Below, piece by piece: positions 1 to 64,000 of a DNA stretch of 64,000 bases. Location of the stretch: assembly GCA_015058875.1 (NCBI GenBank), contig SVBN01000005.1, forward strand, positions 1 through 64,000, in the 5' to 3' direction. The notes beneath the pieces are model-generated. The model saw nothing but the letters and a program-made list of their open reading frames with translations, did not search any database and was not told the origin of the DNA. The DNA comes from Erysipelotrichaceae bacterium (GTDB lineage Bacteria > Bacillota_I > Bacilli_A > Erysipelotrichales > Erysipelotrichaceae). Positions within the stretch are counted from its first letter, which is position 1; the number at the start of each line of letters is the position of its first letter. Made by a program: the position numbers and the translations under genes.

Positions 1-711
1 TTCTCCGCTGTATGTCCAGCCGTGATCGTCATGGTAGATCATCAGCTTCGTCATCCCGCCGTCAATGCAGATATTCTCCCCGGTAATAAATCCCGCTTTC
101 TGCGAGCAGAGATACAGCACCATATTCGCGATGTCCATGGGATTGCCGACCCTTCCGGCAGGCTGCTGCAGAGCATCCGGTCCTTCATAGACCCGGAAGG
201 ATGTATCGATCCATCCCGGCGACACCGAATTCACGCGGATCCGGGGTCCCAGGGAAACCGCCATTGCATGCGTCAGGGCGCTGATCGCTCCTTTTGCGGC
301 GGTATAACTTTCGGTCTCAGGCTGGCTCATGCGGTCGCGGGAAGAGGAAATATTCACGACTGCGGCGTTCTCATTGAAATACGGCAGGAACAGCTTCGTC
401 AGATAAAACGGAGCGGCAGCCCCGACTGCCAGTGCATTCATGAATTCCTCATAAGAGCATTCATGAATCCCCTTCATCTTCGGCAAAGCGTTGTTAATCA
501 GATAATCGATATGTCCGTGTTTTCCGATCACATAGGAGACAAACTGTTCCAGCACAGCGGGATCGGAAATATCCCCGGTGTACCAGTCTCCTTCCTGAAT
601 GTCGATGATCTCAACTGATGCACCTTCTTCTTCAAATTGCTGTGCAATGCATTTTCCGATGCCCTGTGCTCCGCCGGTAATGACCGCTGTTTTTCCTTCA
701 AATTCCTTCAT
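1..711 (-). CDS. SDR family oxidoreductase (3' end truncated by window edge)
   Basis: Reverse-strand reading from ATG at 711 gives MKEFEGKTAVITGGAQGIGKCIAQQFEEEGA...; TGxxxGIG cofactor motif, YTAAK active-site motif, and ...ENICIDGGMTK typical SDR C-terminus. Confidence 0.88.
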   Translation of the reverse strand, partial: MKEFEGKTAVITGGAQGIGKCIAQQFEEEGASVEIIDIQEGDWYTGDISDPAVLEQFVSYVIGKHGHIDYLINNALPKMKGIHECSYEEFMNALAVGAAAPFYLTKLFLPYFNENAAVVNISSSRDRMSQPETESYTAAKGAISALTHAMAVSLGPRIRVNSVSPGWIDTSFRVYEGPDALQQPAGRVGNPMDIANMVLYLCSQKAGFITGENICIDGGMTKLMIYHDDHGWTYSGE

Positions 712-945
712 GTATGACCTCCGATGTAATCACGAATCCATCGTACCATGTATCACCGGATATCAGATATTCCTTCAGAAAAACACGATTTTCTTTTTTC
801 TGATGCAGATCCAGGGCACATCCCATATGACAGGCCGCAGCCGGTGCATTTTCAGCTGCAGATCATACGATATATCTTTTTTGCATTCCGCGATTCAAAG
901 CCTGCTGATATATAATCCCGTACCCTGATTCAGACTGAATGCAGA

Positions 946-994
946 TAAAAAAAGGCCATACCACAGACACTGATGTGACCGTCATATGACCTTA
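946..994 (-). terminator. Rho-independent terminator of the LPXTG surface-protein gene
   Basis: Minus strand AAGGTCATA...TATGGCCTTTTTTT: 9-bp stem (one G-U) followed by a T run. Confidence 0.65.
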
Positions 995-1047
995 TTCTGT
1001 TTCTGCTCTTTGCTGTCTTTCTGCAGGCGCAGCACTGCATTTCAGAA

Positions 1048-4000
1048 TCAGCCGAATATCTTTTTTCCGGTTGTGATCAATACTGTCAGACCGGTTAATG
1101 AAATCAGCAGGATGCACGCCCACAATCCCGGATCAGACGAATCACCGGTATCCGGCAGATAAGTGATCACCCTGGATTCACCGGACCCGGAAGATCCGGA
1201 AGATGTTTTTTCCGGCTTCGGCCTGTCCTTTATTGTCAGCGTTGTCTCAGCACTGCCGTCTCTGAAGTTAAACTTTACGGTATGTACACCCGCAGACAAT
1301 TTATTCAGATAAGAAGCATTCAGCGCGGCATTCAGACTGCCTGAAGCTGCCGTATAGTTTGATGCCGCAATGACTGTACCATCCACTTCGATGCTTTCAA
1401 ACAGTGAGAATGTTTTGCTGTCATTGATATTTCTTTCGATCGTATAATCTGTTCCTGCCGCAGATCCTTTCTGCCACTGCGCATCCGTGCCCTTTGTGAC
1501 CGTATAGGCAATCACGTCTTCCGTGTATCTGAACAGCAATGTCACGGCATCTCCGGAAGGACTGCCGGTAATCTCCTCAAATTCGAGCTTTGCTTCGACA
1601 GCGGAACGAATGATATTGTTCTTGATCTCAGGCAGGAACATGATCAGCTGCTTTCCTGTTTCATATGAACTTGTATCTTTCATATAAACCTGGAAATAAT
1701 ACGTTGTTCCCTTTACCGGCGGCGCGGTGATGACATCACTACAGCCGCTGTCAGTGCACAGATGACCCAGTTCAATCGAAACCTCACCGGTTTTCTTCTC
1801 AAAGAGAGGTTTCATTGTAGTCGTCTTCAGACGATAGTATGTACTGTCTGCTTCCGTACCGTCCGCATAGATCATGAAACCATTTACATTCATGCACATT
1901 TTTCCATACAGAATCAGATTTGCCGTTACCGTGGAAGAGAAATCATATAAATTCGTATAATTCTCATCCGTGTACCAGCCCATGAATGTATATCCTGTTT
2001 CTGCCGGATCTTCCGGTTTCTGAACTTTTTCGCCATCTTTTACAAATACGGGCTCCGGAGTTGTTCCCTGACCATTCATGTCAAAAGTCACAACATGAGT
2101 CCCTTTGGGAGCGATAACAACTTTCTCCGCTATATCTGCAGTTGATATTGATTTGCTGATGGTGAGGTGCGTGCCATATGGGTGTATTCCGGTAGTTTTA
2201 TGAGCCGGATGCGGCTCTGTAATCATATCTGAATCAATATCGATAGCATCGTATGCAAGAACAGCATACTCCCCTTCGGCAATAACGCCCGTTATGCCCG
2301 GACCGACCTTGATCGTTCCATATGCATAGAGGCCGGAATTATATTCATCTGTGTTTTTCGAAAGATCCGCAAAAACAGTCCCTCCGTTGATATAAATATT
2401 TCCTTTTCTCTTGTAATAATCATCACCAGCCTTGATCGGACCGGTCACTGTCCCGCCGTTGATCACAGCATCCCCTTCATACACATGTATACCCGTCGTA
2501 TCTACAGTTCCGTCTTCAATCACGAGGCCTTTAAGGGCCAGCATTCCGCCGGAACCGCCTGTAGCAGTCACTGTTCCGCTTTTGACTGTAATATAATCGG
2601 CATAGATTCCGTCATGGTTTCCTCCGCTTCCCAATGCTTCAATATGACTGTTCTGGATTGTGACTTCTGATGCTCCGCCGGTGCCAACAATCGGATCTGA
2701 CGGATCATCGAAGACAATATCCGCACCATCGAAGATCAGTTTTGCACTGTTATCCGCCCTGATACCGTCCGCAAGCTGAAAATGAGAATCAAATACTGCC
2801 TGACCGGTAATCGTCAGTTCGAAGCCGCCGGTGCCATCAACTTCAATGAGTGCTTTTGCTACGGAAAGAGAAATATCATTTTTCAGCTTCGGATTATCCA
2901 GGGTCAATGTATGTGTTGCGGAATCATATTTCACGGAACCTCCGTCATGATATACGTCGTCGCAGTTCTCGCTTGTAATCTGTTCTCCGAAAAACTTTAC
3001 GGGATATGTTTCTGCCGGGTCTGTCACTTCTATGACATATTCAATACCATTGATCGTTACTGTCAGGGTTTCAGCCGTATCAAAGGAATGATGAGAGATG
3101 ACCATCCATTCACCATCCTGATTCTCGACTGAGAACAGTTCCGGGGCACTGCTGAGTGCCGATGTCACTTCACCGCTCAATCCCAGGGCATTCAGGATTG
3201 TATTGAGTTCAACGGATGTTCCTCCGGACAGTACATACTGCAGAGTGTTATAGGTAAACTCAACGGTATAGAAAGAGAAACCTTCTGTTTCTGCTTTTAC
3301 CGCATTTCCTTCCGCACTGATCTCCAGCAATTCAGCCTCTCCGTCCGCGACATGATATACAGCCGCGTCCAGATTATGATCCCCGATTTCGGCTGCGGCG
3401 AATTCAATTGTCACTTTCGTGCCGTCCGCCGGCTGAACTTCATTGCCGTCCTGATCGAGCACTTTAATATCAAATGTATAGGAAACGGCGACTGTTACAT
3501 CCGCGGCCCGGACATTTTCCACTGCCGCATCAACATCCTGCCGGCACTCATCTGCAGCAGGTTCAACAGAAAGAGATACACCTTCCGGGAAAACCCCTTC
3601 TCCGGCAGTTAAGGCAACGGTTACGCCGCCTGCTGTTTTTGTATCCGTGAAGGCAGGATAAAAAATCTCTGCCGGACCTTGTTCCATCACCTCGGCATCC
3701 TGTGATTCCGATTCATTTTCTGCCGCTTCCGGAACAGATTCCCCGTCAGTATCCGAATTGTCTTCTGCGGCTGCAGTTTCATCCGGGCTGTCTGTAATCT
3801 GACTGCTGTCTGCTTCAGCCTCATCTGCTTCCGCAGAAACCGAATCTTCCCGCATGCCGGTTTCTTCCGAAACGGGTGTCAGGCTTTCTTCCGGAATTTC
3901 TTCATCAGACTCCGCATCTTCGGATCGTTCTTCTTCCTCTTCACGATAGTCTGCTTCAGCGGTTTCCTCCGCCTCCTCTTCCGGAGCAGATTCTGCGGCA

Positions 4001-4197
4001 TTTCCCATGCTGTTTTCCACATCAGCAAAGCTTTCCGGAACAGCGTCCTCTGCTGTCTCTTCCATAGTAATTGTTTCTGCAGACTGTTCTTCTGTTTCCG
4101 CTTCGGCACGGACTGTGGTCGGCAATAAATGCAGATGGCCTGACAGCAATGAGATGGCTGTCACGATACTGATGATTTTCAAGTCTGATCTTCTCAT
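1048..4197 (-). CDS. LPXTG-anchored cell-surface protein with acidic stalk, beta-helix-like carbohydrate-binding region, InlB-type repeat and X2-like domain
   Basis: 1049-aa ORF; signal peptide; long E/D/A/S-rich N-terminal region; GGTV-type repeats; VTFDMNGQGT...GYTFMGWYTDENY (InlB B-repeat); C-terminal LPDTG plus hydrophobic segment plus KK. Confidence 0.85.
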   Translation of the reverse strand: MRRSDLKIISIVTAISLLSGHLHLLPTTVRAEAETEEQSAETITMEETAEDAVPESFADVENSMGNAAESAPEEEAEETAEADYREEEEERSEDAESDEEIPEESLTPVSEETGMREDSVSAEADEAEADSSQITDSPDETAAAEDNSDTDGESVPEAAENESESQDAEVMEQGPAEIFYPAFTDTKTAGGVTVALTAGEGVFPEGVSLSVEPAADECRQDVDAAVENVRAADVTVAVSYTFDIKVLDQDGNEVQPADGTKVTIEFAAAEIGDHNLDAAVYHVADGEAELLEISAEGNAVKAETEGFSFYTVEFTYNTLQYVLSGGTSVELNTILNALGLSGEVTSALSSAPELFSVENQDGEWMVISHHSFDTAETLTVTINGIEYVIEVTDPAETYPVKFFGEQITSENCDDVYHDGGSVKYDSATHTLTLDNPKLKNDISLSVAKALIEVDGTGGFELTITGQAVFDSHFQLADGIRADNSAKLIFDGADIVFDDPSDPIVGTGGASEVTIQNSHIEALGSGGNHDGIYADYITVKSGTVTATGGSGGMLALKGLVIEDGTVDTTGIHVYEGDAVINGGTVTGPIKAGDDYYKRKGNIYINGGTVFADLSKNTDEYNSGLYAYGTIKVGPGITGVIAEGEYAVLAYDAIDIDSDMITEPHPAHKTTGIHPYGTHLTISKSISTADIAEKVVIAPKGTHVVTFDMNGQGTTPEPVFVKDGEKVQKPEDPAETGYTFMGWYTDENYTNLYDFSSTVTANLILYGKMCMNVNGFMIYADGTEADSTYYRLKTTTMKPLFEKKTGEVSIELGHLCTDSGCSDVITAPPVKGTTYYFQVYMKDTSSYETGKQLIMFLPEIKNNIIRSAVEAKLEFEEITGSPSGDAVTLLFRYTEDVIAYTVTKGTDAQWQKGSAAGTDYTIERNINDSKTFSLFESIEVDGTVIAASNYTAASGSLNAALNASYLNKLSAGVHTVKFNFRDGSAETTLTIKDRPKPEKTSSGSSGSGESRVITYLPDTGDSSDPGLWACILLISLTGLTVLITTGKKIFG

Positions 4198-4346
4198 CGT
4201 CCAACTCCCCGAAAAATGCAGTCACCCGATGTCTTCGGATGATATTCTAACTGTATCATACAATGGGATCTTACATAATGAAAAATCTGTTGAATGATCA
4301 TCAGAAAAGCACCTTTCCGATGCATCGGAATATCTCAGCAGTTTCT

Positions 4347-5249
4347 TCATATGATCAGATTGATCAGGATTCCGCTCATCAGGGAATACAGCATGATGAA
4401 GGCAATATATACCGCAAACAGCCTGATGCCCATGACGATTTTCAGGGCGCCGAGATTGGTGATCTTTGTGGCCGGGCCGGTAATCATGAAAGCCGCCGCA
4501 CTGCCCATGCTCATGCCCATCTCCAGCCATTCCTGCAGAAGCGGGATCGTGCCCCCGCCGCAGGCATACAGCGGTACGCCGACCGTCGCAGCCATCAATA
4601 CGCCCCAGGCCTGACTCCCTCCGAAAAGATCCGTCATGACATGCCCGGGAACATAGCGCTGAAACAATGCGGAAAAAACAATGCCCGCAAAGAAATATCC
4701 GCCCGTTGCCCTCAGATTCCGCCCGAGATTTTTAACATAACGCACAAACAGATTCGGATCTGTATCTCTGCCGGATCGTTCTTCAAATCCGGAGAAATCA
4801 AAGAAATCCCTGTCCGCATAAAACAGATGTACAGCAAGACCTGCCGCAATGCCGCAGATAAAGCAGGAGATGATTCTCACCACCAGCGCTTTTGTACCAA
4901 GCGCCGCGCTGTAGATAATCAGCTGCGGATTCAGCAGGATCGAAGCCATCATAAATGCGGCCAGCCAGTCTTCCCGCATGCCCTGTCTGCGGAAGGATGC
5001 CGCAACCGGTATTGTTCCGTACATGCAAAGCGGGGATGCAATGCCGAGCAGACATGCCGGCACGATGCCGGAGATCCCCCATTTCGTATTCTTCATCCGC
5101 ACAAACATCCGGTGTATCCCGTCTTTGGCAAAGACCGAGATAAATGAACCGATCATCATGCCGAGCGCCCAGTAGACAATGATCTGCCGGAACTGCAGCT
5201 CCGCGTAATACCAGAGATAAACCAGTTCCCGCTTCAGTATCTCAATCAT
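4347..5249 (-). CDS. Permease (DUF318/YraQ-ArsP-like family)
   Basis: Multi-TM protein with SPLCMYGTIPVAAS and GVPLYACGGGTIPLL...AFMITGPATKITNL motifs; likely start MIEILKREL at 5249, overlapping the upstream stop. Confidence 0.75.
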   Translation of the reverse strand: MIEILKRELVYLWYYAELQFRQIIVYWALGMMIGSFISVFAKDGIHRMFVRMKNTKWGISGIVPACLLGIASPLCMYGTIPVAASFRRQGMREDWLAAFMMASILLNPQLIIYSAALGTKALVVRIISCFICGIAAGLAVHLFYADRDFFDFSGFEERSGRDTDPNLFVRYVKNLGRNLRATGGYFFAGIVFSALFQRYVPGHVMTDLFGGSQAWGVLMAATVGVPLYACGGGTIPLLQEWLEMGMSMGSAAAFMITGPATKITNLGALKIVMGIRLFAVYIAFIMLYSLMSGILINLII

Positions 5250-6270
5250 CAATATTGACCAGTTCATACTTCCGGGTACCAAGCCCGATCGCTTCCCCAT
5301 GTTCCAGTGCATGAATGCCGTGCTTTGATTCGATCCGCTTCACCAGCGATGCGCTGCCTTCCGCCTGATAAACCAGATCCACGCACGCCTGATCCAGCGC
5401 CACCGGATCAAAGGAAGCCAGGATGCCGATATCATGGATATCCGGCTCTGCCGGGTTTCCGTCGCAGTCGCAGTCCACGGACAGACGGTTCATGACATTG
5501 ATGTAGATAATATGATCCTCACCGACATGATCCTTTACCGCACTGACCATCTCCGCCAGCGCTTCCAGCCAGGCGTCCTGATCGCTGTGCATGATACTGC
5601 CCGAGGTTCGTGTTCCGGCGCTGTGCACCAGCACCTTGCCGGAAGCCGAGGACATTCCGATGCCGACATTCTTGATCGCGCCGCCGAAGCCTGCCATGGC
5701 GTGTCCCTTGAAATGGGAAAGAATGATCCAGTCGGTGTAATTCTCCGCATGAGAGCCGAGAATCGCCCGGTCCAGACGCGTTCCGCCGGTGACCGGCCAT
5801 TCCGTTTCCCCTTCCTCATCCATCAGGTCAAACGCCGCGATTGCCGTGAAGCCGTGATCTTCCGCAACCTGTTTATGCATGGCAGAAGAAGCGCGGGATC
5901 CGCCGTACGCCGTATTGCATTCCACGATGGTTCCGTCCACTTTCCCAACAAGATCTGCGATCAGTTCCGGACGCAGATAATTGCTTGCCGGAGGTTCTCC
6001 GGTGGAAATCTTGACTGCCGTATTTCCCGAAGGCTGCCAGCCCAGCCGATCATACAGACGGACCAGTCCTTCCGCGGAAATATCCGAGGTGAAATAAACT
6101 GCCGCAGCATCTGTTTCCGCTTCCGCCGATGCAGGCGCTTCGGATACCTCTGCAGGCACATCTGCCGCATCGCTTCCGGCAGTGACTGCAGGTTCTTCCT
6201 GTTTCTGCGTGCCGCAGCCGCTCATCACAAATGCAAGGGCAGAAATGATTCCGATCAGTTTTCTGTTCAT
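5242..6270 (-). CDS. DUF362 domain-containing lipoprotein
   Basis: Lipobox ...FVMSGC; body ...SHFKGHAMAGFGGAIKNVGIGMSSASGK typical of DUF362. Confidence 0.8.
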   Translation of the reverse strand: MNRKLIGIISALAFVMSGCGTQKQEEPAVTAGSDAADVPAEVSEAPASAEAETDAAAVYFTSDISAEGLVRLYDRLGWQPSGNTAVKISTGEPPASNYLRPELIADLVGKVDGTIVECNTAYGGSRASSAMHKQVAEDHGFTAIAAFDLMDEEGETEWPVTGGTRLDRAILGSHAENYTDWIILSHFKGHAMAGFGGAIKNVGIGMSSASGKVLVHSAGTRTSGSIMHSDQDAWLEALAEMVSAVKDHVGEDHIIYINVMNRLSVDCDCDGNPAEPDIHDIGILASFDPVALDQACVDLVYQAEGSASLVKRIESKHGIHALEHGEAIGLGTRKYELVNIDD

Positions 6271-6367
6271 ACCGGTTCCTCCTGTTCTGATTGATACGCG
6301 TACAATATGACATGCGTGTCTTATATGTCAATCATATACCCATATTTTCATTTAAGACAGAAACATG

Positions 6368-6410
6368 CAAAAACCGGAATGATCTGCCTGCGGCGGAACG
6401 TTCCGGTCTG
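6368..6410 (-). terminator. Terminator downstream of ruvB
   Basis: Minus strand ACCGGAA...TTCCGGTTTTT. Confidence 0.6.
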
Positions 6411-6413
6411 TTT

Positions 6414-7433
6414 TCAGAATAATGTGTTCTGGTTATGATGCGTGATGCCGAGATGCTTATATGCCTTCTCGGTCGCAACGCGTCCCCTGGAAGTGCGGTT
6501 GATAAAGCCGATCTGAATCAGATACGGTTCATAAACATCTTCCAGTGTCGTTGTTTCCTCACTGATGGAATTGGCCAGCGCTTCCAGTCCGACCGGTCCG
6601 CCATGGAACCGTTCGATAATGCCTCTGAGATATCTCAGGTCGACTTCATCCAGACCCAGGGAGTCCACCTGAAGACGGTTCAGGGAAGAATCCGCCAGTT
6701 CTCTGGAAATCACGCCGTTATTGAGCACCTGTGCAAAGTCGCGGATGCGTCTCAGCAGACGGTTGGCAATTCGCGGCGTACCGCGGGAGCGTCTTGCGAT
6801 CTCGGTCACGGCATCCGGATCGATTTCCACATTCAGAACCCTGGCCGTTCTGCGCACGATCTGCTCGAGCTGTTCTGTCGTGTAATACTCCAGCTTGGAC
6901 ACAATGCCGAAGCGGTCGCGCAGCGGCGCGGAAAGATCGCCTGCTCTGGTGGTCGCGCCGACCAGCGTGAACGGCGGCAGCTCCAGCCGCACACTTCTGG
7001 CACTGGTGCCTTCGTTTCCGATCATGACGTCGATGACAAAGTCTTCCATGGCCGGATACAGCACTTCTTCCACGACCTTGGGCAGTCTGTGAATCTCATC
7101 GATAAACAGCACGTCGCCCGGATCCAGTACGGACAATACCGCCGCAAGATCCCCGGCCTTGGCGACGCTCGGTCCGCTGACCGTGCGGACTCTGGTGTGC
7201 ATTTCGTTTGCGAGAATGTAGGACAGCGTTGTCTTGCCGAGTCCCGGAGGACCGTACAGCAGCACATGGTCCAGCGCTTCATCCCTCTGCAGTGCAGCCT
7301 GGATAAAGATCTTCAGATTCTCCTTGAGCTTGTCCTGACCGACATACTCATCCAATGTCCGGGGACGGATCTGTTCCTCTTCATCTCCCGGCACGGCTTC
7401 GGCAGAAAGCAGTCTTTCGTTTTCACTCATCAT
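6414..7433 (-). CDS. ruvB: Holliday junction branch migration DNA helicase RuvB
   Basis: [12 protein letters not shown]...[14 protein letters not shown]...[13 protein letters not shown]; adjacent to ruvA. Confidence 0.98.
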
Positions 7434-7436
7434 TTA

Positions 7437-8033
7437 TCAGCCTCCAAGCTTCTGCTTCATCAGGAACTGCAGTCCCATCTTCAGATACTGCTGGCTTGTC
7501 AGTCCGGGCTTTTCACTCATCGCCTTTGCGGCCGAATTGATCTCGGCGCCCTTATAGCCGAGATTCTTCAGTCCCTCCAGCGCATCGCTGATTTCCGGCG
7601 GATACGACACCGCTTCACTCTTTGAGGAAGCGGACGGAACCTGAATCAGCTTGCCCTTCAGATCCAGGACGATCTGACTGGCTGTCTTTGCCCCGACGCC
7701 CGGCAGTGCCTTCAGTGCGGATACATTTCCCTGCTCCACAGCAGCTATAATGTTATTCATGCTGGATTTCCCGAGCATGTTCATTGCGGTCTTGGGACCG
7801 AGTCCCTTGACGGCAATCAGGCGGATAAACAGATCCTGTTCCTCCTGGGAAGAGAAGCCGTATAAAGCAACATCATTTTCCGTGATGTGCATGTAGGTAT
7901 AGATTCTGACTTCCTGATTCAGTGATATTTCATCGGTATGCGGATATGCGATGCGCCAGCCGATTCCCTGATTGTCCAGGATCACCCAGTCCGCGCCGTA
8001 CGCCGCTACTTTTCCCTGTATAAATGCAATCAC
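7437..8033 (-). CDS. ruvA: Holliday junction branch migration protein RuvA
   Basis: MIAFIQGKVAAYGADWVILDNQGIGWRI...VKGLGPKTAMNML...LPGVGAKTASQIVLDLKGKL. Confidence 0.97.
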   Translation of the reverse strand: MIAFIQGKVAAYGADWVILDNQGIGWRIAYPHTDEISLNQEVRIYTYMHITENDVALYGFSSQEEQDLFIRLIAVKGLGPKTAMNMLGKSSMNNIIAAVEQGNVSALKALPGVGAKTASQIVLDLKGKLIQVPSASSKSEAVSYPPEISDALEGLKNLGYKGAEINSAAKAMSEKPGLTSQQYLKMGLQFLMKQKLGG

Positions 8034-8050
8034 GGCCGTTCCTCTCTTTC

Positions 8051-9325
8051 CTATTCCTTAAAGTCCATAATATATGTTCCGACAATGACCTGGTCGCCAT
8101 CCTGTACTCCTGCTTCATAAAGCGCTGCTTCAACGCCCATTTTCTGCAGCGTTACAGCAAAGCGGTAGGTCTCTTCTTCCTTGTCGAAGTCCACCTGTTC
8201 CGCCAGACGGTCGATCTTGTCGCTCTCGACCTTCCATCTGCCGTTTCCGAGATTGATGATTTCAAACGCCGGACGCTTCGGTTCATAGCGGTAGACAACC
8301 GTCTCTTCCGGCGTCTCCGGATTCTCCTCTGCTTCTTTTCTGGCCTGCTCAATGCATTCCATTGCCGCATAGAGCACTTCCTTCAGTCCCTTATGTTCCA
8401 GCGTGCTGGTCTCATAGACTTTTACATCCGGATAGGCTTCACGGAACAGTTCCAGGAATTCCGGCGCCAGTTCATCGTCCATTTTGTTGGCGACGACAAT
8501 CTGCGGTTTCTTTTCCAGGTCCATGTCATATCTGGCAAGTTCTTCATTGATGATCCGGTAGTCATCCCGCGGATCGCGTTCCTCGCCGGACATGTCAATG
8601 ACATGGATCAGAACACGGCATCTGCGGATATGGCGCAGGAACTCATGTCCCAGACCCTTTCCTTCGGATGCGCCTTCGATCAGTCCGGGCATATCCGCCA
8701 GCACAAAGCTTCTGTCCTCATCCAGTGCAACGACACCGATGTTGGGCTCCAGCGTTGTAAACGGGTAGGAAGCGATTTCCGGACGGGCCGCACTGACAAC
8801 CGACAGGAATGTTGATTTGCCGACCGACGGGAAGCCGATCAGCCCGGCGTCCGCCAGCAGTCTGAGTTCCAATTGCAGCTCAAAGCTTTCGCCGATTTCA
8901 CCCGGCTGGGCATACTCCGGCGCGTTGTCCCTGGCTGTCGCAAAGTGATGGTTTCCGAGTCCGCCTTTGCCGCCGTGGGCAATGAGCACCTTCTGTCCCG
9001 GTTTCGTCAGATCCGCCATCAGGTCATTGTTGGCGGCGTTGCGCACCATCGTGCCGAGCGGCACCCGGATGGTCACATCCTCGCCGTCCTTGCCGTGCAT
9101 TTTCTTTGTCAGGCCGGGACTTCCGTTTCCGGCTTTGACGCTCTTTGTATAGCGCAGGCGGATCAGCGTTGTTTCATTCGTATCCACCTGGATGTAGATG
9201 TTTCCGCCGCGGCCTCCGTCTCCTCCGGAAGGGCCTCCGTTCGGGTAATATTTCTCATGACGGAATGCGACCGCGCCTTTGCCGCCGTCTCCCGCCTTTA
9301 CCTTGATTTTAATGAGATCAATCAT
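8051..9325 (-). CDS. obgE: GTPase Obg/CgtA
   Basis: MIDLIKIKVKAGDGGKGAVAFRHEKYYPNGGPSGGDGGRGG; G domain GFPSVGKSTFLS; upstream extension to 9358 contains a terminator, so 9325 is preferred as start. Confidence 0.97.
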   Translation of the reverse strand: MIDLIKIKVKAGDGGKGAVAFRHEKYYPNGGPSGGDGGRGGNIYIQVDTNETTLIRLRYTKSVKAGNGSPGLTKKMHGKDGEDVTIRVPLGTMVRNAANNDLMADLTKPGQKVLIAHGGKGGLGNHHFATARDNAPEYAQPGEIGESFELQLELRLLADAGLIGFPSVGKSTFLSVVSAARPEIASYPFTTLEPNIGVVALDEDRSFVLADMPGLIEGASEGKGLGHEFLRHIRRCRVLIHVIDMSGEERDPRDDYRIINEELARYDMDLEKKPQIVVANKMDDELAPEFLELFREAYPDVKVYETSTLEHKGLKEVLYAAMECIEQARKEAEENPETPEETVVYRYEPKRPAFEIINLGNGRWKVESDKIDRLAEQVDFDKEEETYRFAVTLQKMGVEAALYEAGVQDGDQVIVGTYIMDFKE

Positions 9326-9340
9326 CTGTGCCTCCTTCCG

Positions 9341-9370
9341 AAAAAAGCCCCCGATCAAATATCAGGAGCT
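9341..9370 (-). terminator. Terminator between rpmA and obgE
   Basis: Minus strand AGCTCCTGAT-ATTTG-ATCGGGGGCT then TTTTTT: 10-bp stem with two G-U pairs. Confidence 0.7.
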
Positions 9371-9394
9371 GTGTCTGCAAATCTGCTGAGCTGA

Positions 9395-9679
9395 TTAAGC
9401 CTTGGGATAAACAGAAACCTGTTTCTTGTCTCTGCCCAGACGCTCGTACTTCACAACACCGTCAGCCAGTGCGAATAAAGTATCATCTCCGCCCTTGGAT
9501 ACATTCTTACCGGGATAGATTCTTGTGCCTCTCTGACGGTAAATAATGGATCCTGCTGTGCAGAACTGTCCGTCTGCAACCTTGGCACCGAGTCTGCGGC
9601 CAGCGGAATCACGGCCGTTCTTGGTGGAAGATACACCCTTCTTGGATGCGAAGAACTGAATATCAAGCGTGAATTTCAT
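9395..9679 (-). CDS. rpmA: 50S ribosomal protein L27 (with Prp-cleavable N-terminal extension)
   Basis: [34 protein letters not shown]27 signature plus QFFASKKG processing motif. Confidence 0.98.
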
Positions 9680-9683
9680 GGGA

Positions 9684-9995
9684 TTACACCTCCGTTTTTT
9701 TAATCTGTATAAATTGTTCTGCGATTTCCCGGATTGTCTCCAGCTGAATCATTCCCGTTTCCAGAACCGTCTGGGTCTTCTCGGAATCGTCTTCAGTTGT
9801 GATGGTGATCCGGTTGTTTTCAACCGTGCATTCCGCATCGCACTGCAGTTCGTACAATGCATTGCATAAGCCGGTCGATACTGCACTTACTGCCGCACAA
9901 ATCAGATCTTTTCCCGATTCGGCCGAACCGCTGTGGCCGCTGAGTTCAATCCTGCGGATTTTCCCTCCGTGCGTGCAAGTGCGGACTTTGATCAT
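9684..9995 (-). CDS. prp: Ribosomal-processing cysteine protease Prp (YsxB family)
   Basis: [28 protein letters not shown]; located between rplU and rpmA as is canonical. Confidence 0.93.
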
Positions 9996-9996
9996 C

Positions 9997-10308
9997 TTAA
10001 GCCTCGATGGAAACGACTGTCAGCTTTGTATACGGCTGACGATGACCCTGCTTGCGGCGTGTGGAACCCTTCTTGGACTTGTACTTGAAGATGATGATCT
10101 TCTTGTCCTTGCCCTGCTTTTCAACCTTGCAGGTAACCTTCGCACCGTCTACATACGGTGTTCCGATCTTTGTTGCTGTGCCGGATACGAAGTTGACTTT
10201 GTCAAATACAACTTCATCCCCCGGATTGACATCCAGCTTTTCTACGAAGATGGACATTCCCTCTTCTACTTTCAGCTGTTTTCCGCCTGTTTCGATAACT
10301 GCGTACAT
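9997..10308 (-). CDS. rplU: 50S ribosomal protein L21
   Basis: [25 protein letters not shown]...[20 protein letters not shown]. Confidence 0.98.
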
Positions 10309-10413
10309 TTTTGCACCTCCTGTCAGATTATCATAAGACGCGCCATGAAGGAGACTTTCGTGCTTAAATCCTTTTCTGAGCGGTTACAGACCTCTGTTAA
10401 GAGGGCTGATAAC
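10309..10413 (-). ncRNA. Candidate ribosomal protein L21 leader RNA
   Basis: ~100-nt untranslated leader between a good promoter and rplU, containing a CCTCTTAACAGAGG hairpin; position fits Firmicute L21 leaders; covariance model not run. Confidence 0.45.
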
Positions 10414-10419
10414 ATATAG

Positions 10420-10448
10420 ATATTAGCAGAAGACGTGTGCACCGTCAA
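10420..10448 (-). promoter_or_regulatory. Sigma-A-type promoter of rplU-prp-rpmA
   Basis: Minus strand TTGACG - 17 nt - TAATAT. Confidence 0.65.
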
Positions 10449-10500
10449 CAGATTTTTCACTTTCCGGACGGACAGAAACGGTACGCCTGTTTCCGCCGGA

Positions 10501-12240
10501 TCAGCCTTCTTTTTCGGACAGTTCCATCCATCTGAGCTCTGCTTCTTCCAGGGCGTTTCTTGTCTCCTCCAGCAGATCTCCGGTCTCGCGGATCTTTTCA
10601 AAATCCGTGAGCTCATTCAGCAGATTCTCAAGATTTCCAATCTTTTCCTCCAGCTCCGGCATCTGCTCTTCCAGCGCCGCCAGTTCTTTCTTTTCCATAT
10701 AAGTCAGACGTCCGGAAGCCTTTTTTGCCTGCACGGGCGCCGGGGCATGTTCCGTTCTGTTTTCCGTCTTCTTTTCCTTGTTCTCCAGGTAATCGGAATA
10801 CGTCTCCTGAACCACTCTGATTGTACCGTCTTCAAATACAAGCAGCCGGTCGGCGATCTTATCGAGGAAGTACCGGTCATGTGAGACCGTGAGCACAGCT
10901 CCTTTGAAATCGTCCAGATAGTTTTCCAGGATCGTCAGTGTTTCCGTATCCAGATCATTGGTCGGCTCATCCAGCACGAGGATGTTCGGCGCCCTCATCA
11001 GGATTGAGCAGAGATAAAGTCTCCGCTTTTCTCCGCCGGAACATTTGGAAATCGGTTTATACTGTTCATCTTTGAAAAAGAGAAAACGCTCCAGCATCTG
11101 GCTCGCTGTGATCGGATCGCCTTCCGCGGTATATACGATTTCCCCGAAGTCTTTCAGATAATCGATCACCCGCCTGTCTTTTTCGAACACTTCATTCTGC
11201 TGGGCAAAATAACCGATCCGCACGGTATCGCCGATCCTGACGCTGCCGGTATCCGGCGCCAGCTGTCCTGTCAGAATCTTCAGCAATGTGCTTTTGCCGC
11301 AGCCGTTGGGGCCGATGATGCCGACCCTGTCCATTCTCGCCACGTTGTAGCTGAAGCCCTGGAAGAGCTGTTTCCCGCCGTATGATTTTGAAATGCCGGA
11401 AGCTTCGATCGTCACGCCGCCGAGACGGGTATTCGCCGACTTCAGTTCCAGCGTATTCCTTTCCTGAGGCGCTTCCATCGCCGCGATCTGTTCAAAGCGC
11501 TGAATCCTGCCCTTCTGCTTGGTCGATCGGGCAGGCGCTCCCGCCCGGATCCACTCGATCTCGGTGCGCAGGAAATTCCGGCGTTTCTGTTCTGCGGCCA
11601 GAGCCTGCTGATACCGGACTTCACGCTGTTCCAGATAATCGGCGTAGTTTCCGTCATATGTATACAGACGGCCTTTATCTATCTCCACGATATGGTTTGT
11701 GATGCGGGAAAGGAAATATCTGTCATGGGTAACCAGCACAACCGCTTTTGATACTCTCTGCAGATACCGTTCCAGCCAGACGATCATATCCTGATCCAGA
11801 TGGTTGGTCGGTTCATCCAGCAGATACAGATCCGCTTTGCGGATCAGGGAGATCGCCAGCGCGACTCTTTTTTTCTGTCCGCCAGAAAGAACATCGATCA
11901 TCTCTTCATGATCGGTGATGCCGAGCTTATTCAGAATGGATCGGATCTGATATACTTCCGTATCATCCGACACGTATGAGCGCACCGTATCATAAACCGT
12001 CCTTCCGGGCGGAAATTCCATTGACTGCGGGCAGTAGGATATTTTGTATTTCTTCAGGAACACCGCCTGACCTTCATCGGGCTTTTCGATTCCTGCCATG
12101 ATCCTGAGAAGCGTGGACTTTCCGGCGCCGTTCAAACCTACCACGCCCCACTTGTCCTTCTCGTTCACAACAAAATTCACATGATCGAGGATCGGTTCCG
12201 TTACATATCTGAAGCTGACATTTTCCAGGGAAAGAATCAT
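10501..12240 (-). CDS. ABC-F family ATP-binding cassette protein
   Basis: Two ABC domains (GLNGAGKSTLL/LSGGQKKRVALA and GPNGCGKSTLL/CSGGEKRRLYL), no TM segments, C-terminal coiled coil. Confidence 0.93.
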   Translation of the reverse strand: MILSLENVSFRYVTEPILDHVNFVVNEKDKWGVVGLNGAGKSTLLRIMAGIEKPDEGQAVFLKKYKISYCPQSMEFPPGRTVYDTVRSYVSDDTEVYQIRSILNKLGITDHEEMIDVLSGGQKKRVALAISLIRKADLYLLDEPTNHLDQDMIVWLERYLQRVSKAVVLVTHDRYFLSRITNHIVEIDKGRLYTYDGNYADYLEQREVRYQQALAAEQKRRNFLRTEIEWIRAGAPARSTKQKGRIQRFEQIAAMEAPQERNTLELKSANTRLGGVTIEASGISKSYGGKQLFQGFSYNVARMDRVGIIGPNGCGKSTLLKILTGQLAPDTGSVRIGDTVRIGYFAQQNEVFEKDRRVIDYLKDFGEIVYTAEGDPITASQMLERFLFFKDEQYKPISKCSGGEKRRLYLCSILMRAPNILVLDEPTNDLDTETLTILENYLDDFKGAVLTVSHDRYFLDKIADRLLVFEDGTIRVVQETYSDYLENKEKKTENRTEHAPAPVQAKKASGRLTYMEKKELAALEEQMPELEEKIGNLENLLNELTDFEKIRETGDLLEETRNALEEAELRWMELSEKEG

Positions 12241-12405
12241 CTGACATCTCCGTTCACCTGATTATTGTATACGATTCCCGCGTATTTCTGAAAAGAACCT
12301 TTTCACACTCCGCCTGTTATCAGTAAAAGCCGGGATCCCCGGTGTTTTCAGCCGCGGTATTCATCCGCACGCACAGTCCTCATACGAACGATCTCCGGAA
12401 ATGCA

Positions 12406-12431
12406 CAAAAAAGAGGACGCTCAGGTCCTCC
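12406..12431 (-). terminator. Terminator at the end of the pyr operon (downstream of pyrE)
   Basis: Minus strand GAGGACCTGAGCGTCCTCTTTTTT. Confidence 0.8.
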
Positions 12432-12451
12432 GTAAATATCGTATGTATTGA

Positions 12452-13113
12452 TTATTCCGTCGCACCGTACTGCGCGTAATATGCGTCAATGCGGGCTTTC
12501 AGATCAGCATCCAGCATGCCCTTTTCTTCGAGGATCTCAACGACCTCCGGCATGGAGACGATTGCGGCTGTTTCGAATCCGTATGTTTCCGCGACTTCCT
12601 TCAGGGCCGTCTTTGTGCCCTTGCCCTTTTCATGGCGGTCCAGGGAAACCATCAGGCCGACGATCTCGACATTGGCCTGTCCGCGGACGATCGGAACTGT
12701 TTCTTCCATGGACTTGCCGGAAGTCGTGACATCTTCAATCATGACAACCCGGTCGCCGTCATTCAGCTTCGATCCGAGCAGAATTCCCGTCTCGCCGTGG
12801 TCCTTCGCTTCCTTGCGGTTTGTGCAATAGCGTACTTCTTTCCCGTAAAGCTCATAGATTGCCATCGCTGTGGCGACGGAAAGCGGAATGCCCTTGTAGG
12901 CAGGTCCGAACAGGACGTCGAAATCCAGTCCGAAGCGGTCATGGATTGCCTTTGCATAATAGCAGGCAAGATCATGGAGCTGTCTGCCGGTCACATATGC
13001 GCCGGCGTTCATGAAGAACGGTGATTTTCTTCCGGACTTCAGTGTGAAGTCGCCGAACTTCAGTGCCTGGCAGTCCAGCATGAATTCGGTAAATTCCTTT
13101 TTGTATTCCTGCA

Positions 13114-13114
<1 letters not shown>
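12452..13114 (-). CDS. pyrE: Orotate phosphoribosyltransferase
   Basis: FTLKSGRKSPFFMNAG...VVMIEDVTTSGKSMEET (PRPP motif). Confidence 0.97.
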
Positions 13115-15447
<2,333 letters not shown>

Positions 15448-15451
<4 letters not shown>

Positions 15452-18400
15452 CGTTCGGCCTCCATCTCGTTCATGGATACCATTGCGAAGCTTCTGCTTT
15501 CGAGCACCTTCAGCAGCGCATCGGCTGTATCCAGGCTGGTCATGCAGGAGATATTGTTTTCCGCTGACACGCGGCGGATCAGGAATCCGTCCTCACGCTT
15601 GGAGCGGCTCGCGGCGTCCATTGTATTGACGACGAAGCTGACCTTGCCCTTCTGGATCACATCCAGAACGGATTCGTTTTCGCTTTCTTCGCTGATCTTT
15701 GCGGTATGGTGCACGAACAGTCCGTTTTCCTCGAGGAACTGTGCGGTGCCTTCCGTCGCATACAGGCCGTATCCGATCGCATAGAACCGCTTCGCAAGAT
15801 CCAGGGCAGCCTGCTTGTCGTCGCGGGCAATCGTGAAGAGCACATTGCCGTACTGCGGAATCCGTACGCCGCTTCCGAGCAGCGCCTTGTACAGAGCTTT
15901 TTCCAGACTTGTATCGGCGCCGAGCGCTTCACCGGTTGACTTCATTTCCGGGCCGAGCACCGTATCGACGCTACGCAGCTTCGCAAAGGAGAATACCGGC
16001 GCCTTGACATAGACGCGTCCGCGCTGGTCCTGATGATAACCGGGCGTATATCCCTGTTCCGGAATGCTTTCGCCGAGGATCGCCTTGGTGGCAACCTGGC
16101 ACATCGGAACGCCGGTGATCTTGGAGAGGAACGGCACCGTTCTGGAAGATCTCGGGTTGACTTCCAGGACATATACCTTGTTGTTTCTGTCCACAATGAA
16201 CTGGATGTTGTAGAGTCCGATGAAATGGAATCCCTTTCCGATCCGCAGACCGTAATCGATGATGGTGTTCTTCACCTCTTCGGACACCGTCTGGGTCGGA
16301 TAGACGGAAATGGAGTCGCCGGAGTGGATGCCGGCGCGCTCGATATGTTCCATGACGCCCGGGATATATACATTCTCGCCGTCCGCAATCGCATCGATCT
16401 CCAGCTCCTTGCCGAGCACATAGCGGTCGATCAGGATCGGGGAATCATGGCTGATTTCCTTGACGGCAGTCGACATGTAAACCTTCAGTTCTTCTTCGTT
16501 ATGAACGATTTCCATCGCTCTTCCGCCGAGCACATAGCTCGGTCTGACCAGTACCGGATAACCGATCCGTCCGGCAATTTCCAGCGCCTTTTCGACGGTC
16601 ACCGCCGTATCGCCTTCCGGCTGCGGGATGCCGAGTCTGTCCAGCATGGTTTCAAATTCATGACGGTCTTCGGCCGCGTTGATATTCTCCAGCGTTGTGC
16701 CGAGGATCTTTACGCCGTGCTTCACCAGGCTGTCCGCCAGGTTGATCGCGGTCTGTCCGCCGAACTGGACAATCACGCCGAGCGGCTGTTCCAGATCGAC
16801 GATATGCATGACGTCTTCCGTCGTCAGCGGTTCAAAATACAGCTTGTCGGAAATCGAGAAGTCCGTGGATACGGTTTCCGGATTGTTGTTGATGATGATG
16901 GCTTCATAGCCTTCCTCGTGCAGGGTCTGCACGCAGTGCACGGTCGCATAATCGAATTCCACGCCCTGGCCGATGCGGATCGGACCGGAGCCGAGAACGA
17001 TGATCTTCTTTTTATCGCTCGGAACGGATTCGTTTTCCTGCTCATAGGCGGAATAGAGATACGGCGTTTCGCTCGGATATTCCCCGGCGCATGTGTCGAC
17101 CATCTTGTAGACCGGCGTGATGCCGTTCTGCTTTCTCAGATCATACAGATCCGCTTCCTTCATCTTCCACTGGCGGCTGATCCAGGCGTCGGAGAAGCCT
17201 GTCTTTTTCGCGGTGCGCAGCACGTCCACATCTCCGGGATGTTCCTTTACCAGCGTTTCAATTTCCAGAATCTTATAGAGACGGTCGAAATAGAAGCGGT
17301 CGATGTTGGTGATCTTCTGCATTTCGTCCGCGTCATAGCCTCTTCTCAGCCATTCCGCAAGGGCGAAGAAGCGTTCGTCATCCCTGCCCTTGATCTTGCT
17401 GAAGAGTTCTTCCTTCGAAGCTTCGGTGAGCTCCTTCCGCTCAATGTGGTCCACCTTGGTCTCCAGGGAACGGACGGATTTCAGGAAGGATTCCTCAAAG
17501 GTTCTGCCGATGGACATGACCTCGCCGGTCGCCTTCATCTGGGTGCCGAGCTGTCTGTCCGCATTCGGGAACTTATCGAACGGCATGCGCGGGAACTTGG
17601 TGACGATATAGTCGACCGAAGGTTCGAAGCATGCATAGGTTGTCTTCGTGACCGGATTCAGGATTTCATCCAGCGTCAGGCCGACCGCGAGCTTGGCGGA
17701 CACGCGGGCAATCGGATAGCCGGTTGCCTTGGAGGCCAGCGCCGAGGAACGGGAGACACGCGGATTGACTTCGATGACATAGTATTTGAAGCTCTTCGGA
17801 TCCAGAGCGAGCTGAACATTGCAGCCGCCGCAGATCCGCAGGGCGCGGATGATCTTGTGGGCAACCGATGACAGCATATGGTTTTCATAGTCCGTCAGCG
17901 TCTGAACCGGAGCCACGACGATCGAGTCGCCGGTATGGATGCCGACCGGGTCGACATTTTCCATGCTGCAGATCGTGATCGCATTGTCCTTCGCATCGCG
18001 CATGACTTCATATTCGATTTCCTTGTATCCGGCAATCGACTGTTCGATCAGGCACTGATGCACCGGGGACATCTTCAGACCGGTATCGGTAATATGACGG
18101 AGTTCCTCCTCATTGTGGGCGAATCCGCCGCCGGTGCCGCCCAATGTATAGGCAGGTCTGACAACCAGCGGATATCCCTGTCTGTCGCCGAAGGCGACCG
18201 CTTCCTCAATGGAATGAACGATCACACTCTCGGGAATCGGTTCATGGATTTCCTGCATCAGGGAACGGAACATCTCGCGGTCTTCCGCCTGGTTGATCGC
18301 ATTCAGATCCGTGCCGAGAACTTCGACGCCGAATTCATCCAGAATGCCGTCCTCATGCAGATCGACAACCAGATTCAGTCCGGTCTGTCCGCCCAGCGAT

Positions 18401-18663
18401 CCGAGAATCGCATCCGGGCGCTCCTTGAAGATCACGCGCTTGGCGGATTCCAGCGTCAGCGGTTCGATATAAACCCGGTCGGCAATTGCCGTATCGGTCA
18501 TGATCGTGGCCGGGTTGGAATTGATCAGAACAACTTCGTAGCCTTCTTCACGCAGGGAGGCGCACGCCTGGCTGCCGGCATAGTCGAACTCGGCCGCCTG
18601 GCCGATGACGATCGGGCCGGAGCCGATTACCATGATTTTATGAATATCCGTACGTCTGGGCAT
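15448..18663 (-). CDS. carB: Carbamoyl-phosphate synthase large subunit
   Basis: 1071 aa, duplicated synthetase halves: [22 protein letters not shown] / [21 protein letters not shown]. Confidence 0.98.
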
Positions 18664-18664
18664 C

Positions 18665-19711
18665 TTATTCTTCCCCCTTCATTGCACATTCAAAGTTATC
18701 GAAGAAGCAGCTGTCCGGTTCAAATTCAATGCCGGAGCATTTTCTCTGCCCGTCGCGGAAGCCTTCCACGCTTCCGTCATTCAGCGAGCGGTATGTGACG
18801 CTCAGCCCTGCCTTTTCAGCAGACTGTGCATCCGGGGCATAATCATGATTCTGACGGGTAATCTGCACGCTGCCGTCGGAAAGATCGACAACCGCCTGGT
18901 TGGGACCGTGGTGGCCGTGCTTCAGGGCATTCAGCGTGCATCCGCAGGCAAGCGCCAGCACTTCACCGCCGAGTCCGTATCCGAATACCGGAACCTGTCC
19001 GATCAGCTGCCGGACGGTTTCCGTTTCTTCCTTCAGTCCTTCCGGATTGCCCGGACCGCCGGAAAGCAGAACGCCTTCGGGATGATAGCCCAGGATTGTT
19101 TCCGCGGAAGTATTGTGCGGGACAATGATCAGATCATAATCGCGCTCGGCGCACTCTCTCAGCACGCTCAGCCGCACGCCGTAGTCCACCATGACAACCT
19201 TATGGCTTCTGCCCGGGATCGGGTAGATGGAACGGGTGGAAACGGTTCTGACCGGATGCTCTTCCGGTTCATATGCACGGATCTTCTCCAGCAGTGCGGG
19301 GACTTCTTCCTCCGTATTGCAGAAGCCGGCGCGCATTGTGCCGCTGTTTCTCAGACGGCGGACAATCGCGCGGGTATCCACGCCCTGGATGCCGGGAATG
19401 TCCATGCGCTTCATGTAGCTTTCCAGTGTTTCCTCACTGCGGAAATTGGAAGGCTTATCCGCGGCTGTTCTTACGACAAGTCCGAACAGCGACGGCTTCA
19501 GGCTCTCATTGTCTTCACGGTTGATGCCGTAGGCACCGATCAGAGGGTAAGTCATTACGACAATCTGCCCGCAGTGCACGCTGTCAGTGATAATCTCCTG
19601 ATAGCCTGTCATGCTGGTGTTGAAAATCAGACTTCCGATCCGGAAACGGTCTGATCCGAGGGCTTCTCCCGTATAGAAGGAGCCGTCTTCCAGTACAAGT
19701 ATTCGTTTCAT
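18665..19711 (-). CDS. carA: Carbamoyl-phosphate synthase small subunit
   Basis: [19 protein letters not shown]...[16 protein letters not shown]...; start at 19711 preferred over the ORF-track start at 19828. Confidence 0.96.
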
Positions 19712-19712
19712 C

Positions 19713-20981
19713 CTATTCTCCCTTCCAGACTGTTCTGCCGTTTTTGATCGTTTCACGGACAGATGCGTATACCGTCCAGCCGTCAAACGGGGTATTTCTT
19801 CCTTTTGAAAGGAATGTGTTCTTATCAATCACCCGCTCGCTCTTCAGATCCGCAAGCACCAGGTCGGAATGATATCCGGCTTCGATTCTTCCGGTCTTTT
19901 CCAGACCGAAGCGCTGCGCCGGCTTCCATGACATCCAGTCCGCGAGCTGTGCAAGGGTCCAGCGTTTCTGCCTGCAGACAAATTCCGTATACAGCAGCGG
20001 GAAGCTGGTTTCCAGCGAGATGATTCCAAAGGCGGCGGACGCCATCGGCTGATCCTTGTCCTTCAGCGTATGCGGCGCATGGTCGTTCGCAATGAAGTCC
20101 AGCGTTCCGTCTTCCAGCGCTTCAATCAGCGCCATTCTGTCTTCATGGCTGCGCAGCGGCGGATTCATCTTCCAGTTGGGTCCCTTGACGTCCCTGTCTT
20201 CCAGCAGAAGATGGTGGGCCGTCACTTCCGCGCTGACATCCCATCCGGCAGCCTTTGCCTTCCGTATGCCTTCCACGCTTTCCTTTGCCGAAATATGGCA
20301 GCCGTGATAGCGGAGGCCGATTTCTCCGGCCATCTCCATATCGCGGATCAGCTGGGCGCTTTCGCATGCGGAAGGAATTCCGCCCCAGCCCATCATCCGG
20401 GCATATTCCGATTCATGTACGGAAGCTCCCGGCTTCCGGTAATTCATATCTTCGGTATGGCAGGAAAACAGCACATCTGCCTGCTTTGCTTCAAGCATTG
20501 CCTGGCGCATCACCTGCGCGTCCGCAACCCCGACGCCGTCATCAGAGAACCAGCGGATGCCGAGTTCCTTCATGCCGGCATAATCGGAAGGCTCCTGCCC
20601 TTTTTCATCCCTCGTGATCGTACCGAACGGATAAACCGTGACCACGGCGTCCCGTTCAATCAGATCCAGGTAGTTTTTCATCGCTGAAGGATCATTGGGA
20701 AACGGCTTGACGTTGGGCATCGCAAATACGGTTGTAAATCCGCCGTGCGCCGCCGCCCGGCTGCCGGTCGCAATCGTTTCCTTCTGTTCCTGACCCGGCT
20801 CTCTGAGATGCACATGCGTATCCACCAGCCCGGGCAGCACCGTCAGGCCTGTTCCGTCGACGATTTCGCATTCCGCATCGATATGATCCGCCACTTCCAG
20901 GATCTGTGATTCATCAAAGAGAACTTCCTTTTTCTGAACTTTTCCCCGGTAAAGCACTTCCGCATTTCTGATCAGTCTCAT
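19713..20981 (-). CDS. pyrC: Dihydroorotase
   Basis: LPGLVDTHVHLREPGQEQKETI...FIANDHAPHTLKDK. Confidence 0.97.
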   Translation of the reverse strand: MRLIRNAEVLYRGKVQKKEVLFDESQILEVADHIDAECEIVDGTGLTVLPGLVDTHVHLREPGQEQKETIATGSRAAAHGGFTTVFAMPNVKPFPNDPSAMKNYLDLIERDAVVTVYPFGTITRDEKGQEPSDYAGMKELGIRWFSDDGVGVADAQVMRQAMLEAKQADVLFSCHTEDMNYRKPGASVHESEYARMMGWGGIPSACESAQLIRDMEMAGEIGLRYHGCHISAKESVEGIRKAKAAGWDVSAEVTAHHLLLEDRDVKGPNWKMNPPLRSHEDRMALIEALEDGTLDFIANDHAPHTLKDKDQPMASAAFGIISLETSFPLLYTEFVCRQKRWTLAQLADWMSWKPAQRFGLEKTGRIEAGYHSDLVLADLKSERVIDKNTFLSKGRNTPFDGWTVYASVRETIKNGRTVWKGE

Positions 20982-20999
20982 ATTCCTGCCTCAGAAATT

Positions 21000-21881
21000 T
21001 TAAAAGCCGAAGGCACGCTTGATCACAGCCTTGCGCACCAGTACGCCGTTTGCCATCTGCGGGAAGATTCTGCTCTTTTCAGCTTCCACAAGATCAGTGT
21101 CGATTTCCACGCCGCGGTTGACCGGTGCCGGATGCATGACGATCGCACTGTCCTTCATCCTTGCATAACGTTCTCTGGACAGGCCGTACCGGTTCAGATA
21201 ATCCCCGTCGCTGACCTCTTCCAGGGCAGCGCCGCGCTCTTTCTGGATTCTCAGCATCATGACGACATCCGCTTCCGGAATTGCTTCGTCAAAGTCAACG
21301 ACCTCAAAGCCCTCGCGCTCCCATTCCTTCGGTCCGGCAAAGCGGACGGTGGAGCCGAGCTTTTCCAGTGCTTCCTTATTGCTGGAAGCGACGCGGCTGT
21401 GGGCGATATCACCGCAGATCACGACGTTCAGTCCCTGCAGTGTTCCGAATTCCTTATACATCGTAAGCAGATCCAGCAGGCACTGGGTCGGGTGATCCCC
21501 TTTTCCGTCTCCGGCGTTCAGGATCGGCACATTGATGTTTTCCAGTTCCTTGTAATACTCATCCTGCGGATGGCGGATTACAAAGAGATCATAGCCAACC
21601 ATTTCCAGTGTTTTCAGCGTATCATACAGCGTTTCACCTTTGGTCACGGAGCTCTGGGATACGGCAATATCCGCCACTTTCATACCAAGCTGAAGCTGGG
21701 CGCTTTCAAATGAATAATGCGTTCTCGTCGATGCTTCAAAAAAAAGATTGGCCGCAAGTGCTTTCGACAAGGGAAGCTGCCAATCTTTGAATTCGTTATC
21801 GAATAATAAAGCATCATCGAGGATCTGTACAATATCCTTCGCGGTAAGATCACGCATGGACAATAAGGAATGTCTGTTCAT
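21000..21881 (-). CDS. pyrB: Aspartate carbamoyltransferase catalytic subunit
   Basis: FFEASTRTHYSFESAQLQLG...GDGKGDHPTQCLLDLLT...HPAPVNRGVE. Confidence 0.97.
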   Translation of the reverse strand: MNRHSLLSMRDLTAKDIVQILDDALLFDNEFKDWQLPLSKALAANLFFEASTRTHYSFESAQLQLGMKVADIAVSQSSVTKGETLYDTLKTLEMVGYDLFVIRHPQDEYYKELENINVPILNAGDGKGDHPTQCLLDLLTMYKEFGTLQGLNVVICGDIAHSRVASSNKEALEKLGSTVRFAGPKEWEREGFEVVDFDEAIPEADVVMMLRIQKERGAALEEVSDGDYLNRYGLSRERYARMKDSAIVMHPAPVNRGVEIDTDLVEAEKSRIFPQMANGVLVRKAVIKRAFGF

Positions 21882-21899
21882 ATAGTCCTCCGTCTTCTC

Positions 21900-21939
21900 A
21901 AAAAAAGGAAGAAAGCAGTTTCTGCTCAGATTCCTTTTT
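21900..21939 (-). terminator. Leader terminator/attenuator hairpin upstream of pyrB
   Basis: Minus strand AAAAAGGAA-TCTG-AGCAG-AAA-CTGCT-TTC-TTCCTTTTTTT, lying between the promoter and the pyrB ATG. Confidence 0.72.
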
Positions 21940-21949
21940 CTCTGCTGTG

Positions 21950-21977
21950 ATTATACAGTAGTATCGCAGGATTTCAA
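21950..21977 (-). promoter_or_regulatory. Sigma-A promoter of the pyr operon
   Basis: Minus strand TTGAAA - 16 nt - TATAAT. Confidence 0.8.
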
Positions 21978-22009
21978 TACTCAGATTCATGAAAATATTT
22001 TCATGTGAT

Positions 22010-22924
22010 TTATTTGACTTTTGCGTGCGGATGTGCGTGGTTCACCACCTGTTTCAGCCGGTCTTCGGTCACATGCGTGTAGATCTGCGTCGTGGACAGA
22101 CTCTCGTGCCCGAGCAGTTCCTGCACGATCCTCAGATCCGCCCCGTTGTCCAGCATATGCGTCGCAAAGCTGTGGCGGATCATATGCGGGTGCACATGAA
22201 CGGAAAGGCCCGCCCTCTCTCCGGCTTCCTCGCAGATATTCTGGATGCTGCGGGAGGACAGCGGTGTTCCCCGCTGCGACACAAAGGCAATGTCGTGATC
22301 TTCCTTCACGAATAACGGCCTTGCTTCGCTCAGATAGTATTCCAGAAGCTGCGCTTCCCGAGGATAGAACGGAATCATCCGCTCCTTGCTTTCCTTTCCG
22401 AGCACGGTAAGAAACCGTTCGGACAGATTGATCCGGGATACCTGCAGGGATGCGCATTCGCTGACACGCAGTCCGCAGGCATACATCGTTTCAATCACGC
22501 AGCGGTCCCGCACCTGAACCGGATCGCTCAGATCAAACTGCGACAGCATCGTCTCCATCTGATCGAAGGTCAGAAACTCCGGCAGCTTCCGCCTGCCGGA
22601 AGCGCCGTGCACCCCGTGCATCGGATTGTTTTCAATGCCGTACTGCCGGTAAAGATATTTATAGAATGAGCGCAGTGCCGACAGATGCCGGGAATAGCTG
22701 GCGTTGGACAGCTTTGTTCCGGTGATTTTTCCGCTGCGCAGCTCCGTCACATAGGCGCTGATATCGTTTCTTGTCACATCATTCAGCGAAGGTATCTCCT
22801 GGGCTTCCACATATTCCAGAAAATGCGTCACATCCCGCCGGTAGGCGTCGCGGGTATCATCGGACCCGGTGCGCGACAGCGAAATATGGTTCAGGAAACC
22901 TTCCAGCTCTTCTTCATAGCGCAT
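22010..22924 (-). CDS. xerC: Tyrosine recombinase XerC/XerD family
   Basis: [15 protein letters not shown]...[40 protein letters not shown]. Confidence 0.93.
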
Positions 22925-24209
22925 GGGTACGGATCAAATCCTCAATGATCGGAAGCGACTGGGCGGAATAAGCCGCCTTGCGGTCCTTCTTCTTCACGTA
23001 TGCATCCAGATGGAAGATGCCGAAATTGGCGTTCATCGGCTGGAAATTCTGCGGATCGGCGTGCGTGATGTAATGCTGCATGGCGCCGATCATCGTTTCC
23101 GGACCGGGAACGCAAAGTTTTTCGCCCTTAATGTAATGGGCCATATTGATGCCCGCCAGCATGCCCGAAGCGGCGCTTTCGATATATCCTTCCACGCCGG
23201 TCATCTGTCCGGCGAAGAACAGATCATCCCTGACTCTGGACTGGGTGGTTTCCCGCAGGCAGTTCGGAGCGTTGATATAGGTATTCCTGTGCATAACGCC
23301 GTAGCGGACAAACTCGCAGTTTTCCAGTCCGGGAATCATCCGGATCACTTCTCTCTGCGCCGGCCAGGTCAGATGCGTCTGGAAGCCGACGATGTTGTAG
23401 AGACTGGCTTCGGCGTTGTCCTGGCGCAGCTGCACGACCGCATAGGGACGCTCGCCTTCCCGCTCCAGTCCGACCGGCTTCAGCGGACCGTACAGCAGGG
23501 TCTGCCGGCCGCGCTTTGCCATAACTTCAAACGGCATGCAGCCTTCGAAATAAACTTCTTTTTCAAACTCCCGGATGCCGACGGTATCCGCCGTGATCAG
23601 CGCCTCATAGAACCGGTTGAATTCATCCTCGCTCATCGGGCAGTTGATATAGTCGGCCGTCCCCTTGTCATAGCGGGACTTCCGGTAGGCTTTGCTCATA
23701 TCGATGGATTCCGCGGTGACAATCGGCGCTTCGGCGTCATAGAAATAGCAGTATTTTTCATCCAGAAGTTCTCTGACCGGCTTCATCAGCGCTTCGCTCG
23801 TCAGCGGTCCGGTCGCAATGATCACCGGGCCGTCCGGTATGGCGTCCATCTCGCATGATTCAAAACGGATCAGCGGGTGCGCCTTCAATGCTTTTGTGAC
23901 ATCTTCGGAGAATTTCACGCGGTCCACCGCCAGCGCGCTGCCGGCAGGCACTTTGTTCTTATCAGCGTTCTCCATGATCACGGAGCCGATCATCCGCATT
24001 TCCTGCTTGAGCAGACCGACCGCATTGGTCAGGGCGTCCGAGCGCAGGGAGTTGGAACATACCAGCTCGGCAAATGTATCGCTGACGTGCGCCGGGCTTT
24101 TCTTCTGAGGCTTCATATCGATCAGACGTACCGGTATGCCGCGCTTTGCCAGCTGCCAGGCGGCTTCGCTTCCGGCCAGTCCCGCTCCGATTACCGTGAC
24201 TTCCGTCAT
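22914..24209 (-). CDS. trmFO: Methylenetetrahydrofolate--tRNA-(uracil-5-)-methyltransferase TrmFO
   Basis: [33 protein letters not shown]...[13 protein letters not shown]. Confidence 0.97.
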
Positions 24210-26266
24210 TTCGCTTTTCTCCTGCCGCGGGCAGTTCCGGACGCGCTCTTCGCAGCCGTTTTCCCCTTGGCCTTCGGCACGATTTCCTCACCGTCCAGTG
24301 TTTCCATGTGACGGCACTTCGGGAAATTCGAACAGCCGATGAAATAAGTTCCGTATCTGGACTTCCGCTTCAGCAGCTCGCTGCCGCATTTCGGACATGT
24401 TTTACCGGTCGGCTCGGGTTTTTCCTTTTCCTCACCGCCGAGCTGTCTGGTATAGCGGCAGGTCGGGAAATTGGAACAGGAAATGAACTTGCCGAAACGG
24501 CCGTTGCGGTAAACCAGTTCGCTGCCGCAGTCCGGACAGAGCTCTCCGACCTTTTCCGGCTGGACCTTTTCCATCTTTTCATATGCTTCATCGAGCAGCG
24601 GCGTGAACTTGTTCCAGAACTCCTGCAGAACTCTCAGCTCATCCGCGTTTCCTTCCGCAATGCCGTCCAGCTCCGACTCCATCATCGCCGTATATTTCGT
24701 ATTGATGATCGAGGAGAAATACTGGTCCAGCTTCTCCACCGTCAGGATGCCCTGCTCGGTCGGGAAGAATACCTTGGTCTTGGATTTCGGCGTGCTCGGC
24801 TTCAGCTCGGTATAGCCTCTTGCCTGAATCGTATCGATGATCATCGCATAGGTGGAAGGCCGGCCGATGCCGTCATCCTCCATCTGCTTGATCAGACGCG
24901 CTTCCGTATATCTTGCGGGCGGTTCGGTGAAGTGCTGGTTTTTCGTCAGCTCTTTTGCCGTCAGCTTTTCGCCTTCGCTCAATTGCGGCAGGACGGTATC
25001 CTTGCTGGCGTAATAATCGCCGTATACCTTCAGCCAGCCGTCGAATTCCATCCGGCTGCCGCTGGCGTTGAAATCATAGCCGTTCTGGGAAATCACGATG
25101 CTTTCCCCGCTGAACTTTGCGGCGGACATCTGGGACGCCAGCGCTCTGGCATAGATCAGCTTATACAGACGGTACTGCTCGTTTGTCAGATACTGCTTAA
25201 TGCTTTCCGGATCATGGTCAAGATTTGTCGGACGAATCGCCTCATGCGCATCCTGGGCGTTGGCGTCGACCTTTGCCTTATAGAATCCGGCGTACTCCTT
25301 TCCGTATTCGGACATGATCCTGTTTCTTGCGGAAGCCATGAACACATCGGACAGACGGTTGCTGTCGGTACGCATATAGGTGATCAGACCTTCTTCCCCG
25401 TTTCCGAGATCAATTCCTTCATACAGTCTCTGGGCAACGGACATGGTCCGCTTTGCCGAGAAATTCAGCTTTGTGGAAGCTTCCTGCTGCAGCGTGGAAG
25501 TGATGAACGGACGGAACGGCGCGACCGATTTTGTCGTCGGCCTGATTGAGGAAACGGTAAACTCGCCGAGGCACGCCTGATAGGCTTTTTCCGCCTCTTC
25601 CCCGTTATGGATCTCGGCCTTTTCACCGTTGATCTTTGCAAGGCTTGCCGTGAACTCTTTTCCGTCCTTGCGGAACTTCGCATCGAGCGTCCAGTACTCT
25701 TCCGGCTGAAAAGCCTGAATTTCCTTTTCCCGCTCCACAATCAGCTTCAGCGCAACCGACTGCACGCGGCCGGCGGACTTGGATTTGATTTTGTTGTTGA
25801 GCAGCTTGGAAAGCTTGAAGCCGATGATTCTGTCCAGGATTCTTCTGGTCTCCTGGGAATGCACCAGATCCATATCAATCGCCCGCGGCTGGGCAAACGC
25901 ATCGATTACGGCGTCATGCGTGATTTCATGGAACGTCACGCGGTCCGCGGCGTTTTCATCCAGTTCCAGCACTTCGGCAAGATGCCAGGATATCGCTTCT
26001 CCCTCACGGTCAGGGTCGGTTGCCAGATATACTTTATCGGCCTTCTTTGCCTGTTTCTGAAGATCTTTGACAACATCCTGCTTGTCTTTCGATACGGCAT
26101 AGGTCGGCACAAAACCGGCGTCGATATCGACACCCAGTCCGTCTTTTCCCTTGATGGCCAGATCGCGGATATGTCCCTTGCTGGAGACAACCGTGTAATC
26201 CGGTCCCAGATATTTCTGAATCGTCTTCGACTTGGAAGGCGACTCGACAATCACAAGATTCTTCAT
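24206..26266 (-). CDS. topA: DNA topoisomerase I
   Basis: [21 protein letters not shown]...; two C-terminal zinc ribbons [27 protein letters not shown] / [28 protein letters not shown]. Confidence 0.98.
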
Positions 26267-26337
26267 AATGTTACCTCTCATGCTTCAAGCGTTACCTAGA
26301 ATAGCGCAAATAACGTGATGTTTGCAAGATGTCTGAA

Positions 26338-27084
26338 TCAATGCAGAAAATCATCCAGCTGAGCCGGATCATACAGCATATTGGCTCCCTGCTGGATCAG
26401 CAGGCTGCATCCCCCGCCTTCCTCACTGCCGTAAGGATACGGAACGCACCAGATTTCCCGGTTCAGCGCAAGTCCCTCATTGACCGTTAACATCGTTCCC
26501 GATTTCAGGGCCGCCTGGCTGACCACAATCCGTTCGCTCAATGCCGCAAGGATCCGGTTGCGCCAGGGGAAGTGCTCTTTCCTGACGCCGGTATCATACG
26601 GATATTCGCTCAGGATCAGATGCTTCTGTGCCATGATCCGGTACAGCTGTTCATTCTCTTTCGGATAATGGGTCTTCAGCCCGCTGCCGGTAACCCCGAT
26701 CGTGCTGCCTCCGGCTTCGATCGCACTCCGGTGCGCTTCGCCGTCCGCGCCTTTGGCAAGGCCCGATACAATCACATATCTGCCGGCGAGCCTGCGGACA
26801 ATTTCATGCGTCATCTTTCTTCCGTATTCACTCAGGCTGCGGGATCCGATGACGGTAATGCTCTGCCGTTTCAGCAGGGAAAGATCCCCCTGATAAAACA
26901 GCACCCAGGGCGGATAGCGCAGGGCTTTCAGCTGCTCGGGATAATCTTCATCAAGCACCGTAATATAGCCGGTGGGAATCGTGCACGGCAGCGGCGCTCT
27001 GCGCTGTGCCAGTGCTTCGGCAATTCTGCTCCAGTCGCCGTGGTACATACAGGAATATGCCGCAAGTGTTTCTGAGTCTGTCAT
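26338..27084 (-). CDS. dprA: DNA processing protein DprA/Smf
   Basis: TVIGSRSLSEYGRKMT...IVSGLAKGADGEAHRSAIEAGGSTIGVTGSG. Confidence 0.93.
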   Translation of the reverse strand: MTDSETLAAYSCMYHGDWSRIAEALAQRRAPLPCTIPTGYITVLDEDYPEQLKALRYPPWVLFYQGDLSLLKRQSITVIGSRSLSEYGRKMTHEIVRRLAGRYVIVSGLAKGADGEAHRSAIEAGGSTIGVTGSGLKTHYPKENEQLYRIMAQKHLILSEYPYDTGVRKEHFPWRNRILAALSERIVVSQAALKSGTMLTVNEGLALNREIWCVPYPYGSEEGGGCSLLIQQGANMLYDPAQLDDFLH

Positions 27085-27122
27085 CTCAAATACCCTCCTA
27101 CTATTCCTATACGCTTTTTTTC

Positions 27123-27755
27123 TCAGTTTCCCCCGAAAAGATCGAGTTTCGGCTGATAAACTGCCACCGGAGCGAAGCTTCTGCGGTGAATCGGCGTGAT
27201 TCCGTACTTCGCGATCGCCTCCATATGCTGTTTGGTGCCGTACCCCTTGTTCTTTGCAAAACCGTATTCCGGATACAGGAGATCATACTCCTTCATCAGC
27301 CGGTCGCGGTAAACCTTGGCAAGAATCGAAGCCGCCGCAATGGATACGCTTTTCTGATCCCCTTTGACCAGGGAAATGCATTCCCTGTCAATCTCCAGCG
27401 GCATGGCGTCGGTCAGCACGGCGCCGCTGGGAATGGTCTGTGCAATTTCGGTAAATGCAAGCTGGTCCGCGCGGTAAATATTGTACTGATCGATTACTTC
27501 GCGGGGAACGATATCGATAAACCAGTACAGCGCATTTTCGGTAATAACATCGAAAAGCTCTTCCCTTTTCTTTTCGGAAAGCGCCTTGGAATCATAGATT
27601 TCCGGATGCTCATACCAGGGCTCAAACACCACCCCGGCGACCGTCAGCGGTCCGGCCAGCGGTCCCCTTCCGGCCTCGTCGATGCCGAGCACCGTCAGTC
27701 CTTTTTCCCAGAAATCATGCTCATATTCATTCGGACATGTTTTATTCCGCTTCAT
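27123..27755 (-). CDS. rnhB: Ribonuclease HII
   Basis: VLGIDEAGRGPLAGPLTVAGVVF...SIAAASILAKVYRDRLM. Confidence 0.96.
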   Translation of the reverse strand: MKRNKTCPNEYEHDFWEKGLTVLGIDEAGRGPLAGPLTVAGVVFEPWYEHPEIYDSKALSEKKREELFDVITENALYWFIDIVPREVIDQYNIYRADQLAFTEIAQTIPSGAVLTDAMPLEIDRECISLVKGDQKSVSIAAASILAKVYRDRLMKEYDLLYPEYGFAKNKGYGTKQHMEAIAKYGITPIHRRSFAPVAVYQPKLDLFGGN

Positions 27756-28599
27756 CGGGTTTCTCCAATGTCAGTCTGCCGTATCTGGATTTCCGCAGCT
27801 CGTGCAGGAACATATCCGCCGCCCGCTCCGTATCCGGTTCATCTCCCGGCTTCATCAGATGCCGCTTCAGCGCGGCGGCCTTCAGCACCTCTTCCTTCGT
27901 GCATCCGGCTTCACATTCAAATTCCTTTTCCAGAAGTCCGGGATACATCTTCTGCAGATCCGCAATCACATATAAGGCAATCTGGGACGTATTCAGGATG
28001 TCCTCATTCACCGATCCGAGTGCCGCCAGCAGAACGCCGGTGCGCTCATCTTCAAACTTCGGCCACAGCACGCCCGGCGTATCCAGCAGCTCCAGCTTTT
28101 CATCCGCATGGATCCATGAAAGGCTTCTTGTCACGCCCGGTTTGTCCGCGGTTTTTGCCCGGTTCTTTCCGGCGATCCGGTTGATCAGCGTGCTTTTGCC
28201 CACGTTCGGAATACCGCAGGCCATCGCCCGCATCGCCCGCGGACGGATGCCTCTTGCGATCATGCGCTCGCGCTTCTTTTCCGTCAGTTTCAGGCAGGCC
28301 TGGATCACCTTCTGCTTTGCCCGGTGGTCATTCAGCAGATCCAGCGTCATTGCCGTCTGGTTTTCGGACGTCAGCTTTTCAATCCAGGCTTCGCTCATCT
28401 CAGGATCCGCCAGATCGCTCTTGGAAAAAACAATCAGACGCGGCTTTTCCCCGATCATCTGGTCCAGCATCGGATTGCGGGAAGCACGGGGAATCCGCGC
28501 ATCGCGGATCTCGATCACCATATCCACCTGCTTCAGCGCATTCTGCATATCCCTGCGGGCTTTTTCCATATGCCCGGGATACCACTGGACTGCTACCAT
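27742..28599 (-). CDS. rbgA: Ribosome biogenesis GTPase RbgA/YlqF
   Basis: QWYPGHMEKARRDMQ...VIEIRDARIPRASRNP...GIPNVGKSTLINRIAG (circularly permuted GTPase). Confidence 0.95.
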   Translation of the reverse strand: MVAVQWYPGHMEKARRDMQNALKQVDMVIEIRDARIPRASRNPMLDQMIGEKPRLIVFSKSDLADPEMSEAWIEKLTSENQTAMTLDLLNDHRAKQKVIQACLKLTEKKRERMIARGIRPRAMRAMACGIPNVGKSTLINRIAGKNRAKTADKPGVTRSLSWIHADEKLELLDTPGVLWPKFEDERTGVLLAALGSVNEDILNTSQIALYVIADLQKMYPGLLEKEFECEAGCTKEEVLKAAALKRHLMKPGDEPDTERAADMFLHELRKSRYGRLTLEKPDEAE

Positions 28600-29153
28600 G
28601 ATTTCACTCCGAAATCCGCAAACGGATAAAGGATCACAGCGCCCTTGCAGCGGATCTGCGAACGGTCAAAAGGACCGTAGAAACGGGAATCCTTGCTGTT
28701 GGGACGGTTGTCGCCGAGACAGTAATATTCATCTTCACCGAGTGTGATCTCATCCACATCCGCCATGAATACGCCGCTGTAGGAGGAGCGGTATTCCGTA
28801 TCCAGGAAATTCTCCTCAACCGCTTCCCCGTTGATATAAAGGGTTCCGCTGCGGTAGGCAACGGTTTCACCGGGCAGTCCGATGATCCGCTTGACCAGAT
28901 ACTTCTGCTCTTCCTTTATATAGATAATGGCAATGTCAAACCGGTTCAGATCATGCATGCGCACGCTCAGAACATTCGCGATGCCGAGAGCGTCCGACTC
29001 CAGTGTCGGATACATGGAAGATCCTTCCACGCGGATCGGACGGATCAGAAAATTTACGGTCACAAATGCAATGACCATGCTGGTGCCGATCGTTTTGATC
29101 AGTTCAATTGCTTCCGTCTTAACGGCAGATGTAATACTTTTCTTTTCATTCAT
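28593..29153 (-). CDS. lepB: Signal peptidase I
   Basis: VEGSSMYPTLESDA...YLVKRIIGLPGETV...YYCLGDNRPNSKDSRFYGP. Confidence 0.95.
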   Translation of the reverse strand: MNEKKSITSAVKTEAIELIKTIGTSMVIAFVTVNFLIRPIRVEGSSMYPTLESDALGIANVLSVRMHDLNRFDIAIIYIKEEQKYLVKRIIGLPGETVAYRSGTLYINGEAVEENFLDTEYRSSYSGVFMADVDEITLGEDEYYCLGDNRPNSKDSRFYGPFDRSQIRCKGAVILYPFADFGVKSW

Positions 29154-29175
29154 ATCCGATATCTTAAATCAAAGG

Positions 29176-29210
29176 CAAAAAAAAGAGAAGGTTTTCCTTC
29201 TCTCTTTTCC
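29176..29210 (-). terminator. Terminator of rplS
   Basis: Minus strand AGAGAAGG-AAAA-CCTTCTCTTTTTTTT. Confidence 0.82.
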
Positions 29211-29214
29211 CAAA

Positions 29215-29562
29215 TTAACGATCTTCCTTAATACGGGCATTCTTAGCGGACAGACCCTTCAGGTATGTCAGCTTCGCACGGCGGACCTTACCTCTGCGGA
29301 CAACCTCGATACGGTCAAGTACCGGGCTGTGAACAGGGAATGTTCTCTGAACGCCGATGCCGTTGGAAATCTTACGGACGGTGAATGTCTCGGAGATACC
29401 GCCGTTGTTGCGGCCTACGCATACACCTTCAAACATCTGGATACGTGTTTTGCTGCCTTCGTGAATACGTACATAAACCTTCAGCGTATCACCGGGCTTG
29501 AACTGCGGAACATCTGTACGGAGCTGTTCCTTTGTGATCTTGTTTACGAGATCAAGTTTCAT
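29215..29562 (-). CDS. rplS: 50S ribosomal protein L19
   Basis: [46 protein letters not shown]. Confidence 0.98.
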
Positions 29563-29648
29563 GTTATTACTCCTCCTGTAACCGATTGATCTGTCTGCTC
29601 TTAGTCACGAACCGGCCAGCGGAACAGAAGACGCGCTCGACTTGCGCA
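29563..29648 (-). ncRNA. Candidate ribosomal protein L19 leader RNA
   Basis: Structured ~85-nt leader between promoter and rplS; position matches Firmicute L19 leaders; covariance model not run. Confidence 0.4.
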
Positions 29649-29654
29649 TTAGGG

Positions 29655-29684
29655 ATAATAACACAGAACTGTACGGTTATGCAA
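29655..29684 (-). promoter_or_regulatory. Promoter of rplS
   Basis: Minus strand TTGCAT - 18 nt - TATTAT. Confidence 0.55.
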
Positions 29685-29688
29685 ACAT

Positions 29689-30459
29689 TTATTGCCTGAT
29701 CCATCCGAATTTCAGACAGGCGTTGCGGATTCCGTCATCAACATTCGCATCGGTGACATAATCCGCCTTTTCTTTCAGTTCCGGTTTCGCATTGCCCATG
29801 GCGATGGAAGTCCATGCCGGATCAAACATGACCAGATCATTCAGATCATCCCCGAATACCACCGCATCGCAGAGATCCGCATTCAGGTGCCTCAGCATCC
29901 GGATGATGCCGTCTTTTTTCGCATCGTACTGGAACACAACGTAATTCCGCGAAAGTCTCAGATGACCGAGCTCATTGATCCATTCCGGTTCATTTTCCGC
30001 AGTGCATGCAAGATAGATCTTCAGAATGTCTTCCGCTTCATAATCATATTCCGGTTCATACAAGTAGGTTGTCAGTTCCTTCCTGAGACCCGCCTGTTCC
30101 AGAAAGCGGTAATCGCGCATTACGACGCTGTCGCTGTCGCGCCGCATCACAACCCAGCCGATCCCTTCCGCATCCGCATGTCTCAGAATCCGGACCGCTT
30201 TCTCATGATCCAGCGGCTGATTTTCAATCAGCACGCCGTCGATGACCAGCGCGCCGCCTCCGCAGCAGACAATATTGTCAATACCGACAGATTCCGCAAA
30301 GCCCTTTGTTTTGTAATATGCCCTGCCGGTCGCAATTGCCGTAAAATGGCCGGCTTCCTGCAGCTCATGTATTGCCTGCCTGGCCGAAGGAACAACCCGG
30401 TGGGTACGGTTGTCGGTCAGTGTTCCGTCAATATCAAAGAAGAAATATCTGCGTCTCAT
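29689..30459 (-). CDS. Cof-type HAD-superfamily hydrolase
   Basis: FFFDIDGTLTDNRTHRVVP...VVFGDDLNDLVMFDPAWTSIAMGNAKPELKEKADYVT. Confidence 0.93.
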   Translation of the reverse strand: MRRRYFFFDIDGTLTDNRTHRVVPSARQAIHELQEAGHFTAIATGRAYYKTKGFAESVGIDNIVCCGGGALVIDGVLIENQPLDHEKAVRILRHADAEGIGWVVMRRDSDSVVMRDYRFLEQAGLRKELTTYLYEPEYDYEAEDILKIYLACTAENEPEWINELGHLRLSRNYVVFQYDAKKDGIIRMLRHLNADLCDAVVFGDDLNDLVMFDPAWTSIAMGNAKPELKEKADYVTDANVDDGIRNACLKFGWIRQ

Positions 30460-31148
30460 ATCAAAACCTTTTCCGTCCTTACCAGATCCCCGTCCGCTTC
30501 CATGCGGATCACAAAATCAAAGCGGTCATGCGCAATGCACATCGCAAAGTCGCCCTGCGGGAATACATCCTGCTGAGATGGATCGAAGAATTTCTTTCCT
30601 TCGGTATATTTCAGGTTTTCCGCCTGCTCTGCGATATCTTCCAGCGGATGTCCTTCCAGGATGGAGCGGATATATTCCGCGCATAATACATCTTCTTCCG
30701 TATCCTTCTGTCCTTCCCATCCCATGCACACCAGCGAAACAATATCCGGATTCTTTTGTTTCAGATACCGGGCAATCGCCGAAGCGTTGAGCAGACTGCC
30801 GGAAAGGATCTCATCCGCACCTGAGGCAAGAGACACGCCCTGGGTGCCGGCGCTGGTGGTATGGACTACGGTCTTTCCACGGATCTTTTCCGGATTGACG
30901 GTGGAGGGAGAATTGCCGAAATCAAATCCGGGAAGAATCTTCCCGTGGCGCTCCCCGATCAGAACATAATCGGGATGTTCCTGTTTCAGACGGTATGCTA
31001 GAACCAGATCCGCAGCCGGATAAATCATTTCCGCACCCCATTCATACAGCCACGTCTCCAGAGAAAAAGCACGGAACACATCAATGATCACGGCGGTGCC
31101 TTCCGCCATTGCCGCGCCTTCCTTCAGATGCAGTATCCTGATCTCCAT
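30456..31148 (-). CDS. 2-phosphosulfolactate phosphatase (ComB) family protein
   Basis: AVIIDVFRAFSLETWLYEWGA...GERHGKILPGFDFGNSPS...VVHTTSAGTQGV. Confidence 0.82.
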   Translation of the reverse strand: MEIRILHLKEGAAMAEGTAVIIDVFRAFSLETWLYEWGAEMIYPAADLVLAYRLKQEHPDYVLIGERHGKILPGFDFGNSPSTVNPEKIRGKTVVHTTSAGTQGVSLASGADEILSGSLLNASAIARYLKQKNPDIVSLVCMGWEGQKDTEEDVLCAEYIRSILEGHPLEDIAEQAENLKYTEGKKFFDPSQQDVFPQGDFAMCIAHDRFDFVIRMEADGDLVRTEKVLI

Positions 31149-31151
31149 CGC

Positions 31152-31391
31152 TCAATACCCCTCATATTCTTCCAGGCGTTCCCTGGTTTTTTTCAGTTTT
31201 GCGGCAAGCTGCTTCGTTCTCTGCTTATACGCAGCCCGCTCAATCAGAAAGAGCGTGATACCGATCACGCCGAATATATAATGACCGAGGATGTCCATGA
31301 ACGAATGAAATGCGATATTTCCCGTACTGATGGAATATCCGTCGATACAGAACTGTATGAGCAGAATAATAATCCCTGTAATTCCCAGCAT
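31152..31391 (-). CDS. Small membrane protein of unknown function
   Basis: 79 aa, two hydrophobic segments then a basic coiled C-terminus; 3 nt from downstream gene. Confidence 0.6.
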   Translation of the reverse strand: MLGITGIIILLIQFCIDGYSISTGNIAFHSFMDILGHYIFGVIGITLFLIERAAYKQRTKQLAAKLKKTRERLEEYEGY

Positions 31392-31500
31392 TGTTTCCCC
31401 CTGAGCAGATTGACATCATTCTAGCTCATTCTCAGCCAAAGGGAAAGTTTGCGGCTTTTTATCACGGAAAACGGGAAGCATTCCGCCTCCCGCATTTCCT

Positions 31501-31773
31501 TTATCCGCCGGATCTCATATTCTCCGGCGGATATACCGCTTTGATCAGTCTGCTTCTTTTCACCAGATGATCCATCACGCCGTACCAGTATCCGGCAGTA
31601 TCACGCCGTATGCCTGTTCTGCGGGCGCATTCGGATATGCTGTACCGGTTTACCATGCAGTCGATGATCCGGACACACTCTTCCGGAGTCACGTCGTAAT
31701 CCGCATGGGAATACGGGTCGATGGTCTGAAGCCACAGCAGGCTCGGTTCAATGTTTGCAAAATGCAGTGCCAT
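31501..31773 (-). CDS. Small helix-turn-helix-like protein of unknown function
   Basis: MALHFANIEPS...TPEECVRIIDCMVNRYSISECARRTGIRRDTAGYW; preceded by GGAGGTGATC Shine-Dalgarno 8 nt from the ATG when counted from GGAGG. Confidence 0.6.
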   Translation of the reverse strand: MALHFANIEPSLLWLQTIDPYSHADYDVTPEECVRIIDCMVNRYSISECARRTGIRRDTAGYWYGVMDHLVKRSRLIKAVYPPENMRSGG

Positions 31774-31810
31774 AATGATCACCTCCACAATGATCATAGA
31801 ACCGCTTCAG

Positions 31811-31841
31811 AAAAACGCTGTACCGTATATGGTACAGCGCA
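31811..31841 (-). terminator. Terminator of the beta-glucoside PTS operon
   Basis: Minus strand GCTGTACC-ATATA-CGGTACAGCGTTTTT. Confidence 0.78.
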
Positions 31842-31848
31842 GTATTTT

Positions 31849-33399
<1,551 letters not shown>

Positions 33400-33451
33400 T
33401 TACATAATTCATCAAAAGCGGCAGTATGATCCTGCCGCTTTGCTTTATCTG

Positions 33452-34741
33452 TCAGTCTGCTTCAGCCGCGCTCATGGCAGCTTCGTCTCTGCAGAGCTTT
33501 GCGTCGTATGCCTTCAGGAACGGCAGATACAGGAATGTATCCGCGACAAGGCACAGTGTCGGGCCGACAACGCCGAGGATACTGCCGGTCATCAGCGGGC
33601 CGAGGATGAAGAACGGCATGAATGTATTGAAGGATGCACCGGTCGGTACGAACAGTCCGATCTTGTACAGAATCATCAGGATCAGCAGGTTCATCAGCGG
33701 TGCCAGCAGATAAGGCACGGCCAGGAACGGGTTCAGAATGATCGGCATGCCGAATACCAGCGGTTCGTTGATATTGAAGAGACTGGAAGGCAGTGCCAGT
33801 TTGCCAAGCGCCTTGAGCTGCTCGGATTTGACAAGCTTCGTATTCATCAGAAGGTTCATGCCCAGCGTAGCTCCGCCTCCGCCGATCAGGCAGATGAATG
33901 TGGCGATTGCCCATTCCGGATGCGGGCACGGTACGCCGGCCGCAAATGCAGCGAGATTTTCGGCGTTGACAACGCTCATGATCGGAGCGAAGGCAACATA
34001 GGCAACCATGCCGCCGTGGATGCCGAACAGCCAGAAGAAGCTTGTGGCCAGCATCTTGACGATCAGTCCTGCCCAGCCGCCGCCGACTGCCATCAGCGGA
34101 GTCTGAATCAGTCCGTAAATGAAGTTCTGCGCCGTCTCGAAGGATGTCAGGCTGAAGCCGTAGCGGATCAGCAGGAAGACAAGGAATGTCAGACCGCCGG
34201 GAATCAGACTTGCGAACATGCCGGAAACATTGGGCGGAACGGAGTCGGGCATTTTAATGACCCAGCCTCTGTCCAGGAAGAAGACATACAGTCTTGCGGC
34301 AAGCATGCCGGTGAAGATGGCCAGGAACATGCCTCTTGCGCCGATAACCCCGGCAGGAATAATGCCGTTTGCCATCAGGGACTGCGTACGGTCGGCGGAA
34401 TAAACCATTCCGGAGAACGGTGTCAGAAGCAGGAAGCATCCCAGTCCGACAAGAGCGGCGGAGAAGCCGTCTCTGTTGAAGCTTTTGGCTGTCTGGTATG
34501 CCATGGAAAGCACAACGTAGAGTGCGATGGCATCGGTTGTGATGGTAACCGGAATGGAGAGCAGATCTCCGAGTCCGGAGGATGCGAGGAATGCTGTCCA
34601 CGGTCCGAACGGGATCGATTTCAGCAGTGTAAACAGTGAACCGCAGATTGTGATTGCCGTGATTCCCATGAAGCCGTTCATCAGGACTTTCATGTAGCGG
34701 GTGTTGGTGAATTCCGTGATTTTCTGAATTGCGTTATCCAT
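33452..34741 (-). CDS. PTS sugar transporter subunit IIC (cellobiose/lactose family)
   Basis: Multi-TM; LFNINEPLVFGMPIILNPFLAVPYLLAPL signature; likely start MDNAIQKITEF at 34741. Confidence 0.9.
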   Translation of the reverse strand: MDNAIQKITEFTNTRYMKVLMNGFMGITAITICGSLFTLLKSIPFGPWTAFLASSGLGDLLSIPVTITTDAIALYVVLSMAYQTAKSFNRDGFSAALVGLGCFLLLTPFSGMVYSADRTQSLMANGIIPAGVIGARGMFLAIFTGMLAARLYVFFLDRGWVIKMPDSVPPNVSGMFASLIPGGLTFLVFLLIRYGFSLTSFETAQNFIYGLIQTPLMAVGGGWAGLIVKMLATSFFWLFGIHGGMVAYVAFAPIMSVVNAENLAAFAAGVPCPHPEWAIATFICLIGGGGATLGMNLLMNTKLVKSEQLKALGKLALPSSLFNINEPLVFGMPIILNPFLAVPYLLAPLMNLLILMILYKIGLFVPTGASFNTFMPFFILGPLMTGSILGVVGPTLCLVADTFLYLPFLKAYDAKLCRDEAAMSAAEAD

Positions 34742-34805
34742 ATTCAGAACCCCCTTTTCTTTACACCCATAGAATGCCACAGCATCCAAACCCTTTCCTT
34801 ATCAG

Positions 34806-34831
34806 AACAGTTCCCTCTGAAGGGAACTGTT
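34806..34831. other. Perfect 10-bp intercistronic inverted repeat between two PTS genes
   Basis: aacagttccc-tctgaa-gggaactgtt, no T tract, overlaps the upstream stop codon. Confidence 0.6.
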
Positions 34832-35681
34832 ACAGCAGAGAAAACACGATTGTGCGGAATACCAGCATCACCGCCATGACAAGCGAGATGGGAATTGCCG
34901 TAAAAAGCATAAAGTTGCGGTCGGCAACACGATGGAAGATTTCCGTATAATACTTCTCCGTTATTTTCAATCCCCCAAGGATAAGATTCACAAACAGGCA
35001 CCCCGCCGCGAGAGTAAAAGGAAGATACGGCAGAGACCAGTACCGGATTTCCGCAACCCTGCCCGAAACCGAAAAAGCATCTTCCGCATAGGCAATATCA
35101 TGACGGAACGGCGTGAGAACCAGCAGTACCAGCAGACCGGACAGAAGACCGGCCATCCTGCTTTCGCCTCTCTGCCGAAAGAGCGCATACCCAAGTGCCG
35201 GCAATGCATAAAGGCTGATGATTCCGGTGGTTGTGCAGAAAATCTCGTGCATGATCAGACTGCCGGACAGTTTCGAAACAGCCTCCGCACAGATGCCCGC
35301 GGCAATCAGCGGCGAGATCATGATCAGCGTATCAAGGAGGCTGTGCAGTGTATCGGAACGGGATGGCGCCTTCTTATCGCCGAGCGCCCTGACAATGTTC
35401 TCATATGTTTCTTCCGTCTTCTGGAATGAAATCATTGTATCCGCCAGAATCAGACACTCCGCCCCATGCTTTTCAGCTGTTTCCTCCGCTTTAGCCAGAC
35501 GGTCTTTGACCTGCGGCGTCAGGATGACATAATCCGCCCATTCCATATGCTTTTCAGCATCCGCGGCGCCTGAGGAACGGAAGCTGTATTCCTGTTTCCT
35601 CTGCTGCGCAGTCATATTCAGTTTTCTTGCCAGGATACCGGATGTCAGTCCCTGGATACAGATAATCAGTATGTTTTTCAT
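34830..35681 (-). CDS. PTS IIB-like domain fused to a multi-TM membrane domain
   Basis: MKNILIICIQGLTSGILARKLN (IIB Cys P-loop) followed by a hydrophobic domain (~5-6 TM); start 35681 overlaps the regulator stop. Confidence 0.65.
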   Translation of the reverse strand: MKNILIICIQGLTSGILARKLNMTAQQRKQEYSFRSSGAADAEKHMEWADYVILTPQVKDRLAKAEETAEKHGAECLILADTMISFQKTEETYENIVRALGDKKAPSRSDTLHSLLDTLIMISPLIAAGICAEAVSKLSGSLIMHEIFCTTTGIISLYALPALGYALFRQRGESRMAGLLSGLLVLLVLTPFRHDIAYAEDAFSVSGRVAEIRYWSLPYLPFTLAAGCLFVNLILGGLKITEKYYTEIFHRVADRNFMLFTAIPISLVMAVMLVFRTIVFSLL

Positions 35682-37513
35682 GAGTTCATGCACGCCGTCA
35701 GTTCTTCCGCACACGGATTGTTTTCCAGGCGTTTCAGCAGTCTTCTGTCACAGGCTGTTTTCGTAATGCCGTCGATGATCCGCAGCCGCTGCGGATCGTC
35801 CGCAGATGTGGACACAAAGAATACGAACCGGACTTTCCCGTTTTCCCACCGCACCGGTTTCTTCAGAATATATACCAGCAGAACGGTCTGTTCCGGCAGA
35901 CAGTCATACGGATGCGGCAGAGCGCATTCATTGCCGATTTCCGTCGCCGACATTTCCTCCCGCTTCACAAGATTCTCATACAGCGCTTCCGCACTCGCAA
36001 AATACTGTCCCGCCCGTTCCGCAATATCCTTAAGGATTTCTTCCCTGTTTCTGAACTGCACTCCGGAAATGATCTGCCCGTCCGAAATGATACCCGTCCG
36101 CTTTTCCGCTTCGTGTTCCAGGAATTCACGGATTCTCCCGCTGCTTGCCGTATCAAGGGAAGGATGGATCAGAATAACGGGAATCGCGGTTTCAAACGGT
36201 ATGGCAACAGTCGAAAAGATGCACCGGTAGCCGCTCAGGTCCCTGTCGCGCAGAGCAACGGATGAACCGAAATCAATATTTGCGGCATCCAGTCCGAATT
36301 CATGGACCAGCTGATATTGCAGTATTCTGGCGGTTCCCCTGCCGGTGGAGCATACCAGCAGATACCTGTTTTCCTTCTTCTGTTCACTACGGTTCTCGGA
36401 TTCCAGATTGCTGAGCTCGAGGGAAAAGTGCATCGCCAGATAGCTGCATTCCTGATTATTCATATCATATCCGTATGCCTCACGGATCACTTCACCGGCA
36501 ACCAGAGCCAGATCATATCCCATGGTCATTTCCCTGCGTACCTGCTCAAACAGCGGATTCTCCTGCGGGATATGATATTTCAGCCGTATCAGCATCGGCT
36601 GCAGATGCAGTGCCAGGTTGACTATCAGATCAAAGCGGCCTGTCAGATCAATTCCTTTGACTTCCCGGATCCGCTCAAGGATCTGATGCGTCAGTTCCAT
36701 CACATTCTCATCCAGCTCGCTGTTTTCCGTAATCACTTCCTTGCCCAGAAGATGCAGAAGAACGTAATTCACCTCTTCCTGCGGAATATCCACATGGAAA
36801 TCTTCAGAAATCCGGGCAATCAGTTCATGAGCGATTTTCTCCTGCACCGGATAAGACTGATTCAGCACGATCGGTTCCATAATAAACTGATTCTCGTGCA
36901 CACGCTTCACGGTAATCAGAAGATGATAAACAAGATTATTGAAATTCAGATCCGAAATTTCATAATCATTCTCCTGCAGTATTTCATACAGTGCTTTCTG
37001 CATCTTCTGTTCCGAATGGGTATCTTCCATTTCACCTGTCAGCGACCTTGCATAGCACAGCCGCTTATTCTTTTCGGATCCATCAATCCGTATTCCGTAT
37101 TTCGGCCGTGCTGTCAGTTCCAGATCAAACCCGGCAAGTTCTTCCTTGACTGCTTTGATGATTCTGTCCATTGCGGTCCGGGAAACGAAAAACTGATCGG
37201 CAAGATCGTCAATGCGGACATAATCGTTCCGGTTAAGAAGATCATAAAGAACTTCTTTCTTCATCTCTTCCGAGGCATCGCTGCCGCTGAATGCGGCGGA
37301 AAACGCGCTGCTGTCATGGATGATCAAACGGACGTCCCTGCGGAATGAGCTTTCCAGCGAGAAACCTTCCGCTCTGTTCTCAGGTGCGCTCTCTTTCAGA
37401 ATCTGACGGATATAGCGGGGTGTGAATCCGGTACGTTCCGCCAGTTCCTGTACCGGAAGCGCCGCATTTTCCGCAGACAGAATTCTGACAATTTCCTTTA
37501 CCGAGTCTTTCAT
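35678..37513 (-). CDS. BglG/LicR-type PTS-regulated transcriptional activator (HTH, PRD, IIB-like, EIIA domains)
   Basis: N-terminal HTHs; PRD regions with conserved His; LLVCSTGRGTARIL IIB-like; C-terminal EIIA with ECALPHPYD. Confidence 0.88.
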   Translation of the reverse strand: MKDSVKEIVRILSAENAALPVQELAERTGFTPRYIRQILKESAPENRAEGFSLESSFRRDVRLIIHDSSAFSAAFSGSDASEEMKKEVLYDLLNRNDYVRIDDLADQFFVSRTAMDRIIKAVKEELAGFDLELTARPKYGIRIDGSEKNKRLCYARSLTGEMEDTHSEQKMQKALYEILQENDYEISDLNFNNLVYHLLITVKRVHENQFIMEPIVLNQSYPVQEKIAHELIARISEDFHVDIPQEEVNYVLLHLLGKEVITENSELDENVMELTHQILERIREVKGIDLTGRFDLIVNLALHLQPMLIRLKYHIPQENPLFEQVRREMTMGYDLALVAGEVIREAYGYDMNNQECSYLAMHFSLELSNLESENRSEQKKENRYLLVCSTGRGTARILQYQLVHEFGLDAANIDFGSSVALRDRDLSGYRCIFSTVAIPFETAIPVILIHPSLDTASSGRIREFLEHEAEKRTGIISDGQIISGVQFRNREEILKDIAERAGQYFASAEALYENLVKREEMSATEIGNECALPHPYDCLPEQTVLLVYILKKPVRWENGKVRFVFFVSTSADDPQRLRIIDGITKTACDRRLLKRLENNPCAEELTACMNS

Positions 37514-37741
37514 ATTTTTATTTTAACGCGCTGAACGGGACATCCGCACATCTGAAGTTCAATCCCGTCATTTTTCTCAGGAAAGCAGACGATTGTCTGA
37601 GAGAGAAATCTTTCTTCACTTTCCGAAAAAAAGAATATCCTTATCAGATACAGGATATTCTCTGCTTCTTCTGAATCGCCGGAATCACCTCCCGGTTCTC
37701 TTCTTTTCATATTTCTGAAGGTATTTCAGCGGTTTCTGTTC

Positions 37742-37981
37742 TCATTGATCCGCATCTTTATCAGAGATGATTTTCCCAATCTCTTCCGGAGTGAATTCGG
37801 GATACCCATCACAGACAGCCTGAATCGCCTGTTCAGATGATCCGGTCAGTTCAAACAGTGCTTCGTACATTTTTGCCGCATTCTCTCTTTTCACTTCCAT
37901 GAGACCTTCGGCATAACCTTCTGCATAACCTTCAGCTCTTCCAATCTCTTTCCACTCGAGTTCATGCTGTTTCATTTCCAT
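37742..37981 (-). CDS. Stand-alone RpnS-like small protein, tandem partial duplicate of the downstream Rpn C-terminal region
   Basis: 79 aa MEMKQHELEWKEIGRAEGYAEGYAEG... nearly identical at the N-terminus to the internal segment MEMKQHELEWKEIGKAEGLAEG of the neighbouring Rpn ORF; DNA identity begins at GAAGGTACGCT (RBS). Confidence 0.72.
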   Translation of the reverse strand: MEMKQHELEWKEIGRAEGYAEGYAEGLMEVKRENAAKMYEALFELTGSSEQAIQAVCDGYPEFTPEEIGKIISDKDADQ

Positions 37982-38012
37982 ACAGCGTACCTTCTCTCAG
38001 TCTGCAAAATCT

Positions 38013-38300
38013 TTATTGCACTGCAATACTCTCATTCATCTCTGATGACAGGATACTTCTGATCTCTTCAGCGGTGAATTCGGGATACTTATCGCAGACA
38101 GCACGGAAAGCATTTTCTGCAGATCCTGTCATTTCAATCCCTGCCGCATACAGGTTCATCATTCCGCGTCTGCGTTCTTCTGCTTTTCCCTCAGCCAGTC
38201 CTTCAGCTTTACCTTCTGCCAGTCCTTCAGCTTTTCCTTCAGCCAGTCCTTCAGCCTTTCCTATCTCTTTCCACTCAAGTTCATGCTGTTTCATTTCCAT
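38013..38300 (-). CDS. Candidate internal cistron (RpnS-like, 95 aa) in frame within the Rpn gene
   Basis: Internal ATG at 38300 preceded by GGAAGG 8 nt upstream (GGAAGGTACGCTATATG); same RBS/start retained in the 37742-37981 duplicate. Confidence 0.6.
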   Translation of the reverse strand: MEMKQHELEWKEIGKAEGLAEGKAEGLAEGKAEGLAEGKAEERRRGMMNLYAAGIEMTGSAENAFRAVCDKYPEFTAEEIRSILSSEMNESIAVQ

Positions 38301-38912
38301 ATAGCGTACCTTCCATTCCGGATTTCTGCTGTAGTACTGTACGCTTTTATCAATTGCTTCAACGAACTCGTCAGTACCGTCATTATCCCCTGTCAGAACA
38401 TAATCACAGAACGGCACAAGCTCCGGATACTGCTCCCTGTTTTTTCCGGAACAGTTCAGATATATCGTATATCTCTCGTCATCCAGTACTTTTCCCGTCT
38501 CAAGACATACCGTCCTGTATGTGTATACCATTATATCATCCCCGATCATGTCTTTCGGACTGATTATGATCACGTATGTTGCTTTCAGATTGCTGTAATA
38601 CCTGTCGATTTTATTCAGCTGTCTCATATCGTTCATGGAATGATAGTATCTTCCCCTTTTCGGCATGAAGTCACTTCCCCTCACCTGCATCTCAACGATA
38701 TACACAACGCTTCCGTCTTCGGCGCAGATATCCAGACGGATCCCTTTCAGCAGCGGATCTTCATCAACCGTTCTTTCCCTGATGATTGTCAGTCCTTCCA
38801 GGGAAACATCCGGCAGGATCCGTTTCAGAAGCTCCCTCAGTTTTTTCTCATCTTCAAAGACAGTTGTGAACATGAAGTTATTCTGCAGCGATATTTTGAT
38901 CTTTTCAGTCAT
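38013..38912 (-). CDS. Rpn family recombination-promoting nuclease / putative transposase (PD-(D/E)XK)
   Basis: MTEKIKISLQNNFMFTTVFEDEKKLRELLKRILPD...DPLLKGIRLDICAEDGSVVYIVEMQ...KRGRYYHSMNDM; C-terminal GLAEGKAE repeats. Confidence 0.92.
   Translation of the reverse strand: MTEKIKISLQNNFMFTTVFEDEKKLRELLKRILPDVSLEGLTIIRERTVDEDPLLKGIRLDICAEDGSVVYIVEMQVRGSDFMPKRGRYYHSMNDMRQLNKIDRYYSNLKATYVIIISPKDMIGDDIMVYTYRTVCLETGKVLDDERYTIYLNCSGKNREQYPELVPFCDYVLTGDNDGTDEFVEAIDKSVQYYSRNPEWKVRYMEMKQHELEWKEIGKAEGLAEGKAEGLAEGKAEGLAEGKAEERRRGMMNLYAAGIEMTGSAENAFRAVCDKYPEFTAEEIRSILSSEMNESIAVQ
38183..38254 (-). repeat. 24-bp in-frame tandem repeat (3 copies) encoding GLAEGKAE units
   Basis: cttttccctcagccagtccttcag / ctttaccttctgccagtccttcag / cttttccttcagccagtccttcag. 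Confidence 0.88.
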
Positions 38913-39068
38913 CTGATTTACCATCCTTCTGTTAATAACATTTGCCAGAAAAATCAAAAACCACCTGGGCAGCATAAAAAAATTTCACTTTTTTCATCAA
39001 TACAGCAAAAACCGTTTGATTATTGCCTCATATTTCAAAACTTCAAATGATAAGAGATGCTAAGACAC

Positions 39069-39099
39069 AAAAAGATGAAGAACTTCAGCTTCATCTTTT
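39069..39099 (-). terminator. Terminator downstream of the aldo/keto reductase
   Basis: Minus strand GATGAAG-CTGAAGTT-CTTCATCTTTTT. Confidence 0.68.
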
Positions 39100-39130
39100 C
39101 TTCAATATAAGACTAGGGTTGTTCACTGTG

Positions 39131-39982
39131 TCACTCCATGTCCAGAGGAACCTTATGCTTCGGCGCCGGGAATGCATGACTCAGCACATCCAATTCCTGT
39201 TCAGTGAACACAATTTCCGCTGCCTGACGGTTGCTTTCCGCATGCGCCGCTGTCGAAGCTTTCGGAATCGATATCACAAGGTCCTTCTGCATTGTAAATG
39301 CCAGCAGAACCTGCATGATTGTCAGTCCTCTGTTCTCCGCAATCTCTTTCAGTTCCGGAGAGCTGAGCAGTTTCTGTTTCAGTCTTCCGCCCTGTGCGAG
39401 CGGACAGTATGCCATCATCGGGATATGATGCTCTTCCAGCCATGGAAGCAGATCATACTCTACGCCTCTGCTTCCGAGATGATAAAGGACCTGATTCACC
39501 TGACACTGGTCTCCGTCTTTTACTCTGAGCAATTCCTTCATATCTGCCGTGTCAAAATTTGAAACGCCCCAGCGCAGAATCTTTCCCTGCTTTTTCAGTT
39601 CCTCCATGCACGCAACCGTTTCAGCAAGCGGTATGCTTCCCTTCCAGTGCAGAAGATACAGATCCAGATAATCCGTCCCCATCCGCATCAGACTATCCTC
39701 ACAGCTTGCGAAAATATTGTTTCTGCCCGCATTCCATGGATATACCTTGGAAACAAGAAACAGTTTTTCACGCTCATACGGACTGATCGCATCACCGGTC
39801 AGCTCCTCTGCGGCACCATCGCCGTACATCTCTGCCGAGTCAATCAGCGTCATTCCGTGTTCAATGCCCCAGCGCAGTGTTTCAAGTTCACTATGATATT
39901 TTTGTCTGTTTTCGCCCAGGTTCCATGTTCCCTGTCCAAGCTGCGGAACAGCCGTTCCGTCTTTCAATAATACTGCCTTCAT
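39131..39982 (-). CDS. Aldo/keto reductase
   Basis: VPQLGQGTWNLGE...LIDSAEMYGDGAAEEL...YLDLYLLHWKGSIPLAET...RWGVSNFD. Confidence 0.94.
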   Translation of the reverse strand: MKAVLLKDGTAVPQLGQGTWNLGENRQKYHSELETLRWGIEHGMTLIDSAEMYGDGAAEELTGDAISPYEREKLFLVSKVYPWNAGRNNIFASCEDSLMRMGTDYLDLYLLHWKGSIPLAETVACMEELKKQGKILRWGVSNFDTADMKELLRVKDGDQCQVNQVLYHLGSRGVEYDLLPWLEEHHIPMMAYCPLAQGGRLKQKLLSSPELKEIAENRGLTIMQVLLAFTMQKDLVISIPKASTAAHAESNRQAAEIVFTEQELDVLSHAFPAPKHKVPLDME

Positions 39983-40063
39983 AAAACTTCCTTATTCCAA
40001 TTTCATTCTAACCTGCCCGGCGGGGAAACAGATGAGATATGCACTTCGGTTTCTCTCATATTC

Positions 40064-40096
40064 AAAAAACCGGACACTTATGAGCATCCGGTTTAT
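40064..40096 (-). terminator. Terminator of eno
   Basis: Minus strand AAACCGGA...TCCGGTTTTTT. Confidence 0.7.
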
Positions 40097-40117
40097 CTGA
40101 CTAAGATTTAAGAATGA

Positions 40118-41530
<1,413 letters not shown>

Positions 41531-41596
41531 TCAAATACCGAATGCATTATGATTCACGAAGGACAGACAGCTGCCTGTCCTTCGTAGAAACCAGAT

Positions 41597-42349
41597 TTAT
41601 TTTGTTGCGTCAATGATTTCCTTGAAGGAATCAACCTTCAGGGATGCGCCGCCGATCAGTGCACCGTCAATATCCGGGCATGCCATATATTCTTTGATAT
41701 TGGTCGGCTTAACGCTTCCGCCGTACTGTACGCGGACTGCTTCAGCTGTAGCCTCGTCATAGAGGTCCTTCACAGTGTCACGTACGAGCTTGCAGCAGTT
41801 TTCAGCGATTTCCTGGTCAGCGCTCTTGCCTGTTCCGATCGCCCAGATCGGTTCATAAGCGATAACCATCTTCGCAACTTCCTCACCGGTCAGTCCTGCA
41901 AGAGAACCGGCAAGCTGGGACTTGATTACATTCGCTGTTTCGCCTGCATCATACTGAGCTTCTGTCTCACCGATGCAGAGAATCGGAATGATATTGTCCG
42001 CAAGCAGTCTCTTTGCCTTGGCAGCGCATGCAGCGTCTGTTTCAGCATAGTATGTTCTTCTTTCGGAATGGCCGATAATGCAGTAAGTAATACCGACTTC
42101 CTTCAGCATCGGAACAGAAACTTCACCTGTATAGGCACCGCTGTCCTTTTCGTTGCAGTTTTCAGCAGCGATGATCAGGTTCTTTGCGTTCTTTACGCAT
42201 ACGTCCAGATCAACATACGGTGCGCCGATACCGTAATCAGCACCTTCTTCACCGGTCAGAACAGCTTCGATTCCCTTCATAAATTCAAGAGCTTCAGAAG
42301 GTGTCTTGTTCATTTTCCAGTTGCCGACAATAATAGGTTTTCTAGCCAT
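41597..42349 (-). CDS. tpiA: Triosephosphate isomerase
   Basis: MARKPIIVGNWKMNKTP...IIGHSERR...VIAYEPIWAIGTGKSA. Confidence 0.98.
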   Translation of the reverse strand: MARKPIIVGNWKMNKTPSEALEFMKGIEAVLTGEEGADYGIGAPYVDLDVCVKNAKNLIIAAENCNEKDSGAYTGEVSVPMLKEVGITYCIIGHSERRTYYAETDAACAAKAKRLLADNIIPILCIGETEAQYDAGETANVIKSQLAGSLAGLTGEEVAKMVIAYEPIWAIGTGKSADQEIAENCCKLVRDTVKDLYDEATAEAVRVQYGGSVKPTNIKEYMACPDIDGALIGGASLKVDSFKEIIDATK

Positions 42350-42355
42350 GTCTGA

Positions 42356-43534
42356 TTATTTCTCCGGGATGATAGCTACACCCGGGAGCTCCTTTCCTTC
42401 CATATATTCCAGGGAAGCGCCGCCGCCCGTGGAAATGTGAGAGAACTTCTCAGCGAAGCCGAGGTTCTTGGCTGCGGAAGCGGAGTCGCCGCCGCCGATG
42501 ATTGTTGTTGCGCCTTCGAGTTCAGCCAGAGTCTTGCAGACTTCAACTGTACCTACAGCGAAACGAGGATCTTCGAACACGCCCATCGGTCCGTTCCAGA
42601 AGACTGTCTTTGCGCCTTCGAGTTCTTTCTTGAAGAGAGCGATTGTTTCAGGACCGATATCGAGACCCATGAATCCTTCAGGGATTTCACCGGCTTTGAC
42701 TGTCTTGATTTCTGTCGGGTTGGAGAAGTCGTTTGCAACAACTGTGTCAACCGGCAGGATCAGCTTGCCGGCACCCTTTTTCATGAATTCCTTAGCGAGT
42801 TCAACCTTGTCAGCTTCGAGCAGGGAAGTACCGATTTCGCCGCCCTGTGCCTTGGAGAATGTATAGGACATGCCGCCGCCGATGATAACCTTGTCAGCGA
42901 TCTTGAGCAGGTTCTCGATAACACCGATCTTATCGGAAACCTTGGCACCGCCGAGGATTGCAACGAACGGTCTTGCCGGATCATTCAGTGCGCCGCCGAG
43001 CACGTTCAGTTCCTTTTCAACCAGGAAGCCGACTGCTGCAGGCAGATGTGTAGGAATACCTACTGTGGAAGCGTGAGCTCTGTGTACGGAACCGAACGCA
43101 TCGCAGACGAACAGATCGCCCAGGGATGCCCAGTAAGCACCGAGTTCAGGATCGTTTTTGGATTCACCCTTTTCATAACGGGTGTTCTGCATCAGAACAA
43201 TTTCGCCTTCCTTGAGGTTTGCGACTGCTTCTTCGAGTTCAGGGCCGCGGGTTGCATTGACAAACTTGACCGGTGCACTCTGCAGGGAAGCAAGGCAGTC
43301 AGCAACGATGCTCATATCGTTCTTTACCTTGTCTTCGTCTGTCTTAACCTTTCCGAGATGGCTGAGCAGGATAACCTTTGCGCCGTTTTCGGTCAGGTAG
43401 TTGATTGTCGGGAGTGCTGCACGGACACGATTGTCGTCTGTGATTACCCCGTTCTTGTGAGGGACGTTAAAGTCAACACGTACGATGACGCGCTTTCCCT
43501 TAACATCCAGATCTTTGACTGTTACTTTAGACAT
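42356..43534 (-). CDS. pgk: Phosphoglycerate kinase
   Basis: [35 protein letters not shown]...[21 protein letters not shown]. Confidence 0.98.
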
Positions 43535-43685
43535 GAAGAATCCTCCTTTTTGCGTAACAATTATATCACCCGGCTATGATCCGCGTAAACGGACACAGGC
43601 TAATTTCGTGTACGGTTTCACAAATTTTTTCAGCCTGCTTCCGTGCAGAATTACCGCGTAATTTCATAATGATTTTTGTCACCGT

Positions 43686-43922
43686 TTACATCAGCCGCCA
43701 GACAAGCAGCGCAATCATTCCGATTCCGATGATCCCGGCTGAAACGGCCATCAGCGTCTGCCGTTCTTTCAGATATTTTACCACTATCCTGGCTGTCAGA
43801 AACACCCAGAATACCGCAAGTATGACAGCCAGAGCCGTAAAGCTCAGTATTCCTGCGGACTGCAGCAGAATCAGTCCCAGCGCCGCGATGCCGATGACCA
43901 GGTTGAATTTCTTTTCATCCAT
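43686..43922 (-). CDS. Small membrane protein of unknown function
   Basis: MDEKKFNLVIGIAALGLILLQSAGILSF...; 78 aa, hydrophobic, start immediately after upstream stop. Confidence 0.55.
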   Translation of the reverse strand: MDEKKFNLVIGIAALGLILLQSAGILSFTALAVILAVFWVFLTARIVVKYLKERQTLMAVSAGIIGIGMIALLVWRLM

Positions 43923-43923
43923 A

Positions 43924-44979
43924 TCAGTATATTTCCACCGCTCCGGGATAAATGCTCCAGACGTTTTTAAACTGCTGGAATCCGATCCAGTACTGTCCTT
44001 CCTGATATCCGGTCGGATCAGCGACAAGGAATGAATTGTTTCCTTCATCATATCCGCACAATACCATCACACACGGGTTGGTACGGTACGTGCCCCACGG
44101 GAATTTTGCCGGCTGCGTCGTCTGGAAGCGGCCGCTCACCCAGACAATTACCGGGTGGGAAGCCATGACTTTTTCGATCAGTTCTTCGGGATCGCATCCG
44201 CTGATATCTTCCGCATTGCCGTAGTTGTTCCCCCACTCCGCCAGGGCGGAAGGAAGAATCGCATCGATCTGGTCGCTGTCTGCCCAGAGATCTCCGGCAA
44301 ATCCGTGTTCCGGATTGCCGTCATAGGAATACGGTATGTTTTTCAGAAATGACGGGAAGTCATAATCCAGGGCATGACCGGACGCCTGCAGCGCCATCAG
44401 CAGGGAAGCGGCTTCCGTGCCGTTCACCACGCCGTAATCATTCTGGCTGATCAGATTCATGATCTTGATTTCGTTATAATTCAGCTCTTTCCACAGCGCG
44501 TGGAACGTGACATCCTCCGTCACTTCAAACGAGCCGGAATACGGTTCCTGATATGCGGTGTCATAGAACCATCCCTGGAAGCTGTAGCCCTCCCTGGCAA
44601 GCGACATGGAAGGCATGGCAAAAACCGATCCGTAAGGCAGTGTTACGGATTCCAGCGGATCGGCACCGCCGGTATCAAACGATATTGTTTTCGTCTGCTT
44701 TGTCCAGCTGGCGTACAGAACGGTATCTTCCGTCACCTTGTCATCTTTATTCCATTTTGCGGAAAGGTCCGGACTGGAATACCATCCGTCGAACGTATAC
44801 CCTTCACGTACCGGATCTTCCACTTCCAGCGTCTGTCCGTATTCCACAGACGCTGCCGGAATCGCTTCGCCGCCGCGGGTATCAAAAGAAACAGAACAGA
44901 CCGTACCTTTCTTACTGTCGGAACAGCCTGTTATTACAGCAACACTGATGATCAGAAACAGCTTCAGTAAACGATGCAT
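43924..44979 (-). CDS. Lipoprotein with two InlB B-repeats and a C39-like domain lacking the expected catalytic residues
   Basis: Lipobox VITGC; repeats VSFDTRGGEAI...GYTFDGWYSS and ISFDTGGADPL...GYSFQGWFYD; C39_2-like fold motifs NDYGVVNGTEAASLLMAL and CVMVLCGYD. Confidence 0.75.
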   Translation of the reverse strand: MHRLLKLFLIISVAVITGCSDSKKGTVCSVSFDTRGGEAIPAASVEYGQTLEVEDPVREGYTFDGWYSSPDLSAKWNKDDKVTEDTVLYASWTKQTKTISFDTGGADPLESVTLPYGSVFAMPSMSLAREGYSFQGWFYDTAYQEPYSGSFEVTEDVTFHALWKELNYNEIKIMNLISQNDYGVVNGTEAASLLMALQASGHALDYDFPSFLKNIPYSYDGNPEHGFAGDLWADSDQIDAILPSALAEWGNNYGNAEDISGCDPEELIEKVMASHPVIVWVSGRFQTTQPAKFPWGTYRTNPCVMVLCGYDEGNNSFLVADPTGYQEGQYWIGFQQFKNVWSIYPGAVEIY

Positions 44980-45061
44980 TGACAATCTCCATGTGTATGC
45001 ATGATCATGCATTTCTTTCTGTATTTTACAACAATTCACAGCATAATTTGCGCCGGACATG

Positions 45062-45102
45062 AAAAAAAGATAAGATTTTCCGTTTCCGGAAAACCTTATC
45101 CT
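45062..45102 (-). terminator. Terminator of glgA
   Basis: Minus strand GATAAGGTTTTCCG-GAAA-CGGAAAATCTTATCTTTTTTT. Confidence 0.85.
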
Positions 45103-45111
45103 TCAATTCAA

Positions 45112-46563
45112 TCAGTCAGGCCAGTTGCAGATCTGATAATAGAGTTCTTCATAGATGCCTGCAGACTTGTTCCAGGAAACATCTGTAGTCATCGCACTCT
45201 TGATCAGGCCCTTCCATCCCGGCTTATTGTTGTAATACTGCTCAACAGCATAGCGGAGTGTATAAACCATATCATCCGCATTCGCTGCCCAGAAGCTGAA
45301 TCCGTTGCCTTCGCCCGTATACTGGTTGAATGGCTGAACGGTATCCTTCAGACCGCCGGTTTCACGGACAAGCGGCAGTGTGCCGTAATGCATCGCATTC
45401 AGCTGTCCGATTCCGCACGGTTCATACAGGGAAGGCATCAGGAAGATGTCGGCACCGGCATAGATGCGGTGTGCCAGATCCTCGTTGTATCCGCAGTAGA
45501 ATACAGCCTTGCCCTTGTATTCATTTTCCATCCACTTGAATGCATTCTCGGCATTGGTTTCACCTGTGCCGAGCACGGCAAACTGAACATCCATTCCCAT
45601 GATTTCATGGAGACGGTCGGTAATCAGATAAATGCCCTTCTGGTTTGTCAGTCTGGATACCAGTCCGATCAGCGGTACATCGTCTCTGACTTCAAGTCCG
45701 AGTTCTTCCTGCAGCGCATTCTTGTTTGCCTTCTTGCCGGAAACATAGCTTCTCAGATCATAGTTCTTGGCAAGATGCGGATCGGTCTTCGGATCCCATG
45801 TCACGGTATCGATACCGTTGACGATGCCCCAGAGATCGTCTCTTCTATAGCGCAGAATGGAATCCATTCTCTCGCCGAAGGACTCTGTCAGGATTTCATT
45901 TGCATATGTCGGAGATACGGTTGTAATCTTGTCGGCATATACGATACCGGCTTTCATGAAGCTGATGCCGGAATCAAACTTGATGGATCCGTTGTCAAAA
46001 TAGTAGTAATCCAGTCCCAGGCATGTCGGCAGCATATCCACACCGAAGTTGCCCTGGAAGGCAAGGTTATGGATTGTGTATACATGCTTGATCTGCTGGT
46101 ATCTCTGATCATCCGCATAGCATGCATGGCACATCAGCGGAATCATGCCTGTCTGCCAGTCATTGCTGTGGATGATATTCGGCCACCAGTTGATGAAATA
46201 GATCATATCCAGAACAGCTCTCTGGAAGAACGCGAAGCGCTCGCCGTCATCCTCGTATCCGTAGAGGCCTTCTCTTTCGAAATAGCCCTGGTGTTCAATG
46301 AAGTAATATACAACACCGTCCACAACTGCGGAATAGTATGTAGCCGGCTGATCAATCCATCCCGAATGGACCTGAATCGTTCCGAGACGTGTCAGCTTGT
46401 CATAATGCTTTTCAATGATTTTGCTGTAAAGCGGAAGAACAACACGCACATCATGGCCGCGCTGAGCCAGTGCCTTCGGCAGACTGCCGATGACATCCGC
46501 CAGGCCGCCTGTCTTAACGAATGGCAGACCTTCTCCCGCAGCAAACAGAATGGATCTTGTCAT
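45112..46563 (-). CDS. glgA: Glycogen synthase (ADP-glucose)
   Basis: SILFAAGEGLPFVKTGGLADVIGSLPKALAQRGHDVRVVLP...PSLYEPCGIGQLNAMHYGTLP. Confidence 0.97.
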   Translation of the reverse strand: MTRSILFAAGEGLPFVKTGGLADVIGSLPKALAQRGHDVRVVLPLYSKIIEKHYDKLTRLGTIQVHSGWIDQPATYYSAVVDGVVYYFIEHQGYFEREGLYGYEDDGERFAFFQRAVLDMIYFINWWPNIIHSNDWQTGMIPLMCHACYADDQRYQQIKHVYTIHNLAFQGNFGVDMLPTCLGLDYYYFDNGSIKFDSGISFMKAGIVYADKITTVSPTYANEILTESFGERMDSILRYRRDDLWGIVNGIDTVTWDPKTDPHLAKNYDLRSYVSGKKANKNALQEELGLEVRDDVPLIGLVSRLTNQKGIYLITDRLHEIMGMDVQFAVLGTGETNAENAFKWMENEYKGKAVFYCGYNEDLAHRIYAGADIFLMPSLYEPCGIGQLNAMHYGTLPLVRETGGLKDTVQPFNQYTGEGNGFSFWAANADDMVYTLRYAVEQYYNNKPGWKGLIKSAMTTDVSWNKSAGIYEELYYQICNWPD

Positions 46564-46579
46564 AGTGTCATCCCCCTCT

Positions 46580-47692
46580 TCAGATGCGGTCTCTGCGCTT
46601 TACATAAACCGGCTCTTTGTCTGTTCCTTCAAGCTTCTTGACATGATGCACGATGGCATACTTGTCAACGATTACATGGTCGAGCTTGGCTCTTTCTCCG
46701 ATATATGCACCCGGCAGGATAATGGAATCCTTTACTTCCGCACCCTTGCGGATTGTGACATTGCGGCTGACGATGGAGCCTTCCACCTTGCCTTCAATGA
46801 CGCATCCGTTCGCAATCAGGGAATCCGTCACTTCGGCAGTTCCTGTATAGCGTGTCGGGCAGGAGTCATTTGTCTGGGTGTAAATCGGCCATGACGGCTT
46901 GACCAGTGATACGGACTCGTCATGATCGCGGAGTTCCATGCTTGTACGATAATACTCAGGCAATGAGTTCAGGCAGGAAACATAACCCTTGACACCGTAT
47001 CCGCGGATGTCAAGTTCGCCTGCGGACTCGGCCAGAACATCTTTGAACCAGTACAGGGAAGATGTTCTTGCGGCTTTTTCAACCAGTTCGACGAACAGTT
47101 TCTTTGTCATGACATAGCACTCCAGGGAAACGTTTCTGTTCTTGTAGTTGCCGCGGTTCTTGGCAAATTCCGTAACCTTCTTTTCCTTATCAAGCATCAG
47201 CACATCGCAGCCCAGGAATCTTTCCTTGGCTTCGTTTGTGGATGTGTACAGCACTGTAACATCTGCTTTGGAGTCAATGTGTGACTGCAGAACAGGGTTG
47301 AAATCAAGAGAGTATACAAAGTAGCTCGGTGCTACGATGACATACGGATTTGTATCCTCTTCAATGTACTGCATGTTCAGGATGAAGTTTGCAATGTCAT
47401 TGTTGTATACCGGTGAGGAGAAGCTCTTTTCTCCGAAGAGAATACGGAGCTGTCCGCGCTTGGAGTTGATATTGTAATGTGTTCCGTCGCCCAGATGGTC
47501 GAACAGATTACGCGGTTTTTCCTTGCAGTATACATGAACGTTGCTGATGCCGGAATTGGTCATGTTGCTGAGAATAAAGTCAATGACGCGGTAGCGTCCG
47601 AGGAAGGCGATAGCCGGTACCGGTCTGAATTCGCCGAGACCTTCGATATGGGCGTTATCGTCTTCAAAATTGATAATTCCTAATGCGCGCAT
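46580..47692 (-). CDS. glgD: Glucose-1-phosphate adenylyltransferase subunit GlgD
   Basis: MRALGIINFEDDNAHIEGLGEFRPVPAIAFLGRYRVIDFILSNMTNSGISNVHVY; lies between glgC and glgA. Confidence 0.94.
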   Translation of the reverse strand: MRALGIINFEDDNAHIEGLGEFRPVPAIAFLGRYRVIDFILSNMTNSGISNVHVYCKEKPRNLFDHLGDGTHYNINSKRGQLRILFGEKSFSSPVYNNDIANFILNMQYIEEDTNPYVIVAPSYFVYSLDFNPVLQSHIDSKADVTVLYTSTNEAKERFLGCDVLMLDKEKKVTEFAKNRGNYKNRNVSLECYVMTKKLFVELVEKAARTSSLYWFKDVLAESAGELDIRGYGVKGYVSCLNSLPEYYRTSMELRDHDESVSLVKPSWPIYTQTNDSCPTRYTGTAEVTDSLIANGCVIEGKVEGSIVSRNVTIRKGAEVKDSIILPGAYIGERAKLDHVIVDKYAIVHHVKKLEGTDKEPVYVKRRDRI

Positions 47693-47702
47693 GATATTCC
47701 TC

Positions 47703-48833
47703 CTACTCCATGTTCTTCGCAATGAGCTCGATGTGTTCGCTCTCTGCGTCACCGAGTACAGCACCCGGAGCTACAACAACATCATCAGCGACGATGCAGC
47801 GTGTAACTTTTGCGCCTTCACCGATTTTTGCACCAGGCATGATAACGGAATCGATTACCTTTGCACGTTCTTCGATTGTGCAGTTTGTGCCGAGTACAGA
47901 ATTCTTTACTTCACCCAGGATTACGCTTCCCTGTGTGACATAGCTGTTTTCAACATGTGCATCTGCACCGATGTACTGCGGGAGCGCATTGACATCTTCG
48001 GTATAGATCTTCCAGGTCTGATCGCCGAGATCAAGCTCGGAATCCGCATTCAGCAGATCCATATTTGCTTCCCAGAGGGAGTCGATGGTTCCTACATCCT
48101 TCCAATAGCCCTTGAAGCGCCATGCCACCAGTGTACGCTTGTCATTCAGATAAGCAGGGATGATGTCCTTGCCGAAGTCATGATCGGAATTTTCCTTCTT
48201 GAGGTCGGCCATCAGATACTTTCTGAGTGTCTTGTAAGTGAAGATGTAAATACCCATGGATGCCAGATTGCTCTTCGGCTCTTTCGGCTTTTCTTCGAAT
48301 TCAACGATTGTATCGTTTTCATCGCAGTTCATGATGCCGAAACGGGAAGCTTCCTTCAGAGGAACTTCAAGAACGGCAATCGTCGCATCCGCTTTTCTTT
48401 CCTTATGGTAAGCCAGCATCTTGTCATAATTCATCTTGTAGATGTGGTCGCCGGAAAGAATCAGAATGTATTCCGGATCTACGCTGTCCAGAAAATCGAT
48501 GTTCTGTGTGATTGCGTCAGCTGTTCCCAGATATACCTGGAAGTTCTGCTGGTCGCGCTCACGAGGTGTCAGAACGAAAACACCGCCGTCGTTTGTGTCT
48601 AATCCCCAGTTATGGTCTTTTGCAACATAAGAGTTCAGCAGAATAGACTCATACTGAGTCAGCACACCTACCGTGCTGATGCCGGAATTAGCACAATTGC
48701 TGAGAGGGAAATCGATGATACGATACTTTCCTCCAAAATGTACCGCTGGTTTTGCCACCTTCTTGGTCAGTTCAAAAAGACGTGTGCCTCTTCCTCCTGC
48801 AAGAATCATGGCCACCATACTGTTTGCTCGCAT
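47703..48833 (-). CDS. glgC: Glucose-1-phosphate adenylyltransferase GlgC
   Basis: [52 protein letters not shown]. Confidence 0.97.
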
Positions 48834-48853
48834 AATTACCTCCTGCACAAACA

Positions 48854-48867
48854 TGTTACCGCTTTCA
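48854..48867. promoter_or_regulatory. Putative catabolite-responsive element (cre) at the glgC promoter
   Basis: TGTTACCGCTTTCA matches consensus TGWNANCGNTNNCA at all defined positions, immediately downstream of a TATAAT -10. Confidence 0.6.
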
Positions 48868-48925
48868 TTATAATACCATGAAGAATCTGTTTGTGAGAGT
48901 TTCTGTTCATTTTTCACGAAAATGA

Positions 48926-48958
48926 AAAAAAACAGAACCGCCATGCATGCAGTTCTGC
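48926..48958 (-). terminator. Terminator of folC
   Basis: Minus strand CAGAACTGCATGCATGGCGGTTCTGTTTTTTTT. Confidence 0.8.
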
Positions 48959-48968
48959 ATTAAAACTG

Positions 48969-50180
48969 TTAAGGTCTGCTGACAAATGTGCCGCGTACCG
49001 TACTGACAAAATACAGCGATCCGGTAATCACAACCGTCCCGTTTTTTCCTGCGGATTCCTCCGCCGCTTCTATCGCTTCGTGCCAGTTCGCGATGACTCT
49101 GCCGTGTCCTCCGGAAAGCTCCTTCGCATTATCCGCACGGTACATTTCAAACTCCGTGACGATCAGCTCATCGCACGCTTCTTCCAGCATCGCGGCCATT
49201 TCCGTCCCCTGTTTGTCGCGCAGTGCGCTGAACACGCAGATCAGCGGACGGGGCAGATGCTGCATGGAGCGGATCAGGGCAGCCACGCCGTGCGGATTAT
49301 GCGCACCGTCCAGTATCACCCTGGGGGAATAGCTCACCGTTTCAAACCTTCCGGTCCAGCTGCTGGAGTACAGTGCTTTCCGCACTGCTTCCGAATGAAT
49401 ATCAAGTCCGATCTCCTCCGCGGCGCGCAGTGCCAGCGCGGCATTTTCCACCTGGTACACCGCATCCGTGCAGAGCTCATACGCCTCATTCCGGTAGATC
49501 AGCCTGCGCACGCCGCCGTCGCGGTATCCGGGCAGCCTCAGCAGCTGCGCGTGCTTCCGTGCAGCTTCGGCTTCAATGACCGACATGGCTTCCTCCGGCA
49601 CATTTCCCGCCAGGATTTTCCCGTTTTCCGGAATGATGCCCGCCTTATGCCAGGCAATCTTTCCGAGGGTATCCCCGAGACGGTCCATGTGGTCAAAGCC
49701 GATCGTCGTAATTACCGCCAGCACCGTTCTTTCAAGAACATTTGTACTGTCATATCTGCCGCCGAGTCCGCATTCAATCACCGCAATATCAATCTTTTCA
49801 TCCCTGTACCAGGAAAGCGCAATCAGCACATCCGTTTCAAACATCGTCATGTTTTCCCGGACAATCAGATCATAGTATTCATTCACATAGCGCAGGAATG
49901 TATCCTCCGGGATCCATTCTCCGTCAATACGGATCCGGTCGCGGTGGTTTACCATATGCGGTGAAGTGAACATGCCGGTTTTCTTTCCGGAAGCCCTCAG
50001 CATATCGCTGAGATAATTCACAAAGGAACCCTTTCCGTTTGTACCTGCGGCGTGGACACAGTCATAGTATTTCTGCGGATTGCCCGCTTCCGCAAGAATC
50101 CGTTTCATTCCTTCGGGATCATGGGCATGGCCTCTGCGGCTCATCACCCATTCCATGGCTTCATTGATTTCAGTGAACAT
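48969..50180 (-). CDS. folC: Folylpolyglutamate synthase / dihydrofolate synthase
   Basis: VHAAGTNGKGSFVNYLSDML...GMFTSPHMVNHRDRIRID...VILDGAHNPHGV. Confidence 0.96.
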   Translation of the reverse strand: MFTEINEAMEWVMSRRGHAHDPEGMKRILAEAGNPQKYYDCVHAAGTNGKGSFVNYLSDMLRASGKKTGMFTSPHMVNHRDRIRIDGEWIPEDTFLRYVNEYYDLIVRENMTMFETDVLIALSWYRDEKIDIAVIECGLGGRYDSTNVLERTVLAVITTIGFDHMDRLGDTLGKIAWHKAGIIPENGKILAGNVPEEAMSVIEAEAARKHAQLLRLPGYRDGGVRRLIYRNEAYELCTDAVYQVENAALALRAAEEIGLDIHSEAVRKALYSSSWTGRFETVSYSPRVILDGAHNPHGVAALIRSMQHLPRPLICVFSALRDKQGTEMAAMLEEACDELIVTEFEMYRADNAKELSGGHGRVIANWHEAIEAAEESAGKNGTVVITGSLYFVSTVRGTFVSRP

Positions 50181-50847
50181 AAAGATCCGGTATCTGCCAG
50201 TTTACGGCAGCCCTCCCATGAGCTACGAGAAACTGATTTGCCTGCGAAAAATGCCGGCAGCCGAAAAAGCCGTTATACGCAGACAGCGGCGAGGGATGTG
50301 CCGCCTCCAGCACCAGATGTCTGCTGCGGTCAATCATCGGCGCCTTCATTCTTGCCGGTCTGCCCCACAGCAGAAAGACTACAGGCTCTTCTTTTTCATT
50401 GATCTTTGCGATCGCATGATCGGTAAATGTCTCCCAGCCGTGATTTGCGTGGGAGAGCGGTTTTGACGCCTCTACGGTCAGAACGGTATTGAGCAGAAAG
50501 ACGCCCTGCTGCGCCCACGGCATCAGATATCCGTTGTCGGGGATGCGGCAGCCGAGGTCATCATGCAGTTCTTTGAAAATATTCTGCAGGCTGGGCGGTA
50601 TCCGGATGCCCGGATTTACCGAAAAGCACATGCCGTGCGCCTGATGGGGCTGATGGTACGGATCCTGTCCGAGAATGACGACGCGGATATCGGGAAGATC
50701 CGCGGTTTCAAACGCGCTGAATACCTGGACCTTCGGCGGATAGATGGTCTTATGCTCATACTCCTCATGAATAAATGCTGCGAGCTGAGTGAAATACGGC
50801 TGTGAAAATTCGTTCTGCAGCCACGGATACCAGACGTTATGCTTCAT
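50170..50847 (-). CDS. ung: Uracil-DNA glycosylase
   Basis: VVILGQDPYHQPHQAHGMCFSV...HPSPLSAYNGFFGCRHFSQAN. Confidence 0.97.
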   Translation of the reverse strand: MKHNVWYPWLQNEFSQPYFTQLAAFIHEEYEHKTIYPPKVQVFSAFETADLPDIRVVILGQDPYHQPHQAHGMCFSVNPGIRIPPSLQNIFKELHDDLGCRIPDNGYLMPWAQQGVFLLNTVLTVEASKPLSHANHGWETFTDHAIAKINEKEEPVVFLLWGRPARMKAPMIDRSRHLVLEAAHPSPLSAYNGFFGCRHFSQANQFLVAHGRAAVNWQIPDLYVH

Positions 50848-50852
50848 ATGCT

Positions 50853-52718
50853 TCAGTTCCCGAAGATCTTCTTCTTTTTCGCCCGGCGCATCAGGAACCA
50901 GACAAGTACGGCCGCAATCAGAAGACCGCCGGCAATCATATATCCCTTCATCGTATTCTGACGCATTTCACCTTCATGCGGATCGGGAATATCCCCTCCG
51001 TCGATCAGGCCTTCGGCACCGGATCCCTTAATCCAGTCATTCAGATCAGCCTCTACCATTTCAAATTCGCGGTCTCCGTATTCCAGAAGCACGCGGTTGA
51101 ATTCCGCTTCATCGAAATCATCGCCGAGGGTCGCTTCCGCCCGTGTCCTGAGATCAATGAACTGGGCAAGTCCGCATCCGTAATTCAGCAGCCTGCCGGG
51201 CATGCTGACGGCTTCATCATAAAGATCCTGCGAAATATCCGTGTTCAGATACATTGCCTCAACAGCGGTATTGACGTCTTCAATTGTCCATCCCAGACCG
51301 TTGACCCCGAGGTCAATCACGCACGGAGCCACATATCCGATGACGGTCATAATCCTGTTGTATTCCGAAGCACTGCGTGACATCCCGCTGTATTTCAGCT
51401 GATTTGTCTCGGCATACATCGCCCATCCTTCCGTATAGCCGCCGTGGCTGATTACGCTGCGGATCGGATTGGGATGAGTGTTCAGGAACCATGTGATCTG
51501 ATACTGATGTCCCGGAAATCCTTCATGGGAAAGTGTCATGAACAGTTCGGTGGAATCGCCGACAGCGCTTCCGTTCACCCGGATGACATTGTTCTCCGGA
51601 GTATCCACACACGGTGTCAGATAATAGGCGACGATATTCGGATTGGTAATGGATGGATCCAGATAGGAAACCCGGTATTCTTTATTGGCCCCTTCCGGAT
51701 ATTCCGAAAGGTGTTCCGTAAGATAGTCCAGAACCTCTTCCGCCTCATCCATGTTTACCGTTTCTTCCGTTTCCTCAATATTGCCGTAAACCATATCGAA
51801 GATCGCATTGACAACCGTATTCTGACAGAGTTCTATCAGTTCTTCGATCGATTTGGATGTACTTGCCTCGCGGCGTACGAACATGCGGTAGTAATCTTCG
51901 CCGTCCGGATATTGGGCAAGTCCTCCGGACACGGAACGGGATCCTCTCAGTTTCTCCAGTTCTTCGGATACCTTCTGATATGCAGGAATGTAGCTTTCCC
52001 GGATCAGTTTCTCATTTCTTTCGCAGTATTCCTTTTTCTCGGCGTCACTCAGAAAACTCAGACTTTCGATATCTTCATTGAAATCCACAATCAGCGGATT
52101 TGCCTCAGTCTCCTCGACAAACTTCTGTATGCCGTCCCGGACATCATCGAGGGCGCTGTCCGCCAGGAAATGACCGCGCGAAGCCTGGTCCCTGGTCACT
52201 TCGAGTGCCTTATCCATATAATCCGGAACCTCTTCCACCATCGTCAGATAGTCTTCCACATCCTGCTTTGAATAAAAGACATATTCCGTGAAATTTGTAA
52301 TCAGTGCATCAGTCAGGCCGTTGACCGCGTCAAACAGCATGTCATAGTCATTGTATTTGCAGGATTCCAGATCCAGCATCAGATCCGTCTCCAGAATGTC
52401 ATAGTCATGCTGCTGGGAAGCGCTTAATGTACTGCGGTCAAATTCATGGAGACGGTCAAGATATTCCTGCGTTTCCGTACCGTCATCAAACTCGATCTCT
52501 CCGAGTGTCGCTTCCGGCCGTTGAATGCCGAAAGACTCATAATCCCGGACGGTATAATGCATGGAAAGATAATCTGTTTCCATGATTTCGGCAAACAGAT
52601 CATTCAGAAACTCATCAAATTCCGGATTTCCTTCCTCCTCTGCCCTTACGGTGATCTGAGGAATGCACAGAACAGCCGACAGGAAAAGCACTGTCATTTT
52701 ATATAGTAGGTTTCTCAT
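50853..52718 (-). CDS. DUF885 family protein (HExxGH metallopeptidase-like) with signal peptide and C-terminal TM anchor
   Basis: SHEGFPGHQYQITWF motif; N-terminal signal peptide; C-terminal MKGYMIAGGLLIAAVLVWFLMRRAKKKK. Confidence 0.88.
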   Translation of the reverse strand: MRNLLYKMTVLFLSAVLCIPQITVRAEEEGNPEFDEFLNDLFAEIMETDYLSMHYTVRDYESFGIQRPEATLGEIEFDDGTETQEYLDRLHEFDRSTLSASQQHDYDILETDLMLDLESCKYNDYDMLFDAVNGLTDALITNFTEYVFYSKQDVEDYLTMVEEVPDYMDKALEVTRDQASRGHFLADSALDDVRDGIQKFVEETEANPLIVDFNEDIESLSFLSDAEKKEYCERNEKLIRESYIPAYQKVSEELEKLRGSRSVSGGLAQYPDGEDYYRMFVRREASTSKSIEELIELCQNTVVNAIFDMVYGNIEETEETVNMDEAEEVLDYLTEHLSEYPEGANKEYRVSYLDPSITNPNIVAYYLTPCVDTPENNVIRVNGSAVGDSTELFMTLSHEGFPGHQYQITWFLNTHPNPIRSVISHGGYTEGWAMYAETNQLKYSGMSRSASEYNRIMTVIGYVAPCVIDLGVNGLGWTIEDVNTAVEAMYLNTDISQDLYDEAVSMPGRLLNYGCGLAQFIDLRTRAEATLGDDFDEAEFNRVLLEYGDREFEMVEADLNDWIKGSGAEGLIDGGDIPDPHEGEMRQNTMKGYMIAGGLLIAAVLVWFLMRRAKKKKIFGN

Positions 52719-52763
52719 TCAGGGTGCCTCCGTAATACGTTTTCAATGATAACAGAAATCACA

Positions 52764-52787
52764 CAAAAAGCGGAGAGACTCCGCTTC
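52764..52787 (-). terminator. Terminator of pulA
   Basis: Minus strand AAGCGGAG-TCT-CTCCGCTTTTTG. Confidence 0.72.
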
Positions 52788-52792
52788 TGCTT

Positions 52793-54922
52793 TCAGATCA
52801 GTTCAGCCGCAATTACGCTGCATGCCTCGAGATGTATTTCCTTGCCTGCCTCGGTATGCGCGCCGCCGTTTTCATCGAATATTACCCGGTAGTCGTCTTC
52901 ATACCGGTATGTCCAGGACTGCATGGAAGGATTCATCAGAACCCTGATGCCTCTTGTTCCGCGCTTTTCATCCGGATACAGAATATCGTACTGCAGTATG
53001 CCGCCTTCCAGGACATTCAGCCGGACATACTTCTTCACGTCTTCCCCGGTTGTCAGACGGAAAGCGGGATGCGTCATTCTTGTGCGGATAGCCGCCCTGG
53101 TATATTCCACTACATCATAATTGAAGATCATCCGCTCCCAGTTCATGCCGTTGATTGCATCTCCGGCATTGTAGGAGTTGGAATTATCCTGCTTTGTTCC
53201 GCAGAATTCCATACCTGCGTGAATGAACGGAACACCCTGGGCAAACATCATTGCCGCAATCATCATTTTCTGACGCTTTTTTCTGACTTCTCTCGGTTCC
53301 TCGCTGCAGCAGGAACGCATTTTATCCCAGGCAGTCGCATTATCATGCGTTTCAATTGCATTGATGCTCTGGGTCGGATTGTCAAAGCGCATGAAATAAG
53401 GTGATCCGAGCGTATTCCCGGTCATAGCTCCGCAGGCCTCATGAGCCATACCCAGATTCCCGGTCAGATATCCTCTGGCATTTTTCTGATAATCGCTGGT
53501 GCTTCCTTTCAGAACATCGCGGAACGTATCATTGAAGTGACCGATTTCCGGCATCAGATGCTGGTTGAAAATCTTCGCCTTCTTCTCATCCGCCAGCGCT
53601 GTAGGCATATCCCATCCTTCGCCGTATACAATTGCGTCCTTGCGGATCTTCTGGACTTCCCGGCGGATTTCATTCATTGTATCCACATCAAGAATGCCCA
53701 TCAGATCAAAGCGGAATCCGTCGACGCAGTAGGCTGTCATCAGGAACCTGACGGCATAGAGCAGAAGACTGCGCATCATCGGTTTCAGAGAATTCACATC
53801 ATTTCCGCAGAATGAACCGTTGGACAGTCCCCCCGATTCATTGAAGCGGAAGTAGTAATAAGGAACGGTTTTCTCCAGTGCCGATGCGGCGATGTCATAG
53901 ACGTGGTTGTATTCAAGGTCCAGCGTCACCCGGAGCCCCTGGGAATGAAGCGCGGTTACCAGCTTCCTCATTTCCAGCATTCTTGCGTAAGGATCATTCG
54001 GGCTGCTGGAATAGGAGCCTTCCAGAGCAATAAACTGAGCGGCGTCATAACCCCAGTTATAATTCCATTCGGGATGGTTTTCGTCCACTGTCGCAAAATC
54101 AACGACCGGCTGAAGCTGGATGTGGGTCACACCGAGCCTGCACAGATAATCAAAACCTGTCGCTCTGCCGTTCAGCTGTGTTCCCTGTTCAATAAAAGCG
54201 GTATATGTACCGTGGTATCTGTGCCCTTCATCCACGCGGCTGCTGGTCAGATCACGTACATTCACTTCATAAATCACCGCATCCGCCGCACTTTTCAGAA
54301 GCGGTGTCACGGGCTTGTCCTGAATTGCCCGGAGTGCCGTCATATCAATGACAGCACTTTCCATGCTGTTGGCATTTGAGCTCAGTCCGTACGGATCCAG
54401 AGATTCCACGGTTTCACCGTTTCTGGTCACCAGATAGACATAGGTGGCACGCTTCAGATCTCCTGCCCACTTTGCCCGCCATACGCCTTCCTTGGAACGG
54501 CGCATGCTCAGGATGTTTGTCTTGCGGTCATGACGGATCCGCACCATCACCTGTACTGCCGTCGGCGCCCAGAGTGCAAATGTCGTATAGGTCGGATGAT
54601 AGATGGCACCGAGGTCTTTGCCCTCATAGGAGAAAAGTCTGTCAAACTGAGGCTTCTGAACAATATAGCGGTACTGTATCTCACATCTTCTGCCATGCGA
54701 TTCATAAATATAATACCGGATGCCGAAGCCCATATCCGAAGGTACTGTCAGTTCATAGATAATGGCATCCTGGCGCTCTTCCACACTTCTGACTACACAT
54801 TCCCACGAATCGCCCTGTTCATTCGTCAGATGGAAAGAATCAGTTTTTCCACCGAAAAAATTCCGTGAAATATGAACTGTCACTTTTCCGAAGTCATCCA
54901 TAAAAGCGTTCATTACTGTCAT
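52793..54922 (-). CDS. pulA: Type I pullulanase
   Basis: YNWGYDAAQFIALEGSYSS...GFRFDLMGILDVDTMNEIRRE...VYGEGWDMPTAL...IETHDNATAWDKM. Confidence 0.95.
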   Translation of the reverse strand: MTVMNAFMDDFGKVTVHISRNFFGGKTDSFHLTNEQGDSWECVVRSVEERQDAIIYELTVPSDMGFGIRYYIYESHGRRCEIQYRYIVQKPQFDRLFSYEGKDLGAIYHPTYTTFALWAPTAVQVMVRIRHDRKTNILSMRRSKEGVWRAKWAGDLKRATYVYLVTRNGETVESLDPYGLSSNANSMESAVIDMTALRAIQDKPVTPLLKSAADAVIYEVNVRDLTSSRVDEGHRYHGTYTAFIEQGTQLNGRATGFDYLCRLGVTHIQLQPVVDFATVDENHPEWNYNWGYDAAQFIALEGSYSSSPNDPYARMLEMRKLVTALHSQGLRVTLDLEYNHVYDIAASALEKTVPYYYFRFNESGGLSNGSFCGNDVNSLKPMMRSLLLYAVRFLMTAYCVDGFRFDLMGILDVDTMNEIRREVQKIRKDAIVYGEGWDMPTALADEKKAKIFNQHLMPEIGHFNDTFRDVLKGSTSDYQKNARGYLTGNLGMAHEACGAMTGNTLGSPYFMRFDNPTQSINAIETHDNATAWDKMRSCCSEEPREVRKKRQKMMIAAMMFAQGVPFIHAGMEFCGTKQDNSNSYNAGDAINGMNWERMIFNYDVVEYTRAAIRTRMTHPAFRLTTGEDVKKYVRLNVLEGGILQYDILYPDEKRGTRGIRVLMNPSMQSWTYRYEDDYRVIFDENGGAHTEAGKEIHLEACSVIAAELI

Positions 54923-55001
54923 GCGTTTTCTCCTGCAGCTGTCGGGAAGAGCCAATCGTAAGTATATGATGATTAGGGCTGTTTAGCAAATCGTTTCCGT
55001 G

Positions 55002-56858
55002 TCAATCTGCCTTTTTCTCTGCCTTTTTCGGGCATGTGAACCAGATTCCCGCAAACGGAGCGATCCGGATGGTAATCTGATAATCAAACGCAGCGCCGGG
55101 CCAGGGGTTCTTCACCGCTTTTACCGGCTTGAAATTGCACATGTTGCAGCCGTCATAAATATCTTTTTCCGAGTTCAGGATCTCCGTGTAGCTGCCCTTT
55201 GCCGGAACGCCGAGATTGAACTCCTCATAGGCAACCGGCGTCATATTCAGCACGCAGACTAGATATTCCTTTTCATCTTCACGATAGAACATGAAAACGG
55301 ACTGCTTCGCATTATCCGCATCGATCCAGCGGAATCCCTTATTGTCATAGTCATATCTGCTGAGGCATTTATGCGACTTGTATATTTTATTCAGATCGGT
55401 AAAGTATCTCAGGAATGCATCATGCGCAGGATACTCCAGCAGGAACCAGTCCAGTTCCTTGGCTTCATCAAATTCACGGAATGTGGCGATTTCATTTCCC
55501 ATGAAATTCAGTTTCTTTCCGGGATGCGCATACATATATGCATACAGGTTCCTTGCCTGTGCGAACTTCTGCTTATAATCACCCCACATACGGTCAATGA
55601 CCGTATGCTTTCCGTGCACATTTTCATCATGGCTCAGCGGCATGATAAACCGCTCGGAATAGAAATAAGCCATGGAGAAAGTGATTTTATGGTGATCCCA
55701 CTGCCGGTAGATCGGATCGGTTTCATAATACTTCAGGGTGTCATTCATCCATCCGAGATCCCATTTATAGTCAAATCCGAGTCCGCCGTCCAGCGTGGAG
55801 CCCGTGACCTTCGGATAGTCGGAACTGTCTTCCGCAATCAGCATCACTTCGGGGAATTCGCGGCTGAGATAATAATTCATGCGCTTCATGAAGATCAGAG
55901 ATCCTTCATTGACGCCGCGGTCACGGTTTCCCGCCCAGTAGATCAGATTGGATACCGCATCAATGCGGATGCCGTCCACATGATATACATCGCACCAGAA
56001 TGCTGCGGCGCTCATCAGGAAAGAACGCACCTCTTCATTCCACAGGTCAAAATTGCATGTTCCCCACTGGGATTCCGCATCGTAGGATTTCTGGTATTCA
56101 TACAGCGGCTCGCCGTCAAACAGTCTCAGGCCGAACGCATCCTTTACAAAATGCACCGGAACCATATCGATGATGACGCCGATTCCCGCTTTATGCGCCG
56201 CATTGACAAAAGAGGCGAATTCCGTCGGATTTCCGTAACGGGATGTCACGGAATAATAACCGCTGGCCTGATATCCCCAGGAACCGTCAAACGGATATTC
56301 ATTTAACGGCATCATTTCGATATGTGTAAAGCCGTGCTCGGACACGTAGGGTATCAGTTCTTTCTCCAGCATCCCGTAGGTATACGGATATTCTCCGTTC
56401 CGCTTCCATCCGCCGGCATACACCTCATAGATATTCAGCGGGCGGTCATAGTTTTTTGAGCGCTTTTTCATCCAGGCGCCGTCGCTCCAGTGAATATCCT
56501 TCAGGTTATATGTTTTGGAAGCATTTTCCGGCCGCGTTTCACTGTAAAAAGCATACGGATCCGACTTATCCAGTTTCTGCCCGTTCCGTGTTTCAATTCT
56601 GTATTTATATGATTCCCATTCGCCGACGCCCGGCACAAAAATACTCCAGACGCCATTGAATCCGGTGCGTTCCATGACGGCCGCATTCTCGTCCCAGTTA
56701 TTAAAACTGCCGATTACACTGATCCTTCTTGCATGAGGTGCATATACCGTAAAGCGCACGCCGCTGCATCCTTCATATACAAAATGGGCACCGAAAAACT
56801 CATACGCATCAAGACAGTGTCCCTGGTGAAAACTCTCCATAATACGGGTCTGGTCCAT
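55002..56858 (-). CDS. glgB: 1,4-alpha-glucan branching enzyme
   Basis: GFTHIEMMPLNEYPFDGSWGYQASGYYSVTSRYG...VDGIRIDAVSNLIYW...LPLSHDENVHGK. Confidence 0.95.
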   Translation of the reverse strand: MDQTRIMESFHQGHCLDAYEFFGAHFVYEGCSGVRFTVYAPHARRISVIGSFNNWDENAAVMERTGFNGVWSIFVPGVGEWESYKYRIETRNGQKLDKSDPYAFYSETRPENASKTYNLKDIHWSDGAWMKKRSKNYDRPLNIYEVYAGGWKRNGEYPYTYGMLEKELIPYVSEHGFTHIEMMPLNEYPFDGSWGYQASGYYSVTSRYGNPTEFASFVNAAHKAGIGVIIDMVPVHFVKDAFGLRLFDGEPLYEYQKSYDAESQWGTCNFDLWNEEVRSFLMSAAAFWCDVYHVDGIRIDAVSNLIYWAGNRDRGVNEGSLIFMKRMNYYLSREFPEVMLIAEDSSDYPKVTGSTLDGGLGFDYKWDLGWMNDTLKYYETDPIYRQWDHHKITFSMAYFYSERFIMPLSHDENVHGKHTVIDRMWGDYKQKFAQARNLYAYMYAHPGKKLNFMGNEIATFREFDEAKELDWFLLEYPAHDAFLRYFTDLNKIYKSHKCLSRYDYDNKGFRWIDADNAKQSVFMFYREDEKEYLVCVLNMTPVAYEEFNLGVPAKGSYTEILNSEKDIYDGCNMCNFKPVKAVKNPWPGAAFDYQITIRIAPFAGIWFTCPKKAEKKAD

Positions 56859-56954
56859 ATATTCCTCCGATGAAAAGAATGACTGCACATATCATAGCAG
56901 AAAGAACATGCAGGTCTTCAGTCAAATTCAAAAATGTCTCTGCGGAATCAGATT

Positions 56955-56993
56955 AAAACAGGGGAAGTACCTGCCTCCCCCTGTTTTTCTGTT
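56955..56993 (-). terminator. Terminator of ptsH
   Basis: Minus strand ACAGGGGGAGGCAGGTACTTCCCCTGTTTT. Confidence 0.72.
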
Positions 56994-57006
56994 TTCACCG
57001 TTTGAA

Positions 57007-57273
57007 TTATGCGATGACCTTCTGAGCGCGAAGAACTTCTTCAATTGTCTTGACAGCGACATCTTCGTCATCACCCTCACATGTGATGGTGATTTCGGAC
57101 TGTGTCGGAATGCCGAGAGACATAACGCCCATGATGGACTTCATGTTTACAGTGCGTCCCTTGTAAGCAACTTTTACTTCACTCTTGAATTTGCTTGCTG
57201 CATTTACTGCTACAGTAGCCGGACGTGCATGTAATCCTACCGGATCAACAACTGTGACTGAAATCTGCTTCAT
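57007..57273 (-). CDS. ptsH: Phosphocarrier protein HPr
   Basis: GLHARPAT (His15 region) and NMKSIMGVMSLGI (Ser46 region). Confidence 0.96.
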   Translation of the reverse strand: MKQISVTVVDPVGLHARPATVAVNAASKFKSEVKVAYKGRTVNMKSIMGVMSLGIPTQSEITITCEGDDEDVAVKTIEEVLRAQKVIA

Positions 57274-57300
57274 GTTAATTTCCTCCTGCTTGCTGATAGT

Positions 57301-57338
57301 ATTTTAACTCATCAGTCATAGCTTTACAAGCGGTTACA
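57301..57338 (-). promoter_or_regulatory. ptsH promoter overlapped by a near-consensus cre
   Basis: Minus strand TTGTAA - 17 nt - TAAAAT; TGTAACCGCTTGTA (13/14 to cre consensus) overlaps the -35. Confidence 0.58.
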
Positions 57339-57363
57339 TTTTGACATCCCGCCTGTTTTGCAC

Positions 57364-58068
57364 TCAGAAGATTCCTGTCAGAAGACCCGCAAACACCAGT
57401 GCCGGCAGCATATTTGCGACCTTGACATGGAACGGGAAAAAGAGATTGACGCCGACGCAGAAGATGAGCACGGACCCCACCATCGACAGATTTGCAATCA
57501 CGGCATCCGTCAGAATACCTGCCAGAAGCGACGCCAGAAGAGTAATGCCGCCTTCCAGAATCAGGATCGGAATGGCCGAGAAAATTGATCCGATTCCCAA
57601 TGTGGCGGTAAATACCATGACAATCGGAAAGTCCAGAATCGCCTTTGTATACAGCATGGAAGGATCATGGAGAATTCCGTCATTCAGCGATCCGACAATC
57701 GCCATTGCGCCGATGCAGATGGTCAGGGAGGTATTCACGAATGCTTCAATGAATCTGGAATCCCCGGATCCTGCCTTCTTTTTCAGCCATCCCCCGAACT
57801 GTTCAAACTTCCCTTCGATATTCAGCGCTTCCCCGACGATTGCCCCGGCAGCCATGGACAATGACAGCAGAATCGCTCCGCCTGAAGACAGGCCGTTCCC
57901 ACTGACCGTCATCATCTTTTCCATCGCACCGGAAATACCGATAAACAGCACCGATACCCCCAGTGCCGACATAATAATATCTTCATATCTCTGCTTCAGT
58001 CCCTGCTTCAGAATCAGTCCGACGATCCCGCCGAGAAGAACTGCCGCCGTATTTACAAGAGCTCCCAT
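57364..58068 (-). CDS. DUF554 family membrane protein
   Basis: GALVNTAAVLLGGIVGLILKQGL...GVSVLFIGISGAME, multi-TM. Confidence 0.9.
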   Translation of the reverse strand: MGALVNTAAVLLGGIVGLILKQGLKQRYEDIIMSALGVSVLFIGISGAMEKMMTVSGNGLSSGGAILLSLSMAAGAIVGEALNIEGKFEQFGGWLKKKAGSGDSRFIEAFVNTSLTICIGAMAIVGSLNDGILHDPSMLYTKAILDFPIVMVFTATLGIGSIFSAIPILILEGGITLLASLLAGILTDAVIANLSMVGSVLIFCVGVNLFFPFHVKVANMLPALVFAGLLTGIF

Positions 58069-58190
58069 AGTTTTTACCGTATCTTCTTTTTTCTCTCAGT
58101 ATTATAATCGTCTGTCTTCGGGAAATGACACCGAAATGCAGAACAGCCCGCATTTGCTGCGGACTGTCCGATGTTCTTTTCATGATATTT

Positions 58191-58667
58191 TCATTTGTGG
58201 TATGGTTCATTGTTCATGATCCGGAACGCCCGGTAGATCTGTTCGAGGACAATGATCCTGCAGAGCTGATGGGGAAAGGTATTGTCCGAAATCTTCCATC
58301 TGTCATCCGCACGGCGGATCAGCTCGTCGCTGAGCCCCAGGGATCCTCCGATCACAAAGTCAATCCGGCTCTGGCCTCTTGTCTGCAATAATGCAATCTT
58401 ATCCGCAAGCCCTTCGGAGCTGCAGGTCTTTCCGGCCAGATCCAGCAGAATCACATATTCATTTTCATGAATCGCCCTGAGCAGACGCGCTCCTTCGATT
58501 TCCTTAACCTTCCGGTTTTCCGCATCTGAATTCGACTGCGGCGCTTTCTCATCCGCAACTTCCGTCACTTCAATGCGGTCATAGGCCCCGATGCGCTTCA
58601 GATATTCCGCAGCACCTTCCTTCATCCATTTCTCACGCATCCTGCCGCAGGCAATCACGCGGATCAT
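58191..58667 (-). CDS. rlmH: 23S rRNA (pseudouridine1915-N3)-methyltransferase RlmH
   Basis: IRVIACGRMREKWMKEGAAEYLKRI...DFVIGGSLGLSDEL...FPHQLCRIIVLEQIYRAFRI. Confidence 0.96.
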   Translation of the reverse strand: MIRVIACGRMREKWMKEGAAEYLKRIGAYDRIEVTEVADEKAPQSNSDAENRKVKEIEGARLLRAIHENEYVILLDLAGKTCSSEGLADKIALLQTRGQSRIDFVIGGSLGLSDELIRRADDRWKISDNTFPHQLCRIIVLEQIYRAFRIMNNEPYHK

Positions 58668-59755
58668 TTCAGCACCGCTTCCAGGGTCATGGTTTCCCCC
58701 TGGCGTATCAGATGCAGCTGCACGGTTTCTTCCGGAGACAGACTGTACAGCATTTCCATCAGTTCCCTGCTGTTTCCGATTTCGGTTTCATTTATTCCGG
58801 TCAGGATATCCCCTTCCAGAACTCCGGCTTCTTCCGCCGGTGATCCGACAGCGACGAATATGATATAAATTCCGTCAATCTGTTCCAGAGACATATTCAG
58901 AGCGCTCTTCTGGTATACTTCCATCTCTTCGATATTGGTTCCGGACGCTCCGAGATACCCCCGTATCACTTCCCTGTCCCTTCTGATTTCATCTGCGATC
59001 AGCCGCGCTTCATTAGAGCAGACACCGTAGATCATGCCGGCAGAAGCACTGTAGGAAGTAAGCGCCTGCGAAAGGACTGCAGACACCTCCCCGCTGAGAT
59101 TCAGAAGCGGCCCGCCGGTATTTGTCTGATTCAGGGATGCATCGGATTCAATGACGGAAAGAAGCCACGGTGAGGAAGATTCATCCCCGGCTCTGAACAT
59201 CTGTCCGGGTGAGGAAACCACGCCGAAACTCACGGTGCTGTGCAGGGTATCGGTTCTCCGGCCGCTGACCGTGATCATATATTCCCCCTGCTTGATTCTG
59301 TCCGAATCCGTCAGATGCATCGGTTCCGCCTGAAATTCCGGATGTGTTCTGAGTACGGCAAGATCCGATTTCGCATCGCTGCCGAGCACTTCCGCATCCA
59401 GTTCGATTCCATTGTCAAAGCGGACTGTGATTCTCACATCCTCTTCGATGATCCGGGCGTTTGTCAGGATGTCGCATCCTTCTCCGGAACTGCTGTAAAT
59501 AATACCTGAGATCGAGCGGATCCGCTCCGTCTCCATATAGGAAGTAACCGTAACCATGCCCTGCTGGGCTTTTGAAACAGCTTCGGTAACGTCGGTTGTA
59601 TAGCCGTTGACCGTATGATCGACATACATTGTGCCTTCACCGGTTTCCGGGATGGATGCTTCCTGTTCAGCTGCCGATAATTTCTGAAGGCTGTAAGTCA
59701 GCCAGATGTTCCATGCCAGCAGTACAGCAGCAGCTGCCATAATCAGTTTCTTCAC
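58664..59755 (-). CDS. HtrA/DegP-like PDZ protein with degenerate catalytic triad (htrC position)
   Basis: Trypsin-like fold with ILTNARII (His site Ala), SDLAVLRT (Asp present), SLNQTNTGGPLLN (Ser site Thr), then PDZ; located walJ-htrC-rlmH; GTG start at 59755 favoured by AGGAGG. Confidence 0.85.
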   Translation of the reverse strand: MKKLIMAAAAVLLAWNIWLTYSLQKLSAAEQEASIPETGEGTMYVDHTVNGYTTDVTEAVSKAQQGMVTVTSYMETERIRSISGIIYSSSGEGCDILTNARIIEEDVRITVRFDNGIELDAEVLGSDAKSDLAVLRTHPEFQAEPMHLTDSDRIKQGEYMITVSGRRTDTLHSTVSFGVVSSPGQMFRAGDESSSPWLLSVIESDASLNQTNTGGPLLNLSGEVSAVLSQALTSYSASAGMIYGVCSNEARLIADEIRRDREVIRGYLGASGTNIEEMEVYQKSALNMSLEQIDGIYIIFVAVGSPAEEAGVLEGDILTGINETEIGNSRELMEMLYSLSPEETVQLHLIRQGETMTLEAVLK

Positions 59756-60497
59756 CCCAGTCACCTCCTTTTATCATTTCGTATTGTCCCGCGGCCGCAA
59801 TGATCAGATCCTTACGGACTCCCGGGCAGTGCCGCAGACATTCCGCACTGACCGCCAATGCGGCTTCACGGGTATTCGCTTCCTGGGAAATATGCGCGAG
59901 AATGACGGCTCTGGTCCGCTGTGTCACGGCTTTTTCCAGGATCGCAGCGCAGTCCTCATTGCACAGATGACCCGTATCCGAGAAGATTCTTGCCTTCAGA
60001 TACTGCGGTCTGGATGTCCCCATCAGCATCTCCACATCATGGTTGCTTTCCAGGATATAATAGTCCGCCCCTCTGATCAGAGGCAGATATTCGTCTTTCA
60101 GATAGCCGGTATCCGTAATATATACCAGCTTGTTCTGCCATGTTTCCAGAATATAGCCGACTGTCGGCCCGGCGTCATGCGACAGTGCAAGCGGTGTTAC
60201 CGTTACGTGCTCCACATGGAATTTTCCGCCCGGTCTGACGGGAATTGTCTCTATCCCGCTGATCTGCACGGGAGAATATACCGGACGGTCCGCAAATTTC
60301 CTGATCTGGGCGATATGATCAGAATGATTGTGGGTAATCAGAACGGCGTCGAGATCCGATATCTTTGTATTCAGTGATTCAAAGCAGCTCTTCAGATATT
60401 TCACTGTCGTGCCGCAGTCAATCATCAGGCGGGTATTCTCATCATAAAAGAGAAAGCAGTTCCCTTTTGACCCGCTCGCCAGCAATGCGAACCTCAT
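59667..60497 (-). CDS. walJ: WalJ/YycJ-family MBL-fold metallohydrolase
   Basis: MRFALLASGSKGNCFLFYDENTRLMIDCG...LITHNHSDHI. Confidence 0.92.
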   Translation of the reverse strand: MRFALLASGSKGNCFLFYDENTRLMIDCGTTVKYLKSCFESLNTKISDLDAVLITHNHSDHIAQIRKFADRPVYSPVQISGIETIPVRPGGKFHVEHVTVTPLALSHDAGPTVGYILETWQNKLVYITDTGYLKDEYLPLIRGADYYILESNHDVEMLMGTSRPQYLKARIFSDTGHLCNEDCAAILEKAVTQRTRAVILAHISQEANTREAALAVSAECLRHCPGVRKDLIIAAAGQYEMIKGGDWGEETDYGSCCCTAGMEHLADLQPSEIIGS

Positions 60498-62017
60498 CAG
60501 TGCAGCGCCGTACAATCAAGGAATCCGTTGCACGGATTCAGCTTGACCCCTTCGTGCGCAATATAGAAATGGACATGCGGACCGGTTGCTCTTCCGGTCA
60601 TTCCGATATCACCGATATAGTCGCCCTTGTCGACAACCGCGCCGACCGGTATCGGACTTCTCGCAATCATGTGTCCGTAATAGGTTGTATATCCGTCTCC
60701 GTGATCAATGACCACATAGTTTCCGCTGATCCAGTTATAGGAATTCTCAATCACCGTTCCGCGGTCTGCCGCATAGATTTTATCCCATTTGCTGTAAGCA
60801 TTCTGAATATCAATCGCTTCATGACCGTAATAGCATCCCCAGCCGCATGAAATGATGACATTCTCAATCGGCCAGCGGTATGTTCCGGTACCGATGCCGG
60901 GAATCACCATCGTGCCGACCCCGATCACCTCATCGATTGCCTGGAGCGTATCCACGCTGCTCACCAGGGAACCGGACACCAGTACGCCGTTGATCCATTT
61001 TTCCGAATACAGGGAATTCTTCCATCCGCTGACGCCTTTTGTCAGCAGCTGCGTCTTTCCTTCGCGCAGCGTTTCATCTTCGGCATAGACTGTCTCCGGA
61101 TAGATTTCTTCCTTTTTCATCCGTTCACGCGTCACCGTTATATCAAAGATCGGGTCAAAATAAGTCACGCACAGCTGTTCGCCTTCACTGAGCACCTGAT
61201 CGGTGCCTGAGATTTTATCGCGGTTGATATTCATGACCTGGGTGGCGGAAAGACCGTCGTTTTTGGATCCTACACCGGCGACCGTATCATATTTCTGCAC
61301 GGTGTAATACTCTTTGTCCTCATGGCCGCTGTATTCAATATATTCAAGCACCTCTTCGACGCTTGTCATAATCTCATCCGCAGGCGCATAGTCATCCTTG
61401 ATCTCTATCTTCTGGTTGATCTGTACTCCGACCGTCCGGCTTCCGTATGTGCGCAGGGCGGGCGTTCCCTGTCCGCTGCGCAGCTGCTTCAGTTCCTCCC
61501 CGTCCACAAAATAAGACAGATATGTTTCCATCGCCTGCTCATACAGCTCCGGGCTGGCAACATAGATCTGGGCATAGACATCATTTTCGTCGGAGAACTC
61601 CACTGCGGTCGTTCCGATCGTAAACAGATTCCGGCTTTTCAGATATTCAAAGATTTTCTCATCGATATTTTCATACCTGAAATAATTCTGTTCGCGGGTC
61701 AGATAAATATCATCGCTCAGATGTACATCCGTGCCGGGAAAGCTCTCCGCGTAGTTTTCCTGATATACCGTTTTCAGAAATGCATTCAGACTCTTCTCAC
61801 TGCTGATCACGCCGATCAGTCTGCCGCTGTCATAGATACGGCACACCTCATGCGGTTCTTTCAGTACATCGGTCACTTTCTGAGCCAGCAGACTGCGCTG
61901 CTTTTCCTCGATTCTTGCATTCGCATCTTCTTCCGCCCCGTTTGTCAGATAGGGCATGCCGAAAACAATCAGTGCCGCAGCCGCAAAACATCCGAGTATT
62001 GTCAGAAATCGCTTCAT
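60497..62017 (-). CDS. M23 family metallopeptidase with LysM/G5-like regions
   Basis: GHEAIDIQN...YVVIDHGDGYTTYYGHM...GPHVHFYI; TVQKYDTVAGVGSKNDGLSATQVMNINRD (LysM-like). Confidence 0.92.
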   Translation of the reverse strand: MKRFLTILGCFAAAALIVFGMPYLTNGAEEDANARIEEKQRSLLAQKVTDVLKEPHEVCRIYDSGRLIGVISSEKSLNAFLKTVYQENYAESFPGTDVHLSDDIYLTREQNYFRYENIDEKIFEYLKSRNLFTIGTTAVEFSDENDVYAQIYVASPELYEQAMETYLSYFVDGEELKQLRSGQGTPALRTYGSRTVGVQINQKIEIKDDYAPADEIMTSVEEVLEYIEYSGHEDKEYYTVQKYDTVAGVGSKNDGLSATQVMNINRDKISGTDQVLSEGEQLCVTYFDPIFDITVTRERMKKEEIYPETVYAEDETLREGKTQLLTKGVSGWKNSLYSEKWINGVLVSGSLVSSVDTLQAIDEVIGVGTMVIPGIGTGTYRWPIENVIISCGWGCYYGHEAIDIQNAYSKWDKIYAADRGTVIENSYNWISGNYVVIDHGDGYTTYYGHMIARSPIPVGAVVDKGDYIGDIGMTGRATGPHVHFYIAHEGVKLNPCNGFLDCTALH

Positions 62018-62029
62018 ATTCCTCCCCCG

Positions 62030-63388
62030 TCAGGGTTCCCTTGTCCGTTCAATATTCATCAGGGCATTGGTAGATGGTTCAAATGCAACTTCAATTCTTC
62101 TGGTCGCGCCGTTGCGGTGCTTTGCCAGATTGATCTCAATCGGCTCGGTCGCATTCGGTTCCATATTATCGCGTGCTTCCTGGTTGTAGTAAGAATCACG
62201 GTACAGCATCATGACGATATCCGCGTCCTGCTCGATTGCGCCTGATTCACGCAGGTCGGAAAGCTGGGGACGCTTGTTTTCACGCTGTTCAACCGTACGG
62301 CTGAGCTGGGAAAGCGCAATTACCGGGATATTCAGTTCACGGGCCAGCGCCTTCAGGTTTCTGGATATTTCAGACACTTCCTGCTGGCGGTTGACATCCC
62401 TGCCGTTTCCGCTGCCGGTAATCAGCTGGATGTAGTCGATCACCACAAGGGAAAGACCGTGCTCCGCCTGAAGACGGCGGCATTTGCTGAAGATATCGGC
62501 TGTTTTGACGCCCGGTTTATCATCAATGAACAGCTTCAGCATTTTCAGCTCGCCTGCCGCTTCATTGACTTTGTTCCATTCATCATTGCTCAGGAAGCCG
62601 GTTTTCAGCTTGTCGCCTTCCACCCGGCTGCGTGCGCTCAACAGACGCATAGCCAGCTGCTCCGCCGACATTTCCAGTGAGAAAATCGCAACCGCTTCCT
62701 TCGGCTGATAGGCCGCCACATTCAGTGCCAGATTCAGCGCAACTGCCGTTTTCCCCATGGAAGGTCTTGCGGCAAGAATGATCAGATCGCCTCTCTGAAG
62801 TCCGTGTGTCAGATGATCAAGATCACGGAATCCGGTCTTGATTCCGGTAATATCGGAATGGTTGTCCGACATTTTCTGAATATTTCCGATCACCGCCGTC
62901 ATCAGTTCGACAGATCCCTTGAATTCCGAAGTTCTGCGGTTGCGCGAGATATCAAGAATTGCCTTTTCCGATTCATCCAGAAATTCATTGACGTCCGGCT
63001 GGCCGCTCATGCCGTTTTCGGCAATGCCCTGGGCTGCTTCAATCAGCTTTCTGATCACAGCCTTGTCATGAATCAGCGATACATAGTTTTTCGTATTTGC
63101 ACTGGTGACTGCCGCATCCGTCAGGGATGTCAGATAAGCATATCCGCCGACCAGGTCCAGTACGCCCATATCCTTCAGCCGTGTGGAAACCGTGGTCAGA
63201 TCGATCGGCGTGCCTTCGTGGTAAAGAGAAAAAGCCGCAGTAAAAATACGGCGGTTAACGTCGATAAAGAAGTCATCCTCGCTCAGCCCTTCTTCCATTG
63301 CGGTTCTGGCTGCGTTGGGATAGACCATCATTGTCCCGAGCAGGCTCGCTTCGGCCTCGGGTGCGGAAGGCAGTGCGGAAACGGGCAT
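62030..63388 (-). CDS. dnaB: Replicative DNA helicase
   Basis: PSAPEAEASLLGTMM...LIILAARPSMGKTAVALNLA...VVIDYIQLITG...LSQLSRTVEQR. Confidence 0.97.
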   Translation of the reverse strand: MPVSALPSAPEAEASLLGTMMVYPNAARTAMEEGLSEDDFFIDVNRRIFTAAFSLYHEGTPIDLTTVSTRLKDMGVLDLVGGYAYLTSLTDAAVTSANTKNYVSLIHDKAVIRKLIEAAQGIAENGMSGQPDVNEFLDESEKAILDISRNRRTSEFKGSVELMTAVIGNIQKMSDNHSDITGIKTGFRDLDHLTHGLQRGDLIILAARPSMGKTAVALNLALNVAAYQPKEAVAIFSLEMSAEQLAMRLLSARSRVEGDKLKTGFLSNDEWNKVNEAAGELKMLKLFIDDKPGVKTADIFSKCRRLQAEHGLSLVVIDYIQLITGSGNGRDVNRQQEVSEISRNLKALARELNIPVIALSQLSRTVEQRENKRPQLSDLRESGAIEQDADIVMMLYRDSYYNQEARDNMEPNATEPIEINLAKHRNGATRRIEVAFEPSTNALMNIERTREP

Positions 63389-63393
63389 AACGG

Positions 63394-63843
63394 TTACGCT
63401 TCGCTTCCCTTCAGCTGGACATTCAATGTAGCGACAACGCCCTTGTACAGTTCCACTCTCACTTTGGTTACGCCAAGGCTTGCGACCGGATATGTATCAA
63501 GGAACTTTTTCTTGTCAACTTTATAACCCTGTTTCTGAAGCTGCTGGGCAATCTGCTTTGTGGATACGGATCCGAACACTTTGCCGTCCTTTCCGGTATT
63601 CACCTGGAATGTGAGCATCATCTTTTCCAGCTTATCCGCAAGTTCCTGTGCCTCCTGGCGCCTCTTTTCATCGAGTTCCTTTTCCGCTTCCTTCTGCTCA
63701 GAAAGAATTTCCATGGATTTCTCGGTAGAAGCCACAGCCAGCCCTCTGGCAATCAGGTAGTTTCTTGCATATCCATCGGAAACTTCGACGATTTCGCCTC
63801 TTTTTCCGACTTTCTTCACATCTGTTTTAAGAATCACTTTCAT
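63394..63843 (-). CDS. rplI: 50S ribosomal protein L9
   Basis: MKVILKTDVKKVGKRGEIVEVSDGYARNYLIARGLAV. Confidence 0.98.
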   Translation of the reverse strand: MKVILKTDVKKVGKRGEIVEVSDGYARNYLIARGLAVASTEKSMEILSEQKEAEKELDEKRRQEAQELADKLEKMMLTFQVNTGKDGKVFGSVSTKQIAQQLQKQGYKVDKKKFLDTYPVASLGVTKVRVELYKGVVATLNVQLKGSEA

Positions 63844-64000
63844 TTGTATCTTCCTCCCTGAAATAGTTTTCCAATACATCGATCAGTTCCTTCCGGAGGT
63901 CATCGATGCTGCACTTCGGGCGCTGCATTGCCGCAGCTGTCATATGACCGCCGCCGTGCATGTTCTCCATGATCACCTGGACGTTGACGCGTCCGTTGGA
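63827..64000 (-). CDS. DHH-family phosphoesterase C-terminus (GdpP/YybT-like), 5' part outside window
   Basis: Reverse strand reads ...SNGRVNVQVIMENMHGGGHMTAAAMQRPKCSIDDLRKELIDVLENYFREEDTNESDS*; GGGHxxAA motif, immediately upstream of rplI. Confidence 0.85.
   Translation of the reverse strand, partial: SNGRVNVQVIMENMHGGGHMTAAAMQRPKCSIDDLRKELIDVLENYFREEDTNESDS

Follow-up and report, generated by a model that had tools for sequence, protein, structure and literature searches.

An Rpn toxin–antitoxin locus with a free-standing copy of the toxin's own antitoxin tail behind the toxin gene was identified in the window, a 64,000-nucleotide stretch of DNA from an uncultured Solobacterium-like Erysipelotrichaceae genome. 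The locus is an ordinary Rpn family member accompanied by an external RpnS, and this organization is known from earlier work. Comparison with related loci suggests that the external RpnS is a selected tail module of altered specificity and a recombination partner of the toxin gene, rather than a plain spare antitoxin, a reading for which we judge the case about evenly balanced.

Organization of the rpn locus

The preliminary description had placed an Rpn gene and a 79-codon ORF at this site, and the coordinates, frames, and sequences of both agree with the window DNA. The gene rpnL (38013–38912, minus strand) starts with an ATG at 38912, ends with a stop codon at 38015–38013, and encodes a full-length Rpn-family PD-(D/E)XK nuclease of 299 aa, assigned from the ORF and from the TIGR01784 and PDDEXK_2 models. 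Its C-terminal module, the predicted internal RpnS of 95 aa (38013–38300, minus strand), would be translated from an internal ATG at 38300. This start, also proposed in the preliminary description, is preceded at a distance of 8 nt by the Shine-Dalgarno-like GGAAGG (38309–38314, minus strand; sequence reading), and external copies at other loci begin at the aligned codon. Tandem repeats of 12/24 nt, detected by TRF at 38177–38262 (minus strand), correspond to the 4-aa repeats (KAEG/LAEG) in helix 1 of RpnL and the internal RpnS.

The external rpnS (37742–37981, minus strand) is a free-standing ORF of 79 aa homologous to the RpnL C-terminus, as judged from the ORF, blastp, and an AlphaFold2 model. 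It starts with an ATG at 37981, 31 nt past the rpnL stop codon, and its own stop ends at 37742. A Shine-Dalgarno-like AGAAGG (37990–37995, minus strand; sequence reading) lies 8 nt 5′ of this ATG, within the stretch that both starts have in common, and 2.5 copies of a 12-nt repeat (37904–37933, minus strand; TRF) correspond to the 4-aa repeats of the external protein. A candidate terminator was read by eye 3′ of the external rpnS (37626–37660, minus strand) as GAATATCC, 12 nt, and GGATATTC, followed by T7; a terminator scan with a loop limit of 8 did not flag this hairpin, which has a 12-nt loop. Because the hairpin stands 3′ of the external rpnS and none was seen in the 31-nt gap, the two genes are likely read from a single message. 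The promoter scan at the locus returned one site versus 2.7 expected by chance, an uninformative outcome.

On one side, the locus is flanked by an aldo/keto reductase gene (39131–39982), which lies behind TPI and enolase, and on the other by a gene for a 611-aa transcriptional regulator (35678–37513) that reads like the BglG/PTS-domain type. Elsewhere in the window, positions 31857–33086 are 66–73% similar to two stretches of contig C125 (L031, 186–414 and 1678–1896), a repeated gene family.

Family assignment and features of RpnS

RpnL matched the TIGR01784 family model with 77.1 bits (cut-off 52.1) and Pfam PDDEXK_2 with 45.6 bits (cut-off 27.4). Sequence comparison places the candidate catalytic residues D61, E74, and Q76, within GIRLDICAEDGSVVYIVEMQ, at the positions of RpnA D63, E82, and Q84, and E74 is invariant in alignment A1. 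The position of RpnA D11, which is needed for RpnA activity, is occupied by the asparagine common in the genus consensus (LQNNFMF; by-eye alignment to RpnA). The hypervariable 4-aa repeats of RpnS helix 1 are also present, as detected by TRF and by the change in copy number between cassette copies.

The AlphaFold2 model of the external RpnS contains three helices (residues 4–46, 49–59, and 65–78) with a mean pLDDT of 78, falling to 58–59 at the start of helix 1; RpnL folded alone gave a poor model (pLDDT 58), which was set aside. Foldseek returned no significant PDB match for the external RpnS model, no sequence match was found between the window protein and the RpnA/RpnAS structure (PDB 7TH0), PADLOC had no model matching the locus, and a search of the genome contigs with the window RpnL as query found no relatives. 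Eight RpnL proteins of the genus, once aligned, showed too little conservation to serve as a query. The window locus resembles E. coli rpnA/RpnAS (PDB 7TH0) and plasmid rpnP2 in its PD-(D/E)XK nuclease, its C-terminal antitoxin with a predicted internal start, and its 4-aa repeats in the first helix, but an external RpnS has been described for neither.

The layout itself had been thought new in the preliminary description. However, it was already reported in E. coli, where ypaA, encoding RpnES, lies downstream of rpnE and a second rpnCS lies downstream of rpnC in some strains (Zhong et al., 2023; PMC10327210). Within the literature collection searched, no later paper on this layout was found. 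As in the window, each of these E. coli loci combines an internal RpnS start with a same-strand, free-standing RpnS that is homologous to the tail of its neighboring Rpn gene and differs from it in repeat number. The window locus differs in belonging to a distant Rpn subfamily of a Firmicutes gut bacterium, with a 31-nt gap and an external body approximately half identical to the internal one. RpnES is produced from ypaA in E. coli (Zhong et al., 2023; PMC10327210), whereas the window external RpnS is a predicted protein.

Comparison of the internal and external modules

The external ORF is a homologue of the rpnL tail, as had been proposed: blastp of the rpnL product against the neighboring ORF, within the locus, gave 59% identity over 85 aa (E value, 2.6e-26), and the pair matched with an E value of 8.9e-22 in a whole-genome tblastn search. 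The survey loci also contain approximately 366 non-Rpn ORFs with a length of 150 aa or more; these yielded almost no comparable same-strand neighbor pairs, and the homology in the window is above chance.

From GAAGGTACGCT onward, the internal and external copies share approximately 54 nt with 3 substitutions, after which divergence climbs. The external ORF opens with the same 14 residues as the internal module and has the same 8-nt Shine-Dalgarno spacing. In RpnAS, the corresponding start region belongs to the dimerising helix (Zhong et al., 2023; PMC10327210). Across the first 14 codons, none of the non-synonymous and 2 of the 5.3 synonymous sites differ, so the tight match can reflect protein constraint and is by itself no proof of recent gene conversion. 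For the window pair, the near identity of the first 54 nt had brought gene conversion into consideration, but this reading was not adopted: with so few synonymous sites, it cannot be distinguished from constraint on the protein.

Among 148 genomes of the family, the window external tail matched only its own locus and a sister copy, and no relatives were found outside its own genome. Since, in addition, three unrelated tandem pairs occur in this one genome, these comparisons indicate that the external module arises from its own neighbor and not from a common external lineage.

Recurrence in related genomes

A search for small tail homologues beside Rpn genes, as envisaged in the preliminary description, covered approximately 105 rpn regions, nearly all from 70 genomes of the genus. 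An external RpnS was carried by 16 of the 80 Rpn-like ORFs with at least 350 nt downstream (20%, a rough share, as the regions were partly picked by tail hits). Fifteen of these loci have it downstream and one upstream, and two loci (L125 and L130) carry two modules each, for a total of 18. In the upstream case (L079 1483–2684; G044:C8), the external RpnS ends 21 nt before its Rpn gene. The modules are found across unrelated Rpn subfamilies. Three of the loci, those of the window, C105, and C109, belong to the window genome, where the latter two hold further, unrelated Rpn genes, each with an external tail module of its own (L025 3317–4639, G000:C105; L132 821–1957, G000:C109). More distant relatives of the same class contributed 17 further loci, of which L262, L267, and L271 carry a single external module each and L275 carries three; in this last case, from a complete genome (L275 567–2298; G277), the three follow the Rpn gene in succession.

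As a rule, the first codon of an external ORF aligns with the internal start codon, and the internal Shine-Dalgarno sequence was often duplicated along with it, with up to 24 of 24 nt upstream of the start identical between the two modules (L122 and L130). The shared start codon and the duplicated Shine-Dalgarno sequence give independent support to the internal start being real.

Two further observations concern the layout. At L262 (2304–2420) and L267 of genome G284, rpnL and the external module are separated by a hairpin-like sequence, and the external gene there may therefore have its own promoter. In genome G015, two nuclease-like proteins with AEG-type repeat tails and an N-domain unlike that of typical Rpn (L136 737–2144; L147 741–2757) have small downstream tail homologues, and the external-tail arrangement may thus reach beyond classic Rpn.

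A second copy of the cassette in the window genome

A cassette comprising 82 nt of upstream sequence, rpnL, and the external rpnS (37764–38994, minus strand) has, by homology, a second place in the same assembly, next to ribosomal protein genes. Contig C86 ends with the cassette start (L024 4768–4927), and contig C13 ends with the 3′ part and the external module (L023 4368–4967); the middle of this copy falls in the unassembled gap between the two contigs, and the copy might also come from another strain in the bin. The homology runs from 38994 to 37764, and the toxin and external module therefore moved together. Two relatives, the Solobacterium sp. MAGs L176 and L177, retain the TPI–enolase–reductase genes and have no cassette.

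The two copies differ by few substitutions. Relative to the window cassette, the other copy is shorter by 72 nt (six repeats) in its internal repeats and by 12 nt (one repeat) in its external ones, and the last codons of its external ORF are lost. The helix spacers are 46 and 22 aa in the internal modules and 34 and 30 aa in the external ones, with no two equal.

Selection and repeat number

The dN/dS between internal and external modules was mostly 0.08–0.43, lying in this range in every pair with measurable dS, and was 0.16 in the window pair, where dS is near saturation; a neutral external copy is expected to show values well above 0.5. Of the 13 pairs whose start is defined, 10 had a dN that was lower across the first 14 codons than across the last 34. 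These values point to protein-level selection on the external module.

The number of 4-aa helix repeats differs between the two modules in 13 of the 16 pairs in the genus, mostly by multiples of four residues, and is equal in the other three. All seven E. coli rpnC loci differ as well, with internal spacers of 27, 35, 35, 39, 31, 31, and 43 aa and external spacers of 19, 21, 21, 25, 21, 25, and 19 aa, respectively, and E. coli rpnE and ypaA are one repeat apart. The same E. coli external protein (WP_000404121.1) adjoins RpnC proteins with 39- and 31-aa spacers. A previous study demonstrated that repeat number sets partner specificity in RpnC and that a single added repeat leaves RpnCS unable to counteract RpnC, a rule measured in an overexpression assay and for E. 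coli RpnC only (Zhong et al., 2023; PMC10327210). Taken with this result, the mismatch predicts that most external modules would not fully neutralise their neighbor.

These data bear on the spare, neutralising antitoxin, one of the options listed in the preliminary description beside a heterodimer partner of RpnL and an exchange donor, in which the external RpnS adds antitoxin dosage and neutralises the adjacent RpnL despite its different repeat number. The same-strand position 31 nt behind the toxin, the good Shine-Dalgarno sequence, the constraint on the module, and the production of RpnES from ypaA in E. coli are all as expected of such an antitoxin. The 14 identical first residues, in the helix that dimerises in RpnAS, fit as well, and with this helix start conserved, the external module could still bind and inhibit the adjacent RpnL. 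However, internal and external repeat numbers are uncoupled both in the genus and in E. coli, and one extra repeat abolishes neutralisation in RpnC. The mismatch, which is seen at the window locus as well as in E. coli and most relatives, weakens the idea, and we regard it as possible but unlikely.

A mismatched module might instead act against other versions of RpnL, protecting the cell from sibling copies, earlier toxin versions, or incoming alleles with a different tail. The mismatch with the adjacent RpnL, the presence of several Rpn copies per genome, the constraint, and the arrays of diverged external modules at L130 and L275 are consistent with this role. In the window genome, however, each of the two external modules differs in repeat length from both RpnL proteins of the same family, and we consider this role rather improbable. 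Least probable is a neutral remnant of the tandem duplication heading to decay, to which the lost last codons at the second place and the deletion of the external gene in E. coli strains would correspond, but the low dN/dS, the many independent origins, and the fact that start, Shine-Dalgarno sequence, and frame are intact throughout the 18 external modules (ORFs had to reach 45 aa to be detected) stand against it.

Exchange of tails between modules

The preliminary description had also offered the external module as a donor for C-terminal exchange, and this option gains direct comparative support from other loci. E. coli strains WP2-W18-ESBL-10 (L165) and 48956 (L173) show no mismatch over 3.0 kb, and differ only by a 278-nt deletion, through which the external C-terminus has become fused to the nuclease and helix of rpnC across approximately 50 nt common to both tails. 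Loci L125 and L127 of genome G014 are identical over approximately 700 nt of nuclease and helix 1 and have different bodies; the alternative body sits in the external module of L125, and the same next module follows in both loci. In genome G284, L262 and L267 have near-identical nucleases, and their internal and external modules have traded repeat segments. In genome G040, the N-domains of L067 and L075 are 98% identical and their tails 24%. All of these are comparisons of natural sequences, which give neither direction nor rate, and at the window locus itself no tail exchange was observed.

Proposed role of the external RpnS

The reading of the external RpnS as an altered-specificity tail module and recombination partner would work as follows. 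An Rpn gene would encode a toxic nuclease, RpnL, and an antitoxin, RpnS, started within the same gene. The stretch reaching from the internal ribosome-binding site to the end of the gene was duplicated in tandem, giving a free-standing RpnS that is probably read from the same message. This second RpnS retains the first part of the dimerisation helix, but its count of 4-aa repeats is different and its body has diverged. Exchange via the common helix-1 or body sequence would then place the external tail onto RpnL, changing the toxin–antitoxin specificity in one step. Tail exchange may also be a chance side effect of the module being present twice.

Polymorphic toxin systems have orphan immunity or tail modules located 3′ of the active gene, onto which these modules can recombine. 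The window locus is similar in having an extra specificity module 3′ of the active gene that would be recombinable onto it, but here the spare module is an antitoxin that is also the toxin's own C-terminus, and no secretion system is involved.

A bolder proposal is that selection keeps mismatched RpnS copies beside the toxin as an archive for one-step switching of specificity, like the silent cassettes for surface antigens. Recombination would perhaps be started by the Rpn nuclease itself, and switching would allow escape from phage factors that target one tail. We put this forward tentatively and think it doubtful.

The present comparison adds that a gut Firmicutes genus commonly carries free-standing RpnS copies, that these also occur as arrays, that they are usually repeat-mismatched with their neighbor, and that they take part in tail exchange. 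The question of why Rpn tails vary so fast thereby becomes testable: a mismatched external RpnS should fail to neutralise its neighbor, and it should be possible to trace a tail switch to a single recombination event.
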